Of a stretch of 64,000 bases of DNA, positions 1 to 64,000 are shown in pieces. Each line of letters begins with the position of its first letter. Within the stretch, counting starts at the first letter, position 1. Under the pieces are notes generated by a model. The model was given only the letters and a program-made list of their open reading frames with translations, made no database searches and was not told where the DNA came from. The stretch is from positions 310,001 through 374,000 of the forward strand of contig NZ_OCMF01000001.1 of assembly GCF_900215295.1 (NCBI RefSeq). The letters are read 5' to 3'. Source of the stretch: Salinimicrobium sediminis. Its GTDB lineage: Bacteria > Bacteroidota > Bacteroidia > Flavobacteriales > Flavobacteriaceae. The position numbers were made by a program, and so were the translations under genes.

Positions 1-1009
1 TAACATTTTCGTTATCCACCTGCTCTTCAACATAGTTGTATAGAGCCGGCAAATCCTCAACAAAGGTTTCGTACTGGCCTGAGTATTGACTTACCTGCTG
101 AAAACTGATATAATCCCAGTTCTCATCGGCCAGGGCCGAAGCTATAGACACATCTGCAGTAGTACTTTTATTTCCGGAAACCCCAATTTTCCTGTAACTA
201 TAGCTTTCGGCATTTGCAGTTGCATTTGCCACGTGCTGTGAGAGCTCTGCACCTCCAATATAGAGATTCCCGATTACTATGTCTTCACCGGCTGCCTTTG
301 CCAATCCGTGTAAGTAATATTCAATAGCATCTTCAGAGAAACTATTTCCTATGGCCAGAATCTTGAGAACACCATCATTTTCATTTTCTACTGTTACTGT
401 TGTAGAGCCTACGACCTCCCCATCATCCGAAGTTATTGTAAGTTCGGTAGTTCCAACAGTTAACCCCTGAATTTCAATTTCATAGGTCTCAGGATCCGTT
501 TCAAAGGAAATGATATCACCGGGATCAGCAGTCCAGGTATATGTTCGGCTGGGCACATCCACAAGGTTGAATTTGGGTTTTATGCTAACCTTGGATTGGG
601 TATAAGCCGTTATACTTTCCGGCAATTCAACCTCCGTTTCCTGGATCATGTATGTTTCAATGGTTGTTGAAGCCTCCTCAGCACCATCTTCAGATCGTAC
701 TGTGACGGTAGCTGTTCCTTCCCCCACAGCTGTAACAGTAGCTTCATAGCTTCTTGAAACCGAAGACACAACTACCACACTTGAATCTGAAACCTCCCAG
801 GTGTAATCCTGTAAAGTATTTATATCAAGTCTTGGCTTTAAAACCAGATCCTGCCCTACCTTAATACGGGCAAATTCCAGGTCAATCGCTAAGGGTCTTT
901 TGGGCTCTTGCAAGTCATCATCACTACTACAACTCAGCAAGGGACTCGCCAGGAACAATAGTAAAAATATTGAATACAGAATTTTGGAATAGGAGGTTAG
1001 AGGTTTCAT
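1..1009 (-). CDS. DUF4886-type SGNH-like lipoprotein with Ig-like repeats (partial, runs off left edge)
   Basis: Reading leftward from an ATG at 1007-1009, the frame stays open to the window edge, so the C-terminus is missing. The N-terminus is a lipoprotein signal with a lipobox (ASPLLSC, then SSDDD), implying an outer-membrane or surface lipoprotein. Two beta-rich Ig-like (Big_2-like) segments follow, each with GTATVTV or GTTELTI style strands. The domain starting ILAIGNSFSEDAIEYYLHGL is typical of DUF4886, an SGNH-hydrolase-like family often found in polysaccharide utilisation loci. The Ser in GNSFS would be the candidate nucleophile. It lies 79 bp downstream of the GH3 gene on the same strand and is probably the last visible gene of this locus. 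Family assignment is by recalled motif; a deacylating role on the glycan is inference. Confidence 0.75.
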   Translation of the reverse strand, partial: MKPLTSYSKILYSIFLLLFLASPLLSCSSDDDLQEPKRPLAIDLEFARIKVGQDLVLKPRLDINTLQDYTWEVSDSSVVVVSSVSRSYEATVTAVGEGTATVTVRSEDGAEEASTTIETYMIQETEVELPESITAYTQSKVSIKPKFNLVDVPSRTYTWTADPGDIISFETDPETYEIEIQGLTVGTTELTITSDDGEVVGSTTVTVENENDGVLKILAIGNSFSEDAIEYYLHGLAKAAGEDIVIGNLYIGGAELSQHVANATANAESYSYRKIGVSGNKSTTADVSIASALADENWDYISFQQVSQYSGQYETFVEDLPALYNYVEEQVDNENV

Positions 1010-1088
1010 AGGATATAATTTAAGTGAACATTCAGTTGTATTTTAAGCAATGAGTATATTGAACTTTTAGCAAGTTTTCAAGACTTCT

Positions 1089-3359
1089 TTATTCTAACAG
1101 TGTAAAGCTTCCCTGCATCTCACAATCTGAGGTGCCGCCAACAAAGAATTCGAATTCTCCGGGTTCAGCTACATATTCGAGCTGCCCATTATAAAATTTT
1201 AGATCTTCTACAGTCACAGAAAATTTTACAGTTTTTGATTCCCCTGGTTGCAGCACTATTTTTTCAAAGGCAATAAGTTGCTTTTTTGGCGGAGTAAGAC
1301 TTCTAACCTTGTCATGAATATAAAGCTGCACTACTTCCTGCCCTGCCCTTTCACCGGTATTGGTAACAGTGGTACTAATCATCAAACTGTCTCCCGGACG
1401 CAGCGTTTCGCTGTGTGCTTTGATCTTTGAATACTGGAAAGTGGTATAGCTTAAACCATGTCCAAAAGGTAAAAGCGGAGAATTGGGTACATCGAGATAG
1501 TTCGTTTTAAATTTCTGAAATTCCTCTGTGGGAGCAGGTCTTCCGGTAATTCTGGATCCGTAATAAACCGGGATCTGTCCCACATTTCTTGGCCAGCTCA
1601 TGGTAAGCTTTCCTGAAGGATTTACATCTCCAAAAACAACATCGGCAATTGCGTTCCCGGCTTCCACTCCGGGGTGCCAGGCCTGTAAAATGCTTACCGG
1701 CAGTTCCATTTCTTCTGAAATATCAAGCGGGCGACCGCTCATTAGAACAAGGGCAACAGGTTTTCCTGTGGCAACAAGTTCTCTGATAAGTCTTTTTTGA
1801 CTCTCCGGGATCTGAATATTGGTACGGCTGGCAGCTTCCCCACTCATCTCACTGGCTTCCCCAACCACGGCAATAACAACATCTGATGCTTTTGCCACTC
1901 TCAATGCTTCCTGAAGCAATTCATCGGGGGAGCGATCGGAAATTTCCACTTTAGGACCAAAAACATTCACCTTTTTAGCAAATACGCTGTCGTTAGTAAT
2001 GTTTGCACCTTTAGCATAAGTGATTTGTGCATTTGGCGCTACATTTTTAAAACCTTCAAGTACAGGAACAGATAACTTAAAATCTCCGGTAGGAGCCCAC
2101 GTACCAAGCATGTTTGACTGGTCGTTCGCCAGCGGACCAATGAGGGCGATTTTTGCCCTTTTGGACACCGGAAGTATGTTGTTATGATCTTTCAGAAACA
2201 CGAAAGACTGAGTGGCTGCACGACGCGCCAGCTGACGGTTTTCTTCTGTTAGAATATCTTTTTCGGGCCTGCTGGCATCAGAATATTTATAAGGATCATC
2301 AAGAAGTCCCAGTTTATGTTTTGCTTCCAGAATTCTGCGGGCCGCAGTGGTGATCTCTTCTTCAGAAACTCTTCCTTCTTCCACAGATTTCTTCAGCGTT
2401 GTCAAAAATCCTTCTCCCACCATGTCCATATCCAAACCTGCTTTTAGCGCCATGGCCGATACATCCTGAAGGTCTCCCATTCCGTGAGCTATCATTTCAT
2501 TAACTGAAGTATAATCGGATACCACAAACCCGTCAAAGCCCCATCGCTCCCTAAGCAGGTCTGTGAGCAACCACTTGTTCCCTGTTGCAGGCACTCCATC
2601 AATGTCATTGAAAGAAGTCATTACACTTCCTACCCCGGCATCTACAGCCGCTTTGTAAGGCGGCAAATATTCGTTGAACATCTTGGTGCGGCTCATATCC
2701 ACGCGGTTATAATCCCTCCCTCCTTCGGGTGCACCGTACAGCGCAAGGTGTTTAACAGTCGCCATCATGGTATGAGGCTCGGTGAGATCGTCCTGCTGGT
2801 AACCCTGCACCATTGCACGGGCAATCTGTGAACCGAGATAAGCATCTTCCCCTGCCCCTTCGGCTACACGGCCCCATCTTGGGTCGCGCGAAATGTCGAC
2901 CATTGGCGAAAAATTCCAGTTGATCCCATCGGCAGTAGCTTCTTTTGCCGCCACTTTTGCTGTTTCCTTAATTAATTCCATATCCCAGCTGGAAGAAAGC
3001 CCCAACGGAATAGGAAAAGTGGTTTTATAACCGTGAATAACATCAGATCCAATAAGCAGTGGGATTCCCAGGCGGGAATTCTTTACCGCCAGCTCCTGGG
3101 CCTGTCTTACCCTCTCCGGACTTGAAACTCCGAAGACCCCTCCTACATTTCCGGCTTTGATCTTGGCTTCCACGTCTTCACTCACCACAGATCCTGTGGC
3201 TATTCCCCCACCCGGGGTGAGTAGGTTGAGCTGTCCTATTTTCTCTTCTAAAGTCATTTTTTCCAGCAGGGCTTCCACCTGCGGAATTCTTTCCTGTGCC
3301 TGAAGGCCCGAAAGCCCCAGAAAAAGCAGAAATACGACGGATAGATTGAAATTTTTCAT
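1089..3359 (-). CDS. bglX: GH3 beta-glucosidase (BglX-like), periplasmic
   Basis: A 756-residue glycoside hydrolase family 3 enzyme that should remove terminal beta-linked glucose from oligosaccharides in the periplasm. It has a cleavable signal peptide (about residues 1-21, LQAQ end) and no lipobox. The N-terminal TIM barrel carries the KHLALYG motif and the family nucleophile region GFVVSDYTS, with Asp282 as the predicted nucleophile. The alpha/beta sandwich with VIAVVGEASEMSGEA follows, then a C-terminal fibronectin-III-like domain. Length and domain order match BglX. It sits 32 bp after the GH43 gene and is the terminal exo-enzyme of the locus. In other Bacteroidota, GH3 enzymes next to GH144 act on sophorose (beta-1,2-glucobiose). 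That substrate here is inference. Confidence 0.93.
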   Translation of the reverse strand: MKNFNLSVVFLLFLGLSGLQAQERIPQVEALLEKMTLEEKIGQLNLLTPGGGIATGSVVSEDVEAKIKAGNVGGVFGVSSPERVRQAQELAVKNSRLGIPLLIGSDVIHGYKTTFPIPLGLSSSWDMELIKETAKVAAKEATADGINWNFSPMVDISRDPRWGRVAEGAGEDAYLGSQIARAMVQGYQQDDLTEPHTMMATVKHLALYGAPEGGRDYNRVDMSRTKMFNEYLPPYKAAVDAGVGSVMTSFNDIDGVPATGNKWLLTDLLRERWGFDGFVVSDYTSVNEMIAHGMGDLQDVSAMALKAGLDMDMVGEGFLTTLKKSVEEGRVSEEEITTAARRILEAKHKLGLLDDPYKYSDASRPEKDILTEENRQLARRAATQSFVFLKDHNNILPVSKRAKIALIGPLANDQSNMLGTWAPTGDFKLSVPVLEGFKNVAPNAQITYAKGANITNDSVFAKKVNVFGPKVEISDRSPDELLQEALRVAKASDVVIAVVGEASEMSGEAASRTNIQIPESQKRLIRELVATGKPVALVLMSGRPLDISEEMELPVSILQAWHPGVEAGNAIADVVFGDVNPSGKLTMSWPRNVGQIPVYYGSRITGRPAPTEEFQKFKTNYLDVPNSPLLPFGHGLSYTTFQYSKIKAHSETLRPGDSLMISTTVTNTGERAGQEVVQLYIHDKVRSLTPPKKQLIAFEKIVLQPGESKTVKFSVTVEDLKFYNGQLEYVAEPGEFEFFVGGTSDCEMQGSFTLLE

Positions 3360-3391
3360 TTTTTATTCTTTAAAATTATAACTGGCTTTTC

Positions 3392-5197
3392 TTATTCCAC
3401 TTCCTGAATTTCAGTTCTTTCTGAAATTCCATTTTGATTGAATGCTTCAATATTGAAGTAATATTTAGTACCCCGGTCAAGGTTGCGCATAAAATGTTCA
3501 TTTTCGCCGTAGATCAACCATGACTGGTATAATTTATCCGGAGCTATTCCCCAGCGAATGTTGTACCCCTGGGCTCCTTTCACCGGCTCCCACTTAAAGG
3601 CGGCATCCCTTCTGTCTTTCTGCCGGTCAACCTGGAAACCCTTCACTTTAGAAGGCTTTTTTCCCAAACCTTTACCAAACACCCTGATCTCTGATAAGGC
3701 CAGGTTATTCCCCGGAACCTCCACATTGTTGTAGCGCACATATTTACCTCTCACAGGTTGATTTAAAGGCAGGTAAGCATTGGGAGCATCTTCAAAACTG
3801 TTACTTCTGTCTACAAGGGTTTTCCAGTTCTTTCCATCATTGGATACCTCTAGAATGAATCTATGTCTTAACCCCTCGGTACGAGTGTAAATACCTGCAT
3901 CCTGATCATGAAAATTAAGTTGTACGGCATAAATGTCTCCCGGAGCCAGCATTTCAATTTCAACCCACTGCTCCTCATCATTGGCTTCAGCGACCCAAAA
4001 GGATTTTGGGCTTTCATCGGTCAGCACTTTTGAAATGATCTTCCCTTCGCTGTTTCTTTCCAAAGGCATCTCCTCTATGTCATAATCCCCATCTGTAGAT
4101 GTGCTTTTCCTAACCTGCATCCGGGAAGAAGAAACAGTAGTATTTCCTTTATATGACAGCAACATCCATCCCGTGTGAAGTCCGGCTTTGGTAGGATGAT
4201 CGGGTGAATGCAAAGGATAATCCCCGTAGCTGGTGTTGGTATACATGAGGCCTTCATCATCAAAATAAGTGGGCCACATCGCGAGGCGACGCTCCCAGTG
4301 GGAATTAGAAGCCAGGGCCATAGTCGCAAAATGCCAGTACTGACCATTGGTTTGCTTCACGGTAATTCCATGGCCTGCCCCATTGGCAAAACCTCCGGGT
4401 TTAAAACTATAGGGATTGTTCTTCATGTATTTAAACGGGCCGAGAGGAGTTTCTCCAATGTACGCAGCATCAGCATACACGTTGAATTGGGTTCCCGGGG
4501 CCGCATATTGAAGGTAATATTTCCCATCATGTTTGGTCATGGAAGCCCCTTCCATGTAACCTTCCTTTAAAGTGGGATGAAAATTATTTTCACCGAAACG
4601 TTCCCACCCGTGCTCTTCTTCCACAAGATTGATCAATTCCATTTCCACGCCTGTTTCAAGAAAACGATCATCCTTGTCCAGCATCTTTACTTTTAGCGGA
4701 TGTACATTGGATGAACCCCAGTACAGATAAGCTTTCCCATCATCATCAATGAACAACTCGGAATCCTGAATATTACTGGTGATTGAAGCTGTGGGTGTCC
4801 AATTTCCGCTTTTTGGATCATCGGTATATAAAATACTTCCATATCCTGCAGGGTCACCGGCAAAATAGACCAGGGAATCCTTGTAGTTGAAAGCCGTTGG
4901 CGCATTGGAACCTTCAAAGAACCATTGCTTAGGCTTGATGAACTCCCAGTTAATCAGGTCTTTAGAATGCCAGTAGCCAAATGAACGCGTAACGAACATA
5001 TAGTATTCCCCGCGGAATTCAATCACGGCAGGATCTGCACCCGAGCGATAGGAGATATTTTTACTGGAATTATAGACCATGTAGGTATAGTCGATGTCCA
5101 GCGGATTGATATAGGTCTCCGGCACTACTTCCTGCGCGTAAGTGAAAAAGCAGAAAAACAGAGCTACTAATGTGGATATATGCTTGATCTTTTTCAT
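3392..5197 (-). CDS. GH43-family glycosidase with discoidin-like and Fn3-like domains
   Basis: A 601-residue secreted enzyme with a signal peptide (about 1-21, FFTYAQ). Residues about 30-330 form a five-bladed GH43-type propeller. The likely catalytic set is Asp55 (RSGADPAVI) as base, Asp145 (IQDSELF) as pKa modulator and Glu216 (YMEGASM) as acid. Residues about 350-510 resemble an F5/8 type C (discoidin) carbohydrate-binding domain, and about 515-600 a fibronectin-III fold (KGFQVD...GYNIRWG...TKYYFNIEAFNQNG). Its start codon overlaps the stop of the upstream esterase by 4 bp, so the two are translationally coupled. GH43 members are usually arabinofuranosidases, xylosidases or galactosidases. 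This suggests side chains on the target glycan, or a subfamily with a different specificity, which cannot be settled from sequence alone. Confidence 0.85.
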   Translation of the reverse strand: MKKIKHISTLVALFFCFFTYAQEVVPETYINPLDIDYTYMVYNSSKNISYRSGADPAVIEFRGEYYMFVTRSFGYWHSKDLINWEFIKPKQWFFEGSNAPTAFNYKDSLVYFAGDPAGYGSILYTDDPKSGNWTPTASITSNIQDSELFIDDDGKAYLYWGSSNVHPLKVKMLDKDDRFLETGVEMELINLVEEEHGWERFGENNFHPTLKEGYMEGASMTKHDGKYYLQYAAPGTQFNVYADAAYIGETPLGPFKYMKNNPYSFKPGGFANGAGHGITVKQTNGQYWHFATMALASNSHWERRLAMWPTYFDDEGLMYTNTSYGDYPLHSPDHPTKAGLHTGWMLLSYKGNTTVSSSRMQVRKSTSTDGDYDIEEMPLERNSEGKIISKVLTDESPKSFWVAEANDEEQWVEIEMLAPGDIYAVQLNFHDQDAGIYTRTEGLRHRFILEVSNDGKNWKTLVDRSNSFEDAPNAYLPLNQPVRGKYVRYNNVEVPGNNLALSEIRVFGKGLGKKPSKVKGFQVDRQKDRRDAAFKWEPVKGAQGYNIRWGIAPDKLYQSWLIYGENEHFMRNLDRGTKYYFNIEAFNQNGISERTEIQEVE

Positions 5198-5994
5198 TTA
5201 TGATTTCGTTCATTTTTTCTCTGGGCCCATAACCAGGGCAAAAGATAAGGTTCCGAAAAGGCCGAATCCCAGCTGTTGTGGTTATCATTTGGGTATAGGG
5301 ATAATTTGGCATTTCCTCCATGTGAGTTGATCTCCCGTGCCATAGTTTTGGACCAGGCGGGAGGAACAACGTCATCTTTTTCTCCATGGAAGATCCAGAT
5401 AGGAAAACCCACGGGATATTCCTTCACAATTGCCGGATCTGCTCCGCCGCAAATAGCAAAGGCTGCCGCGAACATTTCGGGTTGGCGGTAAATGATCTCA
5501 TAGGTACCCATACCTCCCATAGATAAGCCGCCCACATAGATCCTGTTTTTATCCACATATTTTTTGGCAGAAACAGAATTCAGAAGGGCCATGACCAACT
5601 GTAGGGATGTTGTAGGCCCTTCCTCCTCCTTAAAATTAAATTCAAACGGCTTTACTTCTCGATCCACTTCCACTTTAGCCCAATAATCTTCTTTTGGAGC
5701 CTGTGGAAAAATGACAATTGCAGGAAACTTTTTTCTGACTTCCGGCTTTAGGAAAAGATCACTTCCGTGGGTTAATTGTGCAGCATTGTCATCGCCCCTT
5801 TCTCCCGCTCCATGCAGGAACAGGATGAGAGGGTACTTTTTGTTCTTCTTAAAACCTTCCGGATAAAGAATACGATATCGAAGCGTATCTCCTTCAGAAA
5901 TAAAATTCTCGCGTTCGAATAGCTCCCGGTCCTGTGCTTCCACAGAAAACTGGAGTGTTAAAAATGCCAATATGAACAGGATTTTATTTTTCAT
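5194..5994 (-). CDS. secreted alpha/beta-hydrolase esterase (prolyl oligopeptidase/CE1-like)
   Basis: An alpha/beta-hydrolase of about 266 residues with a signal peptide (MKNKILFILAFLTLQFSVEAQ). The oxyanion region is LILFLHGAGERGDD and the nucleophile elbow is GGLSMGG. The Asp region is FHGEKDDVVP and the catalytic His lies in NDNHNSWD. This resembles the PHB-depolymerase/CE1-like esterases that remove acyl groups from polysaccharides in utilisation loci. I prefer the ATG at 5992-5994 over the in-frame ATG 12 bp upstream because the signal peptide then starts with MKNK. The chosen start overlaps the end of the upstream GH144 gene by 11 bp, and the 3' end overlaps GH43 by 4 bp, so all three are tightly co-translated. 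The actual ester substrate is unknown. Confidence 0.85.
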   Translation of the reverse strand: MKNKILFILAFLTLQFSVEAQDRELFERENFISEGDTLRYRILYPEGFKKNKKYPLILFLHGAGERGDDNAAQLTHGSDLFLKPEVRKKFPAIVIFPQAPKEDYWAKVEVDREVKPFEFNFKEEEGPTTSLQLVMALLNSVSAKKYVDKNRIYVGGLSMGGMGTYEIIYRQPEMFAAAFAICGGADPAIVKEYPVGFPIWIFHGEKDDVVPPAWSKTMAREINSHGGNAKLSLYPNDNHNSWDSAFSEPYLLPWLWAQRKNERNHK

Positions 5995-7360
5995 AGGTAA
6001 AGCCAAGTTTTTTAAGTCCGCTCTTCACCTCCGGTGCCTGCATGAACAGATCCCAGATGAGACCGGTGCGATAATTTTCAATCATAACCACCTGCGGTCC
6101 CTGGTCGATAGCCAGATAACGATCGGCTACCCAGGGTTCACCTACCAGACTGTAGGCATCGTAAAATCCTGCAGGACCCCATAATAGATCGTGTTGGTCT
6201 TCATAGAAATGCCGGATGGCGCGCATTGATTCTTCGGGAGTATAAGGCAGAGAACTTACTGCAGCAGTGGGAGAAACTACTCCGCGGTCATTATCGGGGG
6301 AATGGGCCGTATATCCTATACTTCCATCTTCCCGGCGGGTATAACTGGCAGTTAAGCCCCAGGAATTCTCATTATAAGTTTCATAGTCTTTTGGGTTCTC
6401 CTGGCAGTAGCGGTAATTAATAAGGGAGTGATTGCGATTTAGATCCCAATAGTTAGCATATTTATCCTCGAGGCCTGTTGGATTGAGACCTAAATAAGAA
6501 TAATGCGCCCAGAACAAGGGGCCTCCTTTATTTCCCCTGGTGTTATGCTTAAGGATAAGCGGGAGATCATAAGATTCTCCATAGGATTTGATATTCCCGC
6601 TTCTTGCCCATCCTTCATGGTAAACTTCCGGCTCAATGGCATGATCTGGGGAGGCTGCGGCCATCACGTAGGTAATGAGGCACTCATTATAGCCCTGGAT
6701 CATAAAGTTCATTTCCCATTGATAATTAGGCGACCAGTGCCAAAAAAGTCCATTTTTTTTGTTGGTGTACCAGTTCCATTCAATGCCTTTCCACAACGCA
6801 TTATATTTCTGAGCTACGGCCTGTTCTTCTGGATTTCCATTCTTTAGGTATTCCCTTACCACCAGGAATCCCTGGGCTAAAAAAGAAGTCTCCACCAGGT
6901 CTCCCCCATTATCTTTTGCACTAAAAGCCTGCGTTTCTCCTGTCTCGCCATTGATCCAGTGGGGCCAGGCACCATGGAAACGGGTAGTGCCGGCAAGAAA
7001 ATCTGCTATCTTGTTTAGCCTTACAACAGCCGAATCCCGCGGAATAAATTCTCTTTCGATTCCCACAACAATTGACATCAGGCCAAAGCCGGTGCCTCCG
7101 GTAGTTACTACATGAGCATCGTTCTTTGGATAATCTCCATCGGGGTGAAATCGCTCCCTGGCCATACCCGAATTAGGTTCGGCATAGTCCCAGAAATATT
7201 TCAGGGTTTGCTTCTGAACCAGGTCCAGCAGTTCATCATCGCTAATGGTTTGGGAGATTGGAGGTTCTTCGGTCAAAATCAGTGCAGTCTCTTCAGCATT
7301 TTTGCAACTTCCGAAAGGGAAAAGCATACAAAGAAAAAGAGTCCTGTATAAAAGTTTCAT
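5984..7360 (-). CDS. GH144-type beta-glucanase lipoprotein (Pfam Glycoamylase), copy 2
   Basis: A 458-residue lipoprotein (lipobox FGSC at about residue 19) of the glucoamylase-like PF10091 family. Characterised members of that family are GH144 endo- or exo-beta-1,2-glucanases. Visible family blocks are LVQKQTLKYFWDYAE, NSGMARER, VTTGGTGFGL, GPLFWAHYSYLGLNP and YLAIDQGPQVVMIENYRTG near the C-terminus. The (alpha/alpha)6 barrel fills nearly the whole protein. It is a tandem paralogue of the preceding gene, 12 bp away, with the same block order, so it arose by duplication. The two may differ as surface and periplasmic, or endo and exo, enzymes; this is not visible from sequence. I cannot assign catalytic residues with certainty. 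Confidence 0.85.
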   Translation of the reverse strand: MKLLYRTLFLCMLFPFGSCKNAEETALILTEEPPISQTISDDELLDLVQKQTLKYFWDYAEPNSGMARERFHPDGDYPKNDAHVVTTGGTGFGLMSIVVGIEREFIPRDSAVVRLNKIADFLAGTTRFHGAWPHWINGETGETQAFSAKDNGGDLVETSFLAQGFLVVREYLKNGNPEEQAVAQKYNALWKGIEWNWYTNKKNGLFWHWSPNYQWEMNFMIQGYNECLITYVMAAASPDHAIEPEVYHEGWARSGNIKSYGESYDLPLILKHNTRGNKGGPLFWAHYSYLGLNPTGLEDKYANYWDLNRNHSLINYRYCQENPKDYETYNENSWGLTASYTRREDGSIGYTAHSPDNDRGVVSPTAAVSSLPYTPEESMRAIRHFYEDQHDLLWGPAGFYDAYSLVGEPWVADRYLAIDQGPQVVMIENYRTGLIWDLFMQAPEVKSGLKKLGFTYEK

Positions 7361-7372
7361 GTATTTAAAGAT

Positions 7373-8740
7373 TTATGGGGTACTGTAACTAAATCCTAAT
7401 TTTTCCAAACCGGCCAAAACTTCCTCATTGCTCATAAACAGGTTCCAAAGTAAACCGGTCCTGTAATTCTCTATCATTCCAATGATGGGTCCCTGATCAA
7501 TAGCTAAATATCCATCGGCAAACCAATTCCTTTCTTCAGAAAAAGCATCATAGAAACCATAAGGTCCCCACAGTTCATCTCCCAATTCTTCATAATAGTA
7601 GCGAAGTGCCTGCATGGACTCTTCGGGAGTATAAGGAAAGGAGGAGAGTGCTGCCGTGGGTGCTATGACCCCCAGGTCATTGGTGGGACTGTGAGCCGAA
7701 TAGCCTTCATAGCTGTCACTTGCAGTAAGCCCCCAGGCATTTTCACCATAGCCTTCGAAGTTCTTAGGATTAGCGAGGGCGTAATTATAATGTATCAATG
7801 CATGTGCTTCGTTCTGTTCCCGGTAATTGGCATATTGATCCTCAAGTCCGTTAGGATTAAGTCCTAAAAAGGAATAATGTGCAAAGAAGAGGGGACCTCC
7901 GTAGGATGGACCGAGCGGCATTTGGATATTGTAATGGTTCCTGTTGGTGACCATATTCCCGTTTGAAGCCCAACCTGCATCATAAACTCCCTTTCCTATT
8001 GGAAAAGTTGGGGAAGAGGCCGCCAAAACATAGACAATAAGGGCCTCGTTCCAGCCTTTGACAGGCAGGTTCATTTGAAAATTGTAAGTGGGGGACCAAT
8101 GCCAGTAGAGTACATTTTGGCCATTTGTATACCACGACCATTCCACTGCTTCCCATAAATCGCTTATCCTTTCACGGATAGCACTTTCTTCTTCCCCATC
8201 TCCTGAAAAGTATTGCCTGTTGATCAATAGCCCCTGCATTAGTAATGCAGTTTCTACCAGGTCTCCTCCATCATCCATGGTGCTAAAAGCAATAGTTTGA
8301 GCAGTCTCACCATTGTACCAGTGAGAAAAAACTCCGTGGTAGGTGGGCACATCTTCTAAAAAGTTGAGAATCTTATCCAGTCTTTGAACCGCATCATTTC
8401 TACTGATCCAGCCTCTTTCAACTGCAGCGGGAAAGGAAGCCAGGCCAAGACCAGTACCTCCTGTGGTCACCAATCGTGGAGACAAGCCGCCATAAGCATC
8501 GTCCTGAGACCGTTCTCTGGCCATACCGGAATTTGATTCGGCAAAATCCCAGAAATATTGAAAAGTCTGTTCCTGCACCAGGTCCAGGAGTTCTTCATCA
8601 GAAAGTTGGGGTGCCGGTTCTTCTCCGTTTCCGGGATCAGGAATGTAGGGTTCCTGATATCCGGGGCCTGAATCATCTGAACAGGCCAGGAAAAGCACCA
8701 CAATATTCAGCACCGAAAAGTATTTTATCAGACTTTTCAT
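7373..8740 (-). CDS. GH144-type beta-glucanase lipoprotein (Pfam Glycoamylase), copy 1
   Basis: A 455-residue lipoprotein with lipobox LFLAC, then a Ser/Asp/Gly/Pro-rich linker (about residues 21-45, SDDSGPG...PDPGNGEEP) that would hold the enzyme away from the membrane. The linker and the Asp residues after the Cys fit surface export of the LES type. Conserved blocks match copy 2: LVQEQTFQYFWDFAE, NSGMARER, VTTGGTGLGL, FFAHYSFLGLNP, GPYGFYDAFS and YLAIDQGPIIGMIENYRTG. It is separated from the upstream LamG gene by a 75-bp gap containing a strong hairpin, and begins the enzyme half of the operon. Its likely role is attack on the glucan backbone at the cell surface. Confidence 0.86.
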   Translation of the reverse strand: MKSLIKYFSVLNIVVLFLACSDDSGPGYQEPYIPDPGNGEEPAPQLSDEELLDLVQEQTFQYFWDFAESNSGMARERSQDDAYGGLSPRLVTTGGTGLGLASFPAAVERGWISRNDAVQRLDKILNFLEDVPTYHGVFSHWYNGETAQTIAFSTMDDGGDLVETALLMQGLLINRQYFSGDGEEESAIRERISDLWEAVEWSWYTNGQNVLYWHWSPTYNFQMNLPVKGWNEALIVYVLAASSPTFPIGKGVYDAGWASNGNMVTNRNHYNIQMPLGPSYGGPLFFAHYSFLGLNPNGLEDQYANYREQNEAHALIHYNYALANPKNFEGYGENAWGLTASDSYEGYSAHSPTNDLGVIAPTAALSSFPYTPEESMQALRYYYEELGDELWGPYGFYDAFSEERNWFADGYLAIDQGPIIGMIENYRTGLLWNLFMSNEEVLAGLEKLGFSYSTP

Positions 8741-8770
8741 CTTTCTACGTTTTTAAATTAGGGGAAATAA

Positions 8771-8800
8771 CAGTCCTCAAAAATGCCTTTTTGAGGACTG
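8771..8800 (-). terminator. perfect 13-bp hairpin inside the PUL operon
   Basis: CAGTCCTCAAAAA and TTTTTGAGGACTG are perfect complements around a TGCC loop. The hairpin lies between the LamG lipoprotein gene and the first GH144 gene. There is no long U tract after it on the transcribed strand, so it may be a partial terminator, an RNase processing or 3'-stability element separating susC/susD/LamG mRNA from the enzyme genes. Its core belongs to the TCAAAAATGCC palindrome family seen elsewhere in the window. Confidence 0.7.
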
Positions 8801-8815
8801 TTTAAGCTTCATTTT

Positions 8816-10528
8816 TTATTGAGCCATATCGGCTTCTATTTCTTCCTCTGTTAAGGCTACTCTGTAAAAACGCAGGTCGTCGATGTAGCTGGTATCAGAT
8901 AAATGGTTCCATTCCACAAAACGGGGAGCGCCAGACATAACAGAAACAAGATCGGCGCCTGTCCAATCCACTCCGCCCGTAACATTTGCTTCATTCACCA
9001 GGTCTCCATTGATGTAGATCCTGCTCTTGGTAGCTGTTATAACAAAAGCTATATGCACCCATTCGCCCGTGGTAGCATCTATAAGTCCGCCGTCATTCCA
9101 GTTATTACCTTCTCCATTTCCAACACTGGCTTTAATACGTTGACTTTCAGCGCTACCTTCTCTAAATAATTGAAAACCTTTTGTCAGGTTATTTTTATTA
9201 GGATCAGCTTCATTTGGTGCACTTATGGAAATTATTCCAGCCCTGTTGGGGGAAGCGTTTACTTTATACCAGAAGGTTGTTGAGAATTCATCAGTTAAAA
9301 GACCATTTGAAGGAAAGGTTAAATAAGCCCCTTCAGCCCCTGCGTATGCATTAGTACCTACCTTTCCTTCTCCTGCAAATGAGGGAGAACCTACCACGGT
9401 AATGTTGCGTCCGGTGGCTTGCTCGACGTAATCCCCGTCAAATGGAAGGTAAAGAGAAATTTCTTCGGAAGGCGGATTAACCATCATACTTACCTCTTCC
9501 GCGGTTAAGGCCGCATCAAAAATCCGAAGTTCATCTATGAGGCTTGGATCTGAGTTATGTCCCCAGCCGCTAAAATTTAAACCTGAGCCTATTACTAAAT
9601 TTTCAACCCCTGTCCAGTCTATAGTAACATTGTTGAGCACCGTGGCTCTTTCTAAAACGCCATTAAAATAAATTGCTGTTCCTGATGGCGAAACTGTCAA
9701 GGTAATATGCGTCCATTCTGGCTCCACACTAGAGATATTCCCCCCATCATTCCAAATATCACTATCGCCGGTGCCTGCATTAAATTTTATTACCTGAGCA
9801 TCGGCACCTGCAGCTTCCCTGAAGAGACGGAATCCTTGATTGCGATCACTGTCATCTGTAGCTGTTAATATTCCGGCTCTACCCACACTTGGATCCAATT
9901 TGTACCAGAAGGCGATGCTAAATTCATCCCCTAATTCAGGCAAAGGAATGGTGAGGTAGGAATCTGCCGCACCTTTATAGGAACCCGTACCTTCCTGCGC
10001 ATCATCAGAAAATCCAGGATTTCCTGTCTGAGAAGGAGTTTCAAGGCCAATGAGTTCCATGAAGTCCTTGTTAAACGGCATATAGAAGATCTCATTTTCG
10101 AACATGGGCGAATAGGGAGGTTCCTTAGAGAAATTTACTGTTTTCTCGCTCTGCTTTCCCTCCATATCTGTTGCTCTTACAGTAACAGTATGTTCCCCAA
10201 TGGGAAGTCCTTCAAAAGTGACCTTTTTGAGAGCTATCCTATAGTCGGTAAAGTCGGAAAAGGTAGCCACCTGTTCTCCATTAACAAGCACCACTATTTC
10301 CTGAAGCTCAATATCATCTTCAACCTCCAAATCAATGGTGATGTTCGACAATTCTTTTGGTTCATTGATCACCGTGCCTTCCTGCGGATATTTAATATTA
10401 ATTTCTGGCGCTCCCTCATCCTGTCCGGGTTCAATTTTGGTTATGGGATCAATTCCTTCGCGCTCACAGCCTGCAAGAATGAACAGGAAAGCAAGAATAC
10501 TTATATAATTTAATTTAAAGCTTTTCAT
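8816..10528 (-). CDS. two-LamG-domain surface glycan-binding lipoprotein (SusE/F position)
   Basis: A 570-residue lipoprotein (lipobox ILAGC at about residue 21). An Ig-like domain (about 40-135, ending HTVTVRATDMEGK) is followed by two concanavalin-A-like LamG_3 domains. LamG 1 is about 150-345 (FSIAFWYKLD, RAGILTATDD, IYFNGVL). LamG 2 is about 355-568 (FSTTFWYKVN, RAGIISISA, IYINGDL). The paired motifs show an internal duplication. It lies 3 bp after susD, the usual place of the surface glycan-binding protein, so it most likely helps capture the polysaccharide. No catalytic motif is visible. The ligand is unknown. Confidence 0.85.
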   Translation of the reverse strand: MKSFKLNYISILAFLFILAGCEREGIDPITKIEPGQDEGAPEINIKYPQEGTVINEPKELSNITIDLEVEDDIELQEIVVLVNGEQVATFSDFTDYRIALKKVTFEGLPIGEHTVTVRATDMEGKQSEKTVNFSKEPPYSPMFENEIFYMPFNKDFMELIGLETPSQTGNPGFSDDAQEGTGSYKGAADSYLTIPLPELGDEFSIAFWYKLDPSVGRAGILTATDDSDRNQGFRLFREAAGADAQVIKFNAGTGDSDIWNDGGNISSVEPEWTHITLTVSPSGTAIYFNGVLERATVLNNVTIDWTGVENLVIGSGLNFSGWGHNSDPSLIDELRIFDAALTAEEVSMMVNPPSEEISLYLPFDGDYVEQATGRNITVVGSPSFAGEGKVGTNAYAGAEGAYLTFPSNGLLTDEFSTTFWYKVNASPNRAGIISISAPNEADPNKNNLTKGFQLFREGSAESQRIKASVGNGEGNNWNDGGLIDATTGEWVHIAFVITATKSRIYINGDLVNEANVTGGVDWTGADLVSVMSGAPRFVEWNHLSDTSYIDDLRFYRVALTEEEIEADMAQ

Positions 10529-10531
10529 TTT

Positions 10532-12109
10532 TTACCGGTTTAAGGTTGAAAGTACATTGTTCATGGCAGTATTTCTATCTACCTCTGTCGCCTCCAGGGG
10601 CAATGCATCCACCTGTGCCTGTGGATAAGGTAAATATTCATCAGCGGCAGTGAAAGTTCTGCCGTCATAGCTCAGTTCATTATAGTTGTCCAGACGAATC
10701 ATATCATAGTAACGAATACCCCATTCCATAGCGAGTTCGGCAAATTTCTCATCCAGCACATCCTGTGTAGTCACGCCGGACAGCGCAGGCATATCTGCTC
10801 TTTCCCTAACCAGATTAACAGCTTCTGTAGCCGTCATTGCAGTTCCACTCGCACCTCTTGTAAGAGCTTCAGCATACATTAAAAGGATTTCGGCATATCT
10901 TATTATGATAAAATTTTTACCTCCTCCATAACTGTTGCGGCCTTCCGTTAACTGAATGCTTGGCAGGTAATGTTTACCACTGGCAAAATCTGCCCTTACA
11001 TAGTTATTGATCACATCTCCGGAAGGAGTAACATTACTCACAAATCCGGGTACGGTATAACCTTCCGCTCTGATAGCATTAATTCCGTCAGGGGTAAATA
11101 AAACGCTGGTTTGCAGCCTAACAGTTTCATTCCTGTCCAGCATAAAACCAATAAATTTCATGCTGGGTTCATAGAATCCCCATCCTGAGGAGGCATTTGC
11201 CCTTGCCGGGGTCCAGTTTTGCGGACCAAAAGGGTCGTAATTATGGTAGAATTCTCCTCCAGATGCCGTTCCATAATCTGAATATTGTAATTCCCATAGA
11301 CTTTCATTGCTCAATTCCCCCGGCTTTTTAAAGAGTTGGTAGAAATCGGGGTACAGAGAAAAAAGACCTGAACTTATGATTGCTCCTGTAGCATCTGCCA
11401 CTCCCTGATAATTTTGAAGCTCCTGTTGTGCCATTGCCTTCAATGCATATGCAGTGTACCTTGTAATTCCTCCGGTAAGATCGGGACGCTGATTAGGTCT
11501 CATATCCGGCAGATGAGGTATAGCCTCATCCATTTGATCTGAGATAAACTGCATTACCTCTTCTTTTGTAGCCACACCTTGCTCAAGTTCAGCTTCGGGT
11601 TGGTTTGAAGTGATGATGAAAATATCTTCCCAGGTCCTGGCCAGGTTCAGGTGAAGCCAGGCTCTGATCACCTGAATTTCTGCAACATATTGCTGCCCAC
11701 GTTCAAAATCTGCTTCATTGGCAAACTCCATAAAGTTCTCGATCTGGAGAATGGCCGTGTTCATATTGATTACATCATTATAATGAGAATTCCACACCTG
11801 ATTGTACATCCAGAAATCCTTGTTATAATTAAAGAGATCGGTCTCGGCATAAAGAGGCTGGTCACCAAGACCTCCCGCATTCACATCATCACCTCTTACT
11901 CCCAGAAGTAAAGGCTCTTCCCAACCGAGGGAACTTATTTCTGAATATGCTCCAATTAAAGGTTCGACCATTTGGCTGGCATCGGTATAGTCAATGTCTC
12001 CTGTATTAAGCTGTCCCTCCTGAGAGTCCAATTTATCGGAACATGAACTTAACACCAGCGCGAAGGCCAGTGCGGAGAGGCGGATAAATATATTTTTTGA
12101 GATTTTCAT
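10532..12109 (-). CDS. susD: RagB/SusD family nutrient-binding outer-membrane lipoprotein
   Basis: A 525-residue SusD-like lipoprotein (lipobox LSSC at about residue 23) that forms the lid over its SusC partner and binds glycan at the cell surface. Typical features are the N-terminal TPR-like helices (RGQQYVAEIQVIRAWLHLNLARTWEDI, here cited in part), the repeated helical YTAYALKAMAQQELQNY segment, and the C-terminal block FIIIRYAEILLMYAEAL followed by FAELAMEWGIRYYDMIRL. It is 12 bp downstream of susC and 3 bp upstream of the LamG gene. The pairing with SusC is the hallmark of a Bacteroidota polysaccharide utilisation locus. Specificity cannot be read from SusD sequence alone. Confidence 0.95.
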   Translation of the reverse strand: MKISKNIFIRLSALAFALVLSSCSDKLDSQEGQLNTGDIDYTDASQMVEPLIGAYSEISSLGWEEPLLLGVRGDDVNAGGLGDQPLYAETDLFNYNKDFWMYNQVWNSHYNDVINMNTAILQIENFMEFANEADFERGQQYVAEIQVIRAWLHLNLARTWEDIFIITSNQPEAELEQGVATKEEVMQFISDQMDEAIPHLPDMRPNQRPDLTGGITRYTAYALKAMAQQELQNYQGVADATGAIISSGLFSLYPDFYQLFKKPGELSNESLWELQYSDYGTASGGEFYHNYDPFGPQNWTPARANASSGWGFYEPSMKFIGFMLDRNETVRLQTSVLFTPDGINAIRAEGYTVPGFVSNVTPSGDVINNYVRADFASGKHYLPSIQLTEGRNSYGGGKNFIIIRYAEILLMYAEALTRGASGTAMTATEAVNLVRERADMPALSGVTTQDVLDEKFAELAMEWGIRYYDMIRLDNYNELSYDGRTFTAADEYLPYPQAQVDALPLEATEVDRNTAMNNVLSTLNR

Positions 12110-12121
12110 TTCGTCTGTAAA

Positions 12122-15100
12122 TTAAAATTTCACATTAACTCCTACTGTATATATAGAAGGTACGGGGTAAGTTTGTCTGTCTACTCCATCGGACACTTCA
12201 GGGGTAAATCCATTGTAGTCGAAGAAAGAGAATGGTCTTTCAGCAGTCAAATAAACCCTGGTCCAGGGCATGTTTTCATTATCCATAGTGTATCCAAACT
12301 GGATATTCTGGATCCTGAAAAAATCACCGTCTTCAACCCAGAAGTTACTTAACCGCTGGTTCCAGGCCTTTCGCATTCCTGCGGAAGAAGGGTAAATATT
12401 ACTTGTCCCTTCCCCATGCCATCTGTTCACGGCAAGATCTGCATCCATATTGGTATCATTGGTGAAAATAATCTCCCCTCTTCTTCTGTTAAGGATCTTG
12501 TTACCTGCCTGTCCGTAAAAGTTCATTGAGAAATCAAATGCCTTATAATTCATTGCGATGTTTCCTCCGTAAGTGATATCAGGTAAAAAGGATCCAAGGA
12601 TCACCCTGTCCTCATCATTAATAGCTCCGTCTCCGTTTTGATCCCGGTAAATTAAATCTCCCGGAACAAGATTATTAGCTACAGCAATAGGGTCTGCATC
12701 GATCTGGGCCTGATTTTGATAAACTCCCAATCTTTCATACCCGTAAAATGCAAAAAGAGGACCGCCTTCTATAGTTCTTTGCCTGAATTCTGCTGAACCG
12801 GCGTCAAGATAACCACGTTGGTCTTCTATTTCTGTAGCTTCATTCTCCAAAGTGGTAAAATTAGCACCTACAGAAAACTGAAAATCATTTCCAATTGAGC
12901 CACTGTAATTAGCGCTGAGTTCCAGACCCTGGTTTCTTATCACTCCTGAATTTCGGTCAACGCTGCGGTCAACTATAGGAATATATACTGGCAGAATAGC
13001 GTTTTCTGTATCTCTTATATAGTAATCTGCGGTAACTGCAAGTCTGTTCTCAAGAAGTTCCAGATCCACACCAAAGTTCATCTCCTCAATGACTTCCCAG
13101 GTATTATTAGAGAATACACTTGTAGAGGTAATCCCGGTTCGCGGTTGATCTCCAAAGGGAACAGAAACTACAGTAATGGTATTTGAACCTGCACTGGCTG
13201 CAACATTGTCATTCCCAAGTTTACCCCAGGCAGCTCTGAACTTCAGGAAATCGACAACTCCCACGTTATCCATAAATGCTTCTTCAGAAAGCACCCAACC
13301 AATACCTACAGATGGAAAATATCCCCATGGATCCAGAGTGAATTTCGAAGAACCGTCTGCTCTGAATGTTCCATAAAGTAAATACCTGTCTAAGTAATTA
13401 TATGAAATCCTTCCGAAGTAAGACATTCCGTAAAACCTGCGGCCAATTTCACTTACATTATCATTAAAAGATTCCGGATCGGCAAAATCAAGATACCAAC
13501 TGGACTCAAATCTTATCCCTGCAATATTTCGTCCTGTAGCCGAAAAATTATTTGAAGCCTCATCTCTAAAAGAGGTTCCTGCCATGGCTGTGAATCTGTG
13601 CTCCCCAATCTGATCCTGATAGGTTAATACGTTATCCCAGTATTGATTTGAGAAAGTGTTATTAGCCCTGCGAATTGCCGATTGCACCTCTGTTGTAAAT
13701 CCAAGATTATAAGGTAAGGTAACGTACCTCTCTTCCAGAGCAGTTAAGTTATGACTGTAAGTGGTTTTAAAATCCAGCTTATCTTCAATTATGTCATACT
13801 GAAAATCAAGTGTAGCCAGTAACTTTCTTATTTTGATCCTGTTTTCATTGAAATCCATAACCGGGAAGGGGTTTTGAGGACTTCTATATCCAAGGCTTCG
13901 TGCATTGGCATATTGTATTGGAGTAGCATCTGTATTAGAAGGATCAATAATGGGAAGAATAGGGACAGCAAAGTAAGCATTAAACCAGGCTGCATTTTCG
14001 GGAGCGTACTTGGTAGCGTTACTAAATACAAGGTTAACCCCTGTTTTGAACCTGTCAGTAATATCCACATCCATTTTAGAACGGATATTGAATCTTTCAT
14101 ATTCGTTCTTCATATCCAGGATACCTTCCTGTGAGAAGTAGTTAGTTCCTACAGAATAGGTAACGCTTTCTCCGCCTCCTGAAACTCCCACACTATGGCT
14201 TTGAATAATTCCCTCTCTTAAAATCTCATCATACCAATCGGTATTCACAGCTGGAATATTTGGATTTATTCTACTGCGGCCAAACCTTTGCATGGCATTC
14301 AAAACAAACTGAATGTCGGCCGTAGAACCAGACTCATAAGCCATGGTGGTAAATTGTTCGGCATTGGCCATTTGTACGATATCCTGCGCCCTTTGAATAC
14401 CCGTGTAACCGTCATATTCAAATTGTGGCTTTTGGTTGCGTCGTCCAGACTTGGTTTCAATGATGATAACCCCGTTGGCGGCTCTTACACCATAAATAGC
14501 TGAAGAAGAAGCATCCTTTAAAACATTGATAGACTTGATATCTTTGGTACTCAGAAAATCGATATTGTCATATAGGGCACCGTCAACCACATAAAGTACG
14601 TTGGTTCCACTGGTATAAGTTCCCAGTCCACGCACCCTAACATTTGGAGAGTCACCTGGAGAACCAATGGCAGTGATCTGCACCCCCGCAACCTTACCCT
14701 GTAAAGATTGCATCACATTTGAGGTAGGAGTCTTTTCGATCTCCTCTGCCTGGATACTTACAATAGAACCTGTGAGGTCGGCCTTACGTTGTGTACCGTA
14801 ACCGACAACCACAACTTCATCAAGAGTTGCAGCATCTGTTTCGAGGGTAATGGCATAATCATCGGCATCCACTACAGGTAACTCCTGCGGCTGGAATCCC
14901 AAAAATGTTATACGGAAGGTGTCTCCTTCCACCACTCCCTCAAGAGTAAATTTTCCGTCAAAATCTGTAATGTCAAAAATTTCCTTTCCAATGACCTTGA
15001 CTTCTGCTCCGGGTAAGGGCATCCCATCTGGGTCAACCACAGTTCCCGTAATTGTTTTTGGTTGCTGAGCATAAGCCACCGTCGTAAGGAGCAATGCAAA

Positions 15101-15124
15101 TAGCGCTAGTAGTTTAATTTTCAT
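12122..15124 (-). CDS. susC: SusC/RagA TonB-linked outer-membrane transporter
   Basis: A 1000-residue TonB-dependent receptor. The signal peptide (about 1-19, TTVAYAQ) is followed by a carboxypeptidase-regulatory-like domain (about 22-100, ITGTVVDPDGMPLPGAEV). The SusC family signature VVVVGYGTQRKADLTGSI lies at about residues 105-122, then comes the plug (about 120-225, LQGKVAGVQI, VRVRGLGTY, VLKDASSSAIYGVRAANGV). The rest is the 22-strand barrel, ending in an aromatic residue (VNVKF). It imports oligosaccharides released at the surface. It is the first gene of the structural operon and is preceded by a 216-bp gap with four GATGTAG-type boxes, consistent with specific induction by the adjacent regulator. 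Confidence 0.96.
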   Translation of the reverse strand: MKIKLLALFALLLTTVAYAQQPKTITGTVVDPDGMPLPGAEVKVIGKEIFDITDFDGKFTLEGVVEGDTFRITFLGFQPQELPVVDADDYAITLETDAATLDEVVVVGYGTQRKADLTGSIVSIQAEEIEKTPTSNVMQSLQGKVAGVQITAIGSPGDSPNVRVRGLGTYTSGTNVLYVVDGALYDNIDFLSTKDIKSINVLKDASSSAIYGVRAANGVIIIETKSGRRNQKPQFEYDGYTGIQRAQDIVQMANAEQFTTMAYESGSTADIQFVLNAMQRFGRSRINPNIPAVNTDWYDEILREGIIQSHSVGVSGGGESVTYSVGTNYFSQEGILDMKNEYERFNIRSKMDVDITDRFKTGVNLVFSNATKYAPENAAWFNAYFAVPILPIIDPSNTDATPIQYANARSLGYRSPQNPFPVMDFNENRIKIRKLLATLDFQYDIIEDKLDFKTTYSHNLTALEERYVTLPYNLGFTTEVQSAIRRANNTFSNQYWDNVLTYQDQIGEHRFTAMAGTSFRDEASNNFSATGRNIAGIRFESSWYLDFADPESFNDNVSEIGRRFYGMSYFGRISYNYLDRYLLYGTFRADGSSKFTLDPWGYFPSVGIGWVLSEEAFMDNVGVVDFLKFRAAWGKLGNDNVAASAGSNTITVVSVPFGDQPRTGITSTSVFSNNTWEVIEEMNFGVDLELLENRLAVTADYYIRDTENAILPVYIPIVDRSVDRNSGVIRNQGLELSANYSGSIGNDFQFSVGANFTTLENEATEIEDQRGYLDAGSAEFRQRTIEGGPLFAFYGYERLGVYQNQAQIDADPIAVANNLVPGDLIYRDQNGDGAINDEDRVILGSFLPDITYGGNIAMNYKAFDFSMNFYGQAGNKILNRRRGEIIFTNDTNMDADLAVNRWHGEGTSNIYPSSAGMRKAWNQRLSNFWVEDGDFFRIQNIQFGYTMDNENMPWTRVYLTAERPFSFFDYNGFTPEVSDGVDRQTYPVPSIYTVGVNVKF

Positions 15125-15184
15125 GTGGTAAATCGTTTACAAATTGTTAGTTAAAGTACTTTACTGACTCTAATTCACGAAAAC

Positions 15185-15309
15185 GATGTAGTACACAATT
15201 GCTACATCAACAGTCTTCATCCCGTAATTTACTCATTTTAAAAACATTAAACCCGATTTGAAGTATCATTCAGAGTGTTAAAATTTTTAATGATGTAGTA
15301 ATGATGTAG
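15185..15309. promoter_or_regulatory. candidate operator cluster (GATGTAG/CTACATC boxes) upstream of susC
   Basis: Within the 216-bp gap are four copies of one 7-mer. GATGTAG (15185-15191) and CTACATC (15202-15208) form an inverted repeat with a 10-bp spacer. Two direct GATGTAG copies (15292-15298 and 15303-15309) start 11 bp apart, about one helical turn. The inverted pair is 60-85 bp upstream of the susC start codon. A dimeric LuxR-type protein, such as the one encoded next door, is the obvious candidate ligand; this is inference. No clear TAnnTTTG promoter box was found here. Confidence 0.6.
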
Positions 15310-15340
15310 TCCTTTTAAGGCCTAAAGATGCCCTATTCCC

Positions 15341-18091
15341 TCAGAAATTTGCTATTAACCAGTTGGTAAGATTATCCTCTTTATCTACATTGATCTTCTT
15401 GCGCAATCTGTACCTGTGCACTTCCACTCCCCTCACACTAATCCCCATTAAGGGAGCAATTTCCTTGGAAGTAAGATTCATTTTGAGGTATGCGCATAAT
15501 TTTAAATCCCTATTGCTCAATTTCGGATATTTTGACAGCAAAACCTTAAAGAAGTCCTCATGAAGTTCATTAAAGTTAGTTTCAAAGACCTTCCACTCAT
15601 CATTGTTCTTTACTGCAGCATTGATCTTATTCATAATGTGCTTTAAGCGATACTGATTCGAAAATTTATCCTTGTCCTTATTCAATTCCCCCTGGATCTG
15701 CATCAGCACTTCATTTTTCTTGGCTGCCATTAAAGTGGAATTGGCAAGTTCCTTTCTCTTTAAGTCTATTTCGCTTAGCAGCTGCTCCTTTTCAATCCTG
15801 TTCATTCGTTCTTCATGCTCTCTTTGATATTTTTGCCGTAGTAGCTTACGATGCTTTTGAAGCTTCATCCTATTGACCCCGTAAACCGTCAGGGTGAGGA
15901 GCAAGAAAAGAAAAACATATAACACTTTCATATGAGTTTTCAGGTACCACGGAGGGTCCACAATGAACTTAAAGCTCCCAAGAGCTGCAACTTCCTTTTG
16001 CGAATTAAGTGCGGTAAGCTTGAGATCATATGAATAATAAGGTAAATTTTGAAATTGTATCTTCCCGTTCTGCACTCTTCCTCTAATACTGGAATTATTC
16101 CCGGCTTTCAATTCATAATTAAGTGCAACGGCATCAGACGACGGTAAACCGGCTAAGATCGTCACCTCTTTTGCACCCCTATTTGGGATATGAGGTAACT
16201 GGTCCAAATCATAATATCTGTTAGCGTCGTACAATTTCTGAATGATGGGAGCCGTGATTTGCTCTGTATGTGTAGCAGCTTTGAATTGGTGTAGATTCAG
16301 CTTTGCATAGCCGTCGTGAAGAGTAATGTAAAAAATGGAGTCATTCACCATGAGAACCTGCTCATTGTTCTTTACCGTGCGGTTATTGAGCAATTCTGCA
16401 GGAACCAATATTCTATTCTCCTTTAGATCTGTTATTTCCAGCACATTTTCTTCTGAATTGATAAACCAAAATTGCTCTCCATCCTGTCCCAGCAGTCTGT
16501 TATTCTCAAAAATCCGCCATTCAGGAAAATCTTCAAATTTTTCCCTAAAAGGATTGTATCTGGACCATTTCCCGTTGGCAAGCGCCAGGATCTGACCGTT
16601 AACCATATGAACTGCTGCATTATAATCTCCCCCATTCGTACCCGTAGGGATCTTTTTGACTACGGTTGTGCTATCTCCCTTTTTAGACAGCGAAATTCTA
16701 TATATGCCTTCATAGGCGTCTGTAGCCCACAAAGTAACCGGGTTTTCAAGCAGGAGCTTTTTTACCGGAAAATTAATTCCGTTAAGGCGCTTTACCACTC
16801 CTGTTGACTTATTGTATAAATCAACTCCGGTATAATTGGCTATAAGAAATTTATCCTCCCTTAGATTGACTATCTCAAAACTTCCAGTTCTCTGGTCCAC
16901 AGGAATGAACTCATCATTCACAATTTTGTAGGTCCCATTATTGTGGTTGCTATAAAGGACGTTATCGTGTATCTGCAAATTCCACGAATGTCCCTCAGCA
17001 CCCTTTAACAACTTCATTTCTCCATTCTCCTGCTTAAAAACGCCGGTATTGGTTGCCACAAAAAGTTGATCTTTGTAGAAAACAAGGTCATAGACAGAGC
17101 CCAGCTCTCCACTTTCATCGGTAAAAAAGCTAACCGAAGAATCCACCTCAACCAGGTCTATTCCATTATCTAATCCCAGCCACACCTTTCCGTTTTTCCC
17201 TGCCATGGAAAGCACGGTGTTATTCTGTAAGCCATCCTTTCGATTATACATTGAAATTTTATCTGATTGCTCCTTGAAATATATAATCCCGTTTTTAAGA
17301 GTACCAATTAATAATTCATCAGGAGATAACGACAACACATGGTTTAACTCATATAGTTCCAGGGCTTCATCCAGAGCCTGATTTTGAAGTCTTACCACAT
17401 CCTCTCCATTGAATAAATAAAGCCCATCCTTTACACCTATGAGTAATTGGTCACGATGGATTATCAATTCTCTTATTGATTCCCCCTTAAGAATTTCCTG
17501 ATTAGGAAGAGGTTCCAGCTCGCCATCTTCTTTCAGAAAAAACAGACCCGTCCCGCCAACACCTATAACCAATTGACTATCATAGACTTCCATTTGGTTG
17601 ATATTGATTCTTTTAACGGGCACAATGGATTTCCCGTCATACTTATAGATGGCTCCAAAGGATCTGAAATAAATATCTTCTTTAAAAGGAATGATTTCCC
17701 AAAACTCTTCACTCTGTAGCTCGTGATCCCCTAAAAGAGAAATCAGAGAGGTATAACACATATCTCCCTTGCTATCCCTTTTCCAGTAACCAAACTCTTT
17801 ATAGGCCCCGGTATAAATCCTGTCCCCCAATGGCAGTACAGATCTAATTATTGACCGACTATAAAGAGGAAACAACTCCCACCTCTGCCCGTCAAAGGTT
17901 AATAATCCTTCATGGTTGGCAGCATAAACAATCCCTTGTTTATCGAGGGCAATATCCCAGTTTTGGCTCGCTGCCTTATACACTAGGGATGAATAATTAT
18001 GTATAGGTGGGGAAAGTTCTTGTGAAGTAGCCGACAATAACCCAAAAACCATGATTATCAATAATATATAAAATGACTTTCCCATAGACAA
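15341..18091 (-). CDS. membrane-anchored sensor-regulator with beta-propeller, Y_Y_Y domain and LuxR-type HTH
   Basis: A 916-residue one-component regulator. A signal peptide precedes a long periplasmic beta-propeller (about 35-640, repeated VYAANHEGLLTFDGQRWE-like blades as in hybrid two-component sensors). A triple-tyrosine (Y_Y_Y) domain (about 650-715) and one transmembrane helix (about 723-739, VLYVFLFLLLTLTVYGV) follow. Next are a cytoplasmic coiled coil (about 740-810) and a C-terminal LuxR-type helix-turn-helix (about 855-905, LTSKEIAPLMGISVRGVEVHRYRLRKK). No histidine kinase or receiver domain is present, so it should bind DNA while still tethered, as SusR does. It lies upstream of susC on the same strand and is the likely inducer-sensing activator of the locus, sensing oligosaccharide in the periplasm. 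Confidence 0.88.
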   Translation of the reverse strand: MSMGKSFYILLIIMVFGLLSATSQELSPPIHNYSSLVYKAASQNWDIALDKQGIVYAANHEGLLTFDGQRWELFPLYSRSIIRSVLPLGDRIYTGAYKEFGYWKRDSKGDMCYTSLISLLGDHELQSEEFWEIIPFKEDIYFRSFGAIYKYDGKSIVPVKRININQMEVYDSQLVIGVGGTGLFFLKEDGELEPLPNQEILKGESIRELIIHRDQLLIGVKDGLYLFNGEDVVRLQNQALDEALELYELNHVLSLSPDELLIGTLKNGIIYFKEQSDKISMYNRKDGLQNNTVLSMAGKNGKVWLGLDNGIDLVEVDSSVSFFTDESGELGSVYDLVFYKDQLFVATNTGVFKQENGEMKLLKGAEGHSWNLQIHDNVLYSNHNNGTYKIVNDEFIPVDQRTGSFEIVNLREDKFLIANYTGVDLYNKSTGVVKRLNGINFPVKKLLLENPVTLWATDAYEGIYRISLSKKGDSTTVVKKIPTGTNGGDYNAAVHMVNGQILALANGKWSRYNPFREKFEDFPEWRIFENNRLLGQDGEQFWFINSEENVLEITDLKENRILVPAELLNNRTVKNNEQVLMVNDSIFYITLHDGYAKLNLHQFKAATHTEQITAPIIQKLYDANRYYDLDQLPHIPNRGAKEVTILAGLPSSDAVALNYELKAGNNSSIRGRVQNGKIQFQNLPYYSYDLKLTALNSQKEVAALGSFKFIVDPPWYLKTHMKVLYVFLFLLLTLTVYGVNRMKLQKHRKLLRQKYQREHEERMNRIEKEQLLSEIDLKRKELANSTLMAAKKNEVLMQIQGELNKDKDKFSNQYRLKHIMNKINAAVKNNDEWKVFETNFNELHEDFFKVLLSKYPKLSNRDLKLCAYLKMNLTSKEIAPLMGISVRGVEVHRYRLRKKINVDKEDNLTNWLIANF

Positions 18092-18211
18092 GAAACCAAT
18101 TGAGCAGGTGGTGGACGAATAATCTTAAACCCTAAAAGTAATAATTTTAGAGAAATTAGGGATTTAGGAGGGGAAATACAGAGAAAGCTGCGAAGAAATT
18201 TAAAAGGCCTC

Positions 18212-19189
18212 TTACTTTTTACGTTCTATAACGTAATTAACCATTAAAATAAGTGAATCCTTATAAGGAGAATCAGGATATTGATCGAGCAGGGCGAGTG
18301 CCTCCTGCTGAAATTGCTTCATACGGGTAACGGCATAATCGAGACCCCCTTTTGCTTTTACAAAGTTGATGACCTCTCTCACCCGTTTACTGTCTTTATT
18401 ATGATTTTTCACGGAATTTATTACCCAGGCTTTTTCCTTATCAGAAACCTGGTTAAGGACATGTATTAGTGGCAGGGTCATTTTCTGCTCCTTAATATCT
18501 ATACCGGTGGGTTTGCCTATCCGCTCATTGCCATAATCGAACAGGTCATCCTTGATCTGGAAAGCCATTCCAATAAGTTCTCCAAAATTCCGCATTTTTT
18601 CGACCTCAGGAGAATCGGGCTTTACTGAAGCAGCCCCCAGGCTACAACATGCTGCAATCAAAGTAGCCGTTTTTTGCCTTATGATCTCGTAATAAATATC
18701 TTCAGTAATATCCAGACGGCGTGCTTTTTCTATCTGTAACAATTCGCCTTCGCTCATCTCTCTAACAGCGACAGAAATGATCTTGAGAAGATCAAAATCA
18801 TTATTGTCAATTGAAAGTAAAAGACCTTTGGAAAGCAAATAATCTCCTACCAGAACTGCGATCTTATTCTTCCAGAGCGCATTGATGGAAAAGAAGCCGC
18901 GACGACGGTTAGAATCATCTACAACATCATCATGAACGAGAGTGGCGGTATGGATCAATTCGATAACCGAAGCTCCCCTGTAAGTACGTTCATTCACCTT
19001 CCCATCAGATACCATTTTGGCGACAAGAAAAACGAACATGGGACGCATTTGCTTCCCCTTGCGGTTGACGATAAAGTGAGTGATACGATTTAGAAGAGCA
19101 ACCTTGGAAGACATGGACTGCGTGAACTTCTTTTCGAAAAGTTCCATCTCAGTCTCTACCGGAAGTTTAATTTTTGAAATCACCTTCAT
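18212..19189 (-). CDS. all-trans polyprenyl diphosphate synthase (octaprenyl/heptaprenyl type)
   Basis: A 325-residue cytoplasmic trans-isoprenyl diphosphate synthase that condenses isopentenyl diphosphate onto an allylic primer, most likely to make the menaquinone side chain. The first Asp-rich motif is HDDVVDD (Asp87, 88, 91, 92) followed by RRRG, and the second is FQIKDDLFDYG (Asp214, 215, 218). GKQMRP near residue 45 binds diphosphate. The residues before the first Asp motif control product length but the exact chain cannot be read safely. It lies 65 bp downstream of rlmN on the same strand and could be co-transcribed with it. Confidence 0.93.
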   Translation of the reverse strand: MKVISKIKLPVETEMELFEKKFTQSMSSKVALLNRITHFIVNRKGKQMRPMFVFLVAKMVSDGKVNERTYRGASVIELIHTATLVHDDVVDDSNRRRGFFSINALWKNKIAVLVGDYLLSKGLLLSIDNNDFDLLKIISVAVREMSEGELLQIEKARRLDITEDIYYEIIRQKTATLIAACCSLGAASVKPDSPEVEKMRNFGELIGMAFQIKDDLFDYGNERIGKPTGIDIKEQKMTLPLIHVLNQVSDKEKAWVINSVKNHNKDSKRVREVINFVKAKGGLDYAVTRMKQFQQEALALLDQYPDSPYKDSLILMVNYVIERKK

Positions 19190-19254
19190 AAGGGCAGCTA
19201 AGATAGTTAAAAGATTAAATTTTTAACCCTCTCATATTTTCCCTTTTTGGGAGC

Positions 19255-20310
19255 TTAAGCGCTAACTTCTGAAGATTTATTTGCCAGCTGACCGCAGGCT
19301 GCATCAATGTCTTTTCCACGGGAGCGACGCACTGTAACTGTAATGCCGCTTCTCTCCAGTTGATCAACATACATATTGGTAGTTTCTGAAGGTGCCTGCC
19401 TAAAGGTTTCATCGCCAATATCATTATATTCAATAAGGTTCACCTTACAGGGTACATACCTGCAGAACCTCACCAGAGCATCTACATCTTTCTTTGAATC
19501 ATTAATGCCTTTCCAAACCACATATTCGTAGGTAATACGGCTTTTGGTTTTGGCGTACCAATACTCCAGCGCCTCCCGCAGATCATTTAAAGGGAAGGTC
19601 GCATTAAATGGCATAATAGAAGTTCGCACCTCATCAATAGCCGAATGTAAAGAAACCGCCAGTTTAAATTTCACTTCCTCATCGGCCAGTCTTTTTATCA
19701 TTTTCGGCACCCCTGAAGTGGAAACGGTAATCCGCTTTGGCGACATGCCCAAACCTTCGGGAGAGGTGATCTTTTCTATTGCTTTTAAAACATTGTTGTA
19801 GTTCATTAGCGGCTCCCCCATTCCCATGAAGACGATATTCGAAAGCGGCTTGTCAAAATACAACCTGCTTTCATTATCAATGGCCACCACCTGATCGTAT
19901 ATTTCATCAGGATTAAGGTTTCGCATGCGCTTCAGTTTTGCGGTAGCACAGAATTTGCAATCCAGGCTACATCCAACCTGGGAAGAAACACAGGCTGTGG
20001 TACGCGATTTGGTAGGGATCAACACAGATTCTACGGTAAGATCATCATGCAGCTTAACTGCATTTTTAATGGTGCCGTCGCTACTTCGCTGCATCTGGTC
20101 CACCCGAATGTGGTTGATCACGAAATTTTCATTCAGCATTTGACGCGTTTCCTTCGAAATATTGGTCATATCTTCAAAGGAATGAGCACCTTTTCCCCAA
20201 AGCCATTCATACACCTGAGTTCCACGGAAGGATTTATCTCCCTGGGAAACAAAGAATTGCTGAAGTTGCTCTTTGGTTAATGCCCGTATGTCTTTCTTCT
20301 TTTCTTTCAC
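19255..20310 (-). CDS. rlmN: dual-specificity 23S rRNA/tRNA adenine-C2 methyltransferase RlmN
   Basis: A 351-residue radical-SAM enzyme that methylates C2 of A2503 in 23S rRNA and A37 in certain tRNAs. The CX3CX2C iron-sulphur motif is Cys114, Cys118 and Cys121 (GCSLDCKFCATAK). The catalytic, transiently methylated Cys is Cys339 (DIDAACGQL). FMGMGEPLMN (SAM-binding) and VSTSGVP are also present. Length is normal. Just upstream of the ATG is TACTTTTG (complement of 20315-20322), a full match to the Bacteroidota -7 box. It would place the transcript start almost at the start codon, so the mRNA may be nearly leaderless. Confidence 0.97.
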   Translation of the reverse strand: MKEKKKDIRALTKEQLQQFFVSQGDKSFRGTQVYEWLWGKGAHSFEDMTNISKETRQMLNENFVINHIRVDQMQRSSDGTIKNAVKLHDDLTVESVLIPTKSRTTACVSSQVGCSLDCKFCATAKLKRMRNLNPDEIYDQVVAIDNESRLYFDKPLSNIVFMGMGEPLMNYNNVLKAIEKITSPEGLGMSPKRITVSTSGVPKMIKRLADEEVKFKLAVSLHSAIDEVRTSIMPFNATFPLNDLREALEYWYAKTKSRITYEYVVWKGINDSKKDVDALVRFCRYVPCKVNLIEYNDIGDETFRQAPSETTNMYVDQLERSGITVTVRRSRGKDIDAACGQLANKSSEVSA

Positions 20311-20428
20311 GCTGCAAAAGTACGAAGTAATTGTGATTTTTAGTACTTGTATATAAGGCCATTTTTGAAAGTCAGAAGGTTAGCCAAATTTTTAAAGAAA
20401 GATTTCTTCAATATTTGTACTTTTATTT

Positions 20429-20614
20429 ATGACCTATTTTAAATTACTCTTTACTAAGAAAAACATTCTCACCTTTTTCAAAGCAGTAGTAAAGATTCTG
20501 AAGTATTGTATTATTGGTATATTCTATTTCTTAGTCACAATTCTTTTAGTCATTTTAACTAGTAAGCCTCCTAAACGAAGAAGATCTCCTAATGGAACAC
20601 GTATGTTTCGATAG
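20429..20614 (+). CDS. possible small single-span membrane protein
   Basis: A 61-residue ORF with a hydrophobic stretch (about residues 24-44, VKILKYCIIGIFYFLVTILL) and a basic tail (KPPKRRRSPNGTR), consistent with a tail-in membrane peptide. An AATATTTG sequence that resembles the -7 box lies just upstream, and no competing ORF occupies the gap. I do not recognise a family. Low length and the lack of comparative evidence mean it could be chance; AT-rich flavobacterial DNA often yields hydrophobic spurious ORFs. Confidence 0.4.
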   Translation: MTYFKLLFTKKNILTFFKAVVKILKYCIIGIFYFLVTILLVILTSKPPKRRRSPNGTRMFR

Positions 20615-20651
20615 AAAGGATTATCAATTTTTTCAAAGACTAATTAAAGAG

Positions 20652-20674
20652 GATGCTGAAACAAGTTCAGCATC
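20652..20674. repeat. 9-bp perfect inverted repeat (GATGCTGAA / TTCAGCATC)
   Basis: GATGCTGAA and TTCAGCATC are perfect complements around ACAAG. I associate this stem (TGCTGAAACAAGTTCAGCA) with a dispersed palindrome common in Flavobacteriaceae intergenic DNA, though I could not check this. It has no flanking T tract and is probably a repeat element rather than a terminator. Confidence 0.6.
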
Positions 20675-20688
20675 ACGTGAAAAAGAAA

Positions 20689-20719
20689 AACCTCACAGAT
20701 CTTTGAGACCTGTGAGGTT
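20689..20719. terminator. 10-bp perfect hairpin downstream of queA
   Basis: AACCTCACAG and CTGTGAGGTT pair perfectly around an 11-nt loop. It lies 40 bp beyond the queA stop on the queA strand and could end that transcript, although the U-run is short. Its sequence is similar in style to the ACCTGCAAGGTTTT palindromes at 33436-33565, so it may instead be a member of a dispersed palindrome family. Confidence 0.5.
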
Positions 20720-20758
20720 TGTTATAAAACTGCCTACTGCAAACTGCGCACTGCCTGC

Positions 20759-21808
20759 TTAAAGTATCAACATCGCGTCTCCGTAGGTATAGAATTTATA
20801 TTTTTCCTTCACTGCTTCCGCATATGCTTTTTTCATGAAGTCATGACCTGCGAATGCAGAAACCATCATCAACAAAGTGGATTTTGGCGTGTGGAAATTG
20901 GTGATCATACAGTTTGCTATACTAAAATCATATGGAGGAAAAATGAACTTATTGGTCCATCCACTGAATTCATTAAGCGTCCTGTTCGAAGAAACCGAAC
21001 TTTCCAAAGAACGCATCACGGTTGTACCTACTGCACAAACTTTACGTTTTTCAGAAATTGCCTTGTTAATGGTATCCACAGCTTTTTTCTCGATAAAGGC
21101 TTCTTCGCTATCCATTTTATGCTTGGAAAGATCTTCTACCTCAACGGGGCTAAAGGTTCCAAGACCAACATGCAAGGTAACCTCGGCAAAATCAATTCCT
21201 TTGATCTCAAGTCTTTTTAAAAGGTGCTTTGAAAAGTGAAGTCCGGCAGTTGGCGCTGCAACAGCCCCTTCAGATTTTGCATAGATCGTTTGGTAACGCT
21301 CCTTATCTTCGGGCTGCACTTCTCTTTTGATGTATTTTGGCAGCGGAGTTTCCCCTAGTTCAGTAAGTTTATCACGAAATTCCTCGTAAGAACCGTCGTA
21401 AAGGAAACGTAAAGTTCTTCCGCGGGAAGTAGTGTTGTCAATGACTTCAGCAACAAGGCTTTCATCCTCTCCAAAATAGAGTTTGTTCCCTATCCTTATT
21501 TTTCTGGCAGGATCTACCAGCACATCCCATAAACGGGTTTCAGCATTTAATTCCCTCAACAAAAACACTTCGATACGGGCACCGGTCTTCTCCTTATTTC
21601 CAAACAAACGTGCAGGAAAAACCTTGGTATTGTTCAATACCATTACGTCATTTGGTTCAAAATAATCGATAAGATCCTTGAATTGTTTGTGCTCAATAGT
21701 TTGATCTTTGCGGTTTAAAACCATTAGGCGTGCTTCATCCCTGTTTTCTGAAGGATATTCGGCTAAAAGTTCCGGCGGCAGATCAAAATTGAAGTGCGAT
21801 AATTTCAT
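20759..21808 (-). CDS. queA: S-adenosylmethionine:tRNA ribosyltransferase-isomerase QueA
   Basis: A QueA of about 349 residues that transfers the ribosyl moiety of SAM to preQ1-modified tRNA, giving epoxyqueuosine. Family blocks are [19 protein letters not shown] at the N-terminus, [29 protein letters not shown] and [11 protein letters not shown], with FIFPPY and [19 protein letters not shown] near the C-terminus. I start at the ATG of MKLSHF (21808), as usual for the family, two codons inside a longer frame. A strong promoter lies 30-60 bp upstream. The gene is monocistronic by position. Confidence 0.96.
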
Positions 21809-21837
21809 TCCCATATAAGATAGATTTTTTGAAGTTG

Positions 21838-21869
21838 CAAATATACGACCTCGGGATAGGCGTTGTCAA
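21838..21869 (-). promoter_or_regulatory. queA promoter (TTG-N21-TATATTTG)
   Basis: On the minus strand a TTG (complement of 21867-21869) is followed after exactly 21 nt by TATATTTG (complement of 21838-21845). This is a full match to the Bacteroidota primary-sigma consensus TTTG/TAnnTTTG. It predicts a short 5' UTR of about 20-25 nt before queA. Confidence 0.7.
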
Positions 21870-21938
21870 GTAAATGCGGGTTTATTTAAGAAATCTGTTA
21901 ATTGACGCGGCCACACACCCGGTTCTTTTGAAAAATAC

Positions 21939-23171
21939 TTAACCTTTATCCCAATCTTCTACGGAAAATTTTAGTTGCTGCAGGTTTTCCCAGTACTCAG
22001 GAAAAGATTTGCTCACCACTTCTGCATCTTTGATCACAATAGGAGTTATTAGAGCAAGGGGAGCAAATGCCAGGGCCATACGGTGGTCATTATAGGTATT
22101 GATCGCAACATCGGTCTTTATTTCTTCGGAAGCTGAAAGCCACAGCGAATCGGCTGAAATTCCAACTTCTCCCCCTAACTTTTCCAATTCAGTTTTTAAA
22201 GCCTGAAGCCTGTCTGTTTCCTTGATCCTTAAAGTATGCAGGCCGGTCATTTTAAGTCCCACTCCCAGGCCGAAGCAGGTGACAGCAATTGTCTGGGCAA
22301 GATCAGGGCTGTTCGCCAGATCAAGTTCGAGTTTTTCCGGAAGCTGAGCAGGAATCTTCTCCAGCTTTATCTCCCCTTTCAAAAAAGTAGTTTCTACACC
22401 TAATTTTTGGTAGATATCCGCTACGATCCTGTCACCCTGCAGGCTTTCTTCTCTATACGAAGTTAGTCTCAGCTCTGCCGACTCACTTAAGGCGGCAATG
22501 CTGTAGAAGTAAGACGCAGAACTCCAATCGGATTCTACGGTGATCTCAGTTTCAGGCACAGAGAATTGTTGAGAAACTGAAATGATATTGTTTTCAAATT
22601 TCCCGGAGATCCCACACTGCATTAGGAGTTCCAGGGTCATCAGAATATAAGGTACAGAAGTCACCTTTCCCTGTAGATGGATTTCAAGACCTTTAGGTAA
22701 GGAAGGAGCAATCAGCATCAAAGCCGATATATACTGGCTGCTGATGTTCGCCTGCACCTTCACCTCTTTTTTCAGCAGCTTACGTCCTCTTATACGTAAC
22801 GGCGGATAACCTTCCTCTTTTTCATAATGAACATCAGCACCCAAATTCCGCAAGGCATCGACAAGAATCCCAATTGGCCGTTCCTGCATCCTGTGGCTTC
22901 CGGTTAGCACCACTTCCCTTCCTTCTCTTGCTGCAAAACAGGCGGTAAGAAAGCGCATGGCAGTACCGGCGTGATGGATATCCACCAAATCTTCAGAAGA
23001 AGCCAGTGCTTTTTGTAAAACCCGGGTGTCATCGCTGTTCGAGAGATTTTTCACCTCTATCCGGGGAAACTGTGCCTGCAGAATAAGCAATCGGTTTGAT
23101 TCACTTTTTGAGCCGGTAACTGCTATAGTTCCGAAGAGATCTTTGGAATGAGTGGAGAGCCGCAGATCCAT
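21939..23171 (-). CDS. aroA: 3-phosphoshikimate 1-carboxyvinyltransferase (EPSP synthase)
   Basis: A 410-residue EPSP synthase (shikimate pathway step six, shikimate-3-phosphate plus PEP). Diagnostic segments are TGSKSESNRLLILQA (phosphate binding), HHAGTAMRFLTACFA, LTGSHRMQERPIG (PEP loop), SSQYISALMLIAPSL and the C-terminal ETDRLQALKTEL with YNDHRMALAFAPLAL. It is slightly shorter than the roughly 427-residue enterobacterial enzyme, as is common in Bacteroidota. Its ATG shares one base with the stop codon of the upstream small membrane-protein gene (TAATG), which indicates translational coupling. Confidence 0.95.
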   Translation of the reverse strand: MDLRLSTHSKDLFGTIAVTGSKSESNRLLILQAQFPRIEVKNLSNSDDTRVLQKALASSEDLVDIHHAGTAMRFLTACFAAREGREVVLTGSHRMQERPIGILVDALRNLGADVHYEKEEGYPPLRIRGRKLLKKEVKVQANISSQYISALMLIAPSLPKGLEIHLQGKVTSVPYILMTLELLMQCGISGKFENNIISVSQQFSVPETEITVESDWSSASYFYSIAALSESAELRLTSYREESLQGDRIVADIYQKLGVETTFLKGEIKLEKIPAQLPEKLELDLANSPDLAQTIAVTCFGLGVGLKMTGLHTLRIKETDRLQALKTELEKLGGEVGISADSLWLSASEEIKTDVAINTYNDHRMALAFAPLALITPIVIKDAEVVSKSFPEYWENLQQLKFSVEDWDKG

Positions 23172-23431
23172 TATTGTGGCCTGAAATTCCTTCGCCTGCT
23201 GGTCATATACATTGCATAAACCAGGCTAATCACGAGTTTAATTAGAAAATATTCAACCCATTTTCCATCAGAAAATTCATCCTGATAGATCGCGGCAAAA
23301 TCTCCTGAAACAATCTGTCTAAAATGAGAAATGATCAAAGAAAGTCCGACGAAAATGACGAAGAAAATAGTTCCCAACTGCAAAACTTTGATCCAATATT
23401 CGGGGTTTTTAATGTCTTCTAAAATGCGCAT
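23171..23431 (-). CDS. small two-span membrane protein between mazG-like gene and aroA
   Basis: An 86-residue protein with two predicted transmembrane helices (about 16-36, VLQLGTIFFVIFVGLSLII, and 62-78, FLIKLVISLVYAMYM) and a basic C-terminus (TSRRRNFRPQ). Function is not recognised. It overlaps aroA by one base and begins 1 bp after the mazG-like stop, so it is part of that operon. This placement, with clean coupling at both ends, makes it a real gene despite its size. Confidence 0.75.
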   Translation of the reverse strand: MRILEDIKNPEYWIKVLQLGTIFFVIFVGLSLIISHFRQIVSGDFAAIYQDEFSDGKWVEYFLIKLVISLVYAMYMTSRRRNFRPQ

Positions 23432-23432
23432 G

Positions 23433-23759
23433 CTATTGAAGTTTTTCGTTATTCTTGTGCCTATACTTATCGCGCTGAGTCTTTAGATTAAGCTTTTTAT
23501 CAAAAGCCTCCTGGAGGTTAATACCCGTTTGGTTAGCGAGACACAGCACCACAAAAACCACATCTGCCAGTTCCTCCCCGAGGTCTTTTTCCTTATCGCT
23601 CTCTTTTTCGCTCTGCTCCCCATAACGGCGGGCAATGATACGGGCTACTTCCCCTACCTCCTCGGTAAGCTGAGCCATATTTGTTAGCTCATTGAAGTAA
23701 CGAACGCCGTGTTCTTTGATCCATTCATCTACGGATTTTTGTGCATGCTGCAGATCCAT
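23433..23759 (-). CDS. MazG-like nucleotide pyrophosphohydrolase
   Basis: A 108-residue single-domain all-alpha NTP pyrophosphohydrolase (MazG/RS21-C6 type). It has the metal-binding pattern EEVGEVARI followed by DLGEELADVVFVVLCLA, i.e. the EExxE...ExxD set. It likely hydrolyses non-canonical (d)NTPs to monophosphates. It is followed 1 bp later by the small membrane-protein gene and then aroA. Substrate cannot be predicted. The family usually has about 100-115 residues. Confidence 0.85.
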   Translation of the reverse strand: MDLQHAQKSVDEWIKEHGVRYFNELTNMAQLTEEVGEVARIIARRYGEQSEKESDKEKDLGEELADVVFVVLCLANQTGINLQEAFDKKLNLKTQRDKYRHKNNEKLQ

Positions 23760-23781
23760 ACTTTATATTTTAAGAGGATAA

Positions 23782-23976
23782 TTACTTTAGATCGTTTCCG
23801 TCACATACAGACATCGATCCTGTTTCTGTGTACTTCGCAAATTTAGAAGTTCCAGTGCCATTGTTCAAATCATAGGCAAGGTTTCGGGAAGAAAATTTTC
23901 TCCATGACCTTCCGGGGTCCCAAGACCAACCTTTTTCCTTTTCTGAATAAGGACAATAAGAGATAACCTGGACCAC
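23782..23976 (-). pseudogene. orphan Cys/Trp-rich ORF between DUF3857 and mazG-like genes (possible remnant)
   Basis: A 64-codon frame (GTG start at 23976) reading MVQVISYCPYSEKEKGWSWD... and ending SVCDGNDLK. The open frame extends upstream to a stop with no ATG. Composition (Trp, Tyr, Cys, Gly, Asn) looks like a secreted-protein segment rather than random sequence. It may be the C-terminal remnant of a decayed secreted protein or a small protein with a non-ATG start. No family recognised. Confidence 0.3.
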
Positions 23977-24022
23977 TGGACCAGGTAATTCAGCTTTAAT
24001 TTTTAACAGGGCAGGCTTTTAT

Positions 24023-26032
24023 TTAAACCTTGGTTAAAACAATAGGTTCTGTTTCCTTTTCTACAATATAACTGAAGAATTTCTTCAGGTTGGTGTAATC
24101 CTGCGGATTATAAATTATAGTCTTTAAATCAAATACAGATTCAATCCTTAAAAAATTCCCGTTTTGCACCATAGTGATACGGTAATTACACGCGCCATTA
24201 TTGAAAGTCGTTATGGAAGGTTCAGGTAAAGTCTCGACCGCAAAGCCTTCGGGCAGAAGAATATTTACCACTTTTACCTGCTTTGATGGATAATCAAAGA
24301 AAATGGGATAAATCCTGTCGTCTGCTTTAAAAGGGTTTTCATCCATGGCCGTAAACAACAGGGGTTTCAAAAGTATTTTGTCCCCAATTAATTCGGCAGC
24401 ATCAGAAAGCTCGAATTCATAAACCTCCTTCAGCTTTTCCCCGAGCTCTTTCTCATTCTCTTTCTCCAGATTTTCAATTTTAATATTCCCTTTGTTTTTC
24501 TCCAGAATCTGAACATAATCATCTGAATTTAGATCCAGGTAACTATCCCTGTATTCTTTGGCAAACAAGCCGGAAAAGAGACTGATATTTTTACCCTTTA
24601 GAGTGCCATCGGCCATAACAGTGATATTCAGGTTCAACTGCTCTTCGGATTGAGAAGCAGGCATAAGGCTTACCCAGCCTGATGTTCCATCCTCCCTTAG
24701 AACTCTTCCCTGCCAGTTCCGCGCTCTTTTAGGAAGCTCACCAAAATTAGCATACATGTCTGAAGCATCCAGGAGGAAACTTCCTCCCGGCAGCTCGACG
24801 AGCGAAACAACATAATTGAATCCTTCACGGGTAGGATATATGGGAATTCCATTGTCCTGAGTACTCAGTAAAACAGGATCTGCTTTTAAGCCCGCGTATT
24901 TTAAAATAGCAGTGAGCAGGAGGTTTATATCCCCAATATTTCCAGCCCCATCTTTGTATGCAGATTTAGTACCATTTTCGGGGATGAAGCCGACGTAACC
25001 ATTCCACTTCAACCTTTCCTTTACAAAAGAATAGATCAACAGAGCTTTTGAATAATTGTCTTGTCCTCCCGCAAGAAGTTTATCAATTTCATCTTTAAAA
25101 AACCCGTCCCTGTTCAATTCTTTACTAAAAGTATCATCATAAATGCTTTTAGCTACACCCTCCCAGGTTTGGGAAAAGTTTTCGATACTGGATCGGGGAA
25201 ACTTCGTGTACTGCAACTCCCACTTTAAAACCGCGGCATAATTTTGAAGATAATCCACATGCGGTTCGGTTTTGAGGGAAGGGATATCATCTGCATTTAT
25301 CTCATACAGGTTTTGCATGTATTCCACGTTGGCCGTCTTTGAAGAATATGTGACAACCTTTTGCCCGGAACGCTCATTATAGGTTCTGCTATAGCGGAAA
25401 GGTTCTCTGCCTTCTTTGATTTGAAAAAGGACTGCAGCCTTGGGATTAAAGTGTTTCTTGTAACCTAGAAACTCCGGCACCTTTACGCTAACCTCCAGTT
25501 TATTGATTGGTATGGTGTATTGTAAGGTTATATCATCTATACTGGTAAGGAAAGGGGACCGTATACTGTACTCATATTCAATTACGCTTCCTTCTGTAAC
25601 CGCCGGCATGGCAAATTTAGTTTTGAGACGATACTTATTGATCTCCTCTTCAAAAATATTCTCTTTACGCAGTTTTTCCTCCTCCAACTTTCCTTCGATG
25701 AGATTATAGGTGTAAGCTTTTAAACCGGAAATCTTTTCCTTATCCCCCGAATTCTGGTAATAGACAATTTCCTGATTTGCCCATTCAAAACCGTCTTTGT
25801 TGTATATCTTGATTCGTTCATGTACATCTGTAACTAATGTAAACCCAGAGTTTCCGTTATATTCATAATAGGTACTAACTTTTCTGTACAAAACGGCAGC
25901 ACCGGCTTCTTCGTCCTTTGGATGAACCTTTTCCATCACCTCTTCTTTTGAGACGTGGCCAAATTTGAAGTCCTGGGCATGCGACTGCAAACTGCATAGC
26001 AGTATACAGAAGCTGAAGATTAAAAATTTCAT
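24023..26032 (-). CDS. DUF3857 / transglutaminase-like secreted protein, catalytic Cys missing
   Basis: A 669-residue exported protein (signal peptide about 1-20, LQSHAQ). The N-terminal DUF3857 domain (about 45-260) is followed by a transglutaminase-core-like domain (about 285-470) and a C-terminal beta domain. In active members the core carries GDCKG; here the aligned segment is GNIGDINLL, putting Ile366 where the nucleophilic Cys should be, so it is probably non-catalytic. It sits 2 bp after a second DUF3857 gene that keeps the Cys. A partnership of an active and an inactive copy is plausible but unproven. Cellular role unknown. Confidence 0.8.
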   Translation of the reverse strand: MKFLIFSFCILLCSLQSHAQDFKFGHVSKEEVMEKVHPKDEEAGAAVLYRKVSTYYEYNGNSGFTLVTDVHERIKIYNKDGFEWANQEIVYYQNSGDKEKISGLKAYTYNLIEGKLEEEKLRKENIFEEEINKYRLKTKFAMPAVTEGSVIEYEYSIRSPFLTSIDDITLQYTIPINKLEVSVKVPEFLGYKKHFNPKAAVLFQIKEGREPFRYSRTYNERSGQKVVTYSSKTANVEYMQNLYEINADDIPSLKTEPHVDYLQNYAAVLKWELQYTKFPRSSIENFSQTWEGVAKSIYDDTFSKELNRDGFFKDEIDKLLAGGQDNYSKALLIYSFVKERLKWNGYVGFIPENGTKSAYKDGAGNIGDINLLLTAILKYAGLKADPVLLSTQDNGIPIYPTREGFNYVVSLVELPGGSFLLDASDMYANFGELPKRARNWQGRVLREDGTSGWVSLMPASQSEEQLNLNITVMADGTLKGKNISLFSGLFAKEYRDSYLDLNSDDYVQILEKNKGNIKIENLEKENEKELGEKLKEVYEFELSDAAELIGDKILLKPLLFTAMDENPFKADDRIYPIFFDYPSKQVKVVNILLPEGFAVETLPEPSITTFNNGACNYRITMVQNGNFLRIESVFDLKTIIYNPQDYTNLKKFFSYIVEKETEPIVLTKV

Positions 26033-26034
26033 GA

Positions 26035-27963
26035 TCAGTTATGTATTTTAGCTGCAATGATCACAGCCTTGAGGTTACTAAATGAGTTAATGGTATTGAT
26101 GAAGTCCCTGAAATCATCATATTTTTCGGCCGGCCAGGTGCCTTCGTTAATACTGTAGAACCTCTCGGCCACCAATACCTGTTCCCCTTCTTTTTCAGTC
26201 TCAACCACAGTGAAACTGAAAGACCCGAATTCGTTTTGCAACTTAAAATTGTCTGGAAGTGCCTCCAGCTCAAAAGCCTCCGGGAGCCGGAGCTCGACAT
26301 GATCTTTAAAACTGAGTCCGCGGGAGATTTCCAGGGCCTGCCTGCGTTCCTCAAGCCTGGGCAGATCATAAGTTGAAGCCCTGAAAAAATTTAAGGGCAG
26401 CAGCATTATCTTGCCTGTCTTTGAGCCGTAGCCTTCTCCGCTAAGGTTCAGAGTTTCGGTAAACACCTGTTTCTCCCTGTCATTATTAAAGGCTACTTTG
26501 GAAATATTCAGGCTACGAAGGTGTTTGAGTAACTTTTTGTAGTATAGCTCCTGATCTTTTGCCAGGGCAGTTGAAATTCCATAGATGTTCCCGTAGGGAA
26601 CTCCATAACTCCTTCGTTCTATCGCCGCCGAGAAACTTCCGTCTTCGTTTAGAGCAATCCTGCTGCTGCTTTCCCTTAGGTTTTCTGAAGTCGAATAGCT
26701 TTTCGTCCTCACGATTTCCCCACCTTCAGGTTTTACCAGCAGCACATTTCTATTATCAGTAAAATCTCCCAGATAATTAAAAGGAAGAGTCTGACTCGTG
26801 CACTCCAGCCATACATCTTCATCTTCACCTGCCTGTGGCAGGTTGAGAATTACATGATTGCCCTGCATCGAGGCAAAAGAAGGCTCCAAATCCTCCTGTT
26901 CCTCCCCGGCGATTACCACTGCATAATAAGATGGTATATTCTGAGAATCCAATAAGGCTTTGGTGTAGTTGGTAAGTCCTTTACAGTCACCGTATTTTAA
27001 CTGGTCAACTTCTGAAGCCGGTGCGGGAGACCAGCCGCCAATTCCCAGCTGGACACTAATATATCGTGAATTTTCCTGAACATATTCATAAATCAGCTTC
27101 GCTTTTTCCACGTCTGATTTTGCCCCGGCAGTTAGTTTTTTTACTTTTTCAACAGTAGTCTCCGGCAGCTCGTTCCGGTCTTTCAGTAAATTTTCATATT
27201 GCCATTTCCCCAGCTCTTCCCAGGTTGCAGCACTTCCTTCAACACCCACAAGACTAAAACGGTCAAGGGCCACCTGTACTCTTGGTGTTATCTTTTCAAG
27301 CGAAGGGCTAAGTTTTTCATAGTCTACAGCAGGAAAATCTTTTAAAATATAAACCGGTTCCAGCTCTGTGCCTTCTTTGCTAATATTTGCTCCCTCAAAA
27401 TTATTCTCCCTTGTACGCAGATTAATTCCTGCACGATTTTTTATCGAATAACTGGATCTTTCCACACTCAAATTATGCTCTCCTACAGGTTCCCAATCGT
27501 TAAGGAAAATGGTGTTTTCCTTTTCTATAATACTTTCGTAAACGATAGTGAAGGGATAGGCCCTGGGAGTATAGTCAAAGTAGCTCAGCCTGTTATCATT
27601 ATACAAGGTTCCCGAAGCCACGAGGCTGCGATCCTCAAAATCCCTTTTTTTCACTACCTTAATCTCATTCCCCATCGCATCATAAACAACAGCTTTTTGA
27701 TTGTTTATTTTGCTGCTTTTATCGTAGGAATCTCCCACGAAGGCGTAACGATTCCCATGCTCATTGAGCACCGTCACGATCCTTTTGGTGTGGATATACA
27801 GCTTATCTATGGCCGCTATTTCAATTTCCACGATTTCTTCCCTCACCACCGCATTGGCATGCCTGGTGAGGGAATCGTTGATCGATAAGAAAGAAAGGTG
27901 GAGGTCCTGTGCCGAAAGCCCTACTGAACAGCACAGGGCAAGAAAGATAAATATCCTCTGCAT
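26035..27963 (-). CDS. DUF3857 / transglutaminase-like secreted protein with intact active site
   Basis: A 642-residue exported protein (signal peptide about 1-18, GLSAQD). DUF3857 occupies about 45-240. The transglutaminase-like domain (about 275-400) has Cys327 (YGDCKGLTNY), His370 (MQGNHVILN) and an acidic residue around 383-387 (EDVWLECTS), a plausible papain-like triad. The rest is a C-terminal beta-rich region. It is first of a two-gene unit and is followed directly by the Cys-less paralogue. These proteins are frequent in Bacteroidota and are presumed to process or cross-link periplasmic peptides; the substrate is unknown. Confidence 0.82.
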   Translation of the reverse strand: MQRIFIFLALCCSVGLSAQDLHLSFLSINDSLTRHANAVVREEIVEIEIAAIDKLYIHTKRIVTVLNEHGNRYAFVGDSYDKSSKINNQKAVVYDAMGNEIKVVKKRDFEDRSLVASGTLYNDNRLSYFDYTPRAYPFTIVYESIIEKENTIFLNDWEPVGEHNLSVERSSYSIKNRAGINLRTRENNFEGANISKEGTELEPVYILKDFPAVDYEKLSPSLEKITPRVQVALDRFSLVGVEGSAATWEELGKWQYENLLKDRNELPETTVEKVKKLTAGAKSDVEKAKLIYEYVQENSRYISVQLGIGGWSPAPASEVDQLKYGDCKGLTNYTKALLDSQNIPSYYAVVIAGEEQEDLEPSFASMQGNHVILNLPQAGEDEDVWLECTSQTLPFNYLGDFTDNRNVLLVKPEGGEIVRTKSYSTSENLRESSSRIALNEDGSFSAAIERRSYGVPYGNIYGISTALAKDQELYYKKLLKHLRSLNISKVAFNNDREKQVFTETLNLSGEGYGSKTGKIMLLPLNFFRASTYDLPRLEERRQALEISRGLSFKDHVELRLPEAFELEALPDNFKLQNEFGSFSFTVVETEKEGEQVLVAERFYSINEGTWPAEKYDDFRDFINTINSFSNLKAVIIAAKIHN

Positions 27964-28014
27964 TTCTTGGGATAGATGGTTTGTAAGGCTAATGTAATAA
28001 AAATTTAACCTTTT

Positions 28015-28467
28015 TTAACATCTATTTTTAGAATCTATTAAAATTGTAACCGGGCCGTCATTTATAAGTGCAACTTTCATGTCTGCACCAAATTCCCCGG
28101 TGCCTACCTTTTTTCCAAGGTCGTTTTCAAGCTGCCTTACAAACTTCTCGTACAGCGGAATAGCAACATCGGGCTTAGCTGCCTTAATATAGCTTGGACG
28201 GTTTCCCTTTTTTGTGCTCGCATGCAGAGTAAACTGGCTCACCACAATGGCATCCTCATTCCGGTCGAGCAGAGATTCATTCATCACCCCGTCATAATCA
28301 TTGAAGATGCGCATGTTTGCGATCTTTTTTGAAATCCACGTAATATCTTCATCGGAATCTGCATCTTCTATCCCAAGCAGGATCAATAAACCAGAGCCGA
28401 TTTCAGCCCTTTTGACACCTTCTATAGTCACTGAAGCCTCTGAAACCCTCTGTATGACTGCCCTCAT
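28015..28467 (-). CDS. dtd: D-aminoacyl-tRNA deacylase
   Basis: A 150-residue DTD that hydrolyses D-aminoacyl (and Gly-tRNA-Ala) esters. N-terminal MRAVIQRVSEASVTI, the SQFTLHASTKKGNRPSY active-site motif and the C-terminal NDGPVTILIDS (GP cis motif) are all conserved, and length is standard. Its start overlaps the rsgA stop by 4 bp (ATGA), so it is coupled to rsgA. Confidence 0.96.
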   Translation of the reverse strand: MRAVIQRVSEASVTIEGVKRAEIGSGLLILLGIEDADSDEDITWISKKIANMRIFNDYDGVMNESLLDRNEDAIVVSQFTLHASTKKGNRPSYIKAAKPDVAIPLYEKFVRQLENDLGKKVGTGEFGADMKVALINDGPVTILIDSKNRC

Positions 28468-29420
28468 TCCTGAACAAAATTATCCATACGGTATTGCTGA
28501 TCATCTTCGCCTTTTAGGATCTGCACATAACTCTTATAGCGGGACCAGGGAATTTCTCCTGCTTCGAGTGCCTCCTTGACTGCACACTTAGGCTCCTCGA
28601 GGTGCAGACAGTTATAAAACTTACAGTCCTGTTTTCTGGCAAAGAATTCAGGGAAGTAATTTCCTAATTCCTCTTTTTCAATGTCTACCACTCCAAAACC
28701 CTTAATACCCGGGGTATCAATGATCCTTGCTCCAAAGCTAAGATCATACATCTCAGCAAAAGTAGTGGTATGCTGGCCCTGTTTATAGAGATCTGAAATT
28801 TCACGGGTTTTTAATTCCAACCCTGGTTCTATGGCATTTATCAAAGTAGATTTTCCTGTACCGCTGTGTCCTGAGATCATACTGGTCTTGTCATGCATAA
28901 GCTCCTTCACCTGCTCCACGTTCTTCCCGTTCTTTGCCGATATTCCTATGCATTGATATCCGATTTGGCGATACATCGCGGCCAGAAATTTCACCTCGGC
29001 CAGCTCATCTTCATTATAGGTGTCGATCTTGTTGAACAGCAGGATCACCTTGATGTCATAGGCTTCTGCAGTTACCAGAAACCTATCTATAAAAACAGTG
29101 AAAGTTGGCGGATTGTTCAGAGTAATTAGTAAAAAAGCCTGATCAATGTTGGAAGCTATTATATGGGTTTGTTTTGACAGATTTACCGATTTCCTGATGA
29201 TGTAATTGTCACGGTCTTTAATTCCCGTTATCACCCCATTCTGTTCCTCATCCTGAGGATTTTCCAGATCAAAAATCACCCGGTCACCCACGGCTACAGG
29301 ATTGGTGCTTTTTATTCCCTTGATCCTGAATTTCCCTTTGATACGGCACTTATAGAACCTGCCGTCATCGGCTTTGACCTGATACCAGCTTCCGGTAGAT
29401 TTATATACAGTTCCAGTCAT
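28464..29420 (-). CDS. rsgA: small ribosomal subunit biogenesis GTPase RsgA
   Basis: A 318-residue circularly permuted GTPase that matures the 30S subunit. It has an N-terminal OB-fold (about 1-65), then the permuted GTPase order: NKID (130-133, G4), GHSGTGKS (184-191, G1/P-loop), then DTPG (G3). The C-terminal zinc-binding CKFYNCLHLEEPKC domain is intact. It begins a two-gene unit with dtd, which it overlaps by 4 bp. All motifs are intact. Confidence 0.96.
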   Translation of the reverse strand: MTGTVYKSTGSWYQVKADDGRFYKCRIKGKFRIKGIKSTNPVAVGDRVIFDLENPQDEEQNGVITGIKDRDNYIIRKSVNLSKQTHIIASNIDQAFLLITLNNPPTFTVFIDRFLVTAEAYDIKVILLFNKIDTYNEDELAEVKFLAAMYRQIGYQCIGISAKNGKNVEQVKELMHDKTSMISGHSGTGKSTLINAIEPGLELKTREISDLYKQGQHTTTFAEMYDLSFGARIIDTPGIKGFGVVDIEKEELGNYFPEFFARKQDCKFYNCLHLEEPKCAVKEALEAGEIPWSRYKSYVQILKGEDDQQYRMDNFVQE

Positions 29421-29508
29421 TAATTTTGTTAATAATTTCCCAATATTTCTTTTTGACGGTTAAAATATTGATTTACATTTAGATCCTGAATTTTCACCTT
29501 AAAACAAT

Positions 29509-30162
29509 ATGAGCAAAATTACATTTAAATTCTTCATTACCCTATTCTTTTTGGGAATTGGAGCCGTTGCCACTGCACAAACAAAGCTATTTGTGCACCC
29601 ACAATTTGATGAAATAGCAAAAGATCATAAGACCATTGCTATTGTCCCTTTTGATGCTTACGTATCTCTCAGGCCCAAGCAAATGAAGGAGATCACTCCG
29701 GAACAATTGGCCGAAATGCAAAAAGGAGAAGGTCTTGCTATTCAGCAGTCGATGTTCACCTGGTTCCTTCAGAGGCAAAAAAAGGGAAAACTGAAACTGA
29801 ATGTTCAGGATCCTAAAAAGACAAATGCTTTACTTCAGAAGCATGAAGTGATTAATCCCTCCCTGCTGACTCCTGAGGAGCTTGCCGGCATCCTGGAAGT
29901 AGATGCAGTGATCACCGGAAGATTTGAGACCGATAAACCAATGTCTGAAGGTGCTTCGATAGCATTAGGATTATTGGTAGGCTTTTGGGGGCAAACGAAC
30001 TCTGCCACCATTAACATGAGTGTAAATAACGGGCAGGATGGCACTTTGCTTTGGAACTACAACAAACGTGTTGCAGGCAGCCTTGGCAGTAGCACAGACA
30101 GTTTGATCAACACCTTGATGAGAAAAGCTTCCAGACGTCTTGCCTACACCAAAAGATCCTGA
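29509..30162 (+). CDS. exported protein of unknown function (217 aa)
   Basis: It has a signal peptide (about 1-23, GAVATAQ) and a mature domain beginning with a beta strand KTIAIVPFDA. This resembles the start of lipoprotein-like CsgG/DUF799 folds that open with IAVLPF-type strands. A later segment, LLTPEELAGILEVDAVITGRFE, strengthens that similarity (the domain then yields ...DGTLLWNYNKRVAG). That suggests a nucleotide-free secretion or envelope accessory protein, but this is a weak fold-level inference. It is monocistronic, with TACATTTA (-7-like) at about 29474-29481 and a strong bidirectional terminator after the stop. Confidence 0.7.
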   Translation: MSKITFKFFITLFFLGIGAVATAQTKLFVHPQFDEIAKDHKTIAIVPFDAYVSLRPKQMKEITPEQLAEMQKGEGLAIQQSMFTWFLQRQKKGKLKLNVQDPKKTNALLQKHEVINPSLLTPEELAGILEVDAVITGRFETDKPMSEGASIALGLLVGFWGQTNSATINMSVNNGQDGTLLWNYNKRVAGSLGSSTDSLINTLMRKASRRLAYTKRS

Positions 30163-30184
30163 TCCTGATTTTTTAATAACTTTC

Positions 30185-30217
30185 AAAAAACCCCGACAGC
30201 GATGCCGGGGTTTTTTT
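30185..30217. terminator. bidirectional intrinsic terminator
   Basis: An A6 tract, CCCCG, an internal loop and CGGGG followed by T7. The symmetric A/T tracts serve both the rightward exported-protein gene and the leftward aroG-chorismate mutase gene, which converge here. Confidence 0.85.
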
Positions 30218-31301
30218 ATGACTTTTTCATCACCTCTTCCTGGTGATTGATCGATTCCTGGTGAATGGCTTTAAAAATGCGCATGATAAACTCTTCACTT
30301 AAACCGTTTTGCTCCCCTTCTGCTGTCATTTTATCCAGGATCTGACTCCAGCGCTGATTTTGAAGAATCGCCACATTTTGTTCTTTTTTCGCTTTTCCTA
30401 TTTCATCGGCAATTTTCATTCTTCGGCTAAGCACGTCCAGCAGCTGAGTATCGGCAATATCGATCATGGCTCTTAGACTTTTTAGTTTTGTCTGAAATTC
30501 TTCACTTTCAGAAACCTCTTTCCTAATTCTCAGATCTTTCATGACCTGCACCAGGGTGGCAGGTGTGATTTGTTGTTGGGCATCGCTCCATGCATTGTCA
30601 GGATCAAAATGTGTTTCCACCATCAGGCCGTCATAGTTAAGATCCAGAGCCGTCTGACAAAGATCGAAAATGGAGGTCCTGTTTCCTGCGATGTGGGAAG
30701 GATCCAGGATCAAAGGCAGATCGGGAAATTTTGTCTGCAGGTCGATAGGGATCTGCCATTCCGGATTGTTCCTGTACCTGGTCTTCTCATAGGTGGAAAA
30801 TCCACGATGGATCACCCCCAGGTTTTTGATGTCGCTGGTGTAGAACCTTTCTACCGCTCCCAGCCACAGGGAAAGATCGGGGTTAACCGGATTTTTCACC
30901 AGGACAACCTTGTCGGTTCCTTTAAGGGCATCGGCGATCTCCTGGATGATAAAAGGAGAAACCGTAGTACGGGCACCAATCCACAAGATATCAATATCGT
31001 GCTTCAACGCGAGATCCACATGGTTGGGATTAGCAACTTCAGTCGTAGTTAACATTCCGGTTTCTTCTTTCGCTTTCTGAAGCCATTTCAATCCTAAAGC
31101 GCCAACTCCTTCGAAATTCCCCGGGCGGGTTCTCGGTTTCCAGATTCCTGCTCTTAATACTGTGGCGTCTGTATCTTTTAACTGGTGCGCGATCTTAAGC
31201 ACTTGCTCTTCGGTCTCAGCACTACAGGGACCGGCAATCACTAATGGATGTTCCAATCCAAAATTATCAAGCCAGGTTCTAAGCTCTTTTTTATTTTCCA
31301 T
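30216..31301 (-). CDS. aroG-aroQ fusion: bifunctional DAHP synthase / chorismate mutase (type II)
   Basis: A 361-residue fusion. Residues about 1-260 are a KDO8P-like DAHP synthase (PLVIAGPCSAETEEQ, VLRAGIWKPRTRPGNFEG, VKNPVNPDLSLW, LILDPSHIAGNR) that starts the shikimate pathway. Residues about 268-355 are an AroQ-type all-helical chorismate mutase (LRAMIDIADTQLLDVLSRRMKIADEIG, partly shown), which makes prephenate. The fusion gives an allosteric link between first and branch-point reactions. It lies 62 bp downstream of pheA in the attenuator-controlled unit. The usual flavobacterial partners (aminotransferase, tyrA) are not between them. Confidence 0.94.
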   Translation of the reverse strand: MENKKELRTWLDNFGLEHPLVIAGPCSAETEEQVLKIAHQLKDTDATVLRAGIWKPRTRPGNFEGVGALGLKWLQKAKEETGMLTTTEVANPNHVDLALKHDIDILWIGARTTVSPFIIQEIADALKGTDKVVLVKNPVNPDLSLWLGAVERFYTSDIKNLGVIHRGFSTYEKTRYRNNPEWQIPIDLQTKFPDLPLILDPSHIAGNRTSIFDLCQTALDLNYDGLMVETHFDPDNAWSDAQQQITPATLVQVMKDLRIRKEVSESEEFQTKLKSLRAMIDIADTQLLDVLSRRMKIADEIGKAKKEQNVAILQNQRWSQILDKMTAEGEQNGLSEEFIMRIFKAIHQESINHQEEVMKKS

Positions 31302-31363
31302 TTTTGAATCTTATAATTGCGGAAGGCTCTTCAGGAGGTCTCCCGGTTTTGCAAATTTATTTT

Positions 31364-32236
31364 TTATAACTGAGAAGCGGTTGCTTTAGCAGGTGCTGCT
31401 GCCACAGCTGCCAATCCATTTTGATAGATGCCGAGGATTTTTAATGTTTCGGTCATTACCTCCAGAATTTCCATGGCACGACGAAACCTTTTGGGATCAT
31501 CAAATACTACATCTATAAAAAAAGCATATTTCCATGGCATTTCTATGACAGGAACACTTTGGATCTTGGTCATATCAAGGTTAAAGTCGCGAAGGATATT
31601 CAATGCGCTTACCAGACTTCCTTCTTTGCTTTCCATTACAAATTTAATCGATGCCTTATTGGAGCTAAGGTTTTTAATGCCTTTTTCTTCTTCCGCCGAA
31701 AGCACCAGAAATCTGGTGGTATTGCTCTTAATGGTGTGGATATCGGCTGCAATGATCTCCAGACCAAAAAGCTCGGCTGCAGTCTTGCTCGCCACAGCTG
31801 CGGAATGCTGGGAATTATTTTCTGAGATCCTTTTAGCCACTGAAGCTGTATCTGCATCTTCTATCAGTCTTATGTGAGGATAATTGCTGAAGAATTCCTT
31901 GCACTGCAGCAAAGCCATGGGATGAGAATATACTTTTTTTATGTCTTCGATCTTTCGGCCGGGCACCGCCATCAGGTTCATCTGAATAGGAATATAATGC
32001 TCCCCGATGATCTTCAGGTTGTTCTCGTCAATGAGCGCGTAGTTCGGTAAAATTGAGCCTGCAATAGAGTTCTCTATCGCCATTACTGCCCTACCCGACT
32101 CCCCACGGGTGAGACTTCTTACCACGTCTCCAAAAGACATACATTCATCTACCTGTACATCCTTTCCGAAGTATTCCCGTGCCACCTGGTGGTGAAAAGA
32201 TCCTTCTATTCCCTGAATAGCAACTTTTTCTCTCAT
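31364..32236 (-). CDS. pheA: prephenate dehydratase with ACT domain
   Basis: A 290-residue enzyme converting prephenate to phenylpyruvate. The PDT domain (about 1-180) has VAIQGIEGSFHHQVA, AVMAIENSIAGSI and the family TTRF motif (KSNTTRFLVL). An ACT regulatory domain (about 195-275, GSLVSALNILRDFNLDMTKI) senses Phe. The C-terminal tail AAVAAAPAKATASQL is an unusual Ala-rich extension. The start codon lies only 6 nt after the U-tract of an attenuator, so transcription control is at the leader, and the gene has no room for a conventional Shine-Dalgarno. Confidence 0.95.
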   Translation of the reverse strand: MREKVAIQGIEGSFHHQVAREYFGKDVQVDECMSFGDVVRSLTRGESGRAVMAIENSIAGSILPNYALIDENNLKIIGEHYIPIQMNLMAVPGRKIEDIKKVYSHPMALLQCKEFFSNYPHIRLIEDADTASVAKRISENNSQHSAAVASKTAAELFGLEIIAADIHTIKSNTTRFLVLSAEEEKGIKNLSSNKASIKFVMESKEGSLVSALNILRDFNLDMTKIQSVPVIEMPWKYAFFIDVVFDDPKRFRRAMEILEVMTETLKILGIYQNGLAAVAAAPAKATASQL

Positions 32237-32242
32237 AGCATC

Positions 32243-32275
32243 AAAAAAAAAGATCCCGATGTTACCATCGGGATC
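32243..32275 (-). terminator. pheA attenuator (intrinsic terminator in the leader)
   Basis: On the transcribed (minus) strand, GATCCCGATG (complement of 32266-32275), a GTAA loop and CATCGGGATC (complement of 32252-32261) form a perfect 10-bp stem followed by nine U. It ends 6 nt before the pheA ATG. The leader segment ATCGGGA (complement of 32310-32316) can pair with TCCCGAT in the 5' arm as an antiterminator. Confidence 0.9.
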
Positions 32276-32298
32276 CAGTTATTTTATCTTTTACATAA

Positions 32299-32373
32299 TT
32301 ACATGGCGCTCCCGATTCTATCTCTTGAATAGAAATAAAAATAATACCAGGCGCTCCAGCTAATGTTTTGCAT
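32299..32373 (-). CDS. pheL: aromatic leader peptide of the pheA attenuator
   Basis: A 24-codon ORF (ATG at 32371-32373, TAA at 32299-32301). It begins MQNISWSA and then has seven consecutive aromatic codons (WYYFYFY), ending SRDRIGSAM. It overlaps the antiterminator segment (codons Ile-Gly-Ser), so ribosomes stalled at the aromatic run would leave that segment free and a ribosome at the stop codon would cover it. This is the textbook amino-acid-attenuation layout. The symbol is used by analogy only. The peptide itself is presumably inert. Confidence 0.85.
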   Translation of the reverse strand: MQNISWSAWYYFYFYSRDRIGSAM

Positions 32374-32500
32374 TGTAAAATGTGTGAACTGCTAAAGTAG
32401 CATTAAAATCGAAACCGCGTATAAATTTTTCATTTTTTTCACACCACAAGTTTTTCACTTCGGGAAAATTAGAATCCTTATTTTTGATAAAAAACCTGCT

Positions 32501-33400
32501 ATGTCTATTCACGTTGATAAGATCTCTAAATTCTACGGGGAGCAAAAAGCGCTCGATGAAGTTTCCTTTTCTATTCAAAAAGGAGAAATTGTAGGCTTTC
32601 TTGGTCCCAATGGTGCTGGTAAGTCAACTTTGATGAAGATCCTAACCGGCTATTTGCAGCCATCCTCGGGAGAAGCAGGCGTGAATGGCTTTGCACTTTC
32701 TGAAGCAATGCTGGAAGCACAGAGAAGCACCGGATATTTACCCGAACACAATGCTCTTTATACCGATATGTATGTAAGGGAATATCTGGAATTCAATGCG
32801 CTCATTTATAAAGTACCAAAAATGCGAATTGAAGAAGTAATTCTTCAAACTGGACTTTTACCCGAAGCCAATAAAAAGATCGATCAACTTTCCAAGGGAT
32901 ACCGACAAAGAGTGGGCCTGGCAAATGCCCTTTTACACGATCCTGAAGTGCTTATTCTTGATGAGCCCACTACAGGACTCGATCCAAACCAACTGGTGGA
33001 GATAAGGGAGCTAATCAAAAATATAGGAAAGGAGAAAACCATTTTGTTCTCTACACACATCATGCGGGAAGTCGAAGCCCTTTGTGAACGGGTTATCATC
33101 ATCAACAAAGGAAAAATAGTAGCCGATAAGCACCTGGAAGACCTGCGTGAGGAACAGGTACAGATCATAGAAGTGGAATTCGATTACCGCATTGAGGAAG
33201 TGGCTTTGCAGCGCCTGCCCCATCTTATGCAGATCAAAAATCCGGTAGGTTTTGTTTATGAACTTTATTTCGAAACAGATAAAGATATGCGCTCCACGGT
33301 CTTTGACTTTGCTCATGATAACGGTCTAAAGACCTTACAGCTGAACAGAAAGAATAAAAACCTTGAAAGCTTATTTTCTGAACTGACGCTGGAAAAGTAG
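32501..33400 (+). CDS. gldA: gliding-motility-type ABC transporter ATPase GldA
   Basis: A 299-residue ABC ATPase with Walker A GPNGAGKST (about residues 36-44), the LSKGYRQRVGLANAL signature (about 125-139) and Walker B EVLILDEPTTGLDP. A C-terminal segment (about 220-299) is typical of Bacteroidota GldA. GldA is the ATPase of the GldAFG transporter required for gliding and type IX secretion function in Flavobacteria; GldF/GldG are not adjacent here. A full -7 box TATTTTTG lies at 32479-32486. Assignment rests on close resemblance to the GldA N-terminus; a generic ABC exporter is the alternative. Confidence 0.8.
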   Translation: MSIHVDKISKFYGEQKALDEVSFSIQKGEIVGFLGPNGAGKSTLMKILTGYLQPSSGEAGVNGFALSEAMLEAQRSTGYLPEHNALYTDMYVREYLEFNALIYKVPKMRIEEVILQTGLLPEANKKIDQLSKGYRQRVGLANALLHDPEVLILDEPTTGLDPNQLVEIRELIKNIGKEKTILFSTHIMREVEALCERVIIINKGKIVADKHLEDLREEQVQIIEVEFDYRIEEVALQRLPHLMQIKNPVGFVYELYFETDKDMRSTVFDFAHDNGLKTLQLNRKNKNLESLFSELTLEK

Positions 33401-33411
33401 TAGTTTACATC

Positions 33412-33430
33412 AACCCTTTCAGGGTTTTAT
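33412..33430 (+). terminator. short terminator-like hairpin after gldA
   Basis: AACCCT and AGGGTT pair around TTC followed by TTAT, 12 nt beyond the gldA stop. The stem is short, so this is a weak call. Confidence 0.35.
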
Positions 33431-33435
33431 CCACA

Positions 33436-33637
33436 GACCTGCAAGGTTTTCAAAACCTTGTAGGTCTTTCCTTTTTGGAGTGTAAACCTAACAGGTTTCA
33501 AAAACCTTGTAGGTCTATTTTTTTTCAGATATACCTACAAGGTCAAAACAAGACCTTTGCAGGTTTCAACAAATCTCGTCGCGGATTGCAAATCCGCGCT
33601 ATCTTTTTATTGTTGGCGCGGATCTGTGATCCGTGCC
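33436..33637. repeat. cluster of palindromes (ACCTGCAAGGT and GCGGATTGCAAATCCGC types)
   Basis: Between the convergent gldA and DUF2807 genes lie five palindromes. A near-perfect 15-bp GACCTGCAAGGTTTT/AAAACCTTGTAGGTC pair spans 33436-33466, and two degenerate copies span 33486-33514 and about 33533-33565. CGCGGATT/AATCCGCG lies at 33580-33598 and GGCGCGGAT/ATCCGTGCC at 33615-33637. They look like REP-type intergenic elements. A relic of the GCGGATTGCAAATC type also sits near 40170-40184. Confidence 0.7.
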
Positions 33638-33648
33638 GATCTTTAAAG

Positions 33649-34419
33649 TCATTTAAAGATCAATTTTCCCGTATAAAACACCTCTACCTCCACCACCGGC
33701 GGACGGTTTACTGAAATGGCATCTCCGGTACTCCTTATCTCTCCTTTTAGCACCTGCTGCGGATTCACAATTAACTTATTCGTTCCCCGATGCTGGATCT
33801 CCACGGTACCTGCAATTAAATCCTGTGCCTCTACCCTGCCGTCGCCATTAGCGATGTACAGGTTGAGATAATCTGTGCTGCCACGGAGAAAGAAATTAGA
33901 AAAATCATCCCCCGTCACCCGCACATGATCTGATACCAAATGCAGGTCAAAATCCCCTACTGTATAAACTCCCTTCGCTCTTTCCTGATTGAGGCTGCGG
34001 AGCCAGATATTTGGAAAATGTAATTCTCCGACACTTTTTATCACCCTGTTTCCCGAATTCTGCAACCAGCTGAGATCGGGGACGGTGACGCGGATGTCAG
34101 TAATATTGTAATCGCGAACGAAATTACAGCCATTGTCATTTCGTAGAATTAATCGGCCGTCAACAACCTCAGCAGAGATCTCATTGATCAGGTTTTCGCC
34201 TGTCCTGACCATCACTTTATGTTCGCCTCCCTGCTCAATAAAAAGATTGATCCCTTCATACACGATGAGCTCGTCAAATTCCTCAACCTGAAATTCCTTT
34301 TCGATCATGCTTCCGGCGGTTTGGAAACAATCGGGCGCGTCTTCTGTATCACAGCTCACCAGAAACAGGAGTACCAAAAAGGGCAAAACAGGCAGATATT
34401 TTTTCAGCAGCTGTTTCAT
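33649..34419 (-). CDS. DUF2807 (GIN domain) lipoprotein
   Basis: A 256-residue lipoprotein (lipobox LVSC at about residue 22). After a Cys-containing stretch (DTEDAPDCFQTAGS), the rest is a regular right-handed beta-structure typical of DUF2807/GIN adhesin-head domains. It carries many LILRNDN, VEIQHRG and GEIRSTGDAISV repeats. Its start overlaps the stop of the PagL-like gene by 4 bp. Presumed envelope or surface protein; no enzymatic role expected. Confidence 0.8.
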   Translation of the reverse strand: MKQLLKKYLPVLPFLVLLFLVSCDTEDAPDCFQTAGSMIEKEFQVEEFDELIVYEGINLFIEQGGEHKVMVRTGENLINEISAEVVDGRLILRNDNGCNFVRDYNITDIRVTVPDLSWLQNSGNRVIKSVGELHFPNIWLRSLNQERAKGVYTVGDFDLHLVSDHVRVTGDDFSNFFLRGSTDYLNLYIANGDGRVEAQDLIAGTVEIQHRGTNKLIVNPQQVLKGEIRSTGDAISVNRPPVVEVEVFYTGKLIFK

Positions 34420-35507
34420 AAGCGATATCCTATTGAGAATTCTACTGCTTCGGCATTGGCTCCATGTGAGCGGACGGTAACCGATCCAAAAAGGTCATTC
34501 CAGATCTCTCTTTGCAGACCTACTCTATTGTAAATTCTATCCACGTATTTGTCGTAGGGATAGTAAACATAATATCCCAAATGCGTTATGAGGCTAAGCT
34601 TCCTAAAAGTCAGCTGATGTCCCGCGAAGATCCCTACCCGCTTCGCGTCTTCATCTCCGGCAGAACCATCCAAAGGAAAGGCAACAGAATGGAAATAGAT
34701 ATATTCCTCCATGGCCCTTGAAAGGAACAGTTCTGTCCCTGCCTGCAGCGTGCTTTTGTGATTTAGGGCTTTATCTGCATACGCCGACAAAGTTAAAAAA
34801 GGATAGGATTCAGATCCTATGACTCCGGTAGTATTTACTCCGCCGCGCAACACCAGGTTATACCTAAAGGGTGCCGAAAATGGCATTTTTGGATCCTTGG
34901 GAATAAATTGTCTCTGGATGCCGTGATTCAGATCATAATTTAATCCGGCGCTCCAGGCCAGGGTGTTGGTGGAGCTGTTGGGAGACTTGAAATCTGCGTT
35001 GGAATAATGGATAAGCGAAAGACCGGTCTGGAAGCCCAAGCCACCAATCAGGTTATCGAACTGCAGATTTCCGGTGAAGATCGTGGAACTGAGGATGCGG
35101 GAGCCGTAGGCATTGTTTCGGTAATTATCATCCGGATGATAAGGATTCGTAGTCACTGCCAGACCTTGTCCAACCTTCAGCAAAAGGTGTCGCTTCAGAA
35201 AATAGAATCCAAGGTGCGCATAGGCTCCGAAATTCTCTCCCAGATGTTCATTTTTGAGATCCTGATAAGAAAGTGAAAATCCTACATTTGGATAATTGTA
35301 CCGCCGCTCCCAGGCCTGATCTCCGTACGTTTTCCGGTTGAAGTGCAAGAGCAGTCCGTAAGGATGTTCCGTGATCAAATGCGAAATATTCGGGTTGTGC
35401 TCCCAGATGCTGCCGTAGAAATAATTCGCCTCTATAGAATAATGCTTCTCTTGTGAAAAAGCAGTCTGGCTAAGGCAAATTAAAAAGAGGAGCAGCAGTT
35501 TTCGCAT
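34416..35507 (-). CDS. acyloxyacyl hydrolase / PagL-like outer-membrane protein
   Basis: A 363-residue secreted beta-barrel-like protein (signal peptide about 1-18, QTAFSQ). The segment LSLIHYSNADFKSPNSSTN resembles the His-x-Ser-Asn catalytic neighbourhood of the PagL/lipid A 3-O-deacylase family. Repeated aromatic beta-strand hairpins (FRYNLVLRGGVNT, SVTVRSHGANAEAVEFSIGYRL) fit an outer-membrane barrel. The gene follows osmC by 18 bp and overlaps DUF2807 by 4 bp, so it is probably the tail of the metY-hom transcript. A role in lipid A remodelling is inference. Confidence 0.7.
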   Translation of the reverse strand: MRKLLLLFLICLSQTAFSQEKHYSIEANYFYGSIWEHNPNISHLITEHPYGLLLHFNRKTYGDQAWERRYNYPNVGFSLSYQDLKNEHLGENFGAYAHLGFYFLKRHLLLKVGQGLAVTTNPYHPDDNYRNNAYGSRILSSTIFTGNLQFDNLIGGLGFQTGLSLIHYSNADFKSPNSSTNTLAWSAGLNYDLNHGIQRQFIPKDPKMPFSAPFRYNLVLRGGVNTTGVIGSESYPFLTLSAYADKALNHKSTLQAGTELFLSRAMEEYIYFHSVAFPLDGSAGDEDAKRVGIFAGHQLTFRKLSLITHLGYYVYYPYDKYVDRIYNRVGLQREIWNDLFGSVTVRSHGANAEAVEFSIGYRL

Positions 35508-35525
35508 GGGGGACGAGCGCCGGAA

Positions 35526-35951
35526 TTATTTCTTTACCGGAGAACCGTTAAGAATGACCTCGGTAGTGATCTCGGCGGTTTTCTCCAGCATTTTTGCAAC
35601 TGAACAGTACTTTTCCAGGGAAAGATCTACTGCTCTTTTTGCTTTGTTTTCAGGAATTTCCCCGTCAATAGTGATCTTTAGGTGAATTCTGGTAAAAACA
35701 TTGGGAACGGCACCATCAACTCTAAAACCTTCAACATCCATCTCCAGATTTGTCAACTCAAGTTGTTGTTTTTTGAGGATCATCACTATGTCAATTCCGC
35801 TGCAACCGGCAATTCCCATGAGTAGCAATTCCATTGGGCTTGCCCCCTGTGGGTTCGGTTCACTCTTGTTATCGAGGTGAATTACGTTGCCGCGCTCGTT
35901 CACGGTTTCAAAGTGATAGTTTTCGTTAAGCCTTTTAAGATGGATCTTCAT
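35526..35951 (-). CDS. OsmC/Ohr family protein
   Basis: A 141-residue OsmC-like protein with the family block NPQGASPMELLLMGIAGCSGIDI, which carries the first redox-active Cys. The second Cys lies in LEKYCSVAKML. Such proteins reduce organic hydroperoxides. Its start overlaps the hom stop by 4 bp, so it is co-translated with the methionine genes, which is unusual company for OsmC but may link sulphur metabolism with thiol stress. It may also have a metabolic thioesterase-like role. Confidence 0.85.
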   Translation of the reverse strand: MKIHLKRLNENYHFETVNERGNVIHLDNKSEPNPQGASPMELLLMGIAGCSGIDIVMILKKQQLELTNLEMDVEGFRVDGAVPNVFTRIHLKITIDGEIPENKAKRAVDLSLEKYCSVAKMLEKTAEITTEVILNGSPVKK

Positions 35952-37024
35952 GAGGGTAATTTTTCCGCTAATTTAATTAAATCTGTAAGAACTCCGCGTG
36001 CCGTCACTGCGGCTCCTGCCCCTGCTCCTTTAATGACTAAAGGCTGCTCTCCATAGGACTCGGTGAAGATCTCAAAAGAAGAGTCGGCATTTTGAAGGCT
36101 TCCAAGAGCCGAAGTTCTTTTTTCGGTCACCAGTTTTACATCCAGGATCCCGGTTTGCAGGTCCAACTCGCCTACATGTCTAATGACTTCATCCTGCTTC
36201 AGTTCTTTTTTTAGCTTCAGAAAAATTGGATCCAGATCCTTCTTTTTTTCGTGAAAATTCTTCAGCGTGGACTGCCCGTTAAGATGTGGCGGCACCAGAT
36301 CCTGAATCGTGATCTCTTCAAATTCCTTTTCCAGCCCCAGTTCCCGGCCAAGGATCAACAGCTTTCTGGCCACATCCTTTCCCGAAAGGTCCACACGCGG
36401 ATCGGGTTCTGTGAAACCTTTGACACCGGCTTCGGAAAGCACTTCGGAAAATGCTTTTTCTTCGGCACAATAGGTATTGAAAATATAGCTGAGGGAACCT
36501 GAAAATACCCCTCTTACCTTTGTTACCCTCTCATTGGAACGGTGGAAGCTCCGAAGGGTTTCTACAATTGGCAACCCTGCGCCTACGTTGGTTTCATAGA
36601 AAAAAAATTTATGATGCTCCCGAAGCTTTTTCCGCAGCTCCAGATAGAATTGAGAGGAGCGGGTATTTGCTACTTTGTTAGCAGCAACAATATGGAACCC
36701 GGATTCAATGAGGCTGAAATAGTGATCTACAAATTCCTCGCTGGCCGTGGCATCGACGGCAATCAGGTTTTCATAGTTCTGCTGTCGCACATACTCCAGA
36801 ATATCATTAAGTTTATATGGAAAACCGAACTTTTCCAGGTCGGTTTCCCACGACGGCTGCTGATTCTCCTTTTGGAAGAAGGCAATAGTGGAATTCGCAA
36901 TGACCGGAATATTGATTTCGAGGCCTTCCTTCTCCTGAAGAATCTTTCGTGCCTGCAGGACCTGGTGTACCAGTTTACTTCCTACGTTACCTGTCCCAAA
37001 CAGGACTAAGTTTATCTTTTTCAT
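35948..37024 (-). CDS. hom: homoserine dehydrogenase (stand-alone)
   Basis: A homoserine dehydrogenase of about 358 residues without ACT or aspartokinase domain. It reduces aspartate semialdehyde to homoserine. It has an N-terminal nucleotide-binding motif (VLFGTGNVGSK), the AVDATASEEFVDHYF block, an AANKVANT-type Lys motif and VRGVFSGSLSYIFNTY, with GFTEPDPRVDLSGKDVARKLLILGR following. I prefer the ATG at 37024 (MKKINLVLF) over one 5 codons upstream; both overlap the metX end (by 38 or 53 bp). The final steps to methionine use the metX and metY products encoded upstream. It is co-transcribed with metX and overlaps osmC by 4 bp. Confidence 0.93.
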   Translation of the reverse strand: MKKINLVLFGTGNVGSKLVHQVLQARKILQEKEGLEINIPVIANSTIAFFQKENQQPSWETDLEKFGFPYKLNDILEYVRQQNYENLIAVDATASEEFVDHYFSLIESGFHIVAANKVANTRSSQFYLELRKKLREHHKFFFYETNVGAGLPIVETLRSFHRSNERVTKVRGVFSGSLSYIFNTYCAEEKAFSEVLSEAGVKGFTEPDPRVDLSGKDVARKLLILGRELGLEKEFEEITIQDLVPPHLNGQSTLKNFHEKKKDLDPIFLKLKKELKQDEVIRHVGELDLQTGILDVKLVTEKRTSALGSLQNADSSFEIFTESYGEQPLVIKGAGAGAAVTARGVLTDLIKLAEKLPS

Positions 37025-37997
37025 GTTTAATAGTTTCAAATTTAAAAATGGGATTCAGGATATTTTCGAGTTGTTCGAACTCTATAAGAAAAGCGTCGTG
37101 TCCATGGATGGAGATGATCTCGGAGTAATTGATATTTTCCTTTACTTCAGAAAGCTGCCGGTATGTTTCCCGGATCTCCTGCGGAAAAAAGAACAAGTCA
37201 GAATCAATAGAGACCAGATGAATATTGCTTTCGATGTCGGTTGCCACAACTGAAGCTTCCGCAACACAACCTGAAATATCTATGGTAGTCAGCAGGTGAT
37301 TCATAAATTTATAAGCTTGCAATTCAAATCTGCTTTCAAGTTTTCTTCCATGATGCTCAAGCCAGTTTTCCACCTCAAAACGGCCATTGTCGCTATTTTT
37401 CTTTCTCCGGAATTTTTCTGAAAGGGAAAGCGGATGGCGATAGAAGGTCATGGCATGCATGCGGGCATCACGTAAAGGTTCAGCTGAATTTTCCAGGATC
37501 TGCTCCTGCACTTTACAATGCGCCAGCAGCCAATCTGTAGCTTTGAGATCTGTGGCTATAGGAATTAGATTTTTGATAAGGTGGGGCTTAAGGGCAGCAA
37601 GTTGCCAACCCAATGCTCCCCCTATAGATCCGCCAATAGCAGCAAAAAGGCTCCTGATCTTCAATTTAGCGAGTACTCTGGCATATATACGGGCAATGTC
37701 GGCAAGTGTGAAGTCCTTATAATTATAGAAAACGTCCTCTTTACCTCCTGCCCCATTTCCCGGAATATTCAAACATAGTACAGTGAAAATGTTGGTATTT
37801 ATGCATCTCCCTTCTCCCACCAGTTCTTTCCACCATCCACCTTCTCCTGAAACCTCAGCATTGCCGGTAAGGGCGTGATTTACCAGCACCACCGGGCCAT
37901 AGCCTAACTTCCTGCCAAAAACCTGGTAGTAAACCTTTACATCCTGCCGGTTTCCAGCAGAATTTTTAAAGTTGGGGATTAGAATTTCCTGTAACAT
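36987..37997 (-). CDS. metX: homoserine O-acetyltransferase-like (alpha/beta-hydrolase)
   Basis: A 336-residue alpha/beta-hydrolase that should acylate homoserine. The nucleophile is Ser124 (IGGSIGGALG) and the catalytic His is His300 (GHDAFL). NHALTGNAEVSGEGGWW and NIPGNGAGGKED are typical of the MetX family. It is somewhat shorter than the roughly 370-residue standard. It lies 53 bp after metY and overlaps hom. Together the three encode hom, acetyl-homoserine and direct sulphydrylation to homocysteine. Confidence 0.9.
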   Translation of the reverse strand: MLQEILIPNFKNSAGNRQDVKVYYQVFGRKLGYGPVVLVNHALTGNAEVSGEGGWWKELVGEGRCINTNIFTVLCLNIPGNGAGGKEDVFYNYKDFTLADIARIYARVLAKLKIRSLFAAIGGSIGGALGWQLAALKPHLIKNLIPIATDLKATDWLLAHCKVQEQILENSAEPLRDARMHAMTFYRHPLSLSEKFRRKKNSDNGRFEVENWLEHHGRKLESRFELQAYKFMNHLLTTIDISGCVAEASVVATDIESNIHLVSIDSDLFFFPQEIRETYRQLSEVKENINYSEIISIHGHDAFLIEFEQLENILNPIFKFETIKHEKDKLSPVWDR

Positions 37998-38050
37998 ATT
38001 TTAAAAGTTTTCCGGAACAGCAGAAAGGTTCTCCTGCTCCGGATAAGATT

Positions 38051-39355
38051 TCAGACCGTTTTTAGTTTCTTTCCTGAATTCACTTGTGCCAGCGCCTGTT
38101 CCAGATCGTTCTTTAGATCTTCAAGATCTTCCAACCCGACAGACAATCTTACCAGGTCCTTGGTTACTCCCGTAGATTCCTGTTGTTCATCACTGAGCTG
38201 CTGATGGGTAGTGCTGCCGGGATGGATGATAAGAGATTTTGTATCTCCAATGTTGGCAAGAAGAGAGAAGAGCTTGGTTTCATCTACCAGCACTTTTGCT
38301 GCTTCATAGCCGCCCTTCACACCAAAGGTCACCACGCCGCTTTGTCCTTTTGGAAGATATTTTTGCGCCAGGTTATAATACTCACTGCTCTCCAGCCCCG
38401 GATAGTTCACCCAGCTTACCTCCTCTTTTTGCTGCAGCCATTTGGCCAAAGCCAAAGCATTTTCGCTGTGCTTTTTGATCCTTATCTCCAGTGTTTCCAG
38501 TCCCTGCAGGATCTGAAAAGCATTGAACGGACTCAGCGCTGCACCAAGGTCCCGAAGGCCTTCGATCCGTATTTTTGCTATAAAGGCCGCTTCTTTTAAA
38601 ACATCATAATAGACGAGGCCGTGGTACCCCGGAGAAGGCTCAGTGAATTCAGGGAACTTGCCGTTGCTCCAGTCAAATTTACCGGCGTCGATGATCACAC
38701 CGCCGAGAGAGGTTCCGTTGCCTCCAATGTATTTGGTTAAGGAATGGATCACCAGGTCGGCACCATGGTTAATTGGTTTAACTAGAGCAGAAGTCGCTAC
38801 AGTATTATCAACTATAAAAGGAACTTTATGTTCTTTAGCGACTGCAGAGATCGCCTCCAGGTCAAGCACGTCAAGTTTTGGATTGCCTAAGGACTCTACA
38901 AAAACTGCACGGGTGTTTTCTTTCACAGCTTTAGAGAAATTTTCAGCGTTCTGCGGATCTACAAAGGTGGTGGTGATGCCAAGGCGTGGTAAAGTAACGC
39001 TAAGCAGGTTGTAAGTTCCGCCGTAGAGGCTGCTGGAAGCGACAATATGATCTCCGGCTTTGAGAAGGGTAAGCAAGGTAGTACTAATGGCTGCTGTGCC
39101 CGATGCTGTCACTACAGCCCCGATACCACCTTCCAGTGCTGCCAGTCGCTGTTCCAACACATCGTTCGTTGGATTATTGAGTCGGGTGTAAATGAATCCG
39201 GGTTCTGCAAGCGAAAAGAGGTTCGCTGCGTGATCTGAATCTTTAAAGACGTAAGAGGTGGTTTGATAAATAGGCACTGCTCTTGTTCCTCCGTTTGCTG
39301 TGACATTATGTCCTGCATGGAGCGCTTTGGTCGAGAAATTTTGTTGTGTACTCAT
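38051..39355 (-). CDS. metY: O-acetylhomoserine sulphydrylase (aminocarboxypropyltransferase)
   Basis: A 434-residue PLP enzyme of the Cys/Met metabolism family that converts O-acetylhomoserine plus sulphide to homocysteine. The PLP-binding Lys is Lys208 (VIHSLTKYIGG). Conserved blocks are ALHAGH at the N-terminus, FIYTRLNNPTNDVLE, SLYGGTYNLL and TRLS-type SLLANIGDTKSLIIHPGSTTHQQL. It is the first gene of the methionine operon and lies downstream of a 580-nt leader with two Met/Cys attenuators. A heptamer-repeat block forms most of the sequence just before its start. Confidence 0.96.
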   Translation of the reverse strand: MSTQQNFSTKALHAGHNVTANGGTRAVPIYQTTSYVFKDSDHAANLFSLAEPGFIYTRLNNPTNDVLEQRLAALEGGIGAVVTASGTAAISTTLLTLLKAGDHIVASSSLYGGTYNLLSVTLPRLGITTTFVDPQNAENFSKAVKENTRAVFVESLGNPKLDVLDLEAISAVAKEHKVPFIVDNTVATSALVKPINHGADLVIHSLTKYIGGNGTSLGGVIIDAGKFDWSNGKFPEFTEPSPGYHGLVYYDVLKEAAFIAKIRIEGLRDLGAALSPFNAFQILQGLETLEIRIKKHSENALALAKWLQQKEEVSWVNYPGLESSEYYNLAQKYLPKGQSGVVTFGVKGGYEAAKVLVDETKLFSLLANIGDTKSLIIHPGSTTHQQLSDEQQESTGVTKDLVRLSVGLEDLEDLKNDLEQALAQVNSGKKLKTV

Positions 39356-39358
39356 CTT

Positions 39359-39442
39359 TTTAAGGTTTAAGGTTTAAGGTTTAAGGTTTAATTGTTTATT
39401 GTTCATTGTTTATTGTTGCGGGTTGCGAGTTGCGGGTTAAAA
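39359..39442. repeat. 12 tandem heptamers in the metY 5' leader
   Basis: In one unbroken 7-nt register there are four TTTAAGG units, TTTAATT, GTTTATT, GTTCATT, GTTTATT, GTTGCGG, GTTGCGA, GTTGCGG and GTTAAAA. More heptads follow at 39491-39518 (TGGAATT, AGGAATT, TGGTGCC, TGGTGCT) and 39531-39558 (ATTGCTA, ATTGTTA, ATTGCCA, ATTGTTT). The units drift but the period is kept. Confidence 0.85.
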
Positions 39443-39565
39443 AGGCCACGAATTCACGAATGCTTCAAAGTCTTACCTCTTCCCCCAAATTGGAATTAGG
39501 AATTTGGTGCCTGGTGCTTCTTTACTGATCATTGCTAATTGTTAATTGCCAATTGTTTAAAAAGA

Positions 39566-39601
39566 AAAAATCCCTTTAGCCGGCTTGCCAAAGGGATTTT
39601 T
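39566..39601 (-). terminator. metY attenuator 2 terminator
   Basis: AATCCCTTT (39569-39577) and AAAGGGATT (39590-39598) pair, extended by A/T flanks, around a loop with an AGCCGGCT core; a U tract follows on the minus strand. A downstream part of the leader, TTGCCAAA, is complementary over 8 nt (39637-39644 with 39585-39592) to the loop-proximal arm and can block it. Confidence 0.88.
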
Positions 39602-39622
39602 AGTAACTGAATATATAACTAA

Positions 39623-39718
39623 CTAGATCCTAATTTTTTGGCAATAGCGGGGTGGTGCGCACATCATGCACATCATGCAACACATCATCATCTTTGCTAC
39701 TGCTTTGTAATTTTTCAT
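39623..39718 (-). CDS. Met/Cys-rich leader peptide 2
   Basis: A 31-codon ORF (ATG at 39716-39718, TAG at 39623-39625). After MKNYKAVAK it has MMMCCMMCMMC, eleven consecutive Met/Cys codons (seven Met, four Cys), then APPRYCQKIRI. The C-terminal TATTGCCAAAA region forms the antiterminator. Stalling on Met or Cys shortage would leave it free. Confidence 0.88.
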   Translation of the reverse strand: MKNYKAVAKMMMCCMMCMMCAPPRYCQKIRI

Positions 39719-39740
39719 GTTTTTATTTTTTGACTCTCGG

Positions 39741-39784
39741 GTCCTCTGAATTTTATGAGGACTCAAAAATGCCATTTTTGGCAT
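39741..39784 (-). terminator. third hairpin between the two attenuators
   Basis: GTCCTC/GAGGAC (39741-39746, 39757-39762) followed by ATGCCA/TGGCAT (39769-39774, 39779-39784) around TTTT. On the minus strand the second stem is followed by UUUUU, so it looks like an intrinsic terminator. It belongs to the TCAAAAATGCCA palindrome family of this genome. Confidence 0.5.
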
Positions 39785-39811
39785 CTACTGTTATTCAAAA
39801 TTTACTCCAAC

Positions 39812-39842
39812 AAAAAAGCCGCTGCGGTGGCAGCGGCTTTTT
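39812..39842 (-). terminator. metY attenuator 1 terminator
   Basis: GCCGCTG and CAGCGGC (39818-39824, 39831-39837) flanked by A6 and T5 around a 6-nt loop. A leader segment CGCTGC (39879-39884 on +) repeats the arm, so the transcript can pair with it (6 nt) as an antiterminator. Confidence 0.88.
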
Positions 39843-39863
39843 GCGAATTTATCTTTTTCAGAT

Positions 39864-39932
39864 TCATGCAATAGGACGCGCTGCGGAAGTTTTCCACATC
39901 ATACACATCATATTACAAATCACCTGGTTCAT
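39864..39932 (-). CDS. Met/Cys-rich leader peptide 1
   Basis: A 22-codon ORF (ATG at 39930-39932, TGA at 39864-39866). It starts MNQVIC, has NMMCMMW, and ends KTSAARPIA. Four Met codons and two Cys codons cluster before the antiterminator segment. It is about 15-20 nt from the predicted transcription start. Confidence 0.85.
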   Translation of the reverse strand: MNQVICNMMCMMWKTSAARPIA

Positions 39933-39951
39933 TTCTTGTTTTGGTATGAAG

Positions 39952-39984
39952 CAAAGTTAACGACAGAAAAATTTAAGGAACAAA
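39952..39984 (-). promoter_or_regulatory. metY operon promoter (TTTG-N21-TAACTTTG)
   Basis: On the minus strand TTTG (complement of 39981-39984) is followed after 21 nt by TAACTTTG (complement of 39952-39959). Both match the Bacteroidota consensus. It predicts a start around 39945 and a 590-nt leader that contains both attenuators. Confidence 0.8.
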
Positions 39985-40269
39985 TAAATTTCGGATTAAT
40001 TTGATTTCTTGAGGAATTTCGGGGCCAGCAAAGAAATATTGCCAGGAATTCACTAATATTTTCAGGCGATTGGCGTTTTTCCTTAAGGCCGTAAAGATTT
40101 CGCGAATTGGTGAGAGAATCGACAATTCTTAAAGGTTTAATTCAAAGGTCATCTCAAGCTTCCCCGGCACGGATTGCAAATCTGCGTCATCGGTGAAGGA
40201 CTACAAATAATCATAAGTTCCCGCTAAGGCCTCAAAGTCTCTGCCGAGAAGGCAGAATTGCACTTCACT

Positions 40270-40311
40270 GTTACCTGATCATTGTTAATTGCTCATTGTT
40301 CATTGAACTTC
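40270..40311. repeat. six degenerate heptamers
   Basis: In one register: GTTACCT, GATCATT, GTTAATT, GCTCATT, GTTCATT, GAACTTC. Same type of periodic sequence as at 39531-39558. Confidence 0.65.
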
Positions 40312-40415
40312 GCGCTAGGGATTGAGCGGTTGTTGGAGCTCTCCTGATGCCGGGAGGCAGCGGGAAGCGACCCGCGAAAGCCTGACGGCCCGCCCGGGAG
40401 GGAGGGCCGGAGCGC
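40312..40415. ncRNA. GC-rich multi-hairpin element, candidate structured RNA or dispersed repeat
   Basis: Much richer in G+C than its surroundings. GCGCT (40312-40316) and AGCGC (40411-40415) can close it; inside are GCGGG/CCCGC (40360-40364, 40371-40375) and GGCCC/GGGCC (40387-40391, 40404-40408), with a weaker CTCC/GGAG stem at 40341-40356. It recalls a flavobacterial intergenic element starting AGGGATTGAGCGG; I cannot verify that. Confidence 0.45.
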
Positions 40416-40466
40416 CCAAATTATTCTTAAAAATAAGATTATGCGGTGGGTTTAAAACTATTTTTA

Positions 40467-40474
40467 TACATTTG
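40467..40474 (+). promoter_or_regulatory. metK -7 box (TACATTTG)
   Basis: A full match to TAnnTTTG, 128 bp upstream of the metK ATG. No good -33 TTG was found at the expected spacing. Confidence 0.45.
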
Positions 40475-40601
40475 TTCCTCAATAAAATTCAGGGAAAAAT
40501 TTGACTGATTGCAACCCTTAAAAATGCTAAAGCAGTGAAAAACTCCTCTAGCGCTTCACGTCAAATTTCTCCTGAAATTAATCTTTTAAAAAAGACGAAG
40601 C

Positions 40602-41858
40602 ATGCCATATTTATTTACTTCAGAAAGTGTTTCTGAAGGCCACCCCGATAAAGTTGCAGACCAGATTAGCGATACCCTTTTAGATAATTTCCTTGCTTTT
40701 GATCCTGAATCCAAAGTTGCCTGCGAAACCCTGGTAACTACCGGACAGGTGGTGCTTGCCGGAGAGGTGAAGAGCGATACCTACCTCGATGTGCAAACCA
40801 TCGCCCGCGATGTGATCAACGACATTGGTTACACTAAAGGTGCATATAAATTCAGCGGCGATTCCTGCGGCGTGATCTCTTTGATACACGAACAATCCCA
40901 GGACATTAACCAGGGAGTGGATCGCGGCAATAAGGAAGAACAGGGTGCCGGCGACCAGGGAATGATGTTTGGTTATGCTACTAAGGAAACCGAAAATTAT
41001 ATGCCGCTGGCGCTGGATATTTCTCACAAGATCCTTATTGAGCTGGCAAAATTACGCCGCGAGAATAATGAAATCACATACCTGCGACCAGATTCAAAAA
41101 GCCAGGTAACTATAGAGTATAGCGACGACAATATTCCGCAGCGCATTGATTCTATCGTTGTTTCTACCCAGCACGACGAGTTCGACGAAGAAGACACACG
41201 AATGCTGGACAAGATCAAAAAAGACATTCTTGAGATCCTAATCCCCAGAGTGCAGGCACAGCTGCCGGAATATGTTCAAAAGTTGTTCAACGACAAGATA
41301 AAATATCATATCAACCCAACAGGAAAGTTTGTGATTGGCGGACCTCACGGGGATACCGGCCTTACGGGAAGAAAGATCATCGTGGATACCTACGGTGGAA
41401 AAGGAGCCCATGGTGGAGGTGCGTTTTCGGGAAAAGATCCGAGTAAGGTGGACAGATCGGCTGCCTATGCGGCCAGACATATTGCCAAAAATCTTGTGGC
41501 TGCAGGAGTGGCTGATGAAGTATTGATCCAGGTTTCCTATGCAATTGGAGTAGTGGAACCTACTTCCCTGCTCGTGGAAACTTACGGCACCAAAAAAGTA
41601 GATCTAAGCCACGGCGAGATTGCAAAAAAAGTATTGAAAATCTTTGACATGAGACCCGCAGCCATTGAAGAAAGACTTGGCTTGAGAAATCCTATCTATC
41701 GTGAAACTTCGGCTTATGGTCACTTTGGGAAGGAGCCCCGTACCGAGAGAAAAGTCTTTAAAAGTCCTTATAACGGAGAAAAAACTGTAGAGGTGAACTT
41801 GTTCACCTGGGAGGAGATCAACAAAGTGGAAGAGATTAAGAAAGAATTTGAAATTTAG
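40602..41858 (+). CDS. metK: S-adenosylmethionine synthetase
   Basis: A 418-residue methionine adenosyltransferase forming SAM from methionine and ATP. Typical segments are [20 protein letters not shown] (N-terminal domain), the ATP-binding [24 protein letters not shown] and the flexible-loop [20 protein letters not shown]. It is divergent from the metY operon. No leader peptide was found in front of it. A strong bidirectional terminator follows 90 bp after the stop, beyond a heptamer block. Confidence 0.98.
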
Positions 41859-41869
41859 GTACTGGTAGT

Positions 41870-41918
41870 GAGTATTGAGTAATGAGTATTGAGTATTGAG
41901 TATTGAATATTGAGTATT
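41870..41918. repeat. seven GAGTATT heptamers after metK
   Basis: GAGTATT, GAGTAAT, three GAGTATT, GAATATT, GAGTATT in one register, directly after the metK stop. Highest purity of the heptamer blocks. Confidence 0.9.
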
Positions 41919-41944
41919 TACTACTATGTATTTAAGAAGTACAA

Positions 41945-41978
41945 ATAAAAAACCCGGATTTATTCCGGGTTTTTTATT
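41945..41978. terminator. bidirectional terminator between metK and PH-domain gene
   Basis: An A-rich arm with CCCGGA, a TTTAT-type loop, and TCCGGG followed by T6. The A and T flanks pair too. Serves both converging genes. Confidence 0.85.
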
Positions 41979-42003
41979 GTCTCACGGATTTTATAAGCAC
42001 CGG

Positions 42004-42384
42004 TTATTTTAGAACATAAGTGGCCAGCAGTTGCTGTACCTCATAAACATTGACAGATTTATTGAACCTCCTGGAAATACTAGGTTGTTGTTCACTGGAG
42101 ATCCAGATCTTTAGTTCTGCATCCAGGTCAAAGGTTCCGGCAGTTTCAATGCTGAATCTCGAAATGCTTTTATATGTGACAGATAAATATTCGGATTTAC
42201 GGCCGGTTAGCCCTTGCTTATCGACGAGGATCAGCCTTTTATCCGTAAAAATAAAGGTGTCCCTTATCAGTTTAAAGCCTACCTCGATCTGCTCATTTGG
42301 CGTTAAAAGTTGTCCGTAATCTGCGCGTAATTTTTCTTTATCTACGGCTCCTGCATTGCCCATTAAGGAGGAGAATAATCCCAT
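42004..42384 (-). CDS. bacterial PH domain protein
   Basis: A 126-residue protein nearly all occupied by a bacterial PH-like domain (bPH_1 type). The alternating strands are IEVGFKLIRDTFIFTDKRLILVDKQG (in part), the strand SEYLSVTYKSISRFSIE, and LDAELKIWISS, plus a C-terminal helix VYEVQQLLATYVL. Function is unknown. It is monocistronic, preceded by a 211-bp gap and ending at the shared terminator. Confidence 0.8.
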   Translation of the reverse strand: MGLFSSLMGNAGAVDKEKLRADYGQLLTPNEQIEVGFKLIRDTFIFTDKRLILVDKQGLTGRKSEYLSVTYKSISRFSIETAGTFDLDAELKIWISSEQQPSISRRFNKSVNVYEVQQLLATYVLK

Positions 42385-42595
42385 TTTTTTTGCTGTTTAA
42401 AAATTATAACTGGAAAGTTAATTTAAATTTTTGGATGATTTTCTATGGAGGTATTCCCGTTCCTGCAAACCTTGTCTCCTGCTCCGGAAAAAATCTCTAT
42501 ACTCAGTACTATTTACTCTATACTGATGGTTGTTTGAGAAAGCTTTAACAAGTTGCCATTTCTTTAATACCTATTTTTAGAAAAACCTAAAAAAT

Positions 42596-43960
42596 ATGGC
42601 CTTCTTCGGAAAAGTTAGAAATACCATCAACCTCTTAAAAAACATCGACCTGGACCAACTGACAAAGATCAATCAGCAAATTGATCTTTCGGAAGCTATG
42701 AAAACCCTGGGAAATTTAGATGAGAATCAGCTTAAAGGTCTCATGAAAATGCTCAAGACAAAGCGCCGCAAAGGTCAGCATGACCTTCCACCTATTGATG
42801 GGGATTTTTACAACCTGGACCTCAAGCTAACCGAAGAGCAGCGTGAACTGCAACTTAAGGTGCGCAATCTAATGGAAGACGAGGTGCGGCCATTGATCAA
42901 TGACCATTGGAATCGTGCTAAATTCCCTTTTGAGGTCATCGAAATGTTCAAAAAACTTAATATCGCCGGAATTCCTTACGAAGGTTACGGCTGCCCTAAT
43001 TTGCCATTTCTAATGGAAGGCGTCATTGCCCAGGAGATCGCGCGGGTTGATGTTTCTATATCCACCTTTTTTGGCGTACATAGCGGCCTAGCCATGGGGT
43101 CCATCTACCTCTGCGGAAGTGAGGAACAAAAGCAGGAATGGTTGCCAAAAATGCAAAAACTGGAGGCTATTGGTGCTTTCGGATTAACCGAACCAAACGT
43201 AGGTAGCGGGGTCGCCGGCGGATTGGAAACCACCTGCAGGTTTGATGGAGAGCACTGGGTGATCAACGGACAGAAAAAATGGATTGGGAATGCCACTTTT
43301 GCCGATGTTATAGTGATCTGGGCGCGGGATGAAGATTCAAATCAGGTGAAAGGATTTTTAGTGAGGAAAGGAAATCCCGGCTTTAAAGCTGAAAAAATGG
43401 AAGACAAAATGGCGCTGCGAATTGTACAGAATGCTCTCATTACCCTGACGGATTGTAAAATACCCGACAGCGACCGTCTTAAAAAAGCAGAATCTTTTAG
43501 AGATACCGCAAAGGTGCTGAAGATGACCCGCGCAGGGGTAGCCTGGCAGGCTGTAGGATGTGCCCGGGGTGCCTACGAAAGTGCTTTAAAATATACCAAG
43601 AAAAGAGAGCAATTTGGAAGACCTATTGCTTCCTACCAACTGATCCAGAATCATCTGGTGGAGATGCTTTCAAACCTTACGGCTATGCAAACCCTGTGTT
43701 TTAGATTATCTGAACTACAGGACCAGGATCTCCTGAAAGATGAACATGCTTCCATGGCAAAAGTCTTTACCAGTATGAGAATGCGGGATGTGGTAAGTCG
43801 GGCCCGGGAAGTTATGGGCGGTAACGGTATTCTGCTGGAATACGATGTTGCAAGGTTCGTCGCCGATGCCGAAGCTATATACAGCTATGAAGGCACCAAG
43901 GAGATCAATTCCCTTATTGTGGGAAGAGCGATCACCGGTTATAGTGCGTTTGTGAATTAG
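42596..43960 (+). CDS. acyl-CoA dehydrogenase (glutaryl-CoA dehydrogenase-like)
   Basis: A 454-residue flavoprotein oxidising an acyl-CoA to its enoyl-CoA. The N-terminal 60 residues are an unusual extension containing a repeated IDLxQLTKINQQIDLSEAMK-like helical stretch. The ACAD fold follows, with EPNVGSGVAGGLETT-type FAD/substrate segment (FGLTEPNVGS), GQKKWIGNA, EQFGRPIASYQL and the C-terminal VMGGNGILLEYDVARFVADAE. The catalytic Glu is predicted at Glu432 (YSYEGTKEIN), at the position used by glutaryl-CoA dehydrogenases. Substrate is uncertain; a decarboxylating glutaryl-CoA role is possible. No other genes of the pathway are adjacent. Confidence 0.9.
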   Translation: MAFFGKVRNTINLLKNIDLDQLTKINQQIDLSEAMKTLGNLDENQLKGLMKMLKTKRRKGQHDLPPIDGDFYNLDLKLTEEQRELQLKVRNLMEDEVRPLINDHWNRAKFPFEVIEMFKKLNIAGIPYEGYGCPNLPFLMEGVIAQEIARVDVSISTFFGVHSGLAMGSIYLCGSEEQKQEWLPKMQKLEAIGAFGLTEPNVGSGVAGGLETTCRFDGEHWVINGQKKWIGNATFADVIVIWARDEDSNQVKGFLVRKGNPGFKAEKMEDKMALRIVQNALITLTDCKIPDSDRLKKAESFRDTAKVLKMTRAGVAWQAVGCARGAYESALKYTKKREQFGRPIASYQLIQNHLVEMLSNLTAMQTLCFRLSELQDQDLLKDEHASMAKVFTSMRMRDVVSRAREVMGGNGILLEYDVARFVADAEAIYSYEGTKEINSLIVGRAITGYSAFVN

Positions 43961-44085
43961 GAGACTGGACCGCTTCGCTTCCAGAGCCAGGAATCAAGAC
44001 TACGTATGCAGTCCGCAGTAAAAAGTTGGCAGATTAATAGGAGTGGTCACGAGTCAGAAAATGATTAAAATAGAAAATAAAAAAG

Positions 44086-44120
44086 TCTAGGTTCTAGTTT
44101 CTAGCATCTAGTCTCTTAAC
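44086..44120. repeat. five TCTAGNN heptamers upstream of 2-hydroxyacid dehydrogenase gene
   Basis: TCTAGGT, TCTAGTT, TCTAGCA, TCTAGTC, TCTTAAC in one register. Confidence 0.8.
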
Positions 44121-44138
44121 CAGAAAATTAACTAACCA

Positions 44139-45059
44139 ATGTCATTTCTAATCGTAAGCTCCCAAAGAGATCCCAAAGCCTGGGTACAGGCACTAAAAGA
44201 ACAAGACCCGGACCTCGACCTGGAGGTTTTTCCCGAGGTGGCCGATCCTTCCAAAGTGGAGTTCGCTCTTTCCTGGAAACATCCGCACGGGATCTATAAG
44301 AATTATCCCAATTTAAAAGCCATCGCCTCTATGGGTGCAGGCATTGATCATATCATCAACGATCCCGATATTCCGCAGCACATCAAGATCACCAGAGTAA
44401 TTGACGAACAGCTTACAAAAGATATGAGCGTGTTCGTTCTTTCCCTGATCCTGGACCACCTGCGGAACCTTTCCCATCACTATTGCAGCAAAGAGTGGAA
44501 GCCTGTAAAATATCTTCGACCAGAAGAGGTGCAGGTAGGGATCATGGGAATGGGCGTACTGGCAGTAGGCGTGGCCGAAAAACTTATCCGGAATAAATTC
44601 AATGTCACCGGCTGGTCCCGCTCTCAAAAAGAGATCCTGGGAGTTACTACCTTTCATGGGGATGATCAACTACAGGATTTTCTTGAGCAATCTAATGTTT
44701 TACTGTGTCTACTACCGTTGACATCTGAAACTGAAAACATCCTTAATAAACGCCTTTTTGAAAGGTTACCTCAAGGCGCTTATGTGATCAATGTTGCACG
44801 GGGTCCGCACCTGGTAGAGGAAGATCTGCTGGAAATGATAGATTCGGGACATCTTTCGGGGGCGAGTCTTGATGTTTTCCGAAAAGAACCTTTACCTGAA
44901 GATCATCCTTTCTGGAAACATGAAAAAATTCGTATCACCCCACACATCGCCAGTGTTACTAATCCATCGACTGTGGTGCCCCAGATCCTTGAAAACTATG
45001 AAAGAATTAAACAGGGAAAGGAATTGAATAATGTGGTTGACAGAGAGAAAGAATATTAG
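44139..45059 (+). CDS. D-isomer-specific 2-hydroxyacid dehydrogenase (GhrA-like)
   Basis: A 306-residue NAD(P)-dependent reductase of glyoxylate/hydroxypyruvate type. Nucleotide motif VGIMGMGVLAVGVAEKL, the LLPLTSETENILN and NVARGPHLVEEDLLEMIDSGHLSGASLDVF signatures (cited in part), and catalytic Arg (in NVARG), Glu (near FRKEPLPE) and His (PHIAS) are present. It is shorter than the formate/glycerate enzymes, fitting GhrA. Followed by heptamers and a stress-protein gene. Confidence 0.9.
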   Translation: MSFLIVSSQRDPKAWVQALKEQDPDLDLEVFPEVADPSKVEFALSWKHPHGIYKNYPNLKAIASMGAGIDHIINDPDIPQHIKITRVIDEQLTKDMSVFVLSLILDHLRNLSHHYCSKEWKPVKYLRPEEVQVGIMGMGVLAVGVAEKLIRNKFNVTGWSRSQKEILGVTTFHGDDQLQDFLEQSNVLLCLLPLTSETENILNKRLFERLPQGAYVINVARGPHLVEEDLLEMIDSGHLSGASLDVFRKEPLPEDHPFWKHEKIRITPHIASVTNPSTVVPQILENYERIKQGKELNNVVDREKEY

Positions 45060-45060
45060 T

Positions 45061-45102
45061 GTTCAGTGTTCAGTGTTCAGTGAGCAGTGATCAGTGGTCA
45101 GA
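45061..45102. repeat. six GTTCAGT-type heptamers
   Basis: Three GTTCAGT, GAGCAGT, GATCAGT, GGTCAGA, directly after the stop of the 2-hydroxyacid dehydrogenase gene. Confidence 0.85.
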
Positions 45103-45159
45103 AAAAATATTTAAATGACCCTTCTAAAAACAACAAACCATAAACAACAAATTGACATC

Positions 45160-45609
45160 ATGAAAGAATTAAAGAACATACTCGTAGCTATTGATTTTAA
45201 TGACGCTGTTGGGGAACTGCTGGGATATGCCGAAGGTTTGGCTGAAAAGTTTGATGCCAAGGTTTGGGTGCTGCATGTGGCGGAACCCGATCCCGACTTT
45301 GTAGGTTATGAACCGGGTCCACAATACATCAGGGATTTTAAGGCAGAAGAGTTCCGGGAGGAACACCGAAACCTGCAAATGTACTGTGACACTTTCTTGA
45401 ATGATACCATTGAAAAAGAAGCATTACTCATCCAGGGTTCTACCGTAGAAGCAGTACTTGAGGAAGCACAGAAGCTGGAATCTGACCTGTTGATTGTAGG
45501 GACGCACAAGCATAGTTTTTTACACAACCTGCTGCAGGAAAGTGTTTCATTAAAGCTGCTGAAAAAGGTAAATATTCCCCTTTTAGCAATCCCTATTGAT
45601 GAAGACTAG
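45160..45609 (+). CDS. universal stress protein (UspA family)
   Basis: A 149-residue protein, taking MKELKNILVAIDF as start (ATG 45160); a longer frame begins 15 codons upstream but has no family match. It has the Usp strand LKNILVAIDFND and the C-terminal LLIVGTHKHSFLHNLLQESVSLKLL. The ATP-binding consensus G-2x-G-9x-G(S/T) is not complete, because VGTHKHS lacks the second Gly. It may therefore not bind ATP in the usual way. Role presumed stress adaptation. Confidence 0.88.
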   Translation: MKELKNILVAIDFNDAVGELLGYAEGLAEKFDAKVWVLHVAEPDPDFVGYEPGPQYIRDFKAEEFREEHRNLQMYCDTFLNDTIEKEALLIQGSTVEAVLEEAQKLESDLLIVGTHKHSFLHNLLQESVSLKLLKKVNIPLLAIPIDED

Positions 45610-45652
45610 TTTAGCGTCAAAATAAACCGCAGCAGAGGGTAACCCGATGCTT

Positions 45653-47380
45653 TTATTTTATCCTGGAAGTTTTAATTTTCACATCTGCAGTGGCCCAGGA
45701 TCTTTGGATATCTCCCTCCAGTTGTTCCACCATCTCGCGGTCGTTCATGTGTTCATAAGCGAGCTTAAGTCCATGCTGAGCCCAGCCGTTTTTAGGCAGC
45801 ACCTCAAGATCCTTTTCCAGGGTCCTGATAGCATCTGAATATTTCCCCGCTTCGATCTGCACAGCACCTAGAGTGTGTCGAACAGAGAAGAACCAATCCG
45901 GCGGCTCCTGAAAGTTCAGATGATCTTCCAGACGAACAGCTTCGGAAAGCAAACTGATGCTCTGGTCATATTTTCCTTCTGAAGCGAGGATCTCTCCTTT
46001 CAATACTTTTCGTGCGATATCCACTATGTCCCCCATAGAATTGATCCCCCAGATGCTCATCTCCTGCAGGCGTTCATCCTTTGCCAGTTTTTCCAGTTCC
46101 TGAAGTTCGGCTTTGGCCTTTGGTAAATTCTTTTTTCCGAGGTAAGCCATTCCGCGGGCATAACGGGAAATTGCCCGGGGATAAAGCAGGGTGTCCTGCA
46201 AATCCCTTTCCAGGATCTTATCCCATTCACCGAATTTCACCTCCACAAAATAAGGGATCATATAAAAATGCTGCAGGGTGGTCCATCCCTGCTCCTTCAT
46301 CACCTCGGGGTGGATCTTTTCGGCGAGTTTGTAGGCCCCTGTAAAGGCACGTTCTTTATTGCCTTCCAGAGTAGCCGTAGCCGCAAGGAAATGATAGTTG
46401 TGCGGATAATACGCCAACGGATATACCCCCTGGGCATGACAGGTGGTCACATAAGCGCTATCTACCTCCACCGCTTTTAGATTTGCAAGGCTGCCTTTGT
46501 GGTAATCTCCTGTTTGAATATAAGTGTGCGATGGCATGTGAATAAGGTGACCTGCTCCCGGCACCAGACCTGCATCAAATTTTTCAGCACTGCCAAGAGC
46601 ACGTTCAGGGGAATTAGAAGCTTCGGTGGCGTGAATGTAAAAATGATGAGCTCCGGGATGATCGGGATAATCCTTCATTACCTTTTCTAAAAGGGCAATT
46701 ACTGTTGGGGTCCATTCTTTAGGCTCTCCGTTCTTATCGTATAGATCCCAGGGGTACAGATCCATTACCGATTCGGCATAAAGTGCGGCGATCTCCGGAT
46801 CTTCCCTGTATTTCTCAAACAGCTCCTTCATGGCTGCAGAATATTCGACATCCAGGCTCCGCCTGTCCTCCACCGGTTCTTCCACATACCTTTTTAAAAG
46901 GGCATTAATAAGGTCCTTCTCCTTTTGAGTCGCGTTGCCCGCAAGTTCTTTAGCTTTCTGAATTGCTTCATATGCTCTCTTATAATTATCGGGTTCCATC
47001 CCGGCATTGTAGTTAGGCCCCAGCACATAGGCGAAGCCCCAGTAGCACATTGCGCACTCAGGATCAAGTTTGCTGGCGTAGTAGAAAGACCTGGCCGCCT
47101 CGGCATGATTGAAGCCGTAGGACAATACCAGCCCCTGGTCGAAATATTGCTGAACTTTGGGATTATCTGTAGAAATAGGATAATGTAAAACGTCAAGGCC
47201 ATCTAAGAGTGGGGCAACGTTATCTTTTTGGTACCACTCGATATCGACAGTTTTAGGGGCACAGCCGTAAGATGAACTCACCTTTTCACCCACCAGTATC
47301 TCCTCTTCAGCCGTTTGCCTGTTCTTACATGAGAAGAGGACAAGCGACAGGATCATCAAAATTATACTTCCCTTTTTCAT
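45653..47380 (-). CDS. TPR-containing lipoprotein with His-rich core
   Basis: A 575-residue lipoprotein (lipobox LFSC at about residue 18). Residues about 80-140 are TPR-like (YFDQGLVLSYGFNHAEAARSFYYASKLDPECAMCYWG). The middle has three striking His clusters: HHFYIHATEAS, HLIHMPSHTYIQTGDYH and HAQGVYPLAYYPHNYHF. The C-terminal half contains more TPR helices. The CAMC pair is not a haem motif (no CxxCH). The conserved His clusters could bind metal, but this is inference. It has its own terminator upstream (47466-47494) and is otherwise unlinked. Confidence 0.75.
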   Translation of the reverse strand: MKKGSIILMILSLVLFSCKNRQTAEEEILVGEKVSSSYGCAPKTVDIEWYQKDNVAPLLDGLDVLHYPISTDNPKVQQYFDQGLVLSYGFNHAEAARSFYYASKLDPECAMCYWGFAYVLGPNYNAGMEPDNYKRAYEAIQKAKELAGNATQKEKDLINALLKRYVEEPVEDRRSLDVEYSAAMKELFEKYREDPEIAALYAESVMDLYPWDLYDKNGEPKEWTPTVIALLEKVMKDYPDHPGAHHFYIHATEASNSPERALGSAEKFDAGLVPGAGHLIHMPSHTYIQTGDYHKGSLANLKAVEVDSAYVTTCHAQGVYPLAYYPHNYHFLAATATLEGNKERAFTGAYKLAEKIHPEVMKEQGWTTLQHFYMIPYFVEVKFGEWDKILERDLQDTLLYPRAISRYARGMAYLGKKNLPKAKAELQELEKLAKDERLQEMSIWGINSMGDIVDIARKVLKGEILASEGKYDQSISLLSEAVRLEDHLNFQEPPDWFFSVRHTLGAVQIEAGKYSDAIRTLEKDLEVLPKNGWAQHGLKLAYEHMNDREMVEQLEGDIQRSWATADVKIKTSRIK

Positions 47381-47465
47381 AGCACATAAAATTCATCCTA
47401 ATAAAAATAATCTAATTATTTGATAATCAGTAGTTAATAAATAAATTTATTCAGTAGGCATAAAC

Positions 47466-47494
47466 AAAAAGCCCCACTCTACAGCAGGGCTTTT
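47466..47494 (-). terminator. terminator of the DUF5117-type metalloprotease gene
   Basis: AAAAAGCCC and GGGCTTTTG pair around an 11-nt loop, about 30 nt beyond the stop of the leftward gene at 47524. Confidence 0.75.
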
Positions 47495-47523
47495 GTAAAA
47501 TATCAGGTGAGCCTGATAAAAAA

Positions 47524-49971
47524 TTATGCATCTACATCAAGGGCAGCATCAATTCTTGCCAGCAGGTCTTTCCAGTGATAAACAGTTAATTTATCATTAG
47601 ATCTGGAGCTTCCGGCCCTCAGGTCTCTCCTTAGCTGTTCCAGTTCTCCACGCATTAGCGCTATAATATCGGTAGAAGTGACCTCTCCCGGTTCTTCTTT
47701 CTCCAGATTTTGTATATACTCTGCAGCAGTATCTACGTAAGAACGCTGAATGTTCCTGCGGTAAGCATCTGCTTTAGTTCCCTTGTATAGTTCACTAAAA
47801 ATGCCTTTTCTAAGGTCATCCATCATTTCTACCGGAGAATAAGCTTCTTTACCGTTGATCTGTTCATTGGTGAACATACGTTCCAGGCGTTCTTTATCCA
47901 GCAGGTTGTCCAGAGATCTTCCCTGCAGCCCCTGAATGTTCTCTATACTACCCGAAGCCTGTATCCTTCCCAGTAACTCTTCATTCAGTAACCAGTGCGG
48001 TGTGGTAAAAGCATGTTCATTTAAAAAAGCAATTGCAGCCTCTTGTTTTTCACGGGGCACATGGGTGTAAACCGTTCCCTCCTGGTCGGCTGTTTTTCGG
48101 GTTTCGTAGATTCCGCCCACATTGCTTATCACATGGCTAATGTAGCCTCTCCACATGCCGCCCAATTCACGGTAAACTTCCTCCAGGTCATCATAGTCCT
48201 GGTTATCTTTTGAGGTCCACTTTACTAAATTGGGTACAACCTTTTTGAGGTTTGCAAGGCCATATTCGCTGGCTTTGATCTGGTCATCCCCAAGGCTTTC
48301 CCTTTGAGACTGCGGATCTATGCCACGATAACCACTTCCAAATTCGTAAACAGGATCTCCTGCCTTTTCCAGGATCCAGTTGCTCAGGATCTGTTTTTCT
48401 TCCTGTGCAGATTTTCCCGGGATATACCTGTAACCCCAGTTGATGGCATAAAGATCATAAGGTCCCATCATCCTGATATATCTCACTCCTTCATCTCCCG
48501 GCTGCGCCACATAATTCACCCGGGCATAATCCATAATGGAAGGGGTAAGCCCATATTTTTGGGTGAATCCAGGATCCCGTAAAGAATCTGTAGGATAAGC
48601 CGAACTCGCTTTCATGTTGTGCGGTAAACCAAGGGCATGGCCTACTTCGTGGGCGATCACCATACGCATCATCTCGCCTATCTCTTCTTCGGGTGTTTCC
48701 AGGGAACGGGCTGCAGGATTTTGTGCCCCTGCTTCTATCATAAACCTGTTACGGTATGAACGCAGGTGGTTATGATACCAAATAATGTCACTTTCTATGA
48801 TCTCTCCGGTACGGGGATCGGTCACCGAAGGTCCCATTGCATTCCGGGTAGTGCTTGCCACATATCGCACTACAGAATAACGCACGTCTTCGGGACTGAA
48901 TTCAGGATCTTCTTCTTTAGTAGGTGGATCTTTGGCAATTACTGCATTTTTGAAACCTGCAGCTTCAAAAGCTACATTCCAGTCTTCTATTCCCTGCTTG
49001 AAGTAAGGCCTCCATTTTTCAGGCGTTGCAGGGTCCAGATACCAAACAATGGGTTTTACCGGTTCAACAAGTTCGCCCCTTTTATATGCTTCCATATCTT
49101 TAGGTACAAGTCTCCATCGGTTGATGATCTCGTAATCATCGGCTTTAAGCGCCTGGGAATTGTAATCATATTTGCGGGTAGTAAACCAACCTACGCGATG
49201 ATCGGCCAGGCGGGGCTGCATCTTATCTTCCGGAAGCAGGATCATAGACTGGTTCATCAACATTGAAATGGTCCCGGCCTGTTCTCTTGCGGGTGGTTCT
49301 TCCGCCTCATAGGTCATCACATGCTTCACCTCAACATTCTTTGGATATGCATGAGCCGACTGGATGTAAGATCTTGATTTATCCAGCTTTTTAACTTTGT
49401 ACTGTTTCCGAAGCTCGGGAGAAACACCGTTTATAGCGGCAACTTCCTCTGTGAAAAGGTCACTCACTTCAATTACTGCGGAAGTTTTGTTGTCATTATA
49501 AGCCGAAATTTTAGCGCTGAAGAGGATTGGAAAGAAATTGTTCGCCTGCACCGATTGATAAATTGGAGATCCTTCCTCGCTCTCATTCTCAAAACTGATC
49601 ACCTTCATATCAATATGATCTCCCCGCTTTGACCAGCGCACTACCTGTTCGTTTACTTTGGAGCCGGCGTTAACGTACCCACCACCAAAGCCTGCAGGAA
49701 CTCCTGCAATACGGCTCACCAGCAGCATATCTTTTTCAAGCAGCTCCAGCGGAACCTCGAAATAGAGTTTATCTCCAACAAAATGTGAGGTAAAAAGACC
49801 TTGATCGCTTTTGGCTTCCGAAGTGATCACCTCGTTATAGGGTTTAATATCGGATTTCATTTGTCCTGGTTTTTTTGCGACATCTTTTGGGGAGTCGGTG
49901 ACGATTTGCTGCGTCTGGCAACTTACACCTACCGCGAGCAACAGCCCGTACATCGGTAATTTTTTTATCAT
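47524..49971 (-). CDS. zinc-dependent metalloprotease lipoprotein (DUF5117/DUF4953 family)
   Basis: An 815-residue lipoprotein (lipobox VGVSC near residue 18). An extended N-terminal beta-rich region (about 30-300) resembles DUF5117/DUF5118. It is followed by a metzincin-like domain with HEVGHALGLPHN: His441, Glu442, His445 and His451 are the zinc-binding and catalytic residues. The C-terminal part is helical. This family is widespread in Bacteroidota; the physiological substrate is unknown. The leader upstream consists of a heptamer tract. Confidence 0.88.
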   Translation of the reverse strand: MIKKLPMYGLLLAVGVSCQTQQIVTDSPKDVAKKPGQMKSDIKPYNEVITSEAKSDQGLFTSHFVGDKLYFEVPLELLEKDMLLVSRIAGVPAGFGGGYVNAGSKVNEQVVRWSKRGDHIDMKVISFENESEEGSPIYQSVQANNFFPILFSAKISAYNDNKTSAVIEVSDLFTEEVAAINGVSPELRKQYKVKKLDKSRSYIQSAHAYPKNVEVKHVMTYEAEEPPAREQAGTISMLMNQSMILLPEDKMQPRLADHRVGWFTTRKYDYNSQALKADDYEIINRWRLVPKDMEAYKRGELVEPVKPIVWYLDPATPEKWRPYFKQGIEDWNVAFEAAGFKNAVIAKDPPTKEEDPEFSPEDVRYSVVRYVASTTRNAMGPSVTDPRTGEIIESDIIWYHNHLRSYRNRFMIEAGAQNPAARSLETPEEEIGEMMRMVIAHEVGHALGLPHNMKASSAYPTDSLRDPGFTQKYGLTPSIMDYARVNYVAQPGDEGVRYIRMMGPYDLYAINWGYRYIPGKSAQEEKQILSNWILEKAGDPVYEFGSGYRGIDPQSQRESLGDDQIKASEYGLANLKKVVPNLVKWTSKDNQDYDDLEEVYRELGGMWRGYISHVISNVGGIYETRKTADQEGTVYTHVPREKQEAAIAFLNEHAFTTPHWLLNEELLGRIQASGSIENIQGLQGRSLDNLLDKERLERMFTNEQINGKEAYSPVEMMDDLRKGIFSELYKGTKADAYRRNIQRSYVDTAAEYIQNLEKEEPGEVTSTDIIALMRGELEQLRRDLRAGSSRSNDKLTVYHWKDLLARIDAALDVDA

Positions 49972-50279
49972 GGGTCAATGGGATTTAAGTTTCCCAAGAT
50001 AAAAAATGAAATTAGAAGTACGAAATGGAAGTTAGAAGTACGACGTTAGAAGTACGAAGTTAGAGGTACGAAGTTAGAAGTACGAAGTTAGAAGTATGAA
50101 GAATTAATCCCCGCAAAGGCCGAAAAGGTGTCGTAGAATAAATTCGAATCCTCATATCTTCGAATTATATTTGGAATTTAGTGCTCGTAATTTGGGATTC
50201 AATTTCTTTGTTTCCCCCAGATTTCAGCTCCCCGAAGAGCTAATGTTAAATGACCATTGCTAATTGATAAGTGTTTAGT
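49972..50279. other. 308-bp gap with heptamer tracts
   Basis: Heptamers in the metalloprotease upstream region (50008-50104) and six more (50241-50282) next to the outer-membrane protein stop; the middle has no recognisable gene. A block of the 62923-type also starts nearby. Confidence 0.7.
50008..50104. repeat. GAAGTTA/GAAGTAC alternating heptamers
   Basis: About 12 heptamers, alternating GAAGTTA and GAAGTAC to give a 14-bp period, with one 1-nt slip near 50027. Directly upstream of the metalloprotease start. Confidence 0.88.
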
Positions 50280-50816
50280 TCATTGCCCGAGCCTGTAGAA
50301 AATTTTGAGTCCGGCAGAGGGTAAGATAAATCCGGAGCCAATAAGGTCGAGATCGCCTGTTACGGCATCTGTCCTCTCCTTTTTTGCCGTGTTCCTGTCC
50401 ACAAGCATTAACATTAGCCCGGCCTCGAGGGCTACACCAAACTGCGGAGTAACATTGAATTCTCTCCCCAGTCTCGGAACAAACAGCAGGTTCATCCGTT
50501 TTTCCCACTCCCCTTCACTGTGCATATAAGTAATTCCGGCTTTTCCGTACCAGGGTGGCAAATCGGTTTGTTGAGATCTTCCCGCGAAATGGTAGTAGAA
50601 GTCAGCCGAAGCATTAAAATTCTCATTCTTGTAACCCGGACTGGTTCCAATGCTTAATCCATATTGATATTGATCCAGCTGTATTCTAAAGCCCACATTT
50701 ACCATCTCGGGAGTTCCCGCTCCTCCTGTGAGATTAAATTCTCCCTGCGCTAGAGTTATATTGGCAGAAAATAAAAAGAGCAGGCCAAATACGAAAGGAA
50801 TAAAACTGTTCTTCAT
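50280..50816 (-). CDS. outer-membrane beta-barrel protein (178 aa)
   Basis: A 178-residue exported protein (signal peptide about 1-23, NITLAQG). The remainder is beta-hairpins with aromatic caps (NVGFRIQLDQYQYGLSIG, ADFYYHFAG, GYKNENFN), ending KIFYRL. This resembles small porin-like outer-membrane beta-barrels (OmpW/OMP_b-brl like). Function is not recognised. It ends in heptamers and is divergent from the dehydratase gene, across a 205-bp gap. Confidence 0.65.
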   Translation of the reverse strand: MKNSFIPFVFGLLFLFSANITLAQGEFNLTGGAGTPEMVNVGFRIQLDQYQYGLSIGTSPGYKNENFNASADFYYHFAGRSQQTDLPPWYGKAGITYMHSEGEWEKRMNLLFVPRLGREFNVTPQFGVALEAGLMLMLVDRNTAKKERTDAVTGDLDLIGSGFILPSAGLKIFYRLGQ

Positions 50817-51021
50817 ATCATAATTATTATGCAGGCAAAGGGCCCTTACTATTTTTTCCCGAGGGCAGTCGGAGTTGCCTTTTAATTTTTGATAGCAAAA
50901 GTTAAAGCAATGTAGATTAAATAATTGAAATATAGTTTTTGGGTACTAATTTCCGCAGCTGTTTTGCGATTAATCTACAGGTTGTTTTTATCTTGTTATT
51001 GCTTAAATAACCTAAAATTTA

Positions 51022-51960
51022 ATGATTAACAAACAAGAACTTTCTGCTGTTCACGAGCGTATAAGGCCGTTTATCCACAAAACTCCTGTGATCACTTCAA
51101 AACTCCTTGATGAAATATCGGGAGCTGGTTTGTTCTTTAAATGCGAAAACTTCCAGCGAATGGGAGCTTTTAAAATGCGGGGAGCGACTAATGCAATTTT
51201 AAATCTTTCCCGGAAGCAACAGGAAAAAGGCGTGGTAACGCATTCCTCCGGAAATTTCGCCCAGGCCATATCCCTGTCGGCCAGGAGTATTGGGATTCCT
51301 GCCTACATTGTGATGCCGTCGACAGCACCGCAAGTGAAGAAAGAAGCGGTAAAAGGTTATGGGGGAAGGATCACCGAATGCCTTCCCACCCTTGATGCAA
51401 GAGAGAAGGCAGCCGAAAAGATCATAGATGAGACCGGAGCCACTTTTATACATCCGTCTAACGACCTGGATGTGATCTATGGGCAGGGCACCGCAGCTAT
51501 GGAGTTGTTGGAAGATTATCCGGATCTCGAGCTGATAGTAACGCCGGTTGGCGGTGGCGGACTCATTGCCGGAACAGCACTTGCCGTACATTACTTCGGA
51601 AAGAATTGTAAAACCATTGGCGCCGAACCTTTTGAAGCAGATGATGCCTTTCGCTCCCTGCAGAGCGGAAAGATCGAAGAAAATGAATCGGCAAACACTA
51701 TTGCCGATGGCCTGAAAACCCAACTTGGCGATAAAAATTTCCCGATCATACAGGAGCTGGTCTCTGAAATAATCAGGGTGGAGGAAGAAGAGATCATCTC
51801 TGCCTTAAAGCTAATTTGGGAACGCATGAAGATCGTAGTTGAACCTTCGAGTGCCACGGCACTTGCCGCAGTGCTGAGAGAGAAAGAAAAATTCGAAGGT
51901 AAAAAAGTGGGAATCATCATTTCTGGTGGAAATGTAGATCTGAAAAATCTTCCGTTTTAA
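51022..51960 (+). CDS. serine/threonine dehydratase (serine racemase-like)
   Basis: A 312-residue PLP enzyme of fold type II. The PLP Lys is Lys51 (GAFKMRGATNAI), with the SSGNFAQA, GGGGLIAGTAL and SGGNVDL motifs (phosphate, PLP glycine-rich loop and Mg site). It lacks a regulatory ACT domain, so it is a catabolic dehydratase or racemase rather than the biosynthetic IlvA. Monocistronic. Confidence 0.9.
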   Translation: MINKQELSAVHERIRPFIHKTPVITSKLLDEISGAGLFFKCENFQRMGAFKMRGATNAILNLSRKQQEKGVVTHSSGNFAQAISLSARSIGIPAYIVMPSTAPQVKKEAVKGYGGRITECLPTLDAREKAAEKIIDETGATFIHPSNDLDVIYGQGTAAMELLEDYPDLELIVTPVGGGGLIAGTALAVHYFGKNCKTIGAEPFEADDAFRSLQSGKIEENESANTIADGLKTQLGDKNFPIIQELVSEIIRVEEEEIISALKLIWERMKIVVEPSSATALAAVLREKEKFEGKKVGIIISGGNVDLKNLPF

Positions 51961-52120
51961 AAATTCGATTCAGAACAAATCCTGCTCATCGTTAGCCGGT
52001 TATAGCTATTGCAAAGGTAACCGGAGTGATGATCTTGCGGAACCTATCCCCTGGTGCAAAAATGTAACCGGAAAAAATCAATTGGTAAAAAATTGAGTTT
52101 TCAGACTGGGAGACTCCGGT

Positions 52121-52828
52121 TCAAGGAACCCGGTTATGTTCCCGATACACTTTCTCTCCAATCTTGCCTTCATCTCCCAATGCCCTACCTTTGATCAACC
52201 ATGCGGTTCCAAAGAAGAAAAGGATAAGAGCTTCCAGTATCAATGTTGAATAGTTGAAAAGATAATACACTTCAGAAACAGGGATTAAAACCATCAGCAC
52301 AATAATAGCGCTGCCGCAAAAAATATAGATATGGTTTTCGTTGAAGGTGCTCACGGGTATATCTTCAGCTTTGTTCTGCCCTATGGTAAAAACATTAATG
52401 GAGATCAATGCGAACGCAAGGAAAAGTAAGGCAGCAAAAATGTAATGCAACCAACCTAACCACGAAAACTGATAAGGGAAGAGGGTAAAAATATTTTGTA
52501 GGTCGGTTTCAGGTGCAACGGGCACAAGAGACACTCCCACGGCCATGATGCCTGCAATATTGGTAAGCAGCTGGTCATTCTTCAAAAGTGATGCATTCCA
52601 GTGCCCTTTATAAGAGATCATGAACAAACCAACCGCAGCAAGAGTACCGGTGAAAATGTCGCGAAGATTGGTGTAATAATAATCGCTGATTGACGGCTGC
52701 ACTTCCGTCTTAAAAAAGGGAATAAAAGAGAGTCCTACCAGGAGAATAGGAAGCGCAAAACCCAGGTATCCAATTACCCGTCTGATCCTGCGGTAAGTGA
52801 AAACATCGTTCTTGCTCCGGGTTTTCAA
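52121..52828 (-). CDS. multi-pass membrane protein of unknown function
   Basis: A 235-residue protein with about six hydrophobic helices (for example GYLGFALPILLVGLSFI, FTGTLAAVGLFMISY and YIFAALLFLAFALI). A recurring DYYYTNLRDIFTGTL segment follows the first helix. It resembles DUF998-like or yip1-like membrane proteins loosely, but I do not recognise a family. It is isolated from its neighbours (160-bp and 116-bp gaps). Confidence 0.6.
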   Translation of the reverse strand: MKTRSKNDVFTYRRIRRVIGYLGFALPILLVGLSFIPFFKTEVQPSISDYYYTNLRDIFTGTLAAVGLFMISYKGHWNASLLKNDQLLTNIAGIMAVGVSLVPVAPETDLQNIFTLFPYQFSWLGWLHYIFAALLFLAFALISINVFTIGQNKAEDIPVSTFNENHIYIFCGSAIIVLMVLIPVSEVYYLFNYSTLILEALILFFFGTAWLIKGRALGDEGKIGEKVYREHNRVP

Positions 52829-52944
52829 ATTAGAAAAAAGATTAGGTGCTCCCTAAGATAAACTTTCTCAGGGATAAAAAACAAAATTCGGGCTGTAGGT
52901 GATCTTGACATCCATTCTAAAAATGAAATTTTCAAGAAGTATTC

Positions 52945-53745
52945 CTAATCAAAATTGCTGCTGACGTTTTTAATCTTACTCATAGCGAAATAGGTAATAA
53001 CTATTCCCAAGAGGAACATCATCCAAAAAATATAATTGTATTTGAGTCCAAAAATCCAGTTGTAAAATGGTTCTCCCAGATACTGAAGTGAAAACCATAA
53101 AATATTAGCAAGACTATGCAGGAAAATTGTGTAAAAAATATTTCCGGTTCTTTTATAAATGATACAGGCGATCATTCCAAGAAGGAAGGCGGGCAGTAAA
53201 TTGCGCAAGCTGGATATATGCAAAAGTGAGAAACAAAGGCTGGAAATAAGCATAGCTGTCGTCACTGAATATCTTTTCAGCAACTCTCCAAAAAGGTATT
53301 TTCTAAAGAACAATTCTTCGAGTACCGGTGCTAAAAGAATGGCAAAGATGCCCTCGTAGAATATAAACCTGTCTGCCTCAGGAAAGTGGTATGGTTCGGC
53401 TTTTTCCAAAAGGTAAAAATTCCAGATCTTTTCCAAATCGAAAAGAGGCCGCTCAATTAATTCCAATCCTATAGCGATAAACAGTACATAAACGAGAAAT
53501 TCATGCTTTAAAGCGCTTATTTTTTCAGGTGCAGCGCGTAGACTCAACTTAAATCCTGAAATTTTAAACATTATGGCGTAGGCAGTGAGGGGGGCAAGCC
53601 AGGTAATTAACCCGAATAGATGTTTAAAACCCTCTTCAGTAAGATCATTTTCAAACAGATCCAGGAGATATAGTGCTGCAATTGCGCTGGTCAACATGGT
53701 AGCCACAAGACCAACAAAATATATTCCTGCTTTCGTGATTGTCAT
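52945..53745 (-). CDS. CPBP-family intramembrane protease (CAAX-like)
   Basis: A 266-residue multi-spanning membrane protein of the CPBP/Abi family. The glutamic-protease motif is LEELFFRKYLFG, with Glu143, Glu144 and Arg148. The second motif is His176 (CFSLLHISSL). The third is His210 with Asn214 (FYTIFLHSLANILW). About eight hydrophobic helices are visible. It lies 5 bp after the lipoprotein gene at 53751, so the two form an operon. In Bacteroidota some CPBP members are linked to prenyl-protein processing or peptide tolerance; the role here is not known. Confidence 0.85.
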   Translation of the reverse strand: MTITKAGIYFVGLVATMLTSAIAALYLLDLFENDLTEEGFKHLFGLITWLAPLTAYAIMFKISGFKLSLRAAPEKISALKHEFLVYVLFIAIGLELIERPLFDLEKIWNFYLLEKAEPYHFPEADRFIFYEGIFAILLAPVLEELFFRKYLFGELLKRYSVTTAMLISSLCFSLLHISSLRNLLPAFLLGMIACIIYKRTGNIFYTIFLHSLANILWFSLQYLGEPFYNWIFGLKYNYIFWMMFLLGIVITYFAMSKIKNVSSNFD

Positions 53746-53750
53746 TTCTG

Positions 53751-54431
53751 CTATGCTCCTACCGGAAAGTATTCTGTGACTTTTAATGCTTCGGAAGCAA
53801 GATCCACATAAAAATAGTGCAACTTTTCTTCTGCATCGGGTTGGCCATTGTCATTCGTATCCTGAAGGCTTCTAAAATAGAGACGCTTCATTGCCGGTAC
53901 CACCCGGAACCCGAGCACCACCTGATTTAAAGGGCTGATCTTTTTAAAATTTCCGCCATTAATCGTGCTGATATAAAGCGCTTCCCGGTCTTCGGAAGTT
54001 AATTTTTCATCGCTATTGGTGTCTGTGTCCACAACATTGTAGAGGAGCAACTGTTTTCCTGTATTATCAAAGATCTCGCGCAGAAAATGAACAGACCGTA
54101 TTCTTATATTTTGAGCTGTGAGCGCAGTAAATGCTTCGGAATTAAGCTCCTGAAACCTCAGATTGGAAAAGTTCCCATAGAAACTGTCTCCGCTAACCGG
54201 GCTTCCAGAATTATGACTGTCTGATCCATAGTATTCTTCCCTTACCTCAATTTTCCCCACCGGGTGAATTAGGTAACTGGTACTGTCAATATGCACCGGA
54301 AGAGTGGCAACGGCAAGAAATTTGCCTTTCTCCTCCCCCGGCTCTTCAGGATTGAGCGGGCGTTTGATTTGGTCTCCAATACAACCAAGGCACAACAGGC
54401 ATAAAGGCAGAAGGCATAAAAAATTTCTCAT
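53751..54431 (-). CDS. lipoprotein with Asp-rich calcium-binding-like repeats
   Basis: A 226-residue lipoprotein (lipobox LGC at about residue 17). It contains two thrombospondin-3/EF-like Asp loops, DTDTNSDEKLTSED and DTNDNGQPDAEEK, that could bind calcium. No enzyme motif. It is preceded by a copy of the duplicated 97-bp leader and followed 5 bp later by the CPBP protease gene, so these two genes share control. Function unknown. Confidence 0.7.
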   Translation of the reverse strand: MRNFLCLLPLCLLCLGCIGDQIKRPLNPEEPGEEKGKFLAVATLPVHIDSTSYLIHPVGKIEVREEYYGSDSHNSGSPVSGDSFYGNFSNLRFQELNSEAFTALTAQNIRIRSVHFLREIFDNTGKQLLLYNVVDTDTNSDEKLTSEDREALYISTINGGNFKKISPLNQVVLGFRVVPAMKRLYFRSLQDTNDNGQPDAEEKLHYFYVDLASEALKVTEYFPVGA

Positions 54432-54493
54432 TTTTGGAAGGTTTAGAAATGGGGGTAAAATAATAAGATCCTTGAGTTAATAAATTAAATTAC

Positions 54494-54590
54494 GGCCGGT
54501 CGCGGAGGTAGGGATGCAGACTTTAACCCGATTCGCTGATCAATTTAGTTATTTTATTTAAAAACCAGGATAATATGTGCCGGTGCCGCT
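54494..54590 (-). repeat. 97-bp duplicated leader, copy A (lipoprotein promoter region)
   Basis: Aligns without gaps to 57429-57525 (offset 2935), about 84 of 97 bases identical by hand. The start of the downstream lipoprotein gene is about 63 bp away. Likely a shared regulatory or 5'-UTR segment. Confidence 0.8.
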
Positions 54591-54703
54591 GTTTAAGGGT
54601 GAATTGAAATCTGCTTTATAAGGTCTCCCCGGAAGATCTCGGGGTTAAAGCGGTTTCAAAAACCTGGTTATAAGGAGGTATTTTTTATCGGATATCAGAT
54701 AAG

Positions 54704-54727
54704 GCTTCAAAAATGCCATTTTGAAGC
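54704..54727. repeat. palindrome of the TCAAAAATGCCA family
   Basis: GCTTCAAAA and TTTTGAAGC, 9-bp perfect arms, around ATGCCA. Confidence 0.7.
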
Positions 54728-54746
54728 AGCATTACTAAAGAAAATA

Positions 54747-56300
54747 TTACAGGTTTTTTTCTTTAGCAATTTCCTCTTTAATTTTTTGATTCATATCGAA
54801 CTTAGCACCTTCCAGAAAATATATCCGGGTTTTGTGTTCCCGTGCATAGGGATGGGTTATAGAATCGGCAAGTATTACTTTTTCAAAGAAAGCTGCCTCG
54901 GGTAAATCATCCTCTCCCTCCTCATAATCTCTGATCCTGATTAGATTGAAGTAAGGACGATCTAAATTGAACCAGTTAATATAATCTGCACTAAAAGAAA
55001 CGGCCTTTATCCCTTCGTCAGTATAAAAATTGATGGCTCCGGCCTGCCCGTAATTGTCTGCAAAGACAAGAGTTTGTTCTTTTTCGGGTATATTCCTATA
55101 AACGGAATCGACTTTTCGGGCCAGTTCTTTCCAGCCTAACATATCGGCAAAATCCTGGGGAATTTCATGATCTTTTCCATCCTCCCATCGAAGCATGCCC
55201 AGCTCTTTGTATTTTTCAGAATTTGCGATGATTTCTTCAGGAGCTTTATTCGGAAATACTACCCCAAACATGGGGATGAATACTACAACAGGAATGCCTA
55301 TTACTACCGGTCTGAGATATCTTTTCCAGCCTCCCTTCAGAATTTTCTCAAGATAAACCGCACCAAATGCAATGTAAACCGGATACAGACCTATGGCGTA
55401 ATAAGGTTTTGCCTGGAAATATAAAAAGACCGCCAGAGTTAGAAAAAATGCCCATAAGAACGATCGGAATTTCTTAAAGGGTTCATATTTGATCAATGCA
55501 TATAAACCTGCAATGTTTGTGAGGAGAGAACCAAGAAAGAACAGGATCTGGGTGACTAAAAAGTCTTTCCTGCTTACGTTGACTAATTGCATCTCGGCCA
55601 GATTTCGCATGTGATCCACAACCGGAAAATCATTGTTATACTGCCACAGGAGATTGGGTAATATCAGAACCAACGCGAGCAAAAGAGACAGGTAAAGTTT
55701 TTTCTTTCTGAAGATCTTTCTTTGCCCTGTCAGCAGAACAGCGGGTAAAAAGCCCAGCACCAAAAAAACTATATTATACTTGTTTAAAAAACCCAGAGCA
55801 AAAATAAAAGCTCCCCAAAAAAGCCATTTTGGCTGTTCAGAATTAAAATATTTAATAATGATAAAGTAAAGCGTAGTCCAGCAGAGAATATCAAAAGAAT
55901 TAGGCTGGTAGAGCGTGTTCAGCCTTAGGATCGCAGAGAGGAGCACACCTGTCGCACCCAAAACCAGGGCGAAAAGATTTCCTTTCAATTCCCGTATGGC
56001 TTCCCATACTACCACCATGGTCAATGCGCCAAACAAAGCAGGAAAGAACTTTACCCAAAAAACGGAATTCCCCAGGAGAAAGATGATCCTGGAGATCCAG
56101 GCAGTAAATGGCGGAACTGAAGCATAGCCTCCGGCGAGATGATGGCCCAAATCCAGGTGAAGAAACTCATCCCGGTGCAACTCATAAACGGGATGTATAA
56201 GCTGATACTGGAGAAAAAATTTCAGCATTACAAACCCAATAAGAATCAGAAGATTCCCGGGTGCGAACTGTGTTTTTGGAGCCGGTGCAGTTTCTCCCAT
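54747..56300 (-). CDS. GT39-family (PMT_2/ArnT-like) glycosyltransferase
   Basis: A 517-residue membrane glycosyltransferase of the protein-mannosyltransferase/ArnT fold. The catalytic D-E motif is Asp44-Glu45 (HRDEFLHLDLGHH) in the first periplasmic loop. About eleven hydrophobic helices follow, for example LFALVLGATGVLLSAIL and FRSFLWAFFLTLAVFLYF. The C-terminal roughly 120 residues form a periplasmic domain. It should transfer a sugar from a polyprenyl phosphate carrier to an envelope acceptor; donor and acceptor are unknown. Monocistronic. Confidence 0.85.
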   Translation of the reverse strand: MGETAPAPKTQFAPGNLLILIGFVMLKFFLQYQLIHPVYELHRDEFLHLDLGHHLAGGYASVPPFTAWISRIIFLLGNSVFWVKFFPALFGALTMVVVWEAIRELKGNLFALVLGATGVLLSAILRLNTLYQPNSFDILCWTTLYFIIIKYFNSEQPKWLFWGAFIFALGFLNKYNIVFLVLGFLPAVLLTGQRKIFRKKKLYLSLLLALVLILPNLLWQYNNDFPVVDHMRNLAEMQLVNVSRKDFLVTQILFFLGSLLTNIAGLYALIKYEPFKKFRSFLWAFFLTLAVFLYFQAKPYYAIGLYPVYIAFGAVYLEKILKGGWKRYLRPVVIGIPVVVFIPMFGVVFPNKAPEEIIANSEKYKELGMLRWEDGKDHEIPQDFADMLGWKELARKVDSVYRNIPEKEQTLVFADNYGQAGAINFYTDEGIKAVSFSADYINWFNLDRPYFNLIRIRDYEEGEDDLPEAAFFEKVILADSITHPYAREHKTRIYFLEGAKFDMNQKIKEEIAKEKNL

Positions 56301-56430
56301 AGATAAGGGATTAGGATCTTAAAGATAGAATTCTTTCTAAAATTCGTATCTCACCCGTTTAAAATTCTTCCGAAATAAACCCTTCTCACCAAAAGCTATT
56401 TTTCAATCTCAAATAGTTTAGGTGAAAGTC

Positions 56431-57387
56431 CTAAAAACTACAATCGGTCACCACTACCGTATTTTCATCTCTTAGCGTAGCGATCTGCTCGAACTCCTCC
56501 GAAATATCATCAATACAGATATATTCAACATGTGGCAGATATGAATTAGGAGCGCTTCCAATGTCCCGGACCAGAAGGGTGGTAAGTACAGAGGAATTTT
56601 TGAGGATCAGGTTATCAATGTGGTTTTCAGAAATGTTGAGCCATTCAAGTTTTGTCAAACAATGAAAATCAAAGGTCTCGGGCTCTCCTCCCTCCAGGTA
56701 CCACATATCCAAAATTTGTAACGCCGGCACCTCACAGAAATCCACATATAAAAAACTGTTGAGGAAGCTCATTTTTTTCAACCTGTTCAACCCTTGCATC
56801 TTTACCTCAATAAAATTGTAAGGCTCCTTGTAATCTTCATCATCACCATACCAGGTAGGCCTATTGTGAGATAGATCCAATTCTACGAGATTAGTTAAAC
56901 CCCTTAGATCAAATTTTTCAAAATAATTTGATGCGAGATGATTGACCTGGAGGAACTCCAGCTTTTTTAGTGCTGTAAAGTCATAGGTAAGCAATTTGGG
57001 ATCTGGTTTATTAATATCGTATATTCCTCCTTTTCCTGTCACCGTGAGACTTGTAACATTAATAAAGTGTTCTATTCCCGAAAGATCCACATACCTTTCA
57101 ATGGTTGTATAATCAAAATGAAGAAGTAATCCTTGAACTGCTTCTGCTTCACTTCTCTGGATCTCCCCGTCATTATTCAGGTCGATATCGCTGTCACCCT
57201 CCTGGTCTCCGTTGGTGTCGATAGAATTAGTATTTACCAGCAAATGTTTAAAATGCTCATCAGGAATTTCAATGATATCTTCGGCCACGGGAGGCTCCGG
57301 TTCTTTGTCGGCCGGACCTTCGGGTTCACATGAAGCAGCAAGAAAAAGTGCAGAAAATAACAACAGGGGTACAAAATACCTTTTCAT
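56431..57387 (-). CDS. leucine-rich-repeat lipoprotein
   Basis: A 318-residue lipoprotein (lipobox AASC near residue 20). The body is an irregular leucine-rich repeat array (YVDLSGIEHFINVTSLTV, LTNLVELDLSHNRP, LTKLEWLNISENHIDN, with xxLxxLxLSxN). A charged N-terminal segment IDTNGDQEGDSDIDLNNDG contains EF-hand-like Asp loops. It is a likely surface-bound ligand-binding protein. It is preceded by copy B of the duplicated leader. The nearest similarity in the window is the leader itself, not the protein, to the gene at 53751. Confidence 0.8.
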   Translation of the reverse strand: MKRYFVPLLLFSALFLAASCEPEGPADKEPEPPVAEDIIEIPDEHFKHLLVNTNSIDTNGDQEGDSDIDLNNDGEIQRSEAEAVQGLLLHFDYTTIERYVDLSGIEHFINVTSLTVTGKGGIYDINKPDPKLLTYDFTALKKLEFLQVNHLASNYFEKFDLRGLTNLVELDLSHNRPTWYGDDEDYKEPYNFIEVKMQGLNRLKKMSFLNSFLYVDFCEVPALQILDMWYLEGGEPETFDFHCLTKLEWLNISENHIDNLILKNSSVLTTLLVRDIGSAPNSYLPHVEYICIDDISEEFEQIATLRDENTVVVTDCSF

Positions 57388-57428
57388 GAATGATGGATTG
57401 ATTAGTTCAGTAAAAATGCAATAGGACC

Positions 57429-57525
57429 GGCCGGTTGCGGAGGTAGGGATGCAGACTTTGACCAGATTCGCTGATCAAGTTAAATATTTTATTTGAAAAT
57501 CAGGATAGTATGTACGGGTGCAGCG
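57429..57525 (-). repeat. 97-bp duplicated leader, copy B
   Basis: Second copy of the leader at 54494-54590, about 42 bp upstream of the leucine-rich-repeat lipoprotein start. Both copies are in the same orientation relative to the genes they precede. Confidence 0.8.
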
Positions 57526-57590
57526 AAAAAAGGGAAATATTTATTTGCTTCTTAAGATTTCTGCGGAAGAGCTGAGTTCTATTAGAGGTG

Positions 57591-57609
57591 TCAAAAATGG
57601 CACTTTTGA
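57591..57609. repeat. palindrome of the TCAAAAATGGCA family
   Basis: TCAAAA and TTTTGA around ATGGCAC, at the same relative place as the palindrome behind copy A. A degenerate copy, TCAAAAATGCCATTTATGGA, also occurs at 58089-58108. Confidence 0.65.
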
Positions 57610-57683
57610 AAGGTGATTTGGAATGGGAATGCAGTATTAGATCTTACTTCAGACTTAGGTATAGCTTTGCCATTGGCCATTTT

Positions 57684-58055
57684 TTATCGATGCTGATCCA
57701 GCAGGATCATATTCCCATCGGGGTCGGTGAGCATAAGACTGGCAGGACCCGAACTATTCTCATCAGCCTCAGATAGCAGATTCAGGTTTTTGTTTTTTAG
57801 CTGTTTCTGAATTTCCCTGATATCAGAAAACTCTTCCAGGTTTCGGGCATCTTCATCCCACCCGGGATTAAAAGTGAGAATATTACCTTCAAACATCCCG
57901 TTAAAAATTCCAATAAGGGCGTTCCCGTTTTTCAGGATGAAATAATTTTTATCGGCGCTTCCAGCAAAAACATGAAATCCCAGGTCTTCATAGAATTGCC
58001 TGGATTTTTCCAGGTCCTTTACACTAAGACTAACAGAGAATGCTCCCAATTTCAT
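57684..58055 (-). CDS. VOC-superfamily (glyoxalase-like) protein
   Basis: A 123-residue single-module vicinal-oxygen-chelate protein (MKLGAFSVSLSVKDLEKSRQFYEDLGF, partly shown, and the C-terminal LTDPDGNMILLDQ). The likely metal-binding set is reduced, with the first strand lacking a His. Such proteins include glyoxalases and resistance proteins; the function here is unknown. A broken relative lies upstream. Confidence 0.85.
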   Translation of the reverse strand: MKLGAFSVSLSVKDLEKSRQFYEDLGFHVFAGSADKNYFILKNGNALIGIFNGMFEGNILTFNPGWDEDARNLEEFSDIREIQKQLKNKNLNLLSEADENSSGPASLMLTDPDGNMILLDQHR

Positions 58056-58152
58056 ATGATCAGATTTAAGAGGTTTTAATAAAGGTAGTCAAAAATGCCA
58101 TTTATGGAGTCCCTTTCTTTATCTGCATAAATAGACTATTAAAGATTTTTTC

Positions 58153-58363
58153 TCACTCCTTTTTAGCGGAATCAAGCCTTACCACCCACTCAATACCGAA
58201 TTTATCTCTAAACATCGCAAAGAAGGAACCCCCGCTCCTGTCATCATTGGGCACTTCCACATTTCCCCCTTCAAATAAAAAACCGGCGAACAGTTTTTTG
58301 GCTTCTTCCAGAGTATCGGTAGTAACTGAAATTTTGGCGGTTTGCTCTACATCTTTAAAAGTT
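58153..58363 (-). pseudogene. 5'-truncated PhnB-like VOC gene remnant
   Basis: A frame ending at TGA 58153-58155 encodes about 66 residues beginning DVEQTAKISVTTDTLEEAKK and continuing to RDKFGIEWVVRLD near the C-terminus. The latter is the end of PhnB/3-demethylubiquinone-methyltransferase-like VOC proteins. The frame has no start codon and begins right at the end of the next gene (58365), so the front half of the gene has been lost. Confidence 0.65.
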
Positions 58364-58364
58364 G

Positions 58365-58931
58365 TTATCTATAATACCCAACAGGGAAAGACAAGCCTAT
58401 GGCAACCGCCCCCGTAACCTGCGCCGGACTGTTATGAAGAAACCCCGTGAGTTCCAGAGTCACATTGTGGTCGGGGCCTAATTCAAATCCAACGGAGACG
58501 GGAAAATGTAAAAAAATTCCGCTTTTTTCAAATTTCCTTTTGGCGGTGACAGTTTCAAAAGTACCCACGGTACTCCCTACTCCCAGTTCCAGGTAAGGAG
58601 CAACCCACTCAGTCGGGAGTGTCAACCTCGCTTTGCCGCCAAAGAGGAATGCGTTAACTGTTGCTTTATCTTCGGGTTTGATGGGGCCACCAAAGCTTTC
58701 ATTCATTTCTGTGAAGATATATCCTGCATAAGGCCGAAGATCCACCCACTCATTGATGCCCAGCACATATTCCCCCTGTGCAAAATAGCCTGTGCCGTAG
58801 AAGCCCACCTCATCATAAGGCACGCTAAGGCCATAGCCTACAGAAACTTCAATCGCCTCGTCAGAAATAAATTGAGCCTGCACCCGGGTGAGGCCAAAAA
58901 GGGTAAATAAGATCAACAGCGTTTTTTTCAT
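58365..58931 (-). CDS. outer-membrane beta-barrel protein (188 aa)
   Basis: A 188-residue exported barrel-like protein. I take MKKTLLILFTLFGLTRVQAQ (ATG 58931) as signal peptide; the longer frame adds 40 residues of unlikely N-terminus. Alternating strands VSVGYGLSVPYDEVGFYGTGYF, VDLRPYAGYIFTEM and VAPYLELGVGSTVGT are typical of an OMP_b-brl. The C-terminus ends LSFPVGYYR. Function is unknown. The gene end abuts the VOC remnant. Confidence 0.75.
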   Translation of the reverse strand: MKKTLLILFTLFGLTRVQAQFISDEAIEVSVGYGLSVPYDEVGFYGTGYFAQGEYVLGINEWVDLRPYAGYIFTEMNESFGGPIKPEDKATVNAFLFGGKARLTLPTEWVAPYLELGVGSTVGTFETVTAKRKFEKSGIFLHFPVSVGFELGPDHNVTLELTGFLHNSPAQVTGAVAIGLSFPVGYYR

Positions 58932-59197
58932 ATTTCGAAAGTCGGTTTCTTTGCTTCCGCGTGTGGCAGGGAAGAAAAAGCGGGACATTCGGCTTCCGAA
59001 AATATGAAATATTCCTAATTTTTTTAAAAGATTTGGAGGATTGAAGACCAACTGCAGATAATTCCGTTGAAACCCAGAAATGATTTTCCGCGCTATTTTA
59101 AAACCCGGGAATCAATTATTGCAAACCTTCCGCAGGAATATTTAATCTCCGAAAACTCCTTATATTTAGCGCTCTTAAAATTTTCAAAAATTTATCT

Positions 59198-62100
59198 ATG
59201 ATCCATAAATCGCTACTGGCATTGCTACTGCTAATGTCAACCTCCTTAGTATTTGCGCAGGAAGAAGAAAAGAAAGATGACAAAAAATGGAATGTCAACG
59301 ACCCCTATACCGACGACTGGAATATCAAGGAAGTTCCCCTCAATACCGATGAAGGTACCTGGATGAACCTGGACGTAAGCCCCGATGGAAAGCAGATCGT
59401 TTTTGACCTTTTAGGGGATCTGTACATCATGCCGATAAGTGGTGGAAAGGCTACCGCGCTTACCAGCGGGATGGCTTATGACGTACAGCCACGGTTTAGC
59501 CCAGATGGAAAAAGCATCTCCTATACCAGCGATGCAGGTGGCGGGGATAACATCTGGATCATGGATGCAAACGGCAAGAACGCAAAACAACTTACCCATG
59601 AAAACTTCAGGCTGCTCAACAACGCCGAGTGGATGCCTGACGGGAACGCGATCGTGGCCCGTAAGCATTTTACCTCCGGCCGCTCCCTTGGTGCCGGGGA
59701 AATGTGGATGTACCATTTAGGCGCAGGAAAAGCAGGGATCCAGCTCGTGGAAAAGAAGAACGAGCAACAGGATATGAACGAACCCAGTATTTCCTCCGAT
59801 GGCCGTTATCTTTATTACAGCCAGGATGAGTATCCCGGCGGATTTTTCCAATACAACAAAGATCCCAACAAGCAGATCTATGTGATCAATCGCTACGACT
59901 TTAAAACCGGAGAGATCGACCGAGTAACCGGCGGGCCCGGTGGTGCTGCAAGACCGCAGGTATCCCCTGACGGAAAAAAGCTGGCTTTTGTAAAGCGGGT
60001 GCGCACAAAATCTGTACTGTTCATCCACGACCTGGAAACGGGTGAGGAATGGCCGGTATACGACCAGTTGAGCAAAGATCAACAGGAGGCATGGGCGATC
60101 TTCGGGGTATATCCCGGTTTCAGCTGGATGCCGAACAACAAAGACATTGTGATGTGGGCAGAAGGAAAGATCAAAAAAGTGAACATTGACAACACCAATG
60201 TTTCAGAAATACCTTTCAACGTCGACACCACCATCAAAATAGCTGAAAGCCACCACACCGATCACCAGGTGCATACAGATGAATTTAATCCGAAAGTGAT
60301 CCGTCATGCGGTGACATCCCCCGACGGAAAGACCTTGGTCTTTAATGCCGTGGGTTACCTGTGGAAGAAAAACCTTCCTAACGGAACTCCGCAGCGCATC
60401 ACCGATGCTGAAGAATTTGAATTCGAACCCAGTTTCTCTCCCGACGGAAAGAGCATCGTATATGTGACCTGGAGCGATAACAATATGGGCGCAGTAAGAT
60501 CTATTAGCCTTAACGGCAGAAATTCAAAAAAACTGACTGCCGAAAAAGGCATTTTCAGGAACCCATCTTTCTCCAGTGACGGCAGCATGATCGTCTTCAA
60601 CAAGGAAGGCGGAAACTCTGACCTGGGAAGGACCTTCACCAAGAACCCCGGAATTTACCTGATGAAGGCTTCCGGAGAAAATATGAAAAAGATCCACGAT
60701 GAAGGCGAGTTTGCCATGTTCAACACCAATGATGACCGTATCCTGTTCCAAACAGGCGGGTATTTATTCGGAAACCTTACCAAATCCCTGAAGAGTATCG
60801 ACCTCAACGGAAAGGACGAGCGCACCCACATCGAATCCAAATACGGCGGACGCCTTGTTCCAAGTCCCGACAATAAATGGGTAGCCTTTAGCAACCTGCA
60901 CAAAGCTTACGTTGCTCCGCTTGTTATGACCGGAAAAGCTGTGGAAATAGGGCCTGAAAGCAAAACCCTCCCGGTGAGTCAGCTGGCGAAAGATGCGGGG
61001 ATCAACCTGCACTGGTCGAACGACAGCCAGAATGTACACTGGACATTGGGAGATGAATACTTTACCAATAAGATCACTCAGCGTTTCACCTTTTTAGAGA
61101 ATTCTGTAGATTCCATTCCGCCCATTACTGAAGAGGGAACCAAGATCGGGCTGCAGGTGAAGACAGATGTTCCGAAGGGACAGATCGCTTTCACCAATGC
61201 GCGCATCATTACCATGGACGGCGATAAGGTGATCGAGAACGGAAGTATTGTGATCGAAGGTAACAAGATCGTGCAGATAGGAACAGCTGCTGAAGTGAAT
61301 GTTCCGAAAAACGCGAAGGTTTACGACGTAGCCGGAAAAACCATCATGCCCGGAATGGTGGATGCACATGCTCACATTGGCGCCTTTAGATATGGATTGA
61401 CTCCGCAGCAGCACTGGCCGGCATTTGCCAACCTTGCTTACGGAGTGACTACTGCACATGATCCTTCGGCTTTAAGTGAAACCGTTTTTGGAATGGCCGA
61501 ATTGATCAAAAGCGGGGAAATGGTTGGTCCACGCCTCTACTCCACGGGGATCATCCTGTACGGGGCCGAAGGGGATTTTAAAGCAGAGATCAACAGCCTG
61601 GAAGATGCACGTTCGGCTTTGAGAAGGACCAAGGCTTTTGGGGCGACATCAGTGAAGAGTTACAATCAGCCGCGCCGTGAGCAACGCCAGCAGGTGATGC
61701 AGGCAGCAAAAGAACTCGATATGAACGTGGTGCCCGAAGGGGGAAGTACCTTTTTGCATAACATGAACATGATCGTGGACGGGCATACCGGGATTGAGCA
61801 CAACATTCCCGTGGCGCCGGTTTATAAAGATGTGCTTACCCTTTGGGGCAACAGCAACACCGGCTACACTCCCACACTCATCGTCAACTACGGCGGAATT
61901 AACGGAGAGTATTATTTCTATGACAAGACCAATGTTTGGGAAAATGAAAAACTGCTGAATTTCACTCCGAGGTCAGTAATTGATTCCCGCTCAAGGCACC
62001 GCACGACTTTGCCTGAAGAAGAATATGAGCAGGGACCAATATTGGTTTCAGAAACTGCCAAACAACTTTCTGATGAAGGCGTAAAAGTGAATATGGGTGC

Positions 62101-62479
62101 CCATGGACAAATTCAGGGGCTTGGAGCACACTGGGAGCTTTGGTTGATACAGATGGGCGGCATGAGCAACATGGAAGCCCTAAAGACTGCTACCATCAAC
62201 TCTGCAGAATACATAGGACTGGGCAGCGAGATAGGTTCCCTTGAAGAAGGAAAACTGGCCGATCTTATTGTGATGGAAGAGAATCCGCTGGAGGATATTA
62301 AGAATACCAATACCATCATTTATACCATGGTAAACGGAAGGCTCTATGACGCTGAAACCATGAACGAGATTGGAAACGAGCCAAAGGAAAGGTTACCATT
62401 TTACTGGGAGAACAACCGCTACAATCCTTCTTTGGGATGGCATGAGGAGAGCACGGGGCATGGGTGTATGGCTCATTAA
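59198..62479 (+). CDS. TolB-propeller plus amidohydrolase fusion protein
   Basis: A 1093-residue exported protein (signal peptide about 1-20, SLVFAQE). About residues 40-620 form TolB/WD40-like PD40 repeats (RPQVSPDGKKLAFVKR, HAVTSPDGKTLVFN, EPSFSPDGKSIVYVTW). About residues 670-1080 are an amidohydrolase of the imidazolonepropionase type. The metal motif is DAHAH, with His724 and His726, and late metal ligands occur in GAHGQIQGLGAHWEL. Substrate is unknown. The protein is probably periplasmic and cleaves a cyclic amide or peptide; the propeller would bind or gate. Monocistronic, with a terminator at 62586. Confidence 0.88.
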   Translation: MIHKSLLALLLLMSTSLVFAQEEEKKDDKKWNVNDPYTDDWNIKEVPLNTDEGTWMNLDVSPDGKQIVFDLLGDLYIMPISGGKATALTSGMAYDVQPRFSPDGKSISYTSDAGGGDNIWIMDANGKNAKQLTHENFRLLNNAEWMPDGNAIVARKHFTSGRSLGAGEMWMYHLGAGKAGIQLVEKKNEQQDMNEPSISSDGRYLYYSQDEYPGGFFQYNKDPNKQIYVINRYDFKTGEIDRVTGGPGGAARPQVSPDGKKLAFVKRVRTKSVLFIHDLETGEEWPVYDQLSKDQQEAWAIFGVYPGFSWMPNNKDIVMWAEGKIKKVNIDNTNVSEIPFNVDTTIKIAESHHTDHQVHTDEFNPKVIRHAVTSPDGKTLVFNAVGYLWKKNLPNGTPQRITDAEEFEFEPSFSPDGKSIVYVTWSDNNMGAVRSISLNGRNSKKLTAEKGIFRNPSFSSDGSMIVFNKEGGNSDLGRTFTKNPGIYLMKASGENMKKIHDEGEFAMFNTNDDRILFQTGGYLFGNLTKSLKSIDLNGKDERTHIESKYGGRLVPSPDNKWVAFSNLHKAYVAPLVMTGKAVEIGPESKTLPVSQLAKDAGINLHWSNDSQNVHWTLGDEYFTNKITQRFTFLENSVDSIPPITEEGTKIGLQVKTDVPKGQIAFTNARIITMDGDKVIENGSIVIEGNKIVQIGTAAEVNVPKNAKVYDVAGKTIMPGMVDAHAHIGAFRYGLTPQQHWPAFANLAYGVTTAHDPSALSETVFGMAELIKSGEMVGPRLYSTGIILYGAEGDFKAEINSLEDARSALRRTKAFGATSVKSYNQPRREQRQQVMQAAKELDMNVVPEGGSTFLHNMNMIVDGHTGIEHNIPVAPVYKDVLTLWGNSNTGYTPTLIVNYGGINGEYYFYDKTNVWENEKLLNFTPRSVIDSRSRHRTTLPEEEYEQGPILVSETAKQLSDEGVKVNMGAHGQIQGLGAHWELWLIQMGGMSNMEALKTATINSAEYIGLGSEIGSLEEGKLADLIVMEENPLEDIKNTNTIIYTMVNGRLYDAETMNEIGNEPKERLPFYWENNRYNPSLGWHEESTGHGCMAH

Positions 62480-62585
62480 TGAGACCGCTGGCGCTGTTGG
62501 ATCTTAGATCGCTGCGCTGTGAGATGTGAGACTTACTCTAGCGCGGGAGGAGGCTAGAAACTAGAGTCTAGACTAGAGCAGATTT

Positions 62586-62618
62586 AAAAAGCTGGAACCC
62601 TTTGGGTTTCGGCTTTTT
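62586..62618 (+). terminator. terminator after amidohydrolase gene
   Basis: AAAAAGC, GAACCC/GGGTTT and GCTTTTT form a stem with a T-rich tail. Confidence 0.75.
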
Positions 62619-62720
62619 CTTTTTTTCCGTTTTACCCCTGCCCTTAAGGGAGCCGGAAAAAGAGGTAAAATTTAAAAGCCCCGGAGGGGTGACCCATATT
62701 TGAGGGAGGGATCTTTCCTT

Positions 62721-62866
62721 GGGCTAAAGCCCGGGATTATCTTCATTATTGATCCCGCACCTGAAGGTGCGGGCAATTCATGACTGTTTAATAATTATTA
62801 TGATAAATGAATTGCCTCCGGCTTTAGCCGGAGGATTAAAAATAGCAAGAACAAAAGGCTTTAGCC
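62721..62866. repeat. REP-like palindrome cluster (GGCTTTAGCC type)
   Basis: GGGCTAAAGCCC (62721-62732), CCCGCACCT/AGGTGCGGG (62754-62773), CCTCCGGC/GCCGGAGG (62815-62834) and GGCTTTAGCC (62857-62866). The first and last are an inverted pair over 11 nt. The middle two are each flanked by GAATTGCC or its complement. This is the layout of REP/BIME-like units mobilised by REP-associated tyrosine transposases; no such transposase is in the window. Confidence 0.65.
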
Positions 62867-62922
62867 CAACCTATTCTAATTGCCGATCCTGCATAGAATA
62901 AAATGTAACTTTGCAGCCAATT

Positions 62923-62985
62923 CTGAATCCTGAATTTTGAATTTTGAATAGATCTGACCTTGAACTTTAGACATTAAACTTTGAA
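62923..62985. repeat. nine degenerate heptamers before DUF6122
   Basis: CTGAATC, CTGAATT, TTGAATT, TTGAATA, GATCTGA, CCTTGAA, CTTTAGA, CATTAAA, CTTTGAA in one register. Confidence 0.75.
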
Positions 62986-62988
62986 CCA

Positions 62989-63357
62989 TTGTTGCAAACA
63001 ATTACACATTACTTCCTCCACTTCATCTTCATTGGTGCCATCGCTTACTGGTACGATAAAACCAACTGGAAGAAGTACTGGTTGATCCTGCTGGCTACTA
63101 TGCTGGTTGATCTGGACCATTTACTCGTGACACCTATCTTTTCTCCCGGCCGGTGCAGCATCCGATTCCATTACCTGCATTCAGAATATGCGATCCCATT
63201 CTATTTCCTGGGAGCGATGTTTATAAAGCACAAGATCATTCGGCTGGTGATGATCGGGCTGGCATTTCACATGATCACCGACTTCATCGATTGTGTGTGG
63301 ATGTATTCGAAATGTGAGGAATGTTCTGCAAAAGAGGCATTTGAAGGCTTATGGTAG
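62989..63357 (+). CDS. DUF6122 family membrane protein
   Basis: A 122-residue protein with about four hydrophobic helices (HYFLHFIFIGAIAYWY, KYWLILLATMLVDLDHLLV, FYFLGAMFI, RLVMIGLAFHMITDFIDCVW). The pattern DLDHLLV...FHYLHSEY...HMITDFID places His/Asp residues as in DUF6122, a membrane family of unknown function with metal-like residues. No ATG is available; the frame starts at TTG (62989), consistent with the usual N-terminus MLQTITHYF. Confidence 0.8.
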   Translation: MLQTITHYFLHFIFIGAIAYWYDKTNWKKYWLILLATMLVDLDHLLVTPIFSPGRCSIRFHYLHSEYAIPFYFLGAMFIKHKIIRLVMIGLAFHMITDFIDCVWMYSKCEECSAKEAFEGLW

Positions 63358-63376
63358 AGTTTTAAAGGCCATTTGC

Positions 63377-63404
63377 TTTTAGCCTTTAGCCATTAGTCAT
63401 TGCT
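63377..63404. repeat. four heptamers after DUF6122
   Basis: TTTTAGC, CTTTAGC, CATTAGT, CATTGCT in one register. Confidence 0.6.
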
Positions 63405-63604
63405 CTTATGGTCTTCATATTAACAAAAACAGGTTCCGAGCTTTATCGCCTTTCCCCATTTAACCAATCTCCAATTAACCATTCCTAAATTAACCGTTTC
63501 CCAATCACTATTCCCTAATTTAACTTTTATTAAAAAATCAAAATCCATTATATTTACCAGCGGAGTTTTCACTGCTCCGTCACCAACAGCCAAAAATCTC
63601 TAAC

Positions 63605-64000
63605 ATGCACGTAGCCATTGCGGGAAACATAGGGGCGGGAAAAACGACCCTCACCAAATTACTAGCGAAACATTTTAACTGGGAAGCACAATACGAAGAT
63701 GTACTGGAAAATCCGTACCTCGAGGACTTCTACAATAAAATGGAACGTTGGTCCTTTAACCTGCAGATCTATTTTTTGAACAGTAGGTTCCGTCAGATCC
63801 TCGATATTCGCGAGAGCGGAAAAGCTATTATTCAGGATAGAACTATTTACGAGGATGCGCACATCTTTGCTCCCAACCTGCATGCAATGGGCCTTATGAC
63901 CAATCGGGATTATGAAAACTACAAATCCCTGTTTGACCTGATGGAAAGCGTAGTTAAAGGTCCCGATCTTTTGATCTACCTGCGCAGCAGCATTCCCAAT
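63605..64000 (+). CDS. deoxynucleoside kinase (partial, runs off right edge)
   Basis: 132 codons from ATG 63605 to the window end. The P-loop is GNIGAGKTT. Next are the substrate-binding WSFNLQIYFLNSR region and the DRTIYED catalytic motif (dNK family DRS-like). The rest, DAHIFAPNLHAMGLM and YKSLFDLMESVVKGPDLLIYLR, is also characteristic. It should phosphorylate deoxynucleosides (dA/dG type in many bacteria) for nucleotide salvage. C-terminal part including the lid is missing. Confidence 0.9.
   Translation, partial: MHVAIAGNIGAGKTTLTKLLAKHFNWEAQYEDVLENPYLEDFYNKMERWSFNLQIYFLNSRFRQILDIRESGKAIIQDRTIYEDAHIFAPNLHAMGLMTNRDYENYKSLFDLMESVVKGPDLLIYLRSSIPN

Follow-up and report, generated by a model that had tools for sequence, protein, structure and literature searches.

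The question raised by this locus is what two short open reading frames (ORFs) rich in Met and Cys codons, each followed by an intrinsic terminator, are doing between a promoter and metY. Met genes are generally described as being controlled by SAM riboswitches, T-boxes or repressors, and attenuation at a run of Met codons would be an odd arrangement, because Met is also the starting residue. Our analysis of the 64,000-nt stretch of DNA (hereafter the window) and of related genomes argues that the leader comprises two ribosome-mediated transcription attenuators placed in series behind one promoter, which would control metY-metX-hom. From the sequence data we assign this reading a probability of roughly 0.87.

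The leader is ∼600 nt long and is located on the minus strand between the divergent metK gene (40602–41858, plus strand) and metY. The order on the minus strand is promoter, ORF 1, terminator 1, ORF 2, terminator 2 and metY-metX-hom, and the elements of this series listed next are all on that strand. The promoter, TTTG-N21-TAACTTTG, was read directly at 39952–39984 (TTTG at 39981–39984, TAACTTTG at 39952–39959) and is of the Bacteroidetes type. Leader ORF 1 (MNQVICNMMCMMWKTSAARPIA, 39864–39932), taken from the ORF list and comparison with relatives, carries the run NMMCMMW. Segment 1 of module 1 (CAGGT..TGTAATA.GATGTGT, 39903–39926) overlaps the first Met codons of this run, and the antiterminator strand GCAGCG, the core of segment 2 (39879–39884), begins 15 nt downstream of the first nucleotide of the final Met codon. 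Intrinsic terminator 1 (39812–39842) is composed of segment 3 (CGCTGC, 39830–39835), segment 4 (GCAGCGGC) and a U-tract. Leader ORF 2 (MKNYKAVAKMMMCCMMCMMCAPPRYCQKIRI, 39623–39718) carries the run MMMCCMMCMMC; its stop is at 39623, and the ATG at 39718 is our choice of the likeliest start, the longest form being 39623–39784 with an upstream ATG at 39784. Segment 1 of module 2 (GCAGTAGC, 39696–39703) lies upstream of the Met/Cys run and has a pairing partner, GCTATTGC, at 39641–39648, with weaker support than in module 1. The antiterminator strand of module 2, TTGCCAAA (39637–39644), has an 8-nt partner, TTTGGCAA (39585–39592), in intrinsic terminator 2 (39566–39601), which was assigned from its fold and from comparison with relatives. 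The downstream genes are metY, coding for O-acetylhomoserine sulfhydrylase (38051–39355; TIGR01326, 658.9 bits, above cut-off), a metX-like acyltransferase gene (36987–37997; MetX is the best NCBIfam match, below its cut-off) and a homoserine dehydrogenase-like gene (hom) that overlaps metX (35948–37039; NCBIfam matches below cut-off). In the window, terminators 1 and 2 fold at −22.2 kcal/mol (z −5.5) and −20.1 kcal/mol (z −4.8), and the antiterminator stretches of modules 1 and 2 at −16.3 kcal/mol (z −3.2) and −15.4 kcal/mol (z −2.4; 3 of 200 shuffles equally good). An earlier note on this DNA had listed the promoter, both leader ORFs and both terminators, with complementarities of 6 nt in module 1 and 8 nt in module 2. 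All of these elements are real and their sequences and coordinates are correct on direct reading, but that account did not include a 1:2 hairpin or the further copies that precede other sulphur genes, both of which are described below. On the far side of metK, the inverted-repeat-like region 41902–41996 gives many sub-threshold Rfam matches on both strands and is perhaps a bidirectional terminator between convergent genes.

We propose that the leader works as follows. With an ample supply of charged Met-tRNA, and probably also of charged Cys-tRNA, a ribosome would translate the Met/Cys codons as far as the leader stop codon and cover segment 2, so that terminator 3:4 would form and RNA polymerase would leave. 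A ribosome stalled on the Met/Cys run would leave segment 2 free just ahead, in module 1 ∼15 nt past the last Met codon; free segment 2 would pair with segment 3, and the polymerase would read on. An untranslated module 1 would fold 1:2 and terminate; an untranslated module 2 may or may not do the same. Since metY would be reached only if the polymerase passes both modules, an AND-like logic would follow from the series placement. Stalling, the response to Met and Cys, transcription-translation coupling and the multiplication of the two steps are what we infer from the layout. In agreement with this scheme, the locus has a short predicted ORF with a run of codons for the product of the operon, an intrinsic terminator between the leader ORF and the first gene, and an antiterminator that is mutually exclusive with the terminator and shows compensatory change, with the reservation that its count of double-changed pairs alone does not exceed that of shuffles. 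Against an attenuator of this kind it can be said that a shortage of Met would be expected to slow translation initiation at the AUG of the leader as well, and that segment 1 of module 2 is placed before the run, where stalling would not obviously free segment 2.

The conservation of the leader was analyzed with a detector for a Met/Cys-rich ORF ending close to an intrinsic terminator, which was applied to the upstream DNA (900 nt at most) of 103 distinct metY loci. By this detector, 35 loci have two modules, 20 have a single one and the other 48 have none. A single pass over the reverse strand returned one module at 1 of the 103 loci, and one Markov shuffle per locus returned none at any of the 103, so the tandem and single counts at metY exceed chance. 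These unrevised counts are underestimates, as a second module is clear in L087 and probable in L080 (both counted as single and probably tandem) and, at L109, a second terminator follows a weaker Met/Cys ORF. Among named metY genes, those most similar to the window's come from Salinimicrobium (Flavobacteriaceae). A metY match is present in 11 of 12 same-genus genomes, window genome included; 10 of these loci, again counting the window, have sufficient upstream DNA, and each of them carries both modules. At the eleventh locus (L009) the contig breaks off, and two such leaders lie close to the end of another contig of this genome. Further tandem loci were found in Gillisia, Christiangramia, Salegentibacter, Flavobacterium and Lutibacter. 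Of the observations that would refute the attenuator reading according to the earlier note, the two that concern sequence (relatives keeping metY with no Met/Cys ORF or terminator, and random drift in the leader) did not hold up: the same-genus loci retain both modules, and terminator and antiterminator change together (see below). The DNA pattern ATGATGTGYATGATGTG was tried and discarded: it matches 5 of 395 genomes of the class, and the matches in the four genomes other than this one are located inside longer coding frames (V-Y/H-D-V stretches) and are not leaders.

The comparison also indicates which level of the leader is conserved. Cys is written with both TGT and TGC (58 and 19 codons in module 1, 70 and 62 in module 2), which argues that the Met/Cys run is kept as amino acids. 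In the tail of module 2, on the other hand, it is the RNA and not the peptide that is conserved, because a TTGCCA-like element, located in 44 loci, is in one frame in 36, in another frame in four (RYCQK versus AIAKK; L039, L040, L005 and the doubtful L096) and 3′ of the stop codon in the remaining four.

Segment 2, which follows the Met/Cys run, is a near copy of part of the terminator 3′ arm, and its distance to the terminator is mostly 35–49 nt. Over 90 modules, the duplex of segment 2 with the terminator 5′ arm has a mean energy of −13.2 kcal/mol, compared with −9.2 kcal/mol for swapped arms and −8.0 kcal/mol for shuffled sequences; its rank against its own shuffles is ≤0.05 in 55 modules, and against swapped arms ≤0.1 in 39. 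The strands and their partners differ between genera and change in parallel. In module 1, the pair is GCAGCG/CGCTGC in Salinimicrobium, GCAGAGG/CCTCTGC in Flavobacterium and GCAAGGGC/GCCCTTGC in L021, and in module 2 the pairs TTGCCAAA/TTTGGCAA, GCTATTACC/GGTAATAGC and TCCAAAAG/CTTTTGGA were observed. For the covariation analysis, near-identical rows were removed from the alignments of module 1 (43 to 40) and module 2 (47 to 45), followed by the doubtful L107, L113 and L030 from the former and L109 from the latter, leaving 37 and 44 sequences. Paired cells account for 99.7% in terminator 1, 98.2% in terminator 2, 91.4% in antiterminator 1 and 81.9% in antiterminator 2, and the double-changed cells number 32, 71, 15 and 16, respectively, against 9.8, 25.4, 5.4 and 5.6 in shuffles that ignore the relatedness of the sequences. 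Double-changed cells are thus in excess, but counted by pairs, antiterminator positions with double changes are no more numerous than in shuffles, of which 102 out of 500 reach the observed number in module 1 and 310 out of 500 in module 2. A control in which the module 2 antiterminator was slid by −2 gave 24 double-changed cells, but with just 31.8% of cells paired.

The spacing between the codon run and segment 2 is nearly fixed in first modules, with 15 nt from the last Met codon in 29 of 35 and 14–16 nt in all 35, which is approximately what a ribosome stalled at the last Met codon would leave free. It is more scattered in second modules, where 22 nt is commonest. The RNA downstream of a stalled ribosome was also folded. 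When the terminator 3′ arm is omitted, segment 3 (the 5′ arm) pairs back upstream in 88 of 90 modules, but the minimum free energy structure of the full RNA contains the terminator in 87 of 90, on average 9.5 kcal/mol better than the antiterminator. Antitermination would therefore have to be kinetic, with the antiterminator winning by timing.

Predicted duplexes allow a hairpin that overlaps the Met codons, with clearer support in module 1 than in module 2. In the window, segment 1 of module 1 pairs with the segment 2 region, including TATTGCA (39867–39873) and ATCTG (39859–39863), at −21.8 kcal/mol. Mean 1:2 duplex energies in module 1 are −16.1 kcal/mol for own, −12.3 for swapped and −10.6 for shuffled segments, and in module 2 they are −11.0, −10.0 and −8.8 kcal/mol; with longer segments the rank is ≤0.05 in 21 of 43 first and 11 of 46 second modules (L051, the segment of which is cut by a contig end, is left out of this test). 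For the segment 2 core alone, upstream pairing ranks ≤0.05 against shuffles in 1 of 35 first and 8 of 35 second modules. Before the terminator 3′ arm is made, untranslated RNA holds the core in upstream pairing in 21 of 35 first modules but in only 14 of 35 second ones, whereas the core is paired with segment 3 in 13 and 25, respectively. A 1:2 hairpin would explain the conserved TGYAAT 5′ and TATTGCAT 3′ of the Met run in module 1. The idea that there is no 1:2 hairpin and that untranslated leaders are read through was rejected for module 1 by these pairing tests.

The placement of the two modules in series was examined by searching the 35 tandem loci for TTG-N19..24-TAnnTTTG. The pattern was found upstream of module 1 in 26 loci, 79–95 nt before the stop of ORF 1; among the nine others, the 900-nt limit truncates L008, and in L052 the −7 box occurs by itself. 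It was found at none of the 35 loci between terminator 1 and the last 60 nt of ORF 2, and at none after terminator 2. The absence of a second promoter of the searched type from these positions argues that the modules are in series, in line with the earlier proposal that both sites are met in sequence behind one promoter.

The relationship of the leader to SAM riboswitches was analyzed with Rfam. As the earlier note had advised, the metY leader of the window was searched; no family reaches its gathering score and the SAM aptamers (RF00162, RF01726) are absent. Among the 48 module-free metY loci, 42 have a SAM riboswitch directly upstream on the metY strand (SAM-I in 35, SAM-II in seven). The exceptions are L093, L100, L117, L027, for which the nearest SAM riboswitch is a SAM-II ∼1.3 kb upstream, and L076 and L009, both cut by contig ends. 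None of the 33 module-bearing loci scanned (the window and 32 others, out of 55) has a SAM riboswitch upstream of metY on its strand. The suggestion that the attenuators are an alternative to SAM riboswitches is borne out by this distribution. On a quick metY protein tree, 21 changes suffice for the five leader states, against a shuffled mean of 53.4, and the well-supported branches require a minimum of seven changes for the tandem state, a count that includes tandem/single switches and hence detector misses, and of three for SAM-I; on such a tree, transfer of metY together with its leader is inseparable from leader exchange. In L021, L024, L030 and L115, a SAM-I riboswitch lies immediately downstream of a metY with a peptide leader, so that neighboring genes would be under different sensors. 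In the window itself, a SAM-II riboswitch precedes metK (40485–40540, plus strand, 56.5 bits, above gathering). One intergenic region thus seems to hold a SAM sensor for the user of Met (metK) and a codon-based sensor for its maker (metY). The genome has one SAM-I match, located upstream of an ORF that we take to be MetH-like.

Covariance models of both modules were also searched over whole genomes. In 149 genomes of the family, the module 1 model gave 15 strong matches (E ≤ 6.2e-7), 13 of which precede metY, the other two being before metX (L124) and near a contig end (L121). The module 2 model gave nine (E ≤ 4.9e-5), namely the window, seven before metY and one near a contig end. Weaker matches were rejected as metY leaders, as metY was found at none of eight checked for module 1 (3.6e-5 and weaker) and none of four for module 2 (1.6e-4 and weaker); in view of this, the module 1 tally at E ≤ 0.01 (97 of 149 genomes) was not used. 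The search of 296 genomes from the phylum found module 1 matches at E ≤ 5e-6 in 15, comprising this genome and 14 of a single genus, Flavobacterium; four of these 14 have a second match. The surroundings were inspected in five of the 14. In L192 (∼868–1133) and L193 (∼881–1041), a leader with MMLFVCNMCCMMW and a terminator precede an operon, which in L192 matches serine acetyltransferase EpsC, cysteine synthase, tetrapyrrole methylase, flavodoxin/FAD reductase, assimilatory sulphite reductase hemoprotein and the siroheme synthase N-terminal domain. In L194 (reverse strand, ∼1430–1636), a leader of the module 1 type with MKFTVNNMMSCKMPEYSAEILL and a terminator precede a gene for a TonB-dependent receptor, possibly for a sulphur compound, which sits between this element and module 2 of metY. 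Another match in L194 precedes metX; its ORF contains little Met and Cys, and the module may have decayed. In L191, a leader with MNFTMNNMSMMMW precedes an apparently broken gene for a Cys/Met PLP-dependent enzyme. A search of the present genome, run without a positive control, gave no match for sulphite reductase. The copies before sulphur genes point to a candidate sulphur-amino-acid regulon. The broadest form of this idea, in which Met/Cys-codon attenuators form an AND-like series gate at metY, have been copied to cys genes and a TonB receptor gene and repeatedly swap with SAM riboswitches, is tentative, and we give it somewhat less than an even chance.

Whether Cys is sensed together with Met bears on how the attenuators are read. 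It could be that only Met is sensed and that the Cys codons are tolerated or tune the rate, both residues being rare. The product of metY is homocysteine, the Met precursor, and some runs contain little Cys (MSMMMW and MAEMMM in L021 and L024); in L016 the runs MRMMMW and MMMMHMMMM have none and its Cys falls outside the run. Because the runs of L016 and L110 are poor in Cys or lack it, sensing of Cys is not a universal property. Across the 35 tandem loci, however, Cys is the more strongly enriched residue, with 9.6% in module 1 and 13.0% in module 2 against a background of 0.49% (ORFs of at least 250 aa in the window, 16,359 residues), compared with 20.8% and 24.7% against 2.01% for Met, values that are partly built in, as the detector selects for both residues. 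Within their last 22 residues, 34 of the 35 first modules have at least one Cys and 30 at least two; within the last 31 residues of the second modules, all 35 have one or more and 33 have two or more. The copy before the Cys-synthesis operon of two Flavobacterium genomes argues in the same direction. We therefore regard sensing of Met alone as unlikely, although it is an explanation of some weight.

The remaining alternatives dispense with ribosome-mediated attenuation. The leader could be an unrecognised riboswitch, for SAM or another ligand, that happens to contain ORFs; it occupies the position of a SAM riboswitch at the same gene and is rich in hairpins. However, the scanned module-bearing leaders have no Rfam match at gathering score, and what is conserved in them is mainly Met/Cys codons and short complementary strands with varying letters, which makes such a riboswitch very improbable. 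A shade less probable still are two further explanations. In one, it is the peptides themselves that matter, being small, Met/Cys-rich and metal- or redox-binding, and the terminators that follow are ordinary ones. Met/Cys motifs generally resemble copper-binding sequences, and the peptide core is kept within the genus. This does not fit well with the checked strong matches lying, save at contig ends, before metY or metX, while additional copies precede sulphur genes and a gene for a TonB receptor, with the frame changes in the module 2 tail and the RNA element lying after the stop codon, or with the covariation of antiterminator and terminator and the constant codon-to-segment spacing in module 1. 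In the other, the terminators release a trans-acting small RNA or insulate metY from the metK side, and metY has another promoter; the presence of two strong terminators in a long leader and of a divergent metK with a SAM-II riboswitch of its own would be in keeping with this. Yet transcripts from the metY promoter run into both terminators, which are on the same strand, and at none of the 35 tandem loci was a promoter of the searched type located beyond them, so they would silence metY unless overcome. Ribosome-mediated attenuation in two serial steps is thus the reading we retain.

Leader-peptide attenuation is a classic mechanism. In the trp, his, phe and thr leaders of Proteobacteria, a short ORF with codons for the product is combined with hairpins 1:2, 2:3 and 3:4 and a terminator before the operon. 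The metY leader shares with them the short ORF, the product codons, the alternative hairpins 2:3 and 3:4, possibly the 1:2 hairpin, and the terminator. It differs in its Met and Cys codons, its two modules in series and its Bacteroidota host, and also in that the terminator is predicted to be much stronger than the antiterminator and that 1:2 pairing is uncertain in module 2. SAM-I and SAM-II riboswitches sense SAM directly, without translation; in relatives they occupy the same position at the same gene as the attenuators and, as described above, are absent upstream of metY from the scanned module-bearing loci. A widespread, covarying system of this type would offer a clean case of how a sensor of tRNA charging replaces a metabolite sensor at one gene. 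It also bears on the gain of two serial attenuators over one and on transcription-translation coupling in Bacteroidota, and the natural relatives with a single module or a SAM riboswitch are ready comparisons. Among the literature matches listed, which mostly exclude subscription papers, no description of Met or Met/Cys leader-peptide attenuation before metY was found; as far as titles, the beginnings of abstracts and passages show, those matches describe neither leaders specific for Met/Cys nor modules in series at metY nor an exchange of such leaders with SAM riboswitches. Swaps between a riboswitch or T-box and a leader peptide at one gene have been noted before, according to a passage of PMC2965389. 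In Flavobacterium psychrophilum, leader peptides were suspected before amino-acid synthesis operons (PMC9723704, main text), and pheA and hisG are among the conserved 5′ elements; the word methionine is absent from that text, and metY may be among its 64 elements. The metY leader and those elements would have in common that they are flavobacterial leader peptides before amino-acid synthesis operons. Cys leader peptides, with runs of Cys codons before Cys operons, are described for Actinobacteria in PMC1262725, which reports no conserved terminator hairpins for those of Mycobacterium; by that account, the metY leader differs in having intrinsic terminators, covarying antiterminators and mostly Met codons. 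Finally, tandem attenuators with two short ORFs in one leader are reported to control transcription of mgtCBR in Salmonella (PMC3641672). The genes controlled there are others, and in the metY leader both modules are of the Met/Cys-codon kind.
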